Source: Aphanocapsa sp. GSE-SYN-MK-11-07L
Lineage (GTDB): Bacteria; Cyanobacteriota; Cyanobacteriia; Thermosynechococcales; Thermosynechococcaceae
Direction: 5' to 3'
NCBI GenBank assembly: GCA_019359715.1
Contig: JAHHGS010000124.1
Span: forward strand, 1 to 33,944
DNA: 33,944 bases
Part shown: positions 1-33,944 of the stretch, one piece after another
Layout: every line of letters begins with the position of its first letter
How positions within the stretch are numbered: the stretch's first letter is position 1
Notes under the pieces: model-generated
Seen by the model: the letters and a program-made list of their open reading frames with translations, nothing else
Databases searched by the model: none
Told to the model about the DNA's origin: nothing
Program-made: the position numbers and the translations under genes

Positions 1-105
1 GTTGTTCAATGGGAGTGCCTTTCGGGTTCAGCGGTTGCAGGAGGGATGAATCGGATCCGCTTGATCCTCTCTTACAACCTGCTATCCGGCAAGCAAATCC
101 ATTAA
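1..105 (+). other. Short open frame running in from the left edge, unidentified
   Basis: Frame 1 is open from the window edge to a TAA at 103-105 (34 codons). Frame 2 is also open from the edge to a TGA at 47-49, which overlaps an ATG at 46-48 in frame 1 (ATGA overlap). Either could be the tail of a gene lying outside the window, or debris of the decayed LOG gene region that follows. I do not recognise the peptide from either frame, and nothing else in 1-150 looks like a gene. Confidence 0.2.
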
Positions 106-182
106 TCCTGGCAAGCTTGCACTTAGCTCCCCTATTGGTGCCAAATGTCTGTATACACAGCTACATATTTTAATGCGCTTAC

Positions 183-236
183 CCTGCGTAAATCACTGAT
201 GGATTTATTGCACTACCAGGTGGATTAGGAGCACTA
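183..236 (+). pseudogene. LOG-family gene, fragment 1 (PGG motif region)
   Basis: From 198 the frame reads DGFIALPGGLGAL, the conserved nucleotide-binding core of LOG/TIGR00730 proteins (cytokinin riboside 5'-monophosphate phosphoribohydrolase, formerly called lysine decarboxylase-like; family motif PGGxGTxxE). Just upstream, 184-201 reads LRKSLM in another frame. That resembles the RKxLM motif that normally lies about five residues before the core, so a small deletion or frameshift has occurred near 197-201 (a GATGG overlap). The frame enters the IS630 element at the TA at 235-236 and resumes after it at 1400. Family membership rests on motif recognition. The upstream half of the gene is not recognisable in 1-182. 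Confidence 0.72.
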
Positions 237-264
237 GTAGAGAAAGTAATAAATTATGCAACAT
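234..264 (+). repeat. Left terminal inverted repeat of the IS630 element
   Basis: Pairs with 1370-1400 in inverse orientation (26 of 31 positions). The outermost four bases are CTAG, including the duplicated TA target. The TAA stop codon of the transposase C-terminal frame (254-256) falls inside this repeat. Confidence 0.85.
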
Positions 265-928
265 AGTGCCCACCAAGTTTTAGGTCAGCATCTTGTTGGG
301 TGAACCTCCAATCAATGGTCTTTCTCAAGCGATTTCTGGGCATTTTCCAAGCGTTAACCTGGTCAACCAATTCGGTTTCCGTGGGAATTCTACGGTTGAG
401 GCATTGCTTGTCAAGAATGCCGATTTCAATCTCAGCCATGTTCAACCAACTTCCATGCTTGGGGGTGTAGTGAAACTGAACTCGGCGGAGTAACCTTTCT
501 GCCCGTTTGGCACCCAGAACATCCACGAAGGCACTTGCAAAGTGAATATTGAGGTTATCGACGACCAAATGCACGATTTTGGCATGACGATAGCGCCCTG
601 GCAAAAGGTGACGAATAAAGTGGACAAAGTCGGCTTTCTTGCGCTGACCGGTCACTTGAACCTGTCGCCACCCCGCCAGCGGTTCGACAGCAACAAACAG
701 ATTTCGCACCCCAATGCGTTCATACTCAAAGTCCATTTTGCGGCACCATTCAGGTTTGACCCCTAAGTCTGGACGCTATTGAGCTAACAACTGCTTACTC
801 TTTTCATCCACGCAAACGACGGGTTCCTCGACCCTGGAGGGACGCTCGTAGAGGTCAAGAACCTCATACATTCGCTCCCGATATTGAGCGGTGAGTTCGC
901 CAATACACCACATCGCTTTTAGCCAAGG
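254..928 (-). pseudogene. IS630-family transposase, C-terminal DDE part
   Basis: The minus-strand frame reads, from about 928 down, KPWLKAMWCIGEL, then VEEPVVCVDEKSKQLL with the first catalytic Asp, then an in-frame TAG at 776-778, then continues in the same frame through DFEYERIGVRNLF, VDNLNIH (second catalytic Asp) and HYTPKHGSWLNMAEIE (final catalytic Glu in the canonical W-L-N-x-x-E context). All DDE residues are therefore present, but a nonsense codon splits the domain after the first. The longest ATG-started piece is 254-736 (160 residues). The link to the N-terminal ORF also needs a one-base shift at the A8 run (938-945). Because a stop codon and a frameshift are both required, I call this copy dead. 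Confidence 0.85.
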
Positions 929-929
929 C

Positions 930-1358
930 TTACAGCGTTTTTTTTAGCACTTGACGGATGGTTGCCTGGCTGACGGTGCTTAACACCTTTGTTTGAGAGC
1001 GAACGACTTCGGTCAGGAAGGCTAAACTCCACTGTGAATAGCCCTGTGGCGGTTGACTGCAGGCTAGAGCAACACTCTCTGCTTCCGCTTTAGCGTCATA
1101 GTGCTTGGGTCGTCTAGGGCGCTTTTGGTCATCTAGCGCCTGTTCGAGTCCTCCCTTGAGATACCGTTGCCGCGTTCGCCAAATGCGGGTTCGCTCTAAA
1201 TTCAACACTTCAGCGATCTGGCAATCGGGTACGCCATGATCAAGGGCAAGCAGCATCTGAACTCGCTGTAGCAGCCGGACTGAGCAGAACCCAAGAGAAC
1301 CAATCGCTTGCAAACGCTCACGTTCTTTTGCAGTTAGGTGAATTTCAACTCGGCGCAT
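930..1358 (-). pseudogene. IS630-family transposase, N-terminal HTH part
   Basis: 142 codons on the minus strand from ATG at 1358. The product has the two-part helix-turn-helix DNA-binding region of IS630 transposases: LTAKERERLQAI, then a run around VPDCQIAEVLNLERTRIWRTRQRY, then a second HTH ending SQATIRQVLKKTL. The frame ends at TAA 930-932, just after an A8 homopolymer (plus-strand T run 938-945). Removing one A continues the frame into the KPWLKAMWCI segment of the catalytic part. Slippery A runs are used for programmed frameshifting in some IS elements, so this shift alone could be functional, but the downstream TAG is not explained that way. Confidence 0.85.
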
Positions 1359-1369
1359 AACCAGTTTAT

Positions 1370-1400
1370 ATGTTGCATAATTTCTTACTCAGTGTACTAG
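1370..1400 (-). repeat. Right terminal inverted repeat of the IS630 element
   Basis: Inverse partner of 234-264, ending in CTAG at 1397-1400. It starts 11 bp upstream of the transposase start codon at 1358, so it also forms the upstream flank where the transposase promoter would lie. Confidence 0.85.
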
Positions 1401-1417
1401 AAGAGTTTTGCGAAGTT
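1400..1417 (+). pseudogene. LOG-family gene, fragment 2 (six codons between two IS elements)
   Basis: Eighteen bases read GAA GAG TTT TGC GAA GTT = EEFCEV. Joined to fragment 1 across the IS630 element (one TA removed), the frame gives ALPGGLGALEEFCEV, matching the PGGxGTxxE core of LOG proteins, in which the Glu is the catalytic residue. Three bases (1418-1420) follow before the IS5 inverted repeat starts. The continuation, WTQLG, is found at 7317, nearly 6 kb away. Confidence 0.75.
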
Positions 1418-1420
1418 GGA

Positions 1421-1438
1421 TGAACCTATCCCACTAAT
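1421..1438 (+). repeat. Left terminal inverted repeat of IS5 element
   Basis: Perfect inverse match to 2281-2298. Seventeen of its bases also match, inverted, the right end of the second IS5 copy at 7299-7315. Confidence 0.9.
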
Positions 1439-1473
1439 GATATTATAGAGAGTGAAACGATCACTAAAAACCA

Positions 1474-1821
1474 ATGGCAGGACGATTTGAAGGATTGAGT
1501 GACTTGGAGTGGAAACTCTTCGCAGATCTGTTTCCAGAACCAGAAAAAAGAAGTAAAGGGATGCCCCATGCCCCCTTTCGATTCGTGATCAATACCTTGC
1601 TGTACATTCTCATTACCGGATGTCGCTGGTGCGATGTTCCAAGAGAGGGACAGTGGGCATCAAAAAGTAGTGCCCATCGATGGTTGAAACGTTGGTCTGA
1701 AGATGGCACCTTAGAGATTCTCGAGCACAGAGTCCTTAATCTCGCCCAAGAGAAGGGACTGATTCAGTGGGAGTATGGAGCCATAGACGGCTCTTTTTCC
1801 CCCTGGAAAGGGTGGGGGTGA
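1474..1821 (+). pseudogene. IS5-family transposase, N-terminal frame
   Basis: 115 codons: MAGRFEGLSDLEWKLFADLFPEPEKRS is the N-terminal DUF4096-type domain of IS5-group transposases, followed by VINTLLYILITGCRWCDVPR and the first catalytic Asp in GAIDGSFSPWKG. The frame ends at TGA 1819-1821, just after a T5C5 run (about 1796-1805). A one-base shift there turns the tail into PGKGGGEGVNYGHQGKGILIHLITDGNG, the expected family continuation, and joins the 1856-2293 frame. This may be a programmed frameshift or a mutation. Confidence 0.82.
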
Positions 1822-2293
1822 GGGGGTTAACTATGGACATCAAGGCAAAGGGATTTTGATTCATCTGATCACCGATGGCAATGGAATGCCCATGAGTGCT
1901 TGCACAACCCCGGCCAATGGAGATGAGCGTCAACAAGTATTACCCTTGTTAGACCGGATTAAAATTAGGACGGCTCCTGTGGGTAGACCCAAAAAACGCT
2001 TTAAGGTGATCGCAGCGGATAAAGGCTATGATGCCCGATGGCTGCGAGAAAAACTCCGCAAACGGGGAATACGAGGTCAGATCGCGAAGCGGCAACGGCG
2101 AGGCAACAAACCGCTAGGCAGACCGATTCAAATGTCCGTGCCACGGTTTCAGCAAGAGAGGTGTTTTGCTTGGCTCCAACGCAAGTATCGAAGATTGGTT
2201 GTTCGGTGGGAGCGACTTCCCTCCTGTTTCGATGCCTTTCTTCATCTATCTATCATTCACATCTGGCTCAATAAACTGATATTAGTGGGATAG
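1822..2293 (+). pseudogene. IS5-family transposase, C-terminal frame
   Basis: Continues from the frameshift near 1800. The first ATG-like start in the frame is at 1856. It contains HLITDGNGMPMSACTTPANGDE, then FKVIAADKGYDARWLRE with the second catalytic Asp (ADKGYD), and the C-terminal run MSVPRFQQERCFAWLQRKYRRL with the terminal Glu/Arg-Lys signature (YREK-like context) of IS4/IS5 DDE enzymes. It stops at TAG 2291-2293 inside the right inverted repeat, as is usual for these compact elements. The 107-codon remnant at 7003-7311 is a close relative. Confidence 0.82.
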
Positions 2294-2298
2294 GTTCA
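2281..2298 (-). repeat. Right terminal inverted repeat of IS5 element
   Basis: Perfect inverse of 1421-1438. The first 17 bases (2281-2297) recur identically at 7299-7315. Confidence 0.9.
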
Positions 2299-2364
2299 TT
2301 AGGTGCAACTTAGGAATTTGGTCTTGAAAGCTGATTTTTTGGCTCAAAATAACTTATCAATTTC

Positions 2365-2514
2365 TCAGCAAAAACTAAGCCGCTTGAAAAGTGATTCTGT
2401 GAAAAATGTTAGTGCTGCTCCCTTAGTGGTGTAGGAAACTTGAAGGGTGCGTAACATCAGTAGCTGACTTAAAGCCTCAGCATCTCTGAGTCGAGGGCGA
2501 GACAGGTCAGACAT
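2365..2514 (-). CDS. Small hypothetical ORF, 49 codons
   Basis: Minus-strand ATG at 2514 to TGA at 2365-2367, starting MSDLSRPRLRDAEALSQLLM and ending LFKRLSFC. It lies between the IS5 right end and the peptidase gene. No convincing Shine-Dalgarno sequence precedes it and I do not recognise the product. The regular amphipathic composition makes it look like a fragment of a real protein rather than random sequence, but this is weak evidence. The rest of 2299-2767 holds no other gene I can support, only the hairpin at 2642-2694. Confidence 0.25.
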   Translation of the reverse strand: MSDLSRPRLRDAEALSQLLMLRTLQVSYTTKGAALTFFTESLFKRLSFC

Positions 2515-2641
2515 AGGGTTGCTTGATGTTGAGGAACTTAAGTATCACATTGAATGCCCCTCTTCGCCATCCATGACGGATTATCAATCCCCTGATGGTA
2601 AATTGCTGACGACTTTTCTGCACCACTAAGGATTGCGAATT

Positions 2642-2694
2642 AATTAACCTGGAATATTTTTGGGGAAGTGCCGCAAAAATATTCCAGGTTAATT
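2642..2694. repeat. Perfect 21-bp inverted repeat with 11-nt loop
   Basis: Arms 2642-2662 and 2674-2694 are perfect inverse complements, with loop 2663-2673. The arms are A/T-rich (core CCTGGAATATTTTTG). The structure lies about 75 bp upstream of the C11 peptidase start. It could be a terminator for IS-derived transcripts, a cis-regulatory hairpin for the peptidase, or a miniature palindromic element. There is no U tract directly after either arm, which argues against a simple terminator. Confidence 0.85.
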
Positions 2695-2767
2695 TAATCC
2701 ATGACCCCAAGGGGTTTACCCTGACAACTGCTATTCTTTCTGACATATATTCTCTGGGGGAAACTCT

Positions 2768-5700
2768 ATGGACAGAGTAATTACGAATGATTTAGGCTTG
2801 CTGAGTGGTCAAACTACGCTTTCAAGCGGCTTGAGTCAGGGGGAGGAGATTCTTTACACTTTTCAAATTGGTCGTCAGGCTGGGTTTCAACATAGCGCCA
2901 GAATCACCTTTGATCATCTCAACGGGCAGGGGGATTTAGATTTATATCTGTTAGAAGCTGGATCGACCACACCGATCGCCCAATCCTCAACTAGTACGGA
3001 TAGGGAATCCATTCAATTTAACAATCTGGCAGCGGGCAGCTATACACTCCGGGTTATTGGCTATCAGGGTGTAACCGGCCAAAACCAAAGCGTGGCTGCA
3101 AATTCCTTCACCGTATCCGTTGCTGCCCCAGAACTAACGCCAATACCAGATACTGCTGGCAGCAGCTTTGCAACTGCAAAAGTGCTGGACGTTGCTACCA
3201 CCCGGTTTAACGGCTCTATTGATGTTGCCAATCAAACAGACTATTACCGCTTCAGTATGAGTGGTCTTGGCTTGAACTCCCATTACCTTAATACGCAGTA
3301 CGACCCTTCTGCTGGCACAGTTAACCTGCAACTCTTTGATGCTGCCCAGCAACCGATCGACCTTACCAATCGCCTGATCAACGTAGAACTTCCAGGTGAT
3401 CCTACGAAGTTTGTTGGGAACACCCAAATTAGCCTGGCGGGTTTAGCTGCTGGAGACTACTTTGTCACTGCTAGTAGTGCCAAGACGCTCAGCTACAAAC
3501 TGACGCTAGACGTGCCCCAAGTCACCCCCGATGCTTGGACAGTAATGACCTTCATAACTGCCTCTAACCTAGATCAAGCTGCCCCAGGCAACATTGAGCA
3601 AATGGAGGTTGTCCTCGATCAGGCACTCAACTCCGTGAATCTTTCTGTCCTCTGGGATCAAAGTTCAGTCCAGACATTATTCTTTCGTGACGGCAAAAAA
3701 GACCGAGATATTGTCCGCTACCCAACGCCCGGTCTGGCTGCATGGGGTGATGCTGGACAAGCCACACTGCGGGCAGGGCAAGCCAGTATTAAATTTTACC
3801 CGCAATCCAAAGGTAAAGATCCTGAGAGTAATGACCCCCGAATTGTCTCTCCCTTTACCCGATTAGGAGAAAAAGACACAGGAGATAGTGAATCCTTAAC
3901 TGACTTTGTACAATCGTCTGTCACCAATGCACCAGCCCAGAATTACGCTTTGGTGATGTGGGATCACGGCGGAGCTACAACTGGATTTAACCTTGACGAT
4001 CTAGATGTGGATGCCCAAGGGCAACGAATAAAGGAAACAAGGCTCACCACCTCAAAGTTGGTGAAGTCCCTAACCGACCTAAAAACCACAAACAGCATCA
4101 ACTTGAGCCTATTGGCATTTGATGAATGCCTCATGGCATCCACAGAAGTAGCTTACGAACTCCGCACCTTTACTCCGGTGATTGTGGCTTCGCAGGAGAC
4201 GATCTCAGGATCAGGTTACGACTACACTCAAGCATTTCAGGCGTTGATGGAAGCCAATCCCAGTGGTGTTACCAGCGCAGAGTTAGCAGAGTCCATTGTC
4301 ACAGGGTTCCAAGCTGTATATGGCCCTAAGGGGGAAAATCAAAAGAAGTCAAACACTCTATCAGCGATTGACACAGGTGAACTTCCAGGGCTGATTACCG
4401 CCATTCAAGGGTTTACGACAGCTACCAACGCTGCCACGAGTCAAGACTGGAGACTGATTGCTAGAGCTCGTTCCGCTACTAGAGGGTTTTACGACGATAG
4501 CCAGCGAGACTTAGGTTTCTTGATGCAGAACATTCAAGCCGAAACAGCTATCAGTGATCAGATTCGCACCGCCGCAGGAGAGGTAGTCGCTCAGCTTCAG
4601 CAAACCGTGTTTGACCAGACCGAAGCCTCGAAACGAACGACTCAAGGGCTACTCATTTTTCTACCCGAAAACACTAAAGCTTATCAGAACCAAAAAGATA
4701 ATTACATCACCAATCATAGTAATTTTGTCGATGCGACCCAATGGGACAAGTTTCTCGATGCGTTCTTCAAAAATACGGACACGACAGATACAAAAGATAG
4801 TGCCTTTGCCACAGCCACCCGTCCCACCGTGCCAGGAGACCCCTTAGATCCTAGTGGGCCATCATTCTATAACTTGCAAGCGGGAGGCTTGAATGTCCTG
4901 ACGGCGGATGCCTTCTTTGATGCTGTTGATTTTGAGGAAACAGAAGACCCGGATATTTATCCCTTTGCGATCGGGGCGACAGGAACCTTTCTCAATACCA
5001 TCGAACTATACTCTAGCAATCCTGATGCTACCTTCACCCTGAACCTATCGGATGACAGCAACAACTCACTGCGACAAATATCGGGCAAAGGCAACGTCAT
5101 CCTGAGTTTGCAAGACATTACAGCAGGAAGCTATGTCCTAAATGTATTGGCGGATCAAGATGTCTCAAATTATAGCCTCTATGTCAAAGCGCCCGGTTTC
5201 GACTCCAACCGCAAAACCTTTGTGGGCAACGATCAGTTTCAGTTCAATGGCTCCTTCCTGAAGGCAGCAGACGTTGACGAAAACGTTTTCTATACAGGGA
5301 ACCAACTTGTGGCTCCCACGGACGCTTGGTATGCCCAGGAAGATTGGTATACCTTGAGCCTACCCAGAACAGTTGACAGAGAGAATGAGCCCTTCGGAAC
5401 TCTGGCAATCTATTTAGCCGAAAGCAATCGTAGAGCTAGAGTTGATTTGTATGATAGCAATGGAAACCTGCGCGCCAGTAATCAAGGGTCAGGGAAGCTC
5501 AACATCACTTATGAACAATACTCTAACATCACTTACTACTTCAAGGTGTCTCGCTTAGAAGGTGATACTGCTCCCCTGGGCTATAGCTTTAGATTTGCCC
5601 CCTCAGAGAATACTCTTCCCAGGTTGAGCATCAGCAATGTAACCAATGACGGCCAAACCACTGGCTTGCTTGAGTGGGGCGGAAATCCAGAGTTTGCTGG

Positions 5701-6658
5701 TTTAGAGATTGCCCTCACCGACAAGAAGGTTCAGCCTTTCAATATTGATGAACTCGGTTTGATCGTCGTCGATGATGCCGAAGGGACAATCGAGGGCTTG
5801 AAACCAGGACAAGCAGGTTATGTAGAGGCGGCTCTGGAACGGGGGCGGACTATTTTCTCGGTATTGCCTGATAACTTTATCGAGCGCCCAACCCGAGTCA
5901 TTGATGGCTTTGCCGAAACCGATCGCTTCCTAGCCTTTTATCTGGTTAAAAATGGCACCCGTGATCAGGTATTGAGCAATCCGGCGTTAGAGAATCAGGT
6001 TCTGTTTGGCACAGCCTCGAATGGTCAAGATACGGGGGTTGTGACCTCAAATGCCCTGATCGGCGATCGTATTTCTGTGGAGTTCCAGGATAGCAGCACC
6101 TCTCCCTCAGCAACCCTATCGGTTTCACAGACGGATAGTTTGCGTCCGACCGGTTCAGACTTGCAAGATGGCTCCCAGCGAGAACTGATTGACCTGCGCG
6201 ATCTAACTGGCCGCACGGTGGAGCTTTCCTTCCCCGTTGTAGATAGTGAGGCATTCTTTAACAATACGGTCGGCTTCTATCAGATTGAGAATGAAGCCGG
6301 GGCGGTGCGGGATCCCCTGACAGGGGAGATCGTCAATCCAGGAGATATTACCTATGCAGCGGCCGCAATTCGTAACAACCAGCAGCTTGGCATCACCTTT
6401 GGGCAGTCTGACGCAGGTATCAGCCGGGATATTAGTGGCGGATTCTTATACGCTCCCTATATTATTGCTAATGACTCTTCTACAGATGAGCCTGATTCCA
6501 GTGATCCAGTTTACTTCGTCTACTTGGGAGCCAACCCTGATCGAACAGATCATGTGCGTCTGCTAGGCAACAACACGTGGGGATTTGAGGATCTTCCAAA
6601 CCTTGGTGATGCAGACTACAACGATATCGTGTTCCAGGCAAACATGAGTGTGAAATAG
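2768..6658 (+). CDS. Clostripain-family (C11) cysteine peptidase with PPC-like and DUF4114 domains
   Basis: 1296 residues. Two bacterial pre-peptidase C-terminal-like beta domains (about 5-115 and 127-250; GQGDLDLYLLEAG, AAGSYTLRVIGYQG) precede a C11 peptidase domain (about 255-640). The probable catalytic dyad is His400 (MWDHGGATTGF) and Cys454 (LLAFDECLMAS), 54 residues apart as expected for clostripain. More PPC-like beta domains follow (about 690-935), and the C-terminus carries the DUF4114 signature WGFEDLPNLGDADYNDIVF. Members of this type are usually exported and Ca-stabilised. No N-terminal signal peptide is visible, so a C-terminally directed route such as type I secretion is a plausible inference. 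The start is ATG 2768, with a G-rich stretch (about 2754-2760) as possible RBS. The gene stands alone between two same-direction IS5 copies, suggesting acquisition by transposition. Substrate unknown (clostripain-type enzymes cut after Arg/Lys). Confidence 0.85.
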   Translation: MDRVITNDLGLLSGQTTLSSGLSQGEEILYTFQIGRQAGFQHSARITFDHLNGQGDLDLYLLEAGSTTPIAQSSTSTDRESIQFNNLAAGSYTLRVIGYQGVTGQNQSVAANSFTVSVAAPELTPIPDTAGSSFATAKVLDVATTRFNGSIDVANQTDYYRFSMSGLGLNSHYLNTQYDPSAGTVNLQLFDAAQQPIDLTNRLINVELPGDPTKFVGNTQISLAGLAAGDYFVTASSAKTLSYKLTLDVPQVTPDAWTVMTFITASNLDQAAPGNIEQMEVVLDQALNSVNLSVLWDQSSVQTLFFRDGKKDRDIVRYPTPGLAAWGDAGQATLRAGQASIKFYPQSKGKDPESNDPRIVSPFTRLGEKDTGDSESLTDFVQSSVTNAPAQNYALVMWDHGGATTGFNLDDLDVDAQGQRIKETRLTTSKLVKSLTDLKTTNSINLSLLAFDECLMASTEVAYELRTFTPVIVASQETISGSGYDYTQAFQALMEANPSGVTSAELAESIVTGFQAVYGPKGENQKKSNTLSAIDTGELPGLITAIQGFTTATNAATSQDWRLIARARSATRGFYDDSQRDLGFLMQNIQAETAISDQIRTAAGEVVAQLQQTVFDQTEASKRTTQGLLIFLPENTKAYQNQKDNYITNHSNFVDATQWDKFLDAFFKNTDTTDTKDSAFATATRPTVPGDPLDPSGPSFYNLQAGGLNVLTADAFFDAVDFEETEDPDIYPFAIGATGTFLNTIELYSSNPDATFTLNLSDDSNNSLRQISGKGNVILSLQDITAGSYVLNVLADQDVSNYSLYVKAPGFDSNRKTFVGNDQFQFNGSFLKAADVDENVFYTGNQLVAPTDAWYAQEDWYTLSLPRTVDRENEPFGTLAIYLAESNRRARVDLYDSNGNLRASNQGSGKLNITYEQYSNITYYFKVSRLEGDTAPLGYSFRFAPSENTLPRLSISNVTNDGQTTGLLEWGGNPEFAGLEIALTDKKVQPFNIDELGLIVVDDAEGTIEGLKPGQAGYVEAALERGRTIFSVLPDNFIERPTRVIDGFAETDRFLAFYLVKNGTRDQVLSNPALENQVLFGTASNGQDTGVVTSNALIGDRISVEFQDSSTSPSATLSVSQTDSLRPTGSDLQDGSQRELIDLRDLTGRTVELSFPVVDSEAFFNNTVGFYQIENEAGAVRDPLTGEIVNPGDITYAAAAIRNNQQLGITFGQSDAGISRDISGGFLYAPYIIANDSSTDEPDSSDPVYFVYLGANPDRTDHVRLLGNNTWGFEDLPNLGDADYNDIVFQANMSVK

Positions 6659-6766
6659 TCTGTCAATAGGGTTCTAAAGGGATGGTTGCAGTAACTAAAT
6701 GGGGTAAGCCCCTGGCTTTGCCGGAGAGACTCCTAAAAGTTTGACTAAGTGAAGCAGTAGCAGAAT

Positions 6767-6817
6767 AATTCTCCTGGCAGAAAGCAGCCAAAATTTGCTT
6801 TCAGAGCAAGGAGAATT
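6767..6817 (+). promoter_or_regulatory. Hairpin pairing with the ribosome binding site of a small ORF
   Basis: AATTCTCCT (6767-6775) is the perfect inverse complement of AGGAGAATT (6809-6817), which is the Shine-Dalgarno region of the ATG at 6821. An inner stem GAAAGCA/TGCTTTC (6780-6786 with 6796-6802) stacks inside it. If transcribed, the RNA would hide the ribosome binding site. This arrangement is seen in regulated leaders and near the left ends of some insertion sequences. Function here is inferred. Confidence 0.5.
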
Positions 6818-6820
6818 GAA

Positions 6821-6931
6821 ATGGATTATCAAAAGTTAGGAGATTGCTGGCAAAAAAATTACCCGCTGGCTTCGACTACGCTCAGCCAGCCGTGCCCTGA
6901 GCGCAGTCGAAGGGCACGGCTCGAAGGGTAA
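6821..6931 (+). pseudogene. Small ORF (36 codons) truncated by a palindromic repeat, unidentified
   Basis: ATG 6821 follows a strong Shine-Dalgarno (AAGGAG, 6808-6813). The first 15 codons read MDYQKLGDCWQKNYP, after which the coding sequence is the palindromic repeat 6870-6921 and the frame ends at TAA 6929-6931. The good translation start joined to repeat-derived sequence suggests the 5' end of a lost gene, possibly of another transposable element. I do not recognise the family. The rest of 6659-7002 has no other supportable gene. Confidence 0.35.
6870..6921. repeat. Palindromic CTTCGACTNCGCTCAG-type repeat
   Basis: Arms 6870-6885 (CTTCGACTACGCTCAG) and 6897-6912 (its inverse, one mismatch) form one hairpin. 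A second, overlapping inverted repeat pairs GCCGTGCCC (6889-6897) with GGGCACGGC (6912-6920). The two stems share bases and are mutually exclusive. This short palindrome type is dispersed in many bacterial genomes as REP-like intergenic repeats (recalled, not searched). Confidence 0.75.
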
Positions 6932-7002
6932 AATCTTTCTAAGAAATCTCCTTAAATCACACTAAATGGAATTGCAAGTATCATGTAGTGTTTATCCCGA
7001 AG

Positions 7003-7315
7003 AGACCCAAGAAACGTTTTAAGGTGCTGGCGGCGGACAAAGGCTACGACGCAAAGTGGCTTAGGCAAGCCTTGCGTAGACGGGGGACACGGGGTCAGAT
7101 TGACAAGCGCCGATATCAGGGGAAGAACCCATTAGGCAGGCCCATTAAGATGTCTGTGCCTCGATTTCAGCAAGAACGATGTTTTGCTTGGCTCCAACGC
7201 AAGTATCGGCGATTGGTGGTGCGTTGGGAGCGTTTGACAGACTGCTTTGATGCCTTTCTGCACCTCGCCATCATTCACATCTGGGTCAATAAACTTACAT
7301 TAGTGGGATAGGTTC
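7003..7315 (+). mobile_element. IS5-family remnant (3' third of a second copy)
   Basis: From AGACCCAAG at 7003 to the right inverted repeat at 7299-7315, this is a close relative of 1985-2297 in the complete IS5 copy. The 5' two thirds, including the left repeat and first catalytic Asp, are missing. The encoded tail RPKKRFKVLAADKGYD to NKLTLVG ends at TAG 7309-7311. Many codons differ between the copies, so they are diverged relatives, not a recent duplication. Sequence immediately right of the repeat (7316 onward) is the C-terminal part of the LOG-family gene. Confidence 0.88.
7299..7315 (-). repeat. Right terminal inverted repeat of IS5 remnant
   Basis: ATTAGTGGGATAGGTTC, identical to 2281-2297. 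It marks the exact junction with the LOG gene fragment. Confidence 0.88.
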
Positions 7316-7541
7316 TTGGACTCAACTTGGATTTCATAAAAAAGCTTGTGGACTTTTGAATATTGATGGTTTTTACAATGGGTTGCTCTCTTTTCTCAAC
7401 CATGCGACGAAAGAGAAGTTTATCCGCCCTGAACACAGAGGTATTATTTTAGCGGAGGGCAATCCGGTGGAATTAATTGAAAAGTTGAGTCAATTTGAAG
7501 TTCCTACAATGCATAAATGGATCAACCGAGACCAACAGTAG
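7316..7541 (+). pseudogene. LOG-family gene, fragment 3 (C-terminal part)
   Basis: Starting at the IS5 junction, the frame reads WTQLGFHKKACGLLNIDGFY, then LLSFLNHATKEKFIRPEHRGII and ends HKWINRDQQ at TAG 7539-7541. This is the C-terminal third of LOG/TIGR00730 proteins (family pattern: W-x-QLG, KPCGLLN, GFIRPEHR). It follows EEFCEV of fragment 2 with about two residues and a frame offset lost at the junctions. The intact parent enzyme would hydrolyse nucleoside 5'-monophosphates such as cytokinin ribotides to the free base. This copy has no start, so it is a pseudogene. Confidence 0.85.
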
Positions 7542-7642
7542 CCTAGTCATTGCCAGCAGCACAACAATCGCAATGCACCGGAACTAAAGTTACCTTCGTC
7601 AAGTGTTGCGAACGCTAGGACATCAAAGCAGACCCTTGAAAT

Positions 7643-8404
7643 TTACAGATCCTCTGGATCAACCCCCATCTCCCGCAATTTTGCTGCTAAGCGATCGGCT
7701 CGCTGCTTTTCCTGCTCAGCCCGCTGCTTTTCCTGCTCAGCTCGCTCCTCGCCCGTCAGCAGTAGATTGCCGTCACTATCCCACCAGCGGAGCCAGGGCA
7801 AGGTTTGATTGCCTTCGCGTCCCTGCCAAATTCCCAATTCCACGCCCATCGGTGCGATCGGGTAATGTCCTCGCTGGTTGGGAGCAACAGACTGATAATG
7901 ATTAGCGACTAGCTCATAAACCTCGACCGCTGCCTTCTCAACCTCATAAATGGCATAAAACGGAATCCGAATCGCCTGCTCATAGACCCAAAACTTTCCC
8001 GCTTTACCTCCCTCCCTGGCTGAAGCAGGTGTGGTGTCGCGCTCTTCCGAACCATTCCCCGACACAAACTCGATCGCAATTAGTGGCGCAATAAATTCTT
8101 TCCACAATACATACGATCGCCGCCCTATCCCATCTAATAATGGCGGCACATTGGGAATATAGAACCAATCCGGTGCTTCTGCCCCCCGTTCCGGCGGATC
8201 AGTCAATCGCCAGTAAATCCCACAATCTTGACCAATGGCGTACTGTTCATCTGGATGGAGTTGATCGAGAACCGGACGAATTGAACTAGTCAGCAGTAAG
8301 CTTTGCGGATGTTCCTGGAAATTTTTCACAAATGTGCCATCCGATTCAGGCAACTGCGTATGGTCTGGCAGCGTCAGTGGAGTTGGAGTTTGGGCGATCG
8401 TCAT
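7643..8404 (-). CDS. Uma2-family (DUF820) putative restriction-type endonuclease
   Basis: 253 residues from ATG 8404. A TTG four codons upstream (8416) also opens the frame but lies within the Shine-Dalgarno TTGGAG, so the ATG is preferred. The fold is PD-(D/E)xK: EAPDWFYIPNVPP carries the likely metal-binding Asp, and APLIAIEFVSGNGSEERD the second acidic residue, followed by the FYAIYEVEKAAVEVYEL strand pair typical of Uma2 proteins. The C-terminus is a charged coiled coil with a repeated AEQEKQR unit and ends in the common cyanobacterial tail LREMGVDPEDL. Cyanobacteria hold many paralogues with unknown targets. The gene is monocistronic between the LOG remnant and gltS. Confidence 0.85.
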   Translation of the reverse strand: MTIAQTPTPLTLPDHTQLPESDGTFVKNFQEHPQSLLLTSSIRPVLDQLHPDEQYAIGQDCGIYWRLTDPPERGAEAPDWFYIPNVPPLLDGIGRRSYVLWKEFIAPLIAIEFVSGNGSEERDTTPASAREGGKAGKFWVYEQAIRIPFYAIYEVEKAAVEVYELVANHYQSVAPNQRGHYPIAPMGVELGIWQGREGNQTLPWLRWWDSDGNLLLTGEERAEQEKQRAEQEKQRADRLAAKLREMGVDPEDL

Positions 8405-8531
8405 CGGTTGCTCCAATTAGCGAACTGATAATTTATTCTAGGGCGATCAATCCAGCCGGTTGCAATTGCTAAGCAGCTAAAAAAATTGCAATCAACTCCG
8501 AAATTGATCGTCTTAGGTACGCATTTTTCAT

Positions 8532-9749
8532 CTAAGCGGCAGGCGTGATCAAATTTAGAAACTGCTGGATCACAAAGGCATTTGCAATATCGATAAAAAA
8601 GGCTCCTACTAAAGGAACAATAATAAACGCTTGCGGTGCCGCCCCAAATTTTTCTGTAACAGCAGTCATATTGGCGATCGCGGTTGGGGTGGCGCCCAAA
8701 GTCAGCCCTGAATATCCGGCACAAACGACTGCCGCGTTATAAGTTTTTCCCATGACAGGAAACACAATAAAGATCGTGTAAAGCGTACTGATCAAAAACT
8801 GCGCCAACAGCAGCAAGGCGATCGGCCCGGCCAAGTCTACCAATGTCCATAGCTGTAAACTCATTAAGGACATGGCTAGAAACAAACCAAGGCAGACATC
8901 AGAAATTAAGGCGAGCGAGGGCGTATTGGCTGGCCAAGTAAAGCGTGTGAAAATCAACGGCATGGTGTTGGTCAGAATAATCCCGGCCAGTAAACAGGTG
9001 ACAAAATCAGGCAGCTTTAAACCGATTGCACTCGAAACAACATTCAACTGAAGTCCCAACCCAATTGCAATCCCAATCACCAACAGAGAATTGAGCATTG
9101 TGTTGTAATCAATATTGACGTTCTTGCGCCCATGCTTGATGCCGACGGTTAGGTCTGGGTCTGGGCTATGAGGTTGTAGTCTGTTCCTAGTGATTAATAG
9201 TTTAGCGATCGGCCCGCCGACAATGCCGCCCAAGATCAGACCAAATGTGGCGCTGGCAATTCCAATTTCTGTCGCGTTGGCAATGCCATACTGATCGGTA
9301 AAAATAGCAGACCAAGCGATCGCCGTGCCGTGGCCTCCACTCAGCGAAACTGAGCCAGCAATCAAACCAATCGGCAAATCTAAACCCGTCAGGGCAGCAA
9401 CCGCTATTCCAGTCAGATTTTGGATCACAAGATAACTAACGGCAGTCACCAACAAAATTAGCAGCGGCTTGCCACCTTGGAGCAGCGTTTTTAGCTTAGA
9501 AGACAGCCCGATCGTGGTAAAGAAAATAATCAGCAAGTTATCGCGAATGCTGAGGGTGAAGTCAATCTGAACCTTAAACACCAGATAACAAAACCCAAAC
9601 ACCAGTGAAGCAAGCACACCGCCGGAAACCGCATCGGGAATATTGAAGTCCTGCAAAAATTTAATCCGCTTTGTCAAATATTTACCCAGGTAGAGAACTA
9701 AAATTGCCATCACGGCAGTCTGGCGTTCGTTTAATTGCAGAATATTCAT
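8532..9749 (-). CDS. gltS: Sodium/glutamate symporter
   Basis: 405 residues. It is highly hydrophobic with about ten or more membrane segments, and its length is usual for GltS (about 400). Recognisable family segments are IPDAVSGGVLASLVFG near the N-terminus, IRDNLLIIFFTTIGLSSKLKTLLQGGKPL, and the glycine-rich SVSLSGGHGTAIAWSAIF reentrant-loop motif repeated in inverted topology as CAGYSGLTLGATPTAIANMTAV in the C-terminal half. It carries out Na+-dependent glutamate uptake at the cytoplasmic membrane. The start at ATG 9749 matches family length, although no strong Shine-Dalgarno is visible. It is separated from the flanking genes by about 90-130 bp, so probably a single-gene unit. Confidence 0.9.
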   Translation of the reverse strand: MNILQLNERQTAVMAILVLYLGKYLTKRIKFLQDFNIPDAVSGGVLASLVFGFCYLVFKVQIDFTLSIRDNLLIIFFTTIGLSSKLKTLLQGGKPLLILLVTAVSYLVIQNLTGIAVAALTGLDLPIGLIAGSVSLSGGHGTAIAWSAIFTDQYGIANATEIGIASATFGLILGGIVGGPIAKLLITRNRLQPHSPDPDLTVGIKHGRKNVNIDYNTMLNSLLVIGIAIGLGLQLNVVSSAIGLKLPDFVTCLLAGIILTNTMPLIFTRFTWPANTPSLALISDVCLGLFLAMSLMSLQLWTLVDLAGPIALLLLAQFLISTLYTIFIVFPVMGKTYNAAVVCAGYSGLTLGATPTAIANMTAVTEKFGAAPQAFIIVPLVGAFFIDIANAFVIQQFLNLITPAA

Positions 9750-9835
9750 GAGCTGAGATTTTAGCCCCTGGGTTTTTATCTGTTTTTGCGTTATCTAGAA
9801 TATTACGGCGATTTGAACCGAGCCGGGTTGAACTC

Positions 9836-10744
9836 CTATTTTTCTCCTTCAAACTCAGGCAGGATGCCCAGTTTGCGAATGTTCACTTTCACGTCCATGC
9901 CCAAGTAATCCTCGGCGTTGCCAAACCAGGAGCCTAACAAAGGGATCACCTGGCCGGGATGCCGGGCAACAGCCACCCGAATCAGGTCAAAACCAGCGGT
10001 AATCCGATTGGTTGGGTCGTAGGCTCGCCATCCCGCCCCCGGTAGATAGACCTGCAACCAAGCATGGGTAGCTCCTGCCCCTGTCATGCCGATATCCCCG
10101 CCATCTAGGGCTGAATCGTAGAGGTAGCCACTGATAAAGCGACAGGCGAAGCCCAAGCGGCGCAGCGCCTCAATCATCAGCCAAGCAAAGTCGCGGCACG
10201 TCCCAGACTGCAAGCGCAAGGTTTCGCCGGGAGATTGGGTTCCCTCTACTTCTCTCGCTTGGTAGGTCAAGCTGTGCCAAATGGTATCCATCATCCGTTG
10301 CAGGAGATCAAGAGTATCATCTTGATCCCCAACCACAAAGCTTTTTGTCCAGGCTGCCAGGCTGCCATCAGGATCTTCAGCATGCGGACGCATAAACACA
10401 GCCAGATCAGTCCATTCATCTGGGGTATATTGCACCGGAATTTCTTTTGCCCGCGCATCAAGGGGAAAATCAGCGATCGCCCTCATGCCAAAATGCTCTC
10501 CCCGGAACCGATAGGTAACAATTAGTTCTTTGGCAGGTTCGCTAAATTCAAGCAGGGCGACATTGTTAGAAAGCGTGTCCATCATCCAGCGAACCTGAGT
10601 CGGAATGTTGGTTTCGACGGAGTGGCTTAAGATCCGGCCAACAAAACCTAGACTTGGTAAAAAAATCGCCCGATGTTGGCCAAACGTGACGAAATTACGA
10701 TAGCTGTAAGTCGTGATATGTTCAAGGTCGTAAATAACAGTCAC
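9836..10744 (-). CDS. Transglutaminase-like cysteine peptidase family protein
   Basis: 302 residues. The N-terminal beta domain of bacterial transglutaminase-like proteins (YDLEHITTYSYRNFV; about 1-150) is followed by a transglutaminase core. The catalytic triad is readable: Cys183 in SGTCRDFAWLMIEALRRLG, His227 in GATHAWLQVYLPG and Asp243 in AYDPTN. These proteins are thought to act as cysteine peptidases or amidases, and the physiological substrate in cyanobacteria is unknown. The family length (about 270-300) and the motif order are normal. The start at ATG 10744 is at the expected distance before the first beta strand. No partner genes are adjacent. Confidence 0.85.
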   Translation of the reverse strand: MTVIYDLEHITTYSYRNFVTFGQHRAIFLPSLGFVGRILSHSVETNIPTQVRWMMDTLSNNVALLEFSEPAKELIVTYRFRGEHFGMRAIADFPLDARAKEIPVQYTPDEWTDLAVFMRPHAEDPDGSLAAWTKSFVVGDQDDTLDLLQRMMDTIWHSLTYQAREVEGTQSPGETLRLQSGTCRDFAWLMIEALRRLGFACRFISGYLYDSALDGGDIGMTGAGATHAWLQVYLPGAGWRAYDPTNRITAGFDLIRVAVARHPGQVIPLLGSWFGNAEDYLGMDVKVNIRKLGILPEFEGEK

Positions 10745-10915
10745 AGCTACTTTTCCTGATCTTTACCTCGTCTGTACCGCGCTGTACCTGCTTCAATGAT
10801 GTGCAGTGGCCCTAGCAATTGGAATCAGGATGAACACTCTTCCTGCGTCAGGGGGTCAATCTTGTCTATATTGATTGCTTCACCAATAAATTGTCCGCAG
10901 GGTTCAGGCGACTCA

Positions 10916-11407
10916 CTACACTTCTGGACTAAAGTGCTCACGCAGCTTAGCTTCTTGATCATCGGACAAATTTGACTGAATCAGTTCAGCGGTAATGCCG
11001 CCCAGCGCTGCTTCTACTTTGTCCAGGGTTACATTACCCGTAAACAAAAAGAGGGCCGATGTTCCTTCGGTGATTTTATTTTTGACTTCATTAATAAAGT
11101 CATCATTGATCCCATAGTCGCGCAGAGACCCCCCCAAGGCTCCAATTGAGGCCCCCAAGGCAAGGCCAAAAATAGGGCTAAAAAAGATCATTCCAAACAG
11201 TAATCCCCAAAATGCCCCATCCAAGGCTCCTAACCCAATTAAATTCAGCGCCTGTCTGGTTTGAGGTTTCTTTTTGCCGGTTGGCCAAGTCACGATCGCA
11301 GCATCCTGAATATCGATGATATGCTCTTTCTGGAGTTGGCTTAACTTGGTTAATGTGTCTTGAGCACCCTCAGCCGAACTGAACTTCCAAACGGTTAGCG
11401 TTGCCAT
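10916..11407 (-). CDS. DUF1269 family membrane-associated protein
   Basis: 163 residues from ATG 11407 (MATLTVWKFSSAEGAQ), the usual N-terminus of DUF1269 proteins. The frame is open 23 codons further to 11476, but that extension is not family-like, while a G-rich stretch lies just upstream of 11407. A central Gly/Ala-rich hydrophobic stretch (ALDGAFWGLLFGMIFFSPIFGLALGASIGALGG) probably forms a glycine-zipper membrane hairpin, and the C-terminal half (FINEVKNKITEGTSALFLF) is soluble alpha/beta. The function of the family is not established. Some members are associated with stress responses (recalled). Confidence 0.8.
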   Translation of the reverse strand: MATLTVWKFSSAEGAQDTLTKLSQLQKEHIIDIQDAAIVTWPTGKKKPQTRQALNLIGLGALDGAFWGLLFGMIFFSPIFGLALGASIGALGGSLRDYGINDDFINEVKNKITEGTSALFLFTGNVTLDKVEAALGGITAELIQSNLSDDQEAKLREHFSPEV

Positions 11408-11815
11408 AAATTTAATCCCCCAAAATAATACGTTTAACCTTGGATTAATCTTTTTCCAAAAGCTAGCCTCCATCATATCAGCAATAAATAACCAATCAGA
11501 TTAATCTCCGATCTGTTTGCCGCCCCCTCCCCAATCTTGATCGCAACTGTGGCAAACACTAGATCATTTCCGCCTTGTTCGCTACCTTTTGTTGTTTGGC
11601 TGTGGCTGAACCATAGTGTTACTAGTCAACTATGTTACTGGTCAACTATTTCTAGGCCACGATCGCCCTATTTACTTCCGATCGCTAAAGTCAAGCTTAA
11701 TTTTTGCCAGTGGCATATTATGGAGCCAACAGAGCGATTCCAGAAAGCCAGCTTAAAGCTTGTCCTGGGGCGCTGCTTTGAAATTACCCGCTAGACCTTA
11801 GCTCTTTCTACCTGA
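11408..11815. other. Gene-free spacer
   Basis: About 400 bp between divergently oriented genes. It should carry promoters for both the DUF1269 gene and the lipoprotein gene. An 85-codon plus-strand frame at 11537-11794 has no family features and no ribosome binding site. A 16-bp tandem duplication occurs at 11618-11649. Confidence 0.6.
11618..11649 (+). repeat. Tandem 16-bp duplication
   Basis: GTTACTAGTCAACTAT (11618-11633) is followed directly by GTTACTGGTCAACTAT (11634-11649), one mismatch. It lies in the divergent promoter region and could be a simple slippage product or a paired protein-binding site. Confidence 0.7.
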
Positions 11816-12352
11816 ATGAAGTGTGATCTCGGTTATCCAATTTTAATTGCGGCTTTATTTCTGACAGGTTGTACATCGTCACAAGCCCCCCAAGCTGCCC
11901 AGTCCCCGGCTGAACCCTTAAAAGCTGTCAGTCTTGACAACACCGTCAAGCTGGTGGCGGGGCAAACCGTCTATGTGCCGATTTATTCGCACATTTTTAT
12001 GACAGATCAGAACCGCACTATGAACTTAACCGCAACCCTGAGCATTCGCAATACAGATCTCAAGCAGCCAATGATTGTTGCCGCCGTCAATTACTATGGG
12101 ACGAACGGTCAGCTCCTGCGCAAATATTTAGAGCAGCCGGTAGAGCTTGGCTCACTAGCGGCGGCGAATTTTGTGGTGAATCAAGAAGATGTCAGCGGTG
12201 GGGCTGGGGCTGCCTTTATTGTTGAGTGGGTTGCCAAGCAAGATGTCTCGGCACCCGTGATTGAGGCAGTCATGATCAATACCAACATGAACCAAGGCTT
12301 GTCGTTTATTAGTCCGGGGCGGGTGATTAAAACCCAAGCCAAGAGCCAGTAA
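11816..12352 (+). CDS. DUF3124 lipoprotein
   Basis: 178 residues. The signal peptide ends in the lipobox LTGC with the lipidated Cys19, followed by a Ser/Ala/Pro-rich linker (about 20-38) and the DUF3124 domain (VAGQTVYVPIYSHIFM to AVMINTNMNQGLSFISPGRV). The mature protein should be anchored to a membrane facing the periplasm or thylakoid lumen. No activity is known for the family. The gene converges on uvrB with only 4 bp between the two stop codons (12353-12356). Confidence 0.82.
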   Translation: MKCDLGYPILIAALFLTGCTSSQAPQAAQSPAEPLKAVSLDNTVKLVAGQTVYVPIYSHIFMTDQNRTMNLTATLSIRNTDLKQPMIVAAVNYYGTNGQLLRKYLEQPVELGSLAAANFVVNQEDVSGGAGAAFIVEWVAKQDVSAPVIEAVMINTNMNQGLSFISPGRVIKTQAKSQ

Positions 12353-12356
12353 GCCC

Positions 12357-14357
<2,001 letters not shown>

Positions 14358-14428
14358 GGGGAGACCAAATAATGTTCAGCAAGAATTCCTTCAAACCTAG
14401 CGTATTTGAGGGAATGACTGCTGTGAAG

Positions 14429-14890
14429 CTATCTACCTTCAAGGGTTGAAGCGACAGAGAGATGATAATTATGATGACTGTCTTGCAATTGAAAATCTAA
14501 AATTAATCGCTGGTTGTCAGCGAAGTCAGTCTGCTTGCGAACAATCATTTCCTGAATAATCTCTTTTGTGTCTTGTTGGGCCAGCGGAGATTGACCAGCC
14601 AAGAACTGATCAAGCGTAGACTGTCGCTGATCTTCAGCCATGAGGGCCAAGTTCCAAGCAACAATGGCAATCATAAACACTTTTTCTCGTTCACTGTGAT
14701 TTCTGGCAAATTCCAAGTAGGGAGCGGCAAATTTCTCTAAGACTTTAGACATCTTGTCTGCCCCCTTGGGGTTAACCATCAGCATTTCAATTTTGTCGTG
14801 AAGGCCACTTCGCTTGAGTTTCTGCTCCAGCTTTTTCAGTGATTTGTCTGAATTGGGTGATTGACCAAAACCCTGAGCTTTTTTTGCCAT
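14429..14890 (-). CDS. Hypothetical protein, 153 residues
   Basis: A good Shine-Dalgarno (GGAGAG, 5 bp before ATG 14890) supports translation. The product is charged and helical: a Lys-rich N-terminus (MAKKAQGFGQSPNSDKSLKKLEQKLKR), a central region LEKFAAPYLEFARNHSEREKVFMIAIVAWNLALM, and an acidic-amide C-terminus ending HYHLSVASTLEGR. No membrane segment, cysteine cluster or known motif is seen. It lies between uvrB and a CPXCG-type small protein on the same strand, 48 bp from the latter, so the two may be co-transcribed. I do not recognise the family. Confidence 0.75.
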   Translation of the reverse strand: MAKKAQGFGQSPNSDKSLKKLEQKLKRSGLHDKIEMLMVNPKGADKMSKVLEKFAAPYLEFARNHSEREKVFMIAIVAWNLALMAEDQRQSTLDQFLAGQSPLAQQDTKEIIQEMIVRKQTDFADNQRLILDFQLQDSHHNYHLSVASTLEGR

Positions 14891-14938
14891 TGATCTCTCC
14901 TTCCAGTGTCAATCTTTGCTCCACTCGGTCTTGTTAGG

Positions 14939-15127
14939 CTAGCCTTCGGACTCTGTGTTAATCTCAATCTCTAGGGTTTCCTCGTCAATCCGGACATAGA
15001 GGATGTTGGGGCGACAGCAGACTTGGCAATCTTCAATGTAGGTTTGAGACGTTCCAGCGCTGAGGTCAATAAAGGTTGTACTTGGCTCACCGCAGTAGGC
15101 GCAGTAGAAGTCAGCCGTGTTTTGCAT
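14939..15127 (-). CDS. CPXCG-motif cysteine-rich small protein
   Basis: 62 residues. Two cysteine pairs, Cys9-x-x-Cys12 (FYCAYCGEP) and Cys34-x-x-Cys37-Cys38 (IEDCQVCCRPN), suggest a small zinc-ribbon protein of the CPXCG family. The rest is a short beta-rich segment ending in an acidic tail (TLEIEINTESEG). The function of the family is not known. It lies just upstream of the 153-residue hypothetical gene on the same strand. Confidence 0.8.
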   Translation of the reverse strand: MQNTADFYCAYCGEPSTTFIDLSAGTSQTYIEDCQVCCRPNILYVRIDEETLEIEINTESEG

Positions 15128-15188
15128 AGGCTAGCCAGGAAAGGAAACAATATCTCTCCAATACCCTAGCAAGTCAGCACCGCAGCGG

Positions 15189-16682
15189 CTAGTGGATCGC
15201 CGCAATTTGCCTGACCACGGTCAGGGCGGAGTAGCTAACGCCAGCCGTGCCTTCGCCAGGATGGGTCGAGTCGCCGACCAGCCAGAGGTTTGGAATCGGG
15301 GTGCGATTGGCAAACCCAAACGGGCCAAAGGTAGGCACCCGCTGCCCAATTCCACCCACCATACCGTCGTGCCGAGCCGTAAAGCGCTGAAAGGTGAGCG
15401 GGGTAGCCGCTTCTTGATGAATAACATGGGCTGGCGACAAGTCGAAAAATTGCCTCAAGCGAGCGATCGCCTCGGCCGTATAAACTCGCTTGCGCTCTGA
15501 AGCTTCTGGAGTTTGCCAAATTTGCGGGTCGGTAAAGCTAGACGCAGTGATCGTAGCTTTGCCAGTCGGGGCCCGCCCATCGCCTGGATGACTGACAGAC
15601 ACAAACAGAGAGTTATTTTCGCCAATTGGCCCATCGTAGTCGTAGAGAAATTGCAAATGGGGCGGACAGTTGGCCGGAATCGCGGCTTGATCAACTCCTA
15701 AATAGACCACAAACGCCCCAGAAGCAGTCGGCAGTTTGTCAACCCGCTGCCGATACCCCGCCGGAGCCTGTTCCCCTAAAAGCTGAACTAAATTTTGTAC
15801 CGTCACATTTGCCACCACCTGCTCGGCTGGTTCAGTCCAGGTTTGCCCTGTTTTGAGGTTGCGGATCACAACAGCGCTAACCTGCCCATTTTTAACTTGG
15901 ATCTGCTCAACGCTGTGGCGGGTCAGCAGCTTGCCCCCCGCTTGCTCTAGAGCTTGCACCAGTCGATCGCTAAGCACCTGCATACTGCCCTGTAAGTGGG
16001 ATAGCCCCAAGGGAGCCTGAGAGACGCCTAAGGCTGTAGCGGCATAGAGGAGGGCCGTTTGGTCGGCGTCCACCTGGGAATACAGCTTGAGCTGTAAATC
16101 AAGAAAGGTCCTTAAGCGGCGATCGCCCGCTAGCCGGTAGCTCCGCAGCAGGTCGCCCACGGTTGAAAACGTGTGGGGCAGGGTGAGCAGCGTATCGGGT
16201 CGGAGGGCTTGCACTAGTTGGCCGAAATCCCACAAATTGCGGGGCGGAATCACTGGATCGCGGGACTGAAAGGCCCAACTGTAGCGAAACAAATCCGCTA
16301 GCAATTGCCAAAACGGCTCACTGCCCGGAAACTGCTGCTGTCGCTCCTGTCGCCAGCGATCGGGGTCGCGCCAAACGCTAATCGGTGCTGTTTCACCGGG
16401 TAGATAGACCGCACAGGCCGGATCGCAAGGCGTGGCGGCTGGCAAATCCACTCCCAGCTCGCTAAAAATCCGCTGGTGAATCCCGCCTGGCTCTAAGCCG
16501 GCCACTTGGGTTGCTCCAACATCAAAGGTAAACCCCCGCCGTTTAAAGCTAGAAGCACAGCCGCCAGGGATAAAAGCTTGCTCTAGTAACAAGACAGCGT
16601 AACCGCGCTTGGCCAAAAGGGCCGCCGTCGTCAAACCACCGATGCCAGCTCCAATCACAACGATTGGTCGTGAGTCAGCCAT
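15189..16682 (-). CDS. crtD: Carotenoid C-3',4' desaturase (CrtD type)
   Basis: About 497 residues from ATG 16682. The frame also opens from a TTG six codons earlier (16700). The N-terminal FAD-binding Rossmann motif is VVIGAGIGGLTTAALLAKRGY (about 8-28), followed by LLEQAFIPGGCASSFKRRGFTFDVGATQVAG and the C-terminal FAD segment PNLWLVGDSTHPGEGTAGVSY. It belongs to the phytoene desaturase/CrtI superfamily. The DVGATQVAGLEPGGIHQRIF and NLWDFGQLVQALRP segments fit cyanobacterial CrtD, which introduces the 3',4' double bond during myxol-glycoside (myxoxanthophyll) synthesis. CrtH (prolycopene isomerase) is the main alternative, but its diagnostic N-terminal pattern differs. No other carotenoid gene is adjacent. 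Confidence 0.8.
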   Translation of the reverse strand: MADSRPIVVIGAGIGGLTTAALLAKRGYAVLLLEQAFIPGGCASSFKRRGFTFDVGATQVAGLEPGGIHQRIFSELGVDLPAATPCDPACAVYLPGETAPISVWRDPDRWRQERQQQFPGSEPFWQLLADLFRYSWAFQSRDPVIPPRNLWDFGQLVQALRPDTLLTLPHTFSTVGDLLRSYRLAGDRRLRTFLDLQLKLYSQVDADQTALLYAATALGVSQAPLGLSHLQGSMQVLSDRLVQALEQAGGKLLTRHSVEQIQVKNGQVSAVVIRNLKTGQTWTEPAEQVVANVTVQNLVQLLGEQAPAGYRQRVDKLPTASGAFVVYLGVDQAAIPANCPPHLQFLYDYDGPIGENNSLFVSVSHPGDGRAPTGKATITASSFTDPQIWQTPEASERKRVYTAEAIARLRQFFDLSPAHVIHQEAATPLTFQRFTARHDGMVGGIGQRVPTFGPFGFANRTPIPNLWLVGDSTHPGEGTAGVSYSALTVVRQIAAIH

Positions 16683-16795
16683 AAGCTTTACATTTCGCAA
16701 TACTTACAATCATAAACAGAACGATGGATGATTAAACGCGATCGCCTGAAATAGTTTGAATCAGTTCCTCAGTTACCCTGGCTAAATTTGTAACC

Positions 16796-17566
16796 ATGTT
16801 CAAAACGATCGGTCTGCTTGGCTTTGTGTTCATGCTGCTTATTAGTTGGTCTGCACCTGTTCAGGCGGGGCAGTTGGCTGAGCGCTTAGCAGCCTATCCG
16901 GGCTGGCAGCACAAACCCGCTTTACAAAAAACCGCTGGTGATTTGTTTTATCCAGACTGGTTCTTAGGCGACTGGTGGGTAACGAGTACCTTGGTCGATG
17001 CCGTGGCCCCCCTTGCGCCAGCGATCGTCACACCGGGGTTTGAGGGAAACCGCCAGTTGCTTAATCAGCCTGTCAGTTTCGCGATTCGGTTTATTAAAGC
17101 TCCGACTAGCGGCAAGGTAATTTCCGATCGCGCCTTTAACGGCTTGAGTTTAGCCCGGGCCTATCTGGGAGATAAAGCGGTGATTGCGGTCAAAGTCGAT
17201 CCGCAATCCGTCAATCGCCAGATTACCCTACTGCGAAGCCAGTGCCGGGAGCAAAAAGTCTGTGAGCGCCAGTTGATTTCGGTGGTTAGCGATCGGGCTA
17301 GCGAATCACCCCAGCCCAATCAATTTATCACCAGCGAACTGTTTCAGCAGCAGTTCCGGGGGCAACCGCAGCTTTACTTTAACCAAGTTGAAAACACAAC
17401 CGCCTATCAACAAGTTGATGCAGCCCAACCAACGCTGACTGCTGAGCAAGTAACCGCCATTTACCTATCGCCCCAAGACCCAGATTACCTGAAAGCGGGC
17501 GATCGACCTGTGGTGTTGTATCGATACAAATTGGAATTTTCTCCAAGATCAAAAACCAACAGTTAA
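16796..17566 (+). CDS. Secreted DUF6816-like protein
   Basis: 256 residues. The N-terminal signal peptide MFKTIGLLGFVFMLLISWSAPVQA has a likely cleavage after AQA-type VQA (about residue 24). The mature part contains PDWFLGDWWVTSTLVDAVAPLAP, a W-rich strand like that of lipocalin-type barrels, and two Cys (SQCREQKVCERQ) that could form a disulfide. The sequence resembles a conserved cyanobacterial and plastid-lumen family (DUF6816, assigned from memory). Function unknown. It is divergent from crtD and convergent with menE, sharing the TTAA in which both stop codons lie. Confidence 0.65.
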   Translation: MFKTIGLLGFVFMLLISWSAPVQAGQLAERLAAYPGWQHKPALQKTAGDLFYPDWFLGDWWVTSTLVDAVAPLAPAIVTPGFEGNRQLLNQPVSFAIRFIKAPTSGKVISDRAFNGLSLARAYLGDKAVIAVKVDPQSVNRQITLLRSQCREQKVCERQLISVVSDRASESPQPNQFITSELFQQQFRGQPQLYFNQVENTTAYQQVDAAQPTLTAEQVTAIYLSPQDPDYLKAGDRPVVLYRYKLEFSPRSKTNS

Positions 17567-18954
17567 TCAGCTCTCTGGCTGGCTGCCCAGGTTTTTAACT
17601 GTGAATAGTTGACCTTGCCCTGCGGGTTGCGAGGAATTTGGGCGATCGCCAACCAGCGCTTAGGCTGCTTGAACTTGCTCAGCCGGTCTTGGAGGGCTGA
17701 CGAGAGGTGCGAGGCAAACGCCGATCCAATCGGGACATAAATTGCCGTCACGACTTCTCCCCATTCTCGGTCAGGTAAACCGATTACACAGACATCCTCA
17801 ACTAGTCCTGTGGCTAGAATGGCGGCTTCTACTTCGGACGGAAACACATTTTCACCGCCGGTAATGATTTTTTGGCTACTGCGGCCGACAAGTTGTAAAT
17901 TGCCTTCATCATCAATCAAACCCAAATCATCAGTGGTGAAAGTTGGCTCTGTAAACACCTGAGGATAGTAACCCAGAGCTAAAGAAGTCGCCTGAATTTG
18001 AATTTGCCCGATTTGATTTGAACCAAGGGTGGCTCCCTCTGGGTTGAGAAGTTGAAGTTGAGCATGGGGAAGAACCTGCCCGCAACCTGCCATCCCAGCT
18101 AAAAAAGCCTCTGGCTTGAGAGTAGCGATTTGGGAAGCCGTTTCGGTCATGCCGTAGGTGGGTGACAAGCGAATTTGGTGTTGGCGAGCTTGGGCCAGCA
18201 GCTCTGCTCCAGCAGGAGCGCCCCCTAGCAGGACAAGCTCAAACCGGGCTAACTCGGCGATCGCCGCCGGAATTTGCAGCAGCCGTTGCAGTTGAGTCGG
18301 CACCAGCGAAAGCCAAAAATTTTCTAGCCGTAGATTGCCCGCAAGGGCTGAACCCGTTGCCAAGCGATCGCTAAGCTCTGAAAAGGGAGCGATCACTAAC
18401 TGTCCGCCCGTGGTGAAGGAGCGCAGCCACTGCATTAAGCCGCTGACATGGTAGAGCGGCAGAACGCAAACCGAATTGATTTGAGTGATTTGGAAATATT
18501 GCTGACAGGCTTGCACAGAAGCCTGCAAGGTCTGCCAGGTGTGAATCGCAAACTTAATCTGCCCAGAGGAGCCACCGGTTGGAATCATGATCCAACCCGG
18601 CTGAGCAGGATTAGTCGGATCTGGTGAGGTAAGCATTTGTGAACTGGCGATTGTCGCAACTGGCAACGTGCCCCAAATCAAGTTCGGTCGAATTAGCGGC
18701 AAAACCTGCTGCCACTCGTCGTTTTGCCAATTGGGATTGCCTAGAAAGACTGGGCATTCAGCCCCGCAGGCCGCCAAAAAGCCTGCCAAGAAACAGACAG
18801 GATCAGCCTCGGTGAGCAAAATTCTGGGTAGATTTCCCCGCTGATAGGGGGTAAGTTCTGACTGTCGCTGAGCCAGTAAACAATTAAATTGGCTGCTACC
18901 GACTAGCCACGGGTCAGCTTGGCGCTGGCGGGCAATCTCTAAAGGCGATGCCAT
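17563..18954 (-). CDS. menE: 2-succinylbenzoate-CoA ligase
   Basis: 463 residues of the ANL adenylate-forming superfamily. Phosphate-binding loop PTGGSSGQIK is at 125-134, then LSPTYGMTETASQIATL (A5-like motif), the hinge GLIDDEGNLQLVGRSSQKIITGGENVFPSEVE and the C-terminal catalytic Lys in IPRNPQGKVNYSQL. It activates o-succinylbenzoate with ATP and CoA for naphthoquinone ring closure. In cyanobacteria this leads to phylloquinone, the A1 acceptor of photosystem I. The gene overlaps the 3' end of menC by 16 bp on the same strand, so the two are translationally linked. The ATP/AMP-ligase family alone would be ambiguous, and the menC partner decides the call. Confidence 0.93.
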   Translation of the reverse strand: MASPLEIARQRQADPWLVGSSQFNCLLAQRQSELTPYQRGNLPRILLTEADPVCFLAGFLAACGAECPVFLGNPNWQNDEWQQVLPLIRPNLIWGTLPVATIASSQMLTSPDPTNPAQPGWIMIPTGGSSGQIKFAIHTWQTLQASVQACQQYFQITQINSVCVLPLYHVSGLMQWLRSFTTGGQLVIAPFSELSDRLATGSALAGNLRLENFWLSLVPTQLQRLLQIPAAIAELARFELVLLGGAPAGAELLAQARQHQIRLSPTYGMTETASQIATLKPEAFLAGMAGCGQVLPHAQLQLLNPEGATLGSNQIGQIQIQATSLALGYYPQVFTEPTFTTDDLGLIDDEGNLQLVGRSSQKIITGGENVFPSEVEAAILATGLVEDVCVIGLPDREWGEVVTAIYVPIGSAFASHLSSALQDRLSKFKQPKRWLAIAQIPRNPQGKVNYSQLKTWAASQRAD

Positions 18955-20117
18955 AGGGCTTCAAAATCATCAATTGTGGCTGGCTGAGGTGTGCTGTCAG
19001 ATTCTAACCAGTGATTGACGCCAAAGCCTAATGCCCGGTCTGGATTGCCCAATTCTACGGCTAGTCCGAGGGCTGCTTGCCGCCCGATCGCCCCTTCAAA
19101 CACGGATGAAAAGACCAAATCAAGCTTGTGCTGCTGACAAAATTGCCGCAGCCGCTGGGGTGAACCGGCGATCGCTGGTTTAATCACAAACACACCTGGC
19201 CAGCCCCGCTGGTGACAAGCAGCAAGCTGATCAATCGTTGCGACAGACTCATCTAAGCCGATCGGAGTGGGAAATCGACGACTCAACGCCAGCATGGCAG
19301 TAAACTCGCTTACGGGCAAAGGCTGCTCTAAAAATTCGACTATGGTTGGGTCGCAAACCTGTAGCCAGAGATTTGCCGATCGCCAGTCTAGCCCGCCATT
19401 CGCGTCCAGCCGCAGTTTGACTCCGGCTGGCAACTGGGCCACCAGGCGTTGATAGAGCTTAATTTCAGCTTCTGGTGGGTCAACGCCAATTTTCCACTTA
19501 AAGGTGCGATCGCCCTGCTGATGAGGAATTTGCCAAGCGGTCAGGGCGGCTGGCCCAGTTGGCAAAAGTACACTCATTGGGGCAGTGAAATGATCAGACT
19601 TCCTGCGGAGATAGTCTTTTGCCCCCCAACCCCCCAATTCTGGGGGGCTTTGAATGTTTTTAAAGTCCCCCAGAATTGGGGGATTTAGGGGGCTGTCCGA
19701 GATTTGGGCAAGCGGCGTAATTCCCCAAACTGGATCGGTTAACATCTGCCAGGCTGATTCAAACCCAAACTGGCAGGCGGGTAAGTGGTTCGGAATCGCC
19801 AAAATTTGCGCCAGCGTAATTTCAGTCTGGCGATCGCAAAAGTTGAGGGCTTGGGACAAGGTTTCGGAGCCAAACCAATCTAAGGGAGCAATTTCGCCAA
19901 ACCCCATTCGCCCAACAGCATCTTGCAAACGAATGATAATCGCCTCTCGAACCCTCCAGACACCATGCCGAGTTTTGAGGAAAGTCTTAAATTGGCGATC
20001 GCAAGTCCGAAATTTTAACCTAAAGCTTTGTAAGGCTGGATCTGAACTATTCACAGTTGGAACGTCCTGAAATTTGGCATGATTTTGGGATGGCTCAACG
20101 CCGACGTTCTCGATCAT
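18939..20117 (-). CDS. menC: o-Succinylbenzoate synthase with an in-frame repeat insertion
   Basis: Up to 392 residues from ATG 20117. A GTG at 20054 (Val22), preceded by AGGA, is an alternative nearer the conserved start (FRLKFRTCDRQFKTFLKTRHGVWRVREAI). It belongs to the enolase superfamily: Lys207/Lys209 (FKWKIG), Asp238 (RLDANGG), Glu264 (EFLEQPLP), Asp289 (GLDES) and Lys313 (FVIKPA) match the acid-base and metal ligands of MenC, which dehydrates SHCHC to o-succinylbenzoate. Residues about 142-166 (NPPILGDFKN to SPPELGGWG) are encoded by a palindromic repeat (19621-19693) absent from normal MenC, which makes the protein unusually long. The frame is kept, and the insertion lies before the barrel segment LLPTGPAAL, so activity is probably retained. 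Confidence 0.93.
   Translation of the reverse strand: MIENVGVEPSQNHAKFQDVPTVNSSDPALQSFRLKFRTCDRQFKTFLKTRHGVWRVREAIIIRLQDAVGRMGFGEIAPLDWFGSETLSQALNFCDRQTEITLAQILAIPNHLPACQFGFESAWQMLTDPVWGITPLAQISDSPLNPPILGDFKNIQSPPELGGWGAKDYLRRKSDHFTAPMSVLLPTGPAALTAWQIPHQQGDRTFKWKIGVDPPEAEIKLYQRLVAQLPAGVKLRLDANGGLDWRSANLWLQVCDPTIVEFLEQPLPVSEFTAMLALSRRFPTPIGLDESVATIDQLAACHQRGWPGVFVIKPAIAGSPQRLRQFCQQHKLDLVFSSVFEGAIGRQAALGLAVELGNPDRALGFGVNHWLESDSTPQPATIDDFEALWHRL
19621..19693. repeat. Dispersed-type palindromic repeat inside menC
   Basis: Left arm 19621-19651 and right arm 19662-19693 are near-perfect inverse complements (core CCCCCAATTCTGGGGG), with loop 19652-19661. On the minus strand it codes for NPPILGDF and SPPELGGWG, the peptide typically seen where this cyanobacterial repeat is read through (recalled pattern). 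It sits in frame with menC. Confidence 0.85.
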
Positions 20118-20137
20118 GACTGATTTACCATCCCCCT

Positions 20138-20428
20138 ATGCTGCACCTAATTTTGTATAGCAAACCTGGCTGCCATCTTTGTGAAGGGCTACAGGAGAAA
20201 TTGTCCCAAATTCAGGAGCCACCGCTCAAGGTGGAGATTCGAGATATTACTAGCCGAGCCGACTGGTTTGCCGCCTACGAGTATGAAGTGCCAGTTTTGT
20301 ACTACCTGCACCGCGACCCTGAAACTGGCGATCGCCCTCGCTTAATTCCCCGCCCTTCACCGCGGGCATCTGTGCAACAGCTCCAGCGACTGTTGGCTCA
20401 GTATGTAAGCGACCCGACTCATGGATAG
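20138..20428 (+). CDS. Glutaredoxin-like (DUF836) protein
   Basis: 96 residues with a compact thioredoxin fold: LILYSKPGCHLCEGLQEKL contains the redox motif Cys12-His-Leu-Cys15, and EVPVLYYLHRD supplies the cis-Pro loop (VP). Such small proteins act in thiol-disulfide exchange in the cytoplasm, but the partner is unknown. It is divergent from menC, with only 20 bp between the start codons if menC starts at 20117, or about 83 bp if menC starts at the GTG. This tight spacing is another reason to favour the shorter menC. Confidence 0.82.
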   Translation: MLHLILYSKPGCHLCEGLQEKLSQIQEPPLKVEIRDITSRADWFAAYEYEVPVLYYLHRDPETGDRPRLIPRPSPRASVQQLQRLLAQYVSDPTHG

Positions 20429-20680
20429 CCCTGCCCAAAATTTTGAAAATTCTTCGGACAACCCGCATTTTTAAGCCTGCTGCTGCATGAAGTCGTGAGA
20501 TTCTGCAAAGAGCACTGTAAGATTTGTCAGGATGCGAAGCAGGATTGACCGCGCTTCGCTTTTGCAACCGATCGCCGTTGGTTTTTGCCGGTCTGCGCGG
20601 CTGACAGAAATGAACTGACCTTAAATTCAAAGTTGCGACAGAAGATTTAGCTTTAGATTTAGCTTTAACTGGGAGGCAAA

Positions 20681-22171
20681 ATGAAACTGCGAGAGTTATT
20701 AGCGGCAGCCAAGACGACACCTGTAGCTGAACTGCCTTCCCATCCAGCCCTGGAAGCAGAAGTTACCCATCTGACTACCAACTCTTGGGCCTGTCAGCCG
20801 GGGAGTTTATTTATTGGGATGCCGGGCACACGGGTAGACGGCAGTAATTTTTGGCCAAGCGCGATCGCCGCTGGCGCTGTCGCGGCAATTGTTTCCCCCA
20901 CCGCCAAATTGCCGACCAATCCAGCCGAAGGCTATGTGATTCCAGTCGCCGATGTCAGCCAAGCCTGTGGCGCTTTGGCAACGACATTTTATGATGCGCC
21001 CAGCCAAAAGCTAAAGCTAGTTGGAGTAACAGGCACGAATGGCAAAACCACCACCACCCATCTGATTGAGTTTCTGTTGCAGCCAGTCCCGACGGCTCTG
21101 CTGGGTACGCTCTATACTCGCTGGCCAGGGCATCAAGAAACGGCTAGCCACACGACACCGTTTGCGGTCGAACTGCAAGAGCGGCTGGCCAAAGCGGTGG
21201 CGGCCGGTTGCCAAGTTGGCGTGATGGAAGTCAGTTCCCACGCCTTAGCGCAGGGACGGGTAACAGGCTGCGACTTTGCTGTCGGTGTGTTTACAAATTT
21301 GACCCAAGACCATCTCGACTACCACAAGGACTTAGAGGATTACTTCGCAGCCAAAGCGCTATTGTTTAGCGATCGCTACTTGGGCGGGCGGGCAATTATC
21401 AATCAAGATGACCCCTACGGACGGCGGTTGGTTGAGCAACTGGGGCGCGATCGCTGCTGGACTTACAGCATTACCGGCAGCAGCGCCGACCTATGGACAA
21501 GCAACTTAGCCTATCAGCCGAATGGGGTTAACGGCATTTTGCACACGCCAATCGGTGAGGTTGCCTTTAGTTCGCCGTTGGTCGGGCAGTTTAATGTTGC
21601 CAATCTGCTGGCAGCCGCAGGCGCAGGGTTGAGTCTGGGCTTAGAGCTAACGGCGATCGCCGCCGCGCTGCCGAATTTTCCTGGCGTACCGGGGCGGATG
21701 CAGCAGGTGCAGATTGCCCCCAACCAGGACATTAGCGTTCTGGTTGACTATGCCCACACGCCCGATAGCTTGGAGAATATGCTGCTGGCGGCTCGCCCAT
21801 TTGTTAAGGGCAATTTGATCTGTGTGTTTGGCTGCGGCGGCGATCGCGATCGGACTAAACGCCCCCAAATGGGCGAAATTGCGGCTCGGCTAGCCGATCA
21901 AGTTGTTGTCACTTCCGACAATCCGCGCACCGAAGACCCAGCGAAAATTTTGCAAGACGTGGTAGCCGGGATTCCGGCTGGAATTATGCCACTAGTCGAG
22001 GGCGATCGGCGGACTGCGATTCTGCAAGCAATTTTGCAGGCCCAGCCCGGAGATGGAGTACTCATTGCCGGTAAAGGGCATGAAGATTACCAAATTTTGG
22101 GCACCGAAAAAATCCATTTCGACGATCGCGAAGAAGCTCAATCTGCCCTGCGGCAACGCCTGTCTCATTAA
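20681..22171 (+). CDS. murE: UDP-N-acetylmuramoyl-L-alanyl-D-glutamate-2,6-diaminopimelate ligase
   Basis: 496 residues, usual Mur ligase length. The ATP loop GVTGTNGKTTTTHLIEF is at 115-131, and the catalytic-carbamoyl-Lys and metal region runs through MEVSSHALAQGRV and FTNLTQDHLDYH. The substrate motif DNPR (413-416, TSDNPRTEDP) specifies meso-diaminopimelate rather than lysine, as expected for a Gram-negative-type wall. The C-terminal GKGHEDYQI motif is also present. It adds the third residue to the peptidoglycan stem peptide in the cytoplasm. The start ATG 20681 has a strong Shine-Dalgarno (GGGAGG, 5 bp upstream). It follows the glutaredoxin-like gene after a 250-bp gap and is probably transcribed alone. 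Confidence 0.96.
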   Translation: MKLRELLAAAKTTPVAELPSHPALEAEVTHLTTNSWACQPGSLFIGMPGTRVDGSNFWPSAIAAGAVAAIVSPTAKLPTNPAEGYVIPVADVSQACGALATTFYDAPSQKLKLVGVTGTNGKTTTTHLIEFLLQPVPTALLGTLYTRWPGHQETASHTTPFAVELQERLAKAVAAGCQVGVMEVSSHALAQGRVTGCDFAVGVFTNLTQDHLDYHKDLEDYFAAKALLFSDRYLGGRAIINQDDPYGRRLVEQLGRDRCWTYSITGSSADLWTSNLAYQPNGVNGILHTPIGEVAFSSPLVGQFNVANLLAAAGAGLSLGLELTAIAAALPNFPGVPGRMQQVQIAPNQDISVLVDYAHTPDSLENMLLAARPFVKGNLICVFGCGGDRDRTKRPQMGEIAARLADQVVVTSDNPRTEDPAKILQDVVAGIPAGIMPLVEGDRRTAILQAILQAQPGDGVLIAGKGHEDYQILGTEKIHFDDREEAQSALRQRLSH

Positions 22172-22397
22172 TCCGCGATCGCTGCTGACGGATGGACGGC
22201 ACTGGGCATTCAGGCTCGCTATTTTTTGCCAACCTGGCTAGGCGAGCCGGCTGGCTCTCACAACCTGGGCCAGAAAGTTTTCCTTGGAGCCGGAAAATTA
22301 AAACGGATGATTGTTTGTGCTAAGTTTTACACAGTTTTGCTGCTAATCTTAAGGCGATCGTTGCGCCTCGTTAAAAATATTAGGAGACCTTACAGAT

Positions 22398-23093
22398 ATG
22401 CCCCAATTGCAGGCTACCCCGGAAATTGACTTCCAAAGTGAAACCTATCAGGATGCCTACAGTCGGATTGACGGCATTGTGATTGAAGGGGAGCAAGAAG
22501 CCCATGACAACTACATCCAACTGACGGCTCTGCTGCCTGATTACAAGGATGAGCTGGTGCGGCTCTCTAAAATGGAAGCTCGCCACAAAAAAGGGTTTGA
22601 AGCCTGTGGGCGCAACCTAAAAGTCGTGCCTGACATGGTTTTTGCCAACAGATTCTTCGCCGATTTGCACGGTAATTTTCAGAAAGCCGCTGCTGAAAAC
22701 AAAATCGCTACCTGTCTGGTGATTCAAGCCCTGATTATTGAGTGCTTTGCGATCGCCGCTTACAACATCTACATTCCAGTCGCTGATGATTTTGCCCGCA
22801 AAATTACCGAAGGTGTGGTCAAAGACGAATATAGCCACCTTAACTTTGGCGAAGTTTGGCTGCAAGCTCACTTCGAGGAAGTGAAAGCGGAAGTCGAAGC
22901 TGCCAACCGCGAAAACTTACCGATTGTCTGGCGGATGCTGAACGAAGTTGAAACCGATGCCCATGTTTTGGGGATGGACAAGGATGCCTTAGTTGAAGAC
23001 TTCATGATTCAATACGGTGAAGCTCTGGCCAATATTGGTTTCTCAACCCGCGACATTATGCGGATGTCTGTTTACGGCCTGACTGGGGCATAA
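22398..23093 (+). CDS. ado: Aldehyde deformylating oxygenase
   Basis: 231 residues, the exact cyanobacterial ADO length. It has a ferritin-like di-iron fold with the six expected ligands at the expected positions: Glu32, Glu60, His63, Glu115, Glu144 and His147 (motifs [33 protein letters not shown]). It converts C16/C18 fatty aldehydes to Cn-1 alkanes plus formate with O2 and a reductant such as ferredoxin, the last step of cyanobacterial alkane synthesis. A clear ribosome binding site (TAGGAGACC) precedes ATG 22398. The next gene, aar, makes its substrate. The 22172-22397 spacer should carry its promoter. Confidence 0.97.
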
Positions 23094-23162
23094 TGATATC
23101 TTAAAGATTCATTTGCCCGTTATCTATCGGATCGGTCATCTCTGATCCAGCCGTCGCCGCCC

Positions 23163-24191
23163 ATGTTTGGATTAATTGGCCATCTCACCAGCTTGGAACA
23201 TGCTCAATCTGTTGCCAAGGAATTAGGCTACCCAGAATACGCCGATCAGGGACTAGAGTTTTGGTGCATGGCCCCGCCCCAAATTGTTGACTCGATTACA
23301 GTGACGAGTATTACGGGGCAAACAATTTATGGCAAGTACGTTGAATCTTGCTTTCTGCCGGAGATGCTAGCCTCTCAGCGGATTAAAGCGGCCACGCGCA
23401 AAATCTTAAATGCGATGGCCCATGCCCAAAAAAATGGGATCAACATCACTGCCTTGGGCGGGTTTTCCTCAATTATTTTCGAGAATTTTAATCTGCAAAA
23501 AATCACCCAAATTCGCAACCTCACCCTCGATTTGCAGCGATTTACCACCGGCAATACCCATACCGCCTATATTATCTGTCGTCAGGTTGAACAGGCGGCG
23601 GCCCAACTGGGAATTGAATTGAGCAAAGCGACAGTGGCAATTTGTGGGGCAACCGGGGACATTGGCAGCGCCGTTTGCCGCTGGCTGGATGTTCACACCG
23701 AGGTTGCAGAACTGCTGCTGGTTGCCCGTAATCAAGAGCGGTTAGGAGAGCTCCAGGCTGAGCTGGGGCGAGGCAAAATTCTCGGACTGGAAACCGCCTT
23801 ACCGATGGCCGATATTGTCGTTTGGGTGGCCAGTATGCCGAAAGGGGTAGAAATTGACCCAGATGCCCTCAAGCATCCCTGCTTGATGATTGATGGTGGC
23901 TATCCTAAAAACCTGGCCACCCAAATTCAGCATCCAGAGGTTCACATCCTAAACGGTGGCATTGTTGAACACTGCCTTGATATTGACTGGCGAATCATGC
24001 AAATCGTCAACATGAGCATTCCTTCCCGGCAGTTGTTTGCCTGTTTTGCCGAATCAATGCTGCTGGAGTTTGAGCAGTGGTATACCAATTTTTCCTGGGG
24101 GCGGAACCAAATTACGGTTGAGAATATGGAGAAGATTGGTCAAGTTTCCGTCAAGCATGGCTTCAGCCCTCTGCTGCTGCCGTCTGGTTGA
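23163..24191 (+). CDS. aar: Long-chain acyl-ACP reductase (aldehyde-forming)
   Basis: 342 residues, family length. The N-terminal part ([21 protein letters not shown]) is the hallmark of cyanobacterial AAR, the NADPH-binding Rossmann motif is [13 protein letters not shown] (about 159-171) and the catalytic Cys294 forming the acyl thioester is in [15 protein letters not shown]. It reduces acyl-ACP with NADPH to fatty aldehyde, which ADO then deformylates. Product of aar plus ado is the hydrocarbon pool of the thylakoid and cytoplasmic membranes. Gap to ado is 69 bp, and the gene is in the same direction, so probably one unit with its own internal promoter possible. Confidence 0.96.
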
Positions 24192-24252
24192 TTTGGGGCC
24201 GGGCAGCTTGCTGTCCCGATGATTGACGTTTGTATTCTGGCTGCGATGACCT

Positions 24253-25233
24253 ATGACGACTGAGCAACGTAAACCTTTCTTGCTAGATTTTGAGAAGCCT
24301 TTAGCGGAGCTAGAGGCGCAAATTCAGCAGGTGCGCGAGAAGTCTGCCGAGATGGGCGTGGATTTGTCTGAACAAATTCACCAATTGGAAGCGCGGGCAG
24401 CCCAATTGCGGCAAGAAATTTTTAGCAAGCTGACCGCCAGCCAAAAGCTTCAACTGGCCCGTCATCCCCGTCGGCCCAGCACTTTAGACTATATCCAGGC
24501 GATCAGCGATGAGTGGATGGAGCTGCACGGCGATCGCCGCGGCACGGACGACTCCGCGATCGTCGGGGGTGTGGCTCGCCTAGAGGGGCAACCCGTCGTC
24601 ATGATTGGGCACCAAAAGGGCAGAGATACCAAAGATAACGTGGTGCGTAACTTTGGGATGGCTTCGCCGGGGGGCTACCGAAAAGCGATTCGGCTGATGG
24701 ATCATGCCGATCGGTTTGGAATGCCGATTTTGACCTTTATTGATACGCCAGCCGCTTGGGCTGGTCTAGAAGCCGAGCAGTACGGGCAGGGCGAAGCGAT
24801 CGCCTACAACCTGCGGGAAATGTTTCGCCTCCAGGTGCCAATTATCTGCACGGTGATTGGCGAAGGAGGTTCCGGGGGAGCCTTGGGAATTGGGGTTGGC
24901 GATCGGCTGCTGATGTTTGAGCATGCTGTTTATAGCGTTGCTCCGCCGGAAGCCTGCGCGGCAATTCTGTGGCGAGATGCTCAAAAGTCTCCCTATGCGG
25001 CTGAAGCACTCAAAATTACTGCCCCTGATTTACAGTCTCTGGGCATTATCGACCAAATTTTGCCGGAACCTCTCGGCGGTGCCCATGCGTCACCCTTAAA
25101 AGCAACCGAAATTCTCAAAGCTGCCTTGATTCAAAATCTGCAAGAATTAAATCAGTGCAGCGCTCAAAAACGGCGAGAAATGCGCTATCAGAAATTCCGG
25201 CACATCGGCATTTTTACAGAAGTGAGTGCTTGA
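24253..25233 (+). CDS. accA: Acetyl-CoA carboxylase carboxyltransferase subunit alpha
   Basis: 326 residues, family length. The helical N-terminus ([23 protein letters not shown]) is followed by the crotonase-like core: [40 protein letters not shown], and the Gly-rich oxyanion segment [31 protein letters not shown]. With AccD it forms the carboxyltransferase that moves CO2 from biotin to acetyl-CoA, making malonyl-CoA for fatty acids. It is 61 bp downstream of aar. The ado-aar-accA order is a recurrent cyanobacterial arrangement that links precursor supply to alkane output. Confidence 0.96.
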
Positions 25234-25379
25234 TTATTTAATTGCGATTTAAAAAAATCTCTGACTGGTGGTTCCATGTTCGCCTTGGCTGCTATGATGA
25301 GAGAAATTTACAAAAGTTTACAAAGAATTGCCAAAAGCGAATCGGCACGGCTAAGTTTCAACGCTTTGAGATTGTTTGG

Positions 25380-26105
25380 ATGACTTTACTCTCAAAATCA
25401 CAGGCTCTGATTACCGGTGCTAGCAGCGGTATTGGCAAGGCAACTGCTTTAGCTTGCGCTGAGGCAGGGATTGACTTGGTGTTGCTGGGTCGATCGCTGG
25501 CCAAATTGGAAGCTGTCGCTGCGGCCGCTCAAGCCCTCGGCGTCAAAGCCAAGCCCTACGTCATCGACCTAGCTGAGGTTGATCAGGTTCGGGAGCAAGT
25601 GGCCGCGATCGCGGCTGAATCTGGCCCGATCGATATTTTGATCAACAATGCGGGTAGTGGGTATACCGCTGAGCTAATCCAGATGCCTTTGGCTGACTGG
25701 CAGGCGCTGCTTAACCTTAATCTCACCAGCGTTTTGCTGTGTACACAAGCCCTGCTGCCGCAGATGCGAGAGCGCCATTGCGGTACGATCGTCAATGTGG
25801 TGTCGATCGCTGGGCGACAAGTTTTTCCAGAATGGGGAGCCTACTGTGTCAGCAAATTTGGTCTGATGGCCTTCTCGAAAACCCTAGCCGCTGAAGAGCG
25901 ATCGCACGGCATTCGCGTTGTCACCCTCTGTCCTGGAGCTGTTGACACAGCCCTTTGGGATCGAGAAAACGTACAGGCAGATTTTGATCGCCAGTCGATG
26001 CTGTCTCCCGCCAGCGTCGCCCAGTCCATCTTGTATGCCCTCAAGTTGCCTAGCGAAGCCGTGGTCGAGGAATTGGTGCTAATGCCCAGTGGCGGGGCCT
26101 TCTAA
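25380..26105 (+). CDS. Short-chain dehydrogenase/reductase of the alkane cluster
   Basis: 241 residues from ATG 25380. An upstream extension of the frame to 25242 is not SDR-like. Classical SDR: cofactor motif TGASSGIG (12-19), NNAG (89-92), catalytic Ser142, Tyr155 and Lys159 (AYCVSKFG). Position 38 is Arg in LLGRSL, which suggests NADP(H) preference. Genes of this type usually follow accA in the conserved ado-aar-accA-SDR-folE block. The substrate is not known. A FabG-like 3-oxoacyl reductase role is a guess based only on fold and neighbours. The 146-bp gap to accA and absence of an overlap leave room for its own promoter. Confidence 0.9.
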   Translation: MTLLSKSQALITGASSGIGKATALACAEAGIDLVLLGRSLAKLEAVAAAAQALGVKAKPYVIDLAEVDQVREQVAAIAAESGPIDILINNAGSGYTAELIQMPLADWQALLNLNLTSVLLCTQALLPQMRERHCGTIVNVVSIAGRQVFPEWGAYCVSKFGLMAFSKTLAAEERSHGIRVVTLCPGAVDTALWDRENVQADFDRQSMLSPASVAQSILYALKLPSEAVVEELVLMPSGGAF

Positions 26106-26160
26106 GTTTGACCGCCTACCCGTTTACTCTTGCTGTTTAAGATTTTTACCTGACTGACCT

Positions 26161-26868
26161 ATGACTATGGCTTCTTCTGGTTCTTTGAACAATCCTGTCA
26201 ATGCCTCCAGCTCAGAACGGAATGGCAGGAAAACTCAATCTCTGCCTGATCGCAACACGCTGCATGGACGCGAAGCCAAAATTCAGCCGCCACCTGAAGA
26301 ATTTAAAGTTGAAATGATGGATGCAGTCCAGACGATCTTGCTGGGGGTAGGGGAAGATCCAGAGCGAGAAGGGTTGGTCAAAACCCCGAAGCGCGTGGCC
26401 GAAGCAATGCTGTTTTTAACCAGTGGCTACCGGCAATCTTTAGAAGAACTGGTCAACGATGCCATTTTTGATGAAGGCCACGATGAAATGGTCTTAGTGC
26501 GAGATATTCACGCCTTCAGCCTCTGTGAACACCACATGCTGCCCTTCATTGGCAAGGCCCACGTTGCCTATATTCCCAATCAAAAAGTAATTGGTTTGAG
26601 CAAATTGGCCCGGATTGTCGAAATGTACTCCCGCCGTCTACAAGTGCAGGAGCGCCTAACTCGCCAAATTGCCGAAGCGGTGCAAGAGGTTCTAGAACCT
26701 AAAGGAGTGGCAGTTGTGATGGAAGCTAGCCACATGTGCATGGTGATGCGCGGGGTGCAAAAGCCAGGTTCCTGGACAGTCACAAGCTCAATGATTGGCG
26801 TATTTAGAGAAGATCAAAAAACCCGCGAGGAGTTTCTGAATCTAATTCGCCATCAGCCCAATTTCTAG
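26161..26868 (+). CDS. folE: GTP cyclohydrolase I
   Basis: 235 residues. The start may be ATG 26161 or the ATG two codons later, and the first 45 residues are a variable Ser/Asn-rich extension. The catalytic domain has zinc ligands Cys122 and His125 ([13 protein letters not shown]) and Cys193 ([10 protein letters not shown]), the [27 protein letters not shown] segment, and [17 protein letters not shown] at the end. It converts GTP to dihydroneopterin triphosphate, the first step of folate and pterin synthesis. It closes the accA-SDR-folE block, 55 bp after the SDR. The zinc-binding set shows it is not the zinc-independent FolE2. Confidence 0.96.
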
Positions 26869-26880
26869 TCGCCCCAATGT

Positions 26881-27045
26881 TTAGTCACCGCCGACGATCC
26901 AGGCGATCGCGGTTGCCAACCCTACCAAAGTGAGGATCTGCGGTAGGCTTGATAAGCGATCCAACAGGCCTAGCGGTACGGTGATCATGGCTTCGACAAG
27001 TGCGATCGCAACGGCGATCACTAGCATCAGCAAAACAAGAGGCAT
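26881..27045 (-). CDS. Small hydrophobic protein, 54 residues
   Basis: Minus-strand ATG 27045 to TAA 26881. The product MPLVLLMLVIAVAIALVEAM and the C-terminal ILTLVGLATAIAWIVGGD form two membrane-spanning segments joined by a short basic loop (GLLDRLSSLPQ). A purine-rich stretch (GGATAAAGGAAA) precedes the start. It is convergent with folE (12 bp between ends) and divergent from ndhD. HIP1-like palindromes within it encode part of the first and second helices. The family is not recognised, and the small size leaves some doubt. Confidence 0.5.
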   Translation of the reverse strand: MPLVLLMLVIAVAIALVEAMITVPLGLLDRLSSLPQILTLVGLATAIAWIVGGD

Positions 27046-27179
27046 TTTCCTTTATCCACCGCCTAGTGGGATGCAGGCAATGATCTTGCTAGATCGATCC
27101 TGATCTTCGACTTAAGACCACCCCCATCTTAAGGTTTGGGGTTTACACTGTTGGCGAGGAATTCACTATCTCTTTTGCT

Positions 27180-28784
27180 ATGAGCAATTTCCCTTGGCTA
27201 ACTACAATTATTTTCTTGCCATTGTTGGCTTCGGCTGCCATTCCTTTTATTCCCGATCCTGATGGCAAAGGTCGCCCGATTCGCTGGTATGCCCTGGTGG
27301 TTGGGTTGATCGACTTTACGCTCATGGTCTATGCCTTCTGTACCCAGTACGACTTTGGCAACCCTGGGCTACAGCTTGTAGAAAGCTACAATTGGATTCC
27401 CCAAATTGGTTTGAAGTGGTCAGTCGGGGCAGATGGGATCTCAATGCCGCTCATTTTGATGACCGGATTTATTACTACCCTGGCGACTCTGGCGGCCTGG
27501 CCAGTCACCTTCAAGTCCCGCTTGTTTTATTTTTTGATCTTGGCCATGTATGGGGGGCAAATTGCCGTCTTTGCCGCCCAAGACATGCTGGTGTTCTTCT
27601 TGGTATGGGAACTGGAGTTGATTCCGGTTTACCTACTGCTGGCGATTTGGGGCGGCTATAAGCGTCAGTATGCCGCCACCAAGTTCATTCTCTACACTGC
27701 GCTTAGCTCCCTGTTTATTTTGGTGGCTGGGCTAGCGATGGCCTTCTACGGTGATACCGTTACCTTCGACATGCGAGAGCTGGGCTTAAAAGACTACAGC
27801 CTCGGCTTTGAGATGCTGGTCTATGCTGGCTTGCTAATTTCCTATGGCGTGAAATTGCCGATTGTGCCGCTCCACACTTGGCTGCCTGATGCCCACGGCG
27901 AGGCAACTGCGCCCGTCCACATGCTGCTGGCTGGGATTCTGCTCAAGATGGGGGGCTATGCTCTGATTCGGATGAATGTGGAGATGCTGCCGGCTGCCCA
28001 CGCTAAATTCGCGCCCGCCTTGGTGATTTTGGGAGTCGTGAATATTATTTATGCAGCGCTAACTTCCTATGCCCAGCGCAATCTGAAGCGAAAAATTGCC
28101 TATTCCTCAATCTCCCACATGGGGTTTGTCTTGATTGGAATTTCCACCTTTACTGACTTGGGGATCAGTGGGGCAGTCCTGCAAATGGTTTCCCACGGAC
28201 TGATTGGGGCTAGCTTATTTTTCTTAGTCGGTGCTACCTACGATCGCACTCACACTCTTGTCCTGGAGGAAATGGGTGGGGTAGCCCAAAAAATGCCGAA
28301 GATTTTTGCCATGTTCACCGCCTGTTCTCTCGCTTCTTTAGCCCTGCCAGGCATGAGCGGCTTTGTGGCCGAACTGATGGTTTTTGTTGGCTTTGCGACC
28401 AGTGATGCCTACAGCCTGCCGTTTCGGATTATTGTGGTTATCCTGGCGGCGATCGGTGTGATTTTGACTCCGATTTACTTGCTTTCGATGCTGCGAGAAA
28501 TTTTCTACGGCCCCGAAAACAAGGAACTGACAAGTCATGAAGCACTCGTTGATGCTGAACCGCGGGAGATTTTTATCATTGCCTGTCTACTGATTCCGAT
28601 CATTGGGATTGGTCTGTATCCTAAAATTTTGACCCAAATTTACGATGCCACAACGGTTAAGCTGACCAGTCGAATTCGAGAATCTGTTCCTACTCTCGTG
28701 CAGCGTGATCATCCCAACCCAGTCGCTAACCTACCCTTTCAAGCGGCGACTGTTGATCAGGCTCCTCGTCTTGGCCAGTCTTAG
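27180..28784 (+). CDS. ndhD: NAD(P)H-quinone oxidoreductase subunit D (chain 4)
   Basis: 534 residues with about 14 membrane helices, a proton-pumping antiporter-like subunit of cyanobacterial NDH-1. Diagnostic segments are [43 protein letters not shown] (conserved acidic residue of the channel), [44 protein letters not shown], and [14 protein letters not shown]. It is involved in cyclic electron flow and respiration in the thylakoid membrane. The sequence looks like the NdhD1 type of the NDH-1L complex rather than the CO2-uptake type (NdhD3/D4), inferred from resemblance only. Other ndh genes are not adjacent, as is common for ndhD in cyanobacteria. Confidence 0.94.
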
Positions 28785-28996
28785 CTGATCCTTATTGTGC
28801 TCAGATCTTGAGTTAAGCTTTCAGGTAGAAACAATTGGCTAATCCCTCCCTCAAGGTTGATAGTTTATTAGTGCCTGTAGTTGCACACTCCTGTGGTTCA
28901 GTGAATAATAAGCCAAGGTTATTCATGGCTCAAGGTTCCCTGCTCTGGAAAACTGCTGCTTAGTGTATTTCGATTCTTGGCAAAAGGTGGGCGGGC

Positions 28997-29641
28997 ATGC
29001 AAGATTCTAATCTTCCAGATCAAAAAATGCTCCTGTTGGTGGATGATGATCCTAATTTGGTATTGCTGGTCAAAGACTACCTGGAATTGCGAGGATATGA
29101 GGTGATTACAGCCGGGCATGGGCGAGATGCCCTCAGGCTACTGGAAAAGACTCTCCCCAATCTGATTATTTGCGACGTGATGATGCCAGAAATGGATGGG
29201 TATGCGTTTGTAAAGTACGTTCGAGATAATCCACGCACCAACTGTATACCCGTTTTATTTTTATCGGCTAAAGGGCAAATTCAAGACCGAGTGACTGGGT
29301 TGAGCACCGGGGCAGATGTCTACATGGTCAAGCCCTTTGAGCCAGACGAACTGGTGGCTCAAATTGAGGCCTCTTTGAAGCAAGCAGCTCGCATGCAGCA
29401 GTTTCAATCTGAAGCAGGCAGCGAGCTGTCGGCACAGGTGCCTCTAGATGTAGACCTAACTCCGACGGAGCGGCGGGTGATGCAGTTTGTGGCGAGGGGG
29501 ATGGCCAACAAGGAAATTGCCGACGAATTACACGTCAGCCAACGCACCGTCGAAAGCCACGTCAGCAATATGCTCGGCAAAACAGGCTTGAGTAACCGCA
29601 CAGAACTAGCCCGCTGGGCGATCGAACGCCGATTGGCTTAG
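28997..29641 (+). CDS. NarL/FixJ-family response regulator
   Basis: 214 residues. The receiver domain (about 10-125) has acidic pocket LLVDDDPN, phospho-acceptor Asp60 (LIICDVMMPEMDGY), the Ser/Thr switch at about 90 (LFLSAKG) and Lys112 (MVKPFEPDEL). A linker is followed by a LuxR-type HTH at about 150-208: LTPTERRVMQFVARGMANKEIADELHVSQRTVESHVSNMLGKTGLSNR. It is an output regulator that binds DNA when phosphorylated. No cognate kinase gene is in the window, so it is an orphan regulator here. The stop codon overlaps that of the convergent DUF3493 gene. Confidence 0.9.
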   Translation: MQDSNLPDQKMLLLVDDDPNLVLLVKDYLELRGYEVITAGHGRDALRLLEKTLPNLIICDVMMPEMDGYAFVKYVRDNPRTNCIPVLFLSAKGQIQDRVTGLSTGADVYMVKPFEPDELVAQIEASLKQAARMQQFQSEAGSELSAQVPLDVDLTPTERRVMQFVARGMANKEIADELHVSQRTVESHVSNMLGKTGLSNRTELARWAIERRLA

Positions 29642-29901
29642 CGTCTTTGCTCCCAGCGCCATAGCCCAACCATCAAGGCAAACACACCCAGCTGTAAAGC
29701 CAAATTGGGCAGGTTTTCAGCCCAATTTTGTCCCGCCAGTAACCGAAAGAAAAACACCACGCCCCCCGTTAGCCCGGAACCTGCCAGAACTAGATACACT
29801 ACTTGCCTGAGTCCTTTATAGGGGGTTTTAGCTTCAGCCCGTAGACGAGCCAATCGCTCCTGATCCTGACTGTGGTTGGGTTTAATGTCAGGCTGGCTCA
29901 T
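29638..29901 (-). CDS. DUF3493 protein (LPA3-like)
   Basis: 87 residues. A charged N-terminus (QDQERLARLRAEAKTPYKGLRQ) is followed by two membrane helices, VVYLVLAGSGLTGGVVFFFRLLAG and LALQLGVFALMVGLW, ending WRWEQRR. This is the DUF3493 family, shared by cyanobacteria and plastids. A plant member (LPA3) supports photosystem II assembly, so a role in thylakoid biogenesis is a reasonable inference only. It is convergent with the response regulator, and the two stop codons overlap within TTAG (29638-29641). Confidence 0.8.
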   Translation of the reverse strand: MSQPDIKPNHSQDQERLARLRAEAKTPYKGLRQVVYLVLAGSGLTGGVVFFFRLLAGQNWAENLPNLALQLGVFALMVGLWRWEQRR

Positions 29902-29978
29902 AAAAAAATAGTGCTACGCTGGTATACTAGACACTCTAGCATTCAAGGCTTTGCCTAATTTTGCTGGTCAACTTTTCC

Positions 29979-30050
29979 GCCGATGTAGCTCAGTGGTAGA
30001 GCACTCGATTCGTAATCGAGCGGCCGTGAGTTCAAATCTCATCATCGGCT
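29979..30050 (+). tRNA. tRNA-Thr (anticodon CGT)
   Basis: 72 nt with a full cloverleaf: acceptor GCCGATG (29979-29985) with CATCGGC (30043-30049), D stem GCTC/GAGC, anticodon stem CTCGA/TCGAG with loop TTCGTAA and anticodon CGT at 30011-30013, T arm GTGAG/CTCAT with TTCAAAT loop, discriminator T30050. No CCA is encoded. The integrase gene begins 174 bp downstream, so the 3' half of this gene is the probable attachment site. Confidence 0.95.
30026..30050 (+). other. Probable attL core (3' end of tRNA-Thr)
   Basis: Tyrosine integrases of tRNA-targeted elements usually recombine within the T arm and acceptor 3' end and leave the tRNA intact. Position next to the integrase supports this. The partner copy (attR) should lie beyond the right end of the window and was not found within it. 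Confidence 0.45.
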
Positions 30051-30140
30051 TTCTACAAAATTAAAGCTTTTGCTTGAGCAACAACCACTCCAGAGTCTGT
30101 TCTGCGGGTTCCGTCGCCAATTGCGTTGGTGTTTTTTGGA

Positions 30141-30220
30141 CATGTTTAGACTTGTTTAGAGCGCAGATTGAGATAAAGATTGAGATAAAATAGTAGAGTA
30201 CTCGACAAAATATCTCAATC
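30141..30220 (+). promoter_or_regulatory. Repeat cluster upstream of the integrase
   Basis: CATGTTTAGA/CTTGTTTAGA are adjacent 10-mers at 30141-30160. GATTGAGATAAA occurs twice in tandem (30166-30177, 30178-30189) and its first ten bases recur inverted at 30211-30220, ending four bases before the integrase ATG. Positions fit operators or arm-type integrase/excisionase sites, which would control both recombination and integrase expression. Inferred from layout only. Confidence 0.5.
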
Positions 30221-30224
30221 GTCT

Positions 30225-31409
30225 ATGTATGCCTCAAAACACCGCAGAAAGTCCAAAACAGGTAGTGTTCAAATCCGCACCAGTCACGATCGCCTGCAAC
30301 TGGTCTTCAGCTTTAGCGGTCAGCGCTACTTTGTCTCGACAGGACTGGCAGACACTCCATTCAATCGCAAACAAGCGCACGACAAAGTGCTGGAAGTTGA
30401 GCGGGATATTGCATATGGGGAATTTGATCCAGGCAATCTTGCCAAATATAAAATTCAGACTGCACTGACCACGGCAGAGACGGTTACTCCCGTTCGCAAG
30501 TCTCAACTGACTCTGCCTGCTTTATGGGCAAAGTATGTTGATTACAAAACACCAAATGCGTCACCTAAAACCCTGAATGGAACCTATGAGCCTGTAACGG
30601 CTCACCTATCGCGATGTGCAAGCGATGGTTTGGAAGATGCGCTGAAATTTCGGATGGAATTGCTTCAGGTCACGACCCAGGGCCAGGTTCGTAGAACCTT
30701 AATGCAATTATCAGCAGCTTGTAAATGGGGCCTCAAACACGGAATGATTGCATCTAATCCGTTCGATGGGATGTACAGGGAGATTGAACCGACCCAGCCT
30801 GCTCATCCCGTTGCATTTACGGTTGAAGAGCGCGATCGCATTATCGCAGCCTTCGAGAACCATCAGGGCAAAGGGAGCAATTATCAACACTATGCACCTC
30901 TGGTTAAGTTTTTGTTCTGGACGGGTTGCAGACCCTGCGAAGCGATCGGGCTGCGATGGGGGAGTGTTACAGCAGACTGTTCGCGAATTCACTTTCATGA
31001 AAGTATTGTCGATGTGTCTGGCAAATTGATCCGGCGCGAGGAAACCAAAACAGGGGTGAAACGCTGGTTTAGTTGTACTCCTAAGCTTCAGCAGTTACTG
31101 CAATCCCTAAAGCCTGAGCGTCCTCAGCCCGATGATCTAGTCTTTCCTTCGCCTAAAGGTAGTGCAATTCATCTCACCAATTTTAAAGACCGGGCCTGGT
31201 ACAAAATCTTGACCCGCTTGGAGCTAGATCAGAAGGATGGTATCAAGATGACCCCCTACAATTGCCGGGATACTTTTATCACGTTGCAGGCAATTCAGGG
31301 AAATTCGGCTACTACAATTGCCAGATGGGTAGGAAATTCTGGGAAAGTGATTGAAGAGAAATACGTGGACAAGATGAAACTTGAACTTCTGAAACCTGCA
31401 GAGATCTGA
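30225..31409 (+). CDS. int: Tyrosine site-specific integrase
   Basis: 394 residues. The basic N-terminus (MYASKHRRKSKTGS) and following beta segment form an arm-binding domain, and the segment about 95-190 the SAM-like core-binding domain. The C-terminal catalytic domain (about 200-394) has Arg236 (TGCRPCEAIGLRW), Lys275 (beta-hairpin ETKTG), Arg348 (TPYNCRDTF) and nucleophile Tyr380 (EEKYVD). The usual catalytic His before the second Arg is Tyr345, and the usual His/Trp near 371 is Asn371 (GNSG). The gene lies next to tRNA-Thr, reads away from it, and has no obvious Shine-Dalgarno, only the repeat cluster directly upstream. Confidence 0.9.
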   Translation: MYASKHRRKSKTGSVQIRTSHDRLQLVFSFSGQRYFVSTGLADTPFNRKQAHDKVLEVERDIAYGEFDPGNLAKYKIQTALTTAETVTPVRKSQLTLPALWAKYVDYKTPNASPKTLNGTYEPVTAHLSRCASDGLEDALKFRMELLQVTTQGQVRRTLMQLSAACKWGLKHGMIASNPFDGMYREIEPTQPAHPVAFTVEERDRIIAAFENHQGKGSNYQHYAPLVKFLFWTGCRPCEAIGLRWGSVTADCSRIHFHESIVDVSGKLIRREETKTGVKRWFSCTPKLQQLLQSLKPERPQPDDLVFPSPKGSAIHLTNFKDRAWYKILTRLELDQKDGIKMTPYNCRDTFITLQAIQGNSATTIARWVGNSGKVIEEKYVDKMKLELLKPAEI

Positions 31410-31413
31410 TAGG

Positions 31414-31734
31414 TTAGTCAGCCAATGCTCTAGTCCCAGTTGATCGCTTAACTGTTTTATGAGCTTGAGGTTGATAGGATGGTAGAGAGCTGAGATAATT
31501 CGCAATCCCCTTGTTATGAAGCCCTGCATTTGCTCTATTCATCGCCCAATCCTTCAATAGCTCTACATTGTATCGAACGCAGCGACTAGAAAAGCGACTC
31601 CAATGGACTCCTTCGGTCAGTTGGTTCGTCAGGCGAAGTTTCTTGAGCGTGGACTGGGATACTCCCAGAATCTTCGTGGCTTCGTGCTTATTGCACCAAA
31701 TCCCTGGCTGAGTTTGAGAGGTCTGTACCATCAT
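31414..31734 (-). CDS. Excisionase-like HTH DNA-binding protein
   Basis: 106 residues. The N-terminal half has a winged-HTH of the AlpA/Xis (MerR-like) type: GIWCNKHEATKILGVSQSTLKKLRLTN, then a recognition wing HWSRFSSRCVRYNVELLKDWAMNR. The C-terminal tail is basic and low-complexity. The start ATG 31734 overlaps the stop of the primase gene (ATGA, 31731-31734), a translational-coupling arrangement. It is convergent with the integrase (4 bp between ends), as expected for an excision/regulation gene of the element. A pure transcriptional regulator is an alternative. Confidence 0.7.
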   Translation of the reverse strand: MMVQTSQTQPGIWCNKHEATKILGVSQSTLKKLRLTNQLTEGVHWSRFSSRCVRYNVELLKDWAMNRANAGLHNKGIANYLSSLPSYQPQAHKTVKRSTGTRALAD

Positions 31735-33842
31735 CCCTGCATCCTCCTGATTAGTCGTAAATCACTCTGCTGATACTGCTGGGTAATTGCCCAGGTCTTG
31801 CCCTTCACCTCAACCCATCCAGGCTTGTCTCGCAAAAATCCAATCACTTCAACCTGTCTACCGGCAAAATAGCCCGTCAGTATTTCTACCAAGTCCCCTA
31901 CCTTCAGCGGCATCAATGCTGCTGTTGATAGATCGCCTGTGTGACAAATAGGATGATCAAGTGCTTTTTTTCTTTGCTCTGTAAGGCTTTGATGCACTTG
32001 ATCATTTTTGAGTGGATCATGATCAAGTGCTTTTTTGTCTTGCTGTGACTGGGTTTGAAGCACTTGATCATCGCGAGGTAGGTCACACAGGTAAACTTTT
32101 TTGCGCGTTACCCCACCTTTAGCCCCCTCGATCGGAATCTTGCGAGTTTCTTCACTGATATGGCCTTGCCGCCACAAGCGTTTGACTAATCGGCGGATGT
32201 GAGCGTGGCTGCTGTTGAATTGCCCTGCCAGTTCTTCAATTTCAAACGGGACGGTAGGAAACTGCTGAAAGTGTTCGAGCAACCGTGCTTCCAAGTTGCC
32301 CTGACCATTCGGTGTGCAATGGTGTTCACCGTGGTAAACCACCACGCACTCATCATGGTCGAAGCTGATCGCAAACTTCCCCGAACAGCGGCTACGGGAT
32401 TTCTCAATGCTCCAGATCCGCTGATCTGCGGGCAGGCTATCTTCGGATTTGGGATGCCGCAGATACCAAACTTCACTCACGTTGTCAGGGATTGCGGTTG
32501 TGCCTCTGGACTCCCCCAGTTTGTTGGTATGGTGCAAAATCAAGAACGTGCAGCCATAGGTGTTGGCGACGTTCCGTAGGTCGTAGATGCAGGAACCATA
32601 GTTGGTGTCCTTCTCATCTAGTTCACTAGCCCGGTTAGCAGCCGTGAAGGAGTCGATAATCACCAGCATGGGGCGCTCTTGCTCAATCCAGCGAGTCAAC
32701 TGGGGCATCTGGGAGAACTGCCACTCGGTTTCGACCTGTACCAGTCCCCGCTCAAATCGGTCGTAATTGGCATCTCGCAGAGAGTCGGAGAAATCGACAT
32801 CGGGTTCATCGGTCTGGATGATTAGCACTTTGCCTTGAGTGGTGCGGAATCCATTCCAGGGTTGGCCAGAGGCGATCGCATAGGCCAGGTCGTAACTAAG
32901 GCGACTTTTTCCGGTACCGCCATCAGCAATTAGGGCGATCGTGCTGCCTCTGGGAATTTTGCCTGCGATAATCCACTCGCGTTTTTCAGGAGCTTTGGCT
33001 AAGAAATCTACGACATCAATAGGGCTGAAGACGTGGGCGCACTCCAAACGAGTTTGATGGATTTTGCGGAGCTGGGCTGTCGAAAGCTCGGCTTGTTTTG
33101 CCAGCAGGTTAAGTTCCCAGAGTTGACGGGCGGTGTCTTCAATTAGCAGAATTTGATCAATCCGGTTCAGGCATTGTTCATAGTTGAGTCTAGATTTTCG
33201 CGACGGTTGGGCTAGTTCGATGTCTATTGGTTGACTAGCGGTTCTGGCGGCGGTACGGATTGCTTCCACCGTCAAGCCTGCATTCAGGGCATCGGAGATG
33301 TCCCAACCTTTTGGGAGAGATTTTTCCGAACAAGGCACCTGGGCAATCCAACCGCGTTCGCCCAAAACACGCGCTAGTTTTTCTGCGCCTTGCTGTCCTG
33401 GTTCATCCCGGTCGTAGAAGATGAAGACTTGACCGGGCAATCGCTGAAGTTGTTCGGGGCAGGGAATAACGTTGCAACCACAGGTAAAGGTAGCGATCGC
33501 AATATCGGTAACATCTCGCATCGCCCAACCCAACAGGATTGCATCCCACTCTCCTTCGCACAGATAGGTTTGCTTTGCCTGGTCTGGCTGATGGGTAAAG
33601 TAAACCATTGCTGGAACCCCTTTTTGAGTCCAGGATGGATTACTATTCCAGGGTTCAAGTCTCAACTTCTGATAGAAGTTCAAGCCCGACTCATCTGCCA
33701 GAATCGGAATCGAAACCCCGGTTGTTCCATTCCGGTTGACTAGACCCAGGCGATAGTGACAGGCAGTTTCAGGGCTGATCCCCCGTTGGTCTAACCATTG
33801 CCGCGCCCATTGGCTTTCTGCTGAAAGACAGAACTTCGGCAC
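31731..33842 (-). CDS. Toprim/RecA-like primase-helicase protein
   Basis: 703 residues from GTG 33842, no convincing Shine-Dalgarno. Domains: N-terminal Toprim (TYLCEGEWDAILLG with Glu96, and IFYDRDEPGQQGAEKL with Asp144/Asp146), a RepA/RecA-like ATPase (Walker A ADGGTGKSRLSYDLA at 307-320, Walker B PMLVIIDSF, sensor FLILHHTNK), a winged-helix region (about 515-565) and a C-terminal SH3-like segment (LKVGDLVEILTGYFAGRQVEVIG). The CHC2 zinc finger seen in DnaG-like primases is absent at the N-terminus. Residues 591-634 are a tandem 22-residue repeat (QVxQ, KKALDH) from a DNA repeat. It likely drives priming or replication of the element after excision. Confidence 0.82.
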   Translation of the reverse strand: MPKFCLSAESQWARQWLDQRGISPETACHYRLGLVNRNGTTGVSIPILADESGLNFYQKLRLEPWNSNPSWTQKGVPAMVYFTHQPDQAKQTYLCEGEWDAILLGWAMRDVTDIAIATFTCGCNVIPCPEQLQRLPGQVFIFYDRDEPGQQGAEKLARVLGERGWIAQVPCSEKSLPKGWDISDALNAGLTVEAIRTAARTASQPIDIELAQPSRKSRLNYEQCLNRIDQILLIEDTARQLWELNLLAKQAELSTAQLRKIHQTRLECAHVFSPIDVVDFLAKAPEKREWIIAGKIPRGSTIALIADGGTGKSRLSYDLAYAIASGQPWNGFRTTQGKVLIIQTDEPDVDFSDSLRDANYDRFERGLVQVETEWQFSQMPQLTRWIEQERPMLVIIDSFTAANRASELDEKDTNYGSCIYDLRNVANTYGCTFLILHHTNKLGESRGTTAIPDNVSEVWYLRHPKSEDSLPADQRIWSIEKSRSRCSGKFAISFDHDECVVVYHGEHHCTPNGQGNLEARLLEHFQQFPTVPFEIEELAGQFNSSHAHIRRLVKRLWRQGHISEETRKIPIEGAKGGVTRKKVYLCDLPRDDQVLQTQSQQDKKALDHDPLKNDQVHQSLTEQRKKALDHPICHTGDLSTAALMPLKVGDLVEILTGYFAGRQVEVIGFLRDKPGWVEVKGKTWAITQQYQQSDLRLIRRMQG
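31954..32070. repeat. Iteron-like repeat array inside the primase gene
   Basis: The 11-mer TGATCAAGTGC occurs four times in alternating orientation: 31954-31964 (+), 31994-32004 (-), 32020-32030 (+), 32060-32070 (-), spacings 29, 15 and 29 bp. It is a tandem repeat of a 66-bp unit, each unit holding one inverted pair. The alternation gives two hairpins, and the pattern resembles iterons or operator pairs of plasmid replication systems. It lies in the coding sequence for residues 591-634. Confidence 0.85.
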
Positions 33843-33864
33843 CTTGAGTCAGAACTTCGGCACC
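33829..33864 (-). repeat. Duplicated start region of the primase gene
   Basis: CAGAACTTCGGCACC occurs at 33829-33843 and again at 33850-33864, offset 21 bp. On the coding strand this means GGTGCCGAAGTTCTG is present twice, and each copy supplies an in-frame GTG (33842 and 33863). The upstream copy runs into an in-frame TGA after four codons, so only the downstream GTG can start the long frame. Beyond this, 33865-33944 shows no gene. Confidence 0.75.
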
Positions 33865-33944
33865 CTCTTAAAAGCAACCCCTGGCAGGGGAGAAAATCGA
33901 CAGGAAATGGGGGGTTAAATCCAGGCGCTCTCGGATGAACTAAA

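Follow-up and report, generated by a model that had tools for sequence, protein, structure and literature searches.

The vitamin-K gene menC of the window (the whole 33,944-nt stretch of DNA that was analysed) contains an in-frame insert, which likely originated when a MITE entered the interdomain linker of the gene and was tolerated there, so that MenC could still be made. The core of this MITE is a REP-dimer-like palindrome, and its outer ends are of the IS5 type. The features concerned are the following:

18939..20117, minus strand: menC (o-succinylbenzoate synthase, MenC), 392 aa, an uninterrupted ORF matched by family models.
19597..19719, minus strand: whole insert, best estimate, 123 nt, corresponding to residues 134-174 (41 residues); exact ends inferred, with one TA/CA of the putative target duplication counted.
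19621..19693, plus strand: palindromic, REP-dimer-like core, 73 nt, from the inverted-repeat listing and genome-wide repeat matches.
19622..19654, plus strand: left palindrome arm, 33 nt (inverted repeat I1).
19659..19691, plus strand: right palindrome arm, 33 nt (inverted repeat I1).
19694..19719, plus strand: right outer end of the MITE, 26 nt, a degenerate TAGACCTCTTGC-type terminal repeat (matrix score 21.7 bits).
19595..19606, plus strand: putative, weakly supported left outer end, CAGACTTCCTGC (matrix score 6.6 bits).

The palindrome that the initial annotation had reported in menC is real and lies in frame within the uninterrupted 392-aa ORF. I1 is the first inverted repeat in the list for the window, and its arms are 85% complementary with a spacer of 4 nt. 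The predicted folding energy of the RNA spanning positions 19590-19725 is -65.6 kcal/mol, as compared to -43.0 ± 4.0 kcal/mol for shuffled sequences, none of which (0/200) folded as well. An Rfam scan detected no known RNA family at the palindrome, its sole match being a tRNA at 29979-30050. The proposed identity of the palindrome as a cyanobacterial repeat was also borne out by the data, because a 111-nt query from the menC region gave at least 46 matches in the same genome, and the arm pattern gave 27 matches, while its reversed control gave none. The arm pattern was matched without a mismatch at 19665-19692, and likewise at nine other sites of the genome. The merged matches define at least 34 sites, which is a lower bound, as 40 of the 65 candidates were scored for the 111-nt query. 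A typical site is an inverted dimer consisting of GCCCCCCAACCCCCCAATTCTGGGGGGCTTTGA, a short spacer and AAGTCCCCCAGAATTGGGGGATTTAGGGGGC; many of the sites are such dimers, and several have one clear arm only. The arm is also present in 118 of the 291 sampled genomes of the class (55 of 130 genera), with up to 255 matches per genome.

The short palindromic unit, which is present in many copies both singly and as an inverted dimer, agrees with the description of REPs. Unlike GTAG/CGTC REPs, the menC-type arms lack a terminal GTAG or CGTC tag, ending instead with GCCCCC/GGGGGC, and no neighbouring RAYT gene was found. The arm was not present in the flanks retrieved for any of the five PF01797 (Y1 transposase) loci of the genome; the lone weak match near these loci proved on reading to be an unrelated GC-rich sequence. 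Membership in the REPIN/RAYT system was rejected for this reason. As a separate observation, the left arm of several cores is split by another palindromic repeat of the GAGCTTCGACGTGAGCGCTCAGCCGAAC type (C134:12595-12907 and C141:4623-4784 of this genome, G000, and also in C121 and C136), and an interruption of this type is also found in frame in folC and cobN.

The initial annotation had limited the element to positions 19621-19693 and had estimated that it added about 25 residues. This range covers the core only, and the insert extends to outer ends, over about 123 nt (19597-19719), which corresponds to the 41 residues (134-174) that fall between consensus columns in an alignment of 79 MenC sequences. 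When the 123 nt are taken out of menC, the frame remains open with a 15-residue linker, WGI-DHFTAPMSV, a length that falls within the range seen in relatives lacking inserts. The 123-nt insert and seven related paired copies (108-313 nt) are of MITE size and contain no transposase gene. To locate the outer ends, a matrix was built from the right ends of eight other copies, with menC left out, and the whole window was scored on both strands. The right outer end at 19694-19719 obtained the top score in the window (21.7 bits, with the runner-up at 12.0), while the left outer end ranked 60th in the window, although its score was the highest among the flanking positions 19560-19606. Hence, the terminal inverted repeats, which are clear in family copies, are strong at the right end of the menC insert and weak at the left. 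After the core, a longer outer end is found at eight further sites; read from outside, it is of the TAGACCTCTTGCATRAAT type. The dinucleotides flanking the menC insert, CA on the left and TA on the right, do not form a clean target duplication. In menC the core is close to the consensus and the outer ends have diverged, a combination for which a single recent insertion does not simply account. The insert is best read as a MITE of about 123 nt that carries a REP-dimer-like core, with its exact ends inferred.

The TAGACCTCTTGC-type outer repeat also terminates a 921-bp insertion sequence of the same genome (C6:11783-12703), and a second pair of ends with identical spacing is located at C80:16358-17278. 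The two ORFs of the 921-bp element match HTH_Tnp_4 and DDE_Tnp_4, and we take it to be IS5-like. The outer ends of several copies match this insertion sequence, as would be expected of IS5-type MITEs; this sharing of ends holds for the repeat family and is only approximate for the menC copy. The 921-bp element is likely the source of transposase for the MITE, which would be non-autonomous and probably moved by the enzyme supplied in trans. In addition, several contigs (e.g., C10, C79, C85, and C106) stop about 107 nt from a TAGACCTCTTGC end, which suggests that the 921-bp element breaks the assembly at these contig ends.

It could alternatively be considered that the 73-nt core alone is mobile, as a REPIN-like inverted REP dimer, and that it entered menC without outer ends, the likeness of the flanks being due to an older resident MITE or to coincidence. 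We regard this as rather doubtful. The core may move alone, because some in-gene cores have no recognisable outer ends: those in the chlH-like, urea carboxylase and hydantoinase genes lack TAGACC-type ends, with outer-end scores below -18 bits. Cores are also centred in at least two further outer palindromes, of the ggagttacgcagttgag and tatagcaatcctaa types, and conservation is far better in the core than in the outer ends. On the other hand, menC has an unmistakable right outer end, the 41 extra residues require about 123 nt rather than 73, and no REP-like arm lies beside the Y1 transposase loci, all of which argue against this reading.

The MITE would have inserted into the menC linker between the capping domain and the barrel, and the placement of the insert before the first barrel strand, with the frame open and the conserved residues unbroken, agrees with what had initially been annotated. 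The insert consists of whole codons and has no stop in the frame used, and therefore MenC could still be made. It is open in only one of the six frames, which is the one that menC uses. Six of the seven paired full copies lack an open frame altogether, and the lengths of two of the seven would be frame-preserving. In eight other copies, reading in the menC frame gives TAA or TGA at codon 5 of the outer end, and the corresponding codon is CAA in menC, CAA in cobN, and CGA in soxA; this comparison was chosen post hoc and is partly circular, because in-gene copies are recognised by their open frames. What it does show is that MenC would have been cut short by a typical copy. In the AlphaFold model the pLDDT is 45-62 in the ten-residue blocks from 131 to 180 and above 90 in most other blocks, and the best structural match of this model is 2OZT (TM 0.88 by target length). 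This suggests that the insert, which includes the peptide stretch SPLNPPILGDFK, is probably a disordered 41-residue loop between the capping domain and the barrel, and that the fold is intact.

The loop would most likely be functionally neutral and passively tolerated in a disordered linker, and menC may survive because this linker tolerates very different lengths. The fact that the only open frame is the one used, together with the very stable RNA hairpin, could also suggest that the insert has been domesticated, so that the loop serves MenC or the mRNA hairpin tunes the expression of menC and menE. This is improbable, as any surviving copy would be expected to have an open frame, the loop is predicted to be disordered, and the linker varies widely in length and content among relatives.

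The assignment of the gene as menC is supported by two equivalog models, NCBIfam NF002739 (o-succinylbenzoate synthase), to which the ORF matched with 420 bits against a cut-off of 259, and TIGR01927, which was also above its cut-off, as well as by the Pfam domains PF13378 and PF21508. Residues K207, K209, D238, E264, D289, and K313 are invariant among 42 aligned sequences, and we assume, after E. coli OSBS, that they are the catalytic and metal-binding residues; thus, both the family match and the conserved metal and lysine residues of MenC are present. No other MenC was matched in the genome (completeness 99.48%), and the end of menC is overlapped by an ORF that is presumably menE-like. The possibility that menC is a pseudogene with a frame open by chance has nothing for it beyond the insertion itself, and it is very improbable in view of the 392-aa frame, the score to the family model, the preserved invariant residues, the single copy, and the overlapping menE-like ORF. 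The earlier description of menC as an essential photosynthesis gene is not supported, because phylloquinone is not essential for Synechocystis under photoautotrophic conditions, according to the accessible text of a review (PMC7133116).

The comparison with relatives, which the initial annotation had proposed as a check, showed that the segment is absent from all 27 other full-length MenC proteins aligned from related genomes (L036 and L038 were left out as fragments), and therefore it is not an ancestral loop. In the structure of Thermosynechococcus MenC (2OZT) the linker has 10 residues (99-108) versus 53 (127-179) here, and in relatives without large inserts it has mostly 13-18 residues. 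The ancestral-loop reading, which had been named as the one that would overturn the initial annotation, was rejected on the basis of the 27 relatives and the short linker of 2OZT. The relatives searched included no congener genome in which an empty site could have been observed. Although the linker is also long in other cyanobacteria, with 39 residues in L010 and 57 in L110, it is extremely improbable that a low-complexity loop of MenC, ancestral or convergent, accounts for the segment without any mobile element, because those long linkers differ in sequence and are in many cases heptanucleotide arrays, copies of the core are present at 34 or more sites of the genome, and the aligned relatives of the same family have short linkers.

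The alignment of 79 MenC proteins (85 records minus L036, L038, L154, L155, L157, and L158) showed at least 8 extra residues at this linker in 21 proteins, which is not a count of independent events, because the genomes are related and many belong to Nostocales. Elsewhere inside MenC, with the ends aside, extras of at least 8 residues were found in three cases only (two at 96-97 and one at 231-232). At the DNA level the long linkers contain G-rich heptamers in L010, L105, L111, and L138, CAATGCC arrays in L108 and L111, and a 12-nt inverted repeat in L110; in this survey 6 of the 85 records had no anchor. Judged from these sequences, the MenC linker appears to be a recurrent landing site, often for other repeats. 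Different repeat families have been taken up by this single linker across cyanobacterial lineages, which allows a side-by-side comparison of insertions at this position.

The search for the same repeat inside other genes, which had also been proposed initially, revealed six further enzymes with the core in frame, so that seven conserved enzymes of the genome carry it: menC, a second chlH, urea carboxylase, a hydantoinase/5-oxoprolinase-type protein, soxA, folC, and cobN. Hence, the insertion is not the rare event that it was thought to be, given these six enzymes and the enlarged MenC linker in 21 of 79 proteins. The alignment with a solved relative breaks off at the element and resumes beyond it in five of the six enzymes other than MenC, with the following interrupted regions:

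ChlH-like protein: residues 210-237.
Urea carboxylase: residues 496-545.
Hydantoinase: residues 296-350.
SoxA: residues 624-715.
CobN: residues 481-555.

In folC the alignment with the solved structure stops ahead of the element, and the family model spans both sides. The genome has two BchH/ChlH-like genes (C21:973-4893 and C84:122-3865), of which that in C21 scores better and the lower-scoring copy has the element. Among the in-gene copies, the core is read on either strand and in several frames. Four further ORF overlaps involve a flavoprotein N-terminus, the idi2 and aroH frames, in which the element precedes the family match, and one 109-aa ORF. The notion that such repeats are usually intergenic stands for this genome, where 23 of the 34 sites found overlap no ORF of at least 100 aa (the annotation of the 27 sites outside conserved enzymes consisted of ORF overlap and family scans), but intragenic in-frame REPs are described in the accessible part of a published study (PMC3733652).

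Of 10 exact arms here, 3 were in frame, and in two genomes rich in the arm the count was 2 of 60 (Fisher p ~0.02). These 60 loci were only the earliest among 255 and 136 matches, many of them are located on short contigs, and the criterion was set post hoc. For these reasons, an unusual abundance of in-frame copies in this genome was not relied on. One of the two in-frame arms among the 60 is an in-frame insertion in cobB of another cyanobacterial genome (L175:846-2213, G287), and the other matched no family. In soxA (L067, G000:C118, frame 1831-5280) a 30-residue tandem duplication, in which REQCIQAEVNAVRQQVGLIDVGTLGKLELR occurs twice, was observed shortly after the element.

In-frame palindromic elements are already known, and the menC case adds to this kind, because both in-frame REPs and Rickettsia palindromic elements (RPEs) have been published. 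RPEs are described, in the available text, as small mobile palindromes that have entered numerous conserved genes of a single genome in frame (PMC10969869), which by description is similar to the present case. They are about 150 bp long, are found in Rickettsia, and each has an ORF for a conserved peptide (PMC10969869, same text), whereas the core here is read in several frames and on both strands. The GTAG/CGTC REPs occur as singles and inverted dimers, and dimers or grouped repeats encode 20-30 residues within ORFs of several species, as far as the accessible part of that study describes (PMC3733652); in their palindromic units, single and inverted dimer arrangement, and coding within ORFs, the elements analysed here resemble these intragenic REPs. 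The same text reports that GTAG-15 REP dimers of Anabaena variabilis sit inside longer palindromes (PMC3733652). In Anabaena sp. 90, 15 MITEs within ORFs led to predicted pseudogenes, according to the part of the article available (PMC3542288), in contrast to menC, the ORF of which stays open. The Nostoc heptanucleotide repeats GGGGA(C/T)T, in the excerpted description (PMC4692102), form tandem arrays and are under-represented in coding regions; similar G-rich heptamers occupy the same MenC linker in other cyanobacteria, while the menC repeat is a palindrome. A search of the literature on in-frame palindromes or MITEs in cyanobacteria, with subscription papers mostly outside its scope, found no title on the menC repeat.

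Viewed together with the other enzymes, the probable insertion of the MITE into menC offers a clear case outside Rickettsia, open to testing, in which several enzymes of a single genome have gained protein sequence from mobile palindromes. It is possible, and we propose it tentatively, that permissive linkers, the MenC interdomain linker foremost, are recurrent sinks for the in-frame entry of unrelated repeat families in cyanobacteria, and that a coding-compatible form of the MITE, with the usual in-frame TAA/TGA changed to a sense codon, spread here into several metabolic enzymes, from which new protein segments would continue to arise outside Rickettsia.

Other repeats were also observed in the window. 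Two 53-nt direct copies, 66 nt apart and 83% alike, were found at 31953-32071, each starting and ending as ATGATCAAGTGC...GCACTTGATCAT, i.e., as a small palindrome. A hairpin at 2637-2699, with 29-nt arms that are 90% complementary and a 5-nt spacer, could be either a terminator or a further palindromic repeat of small size. The arms of a perfect 19-nt inverted repeat are located at 1420-1438 and 2281-2299, with 842 nt between them, and the adjoining 300-nt stretch (1985-2284) recurs at 7003-7302 with 76% identity.
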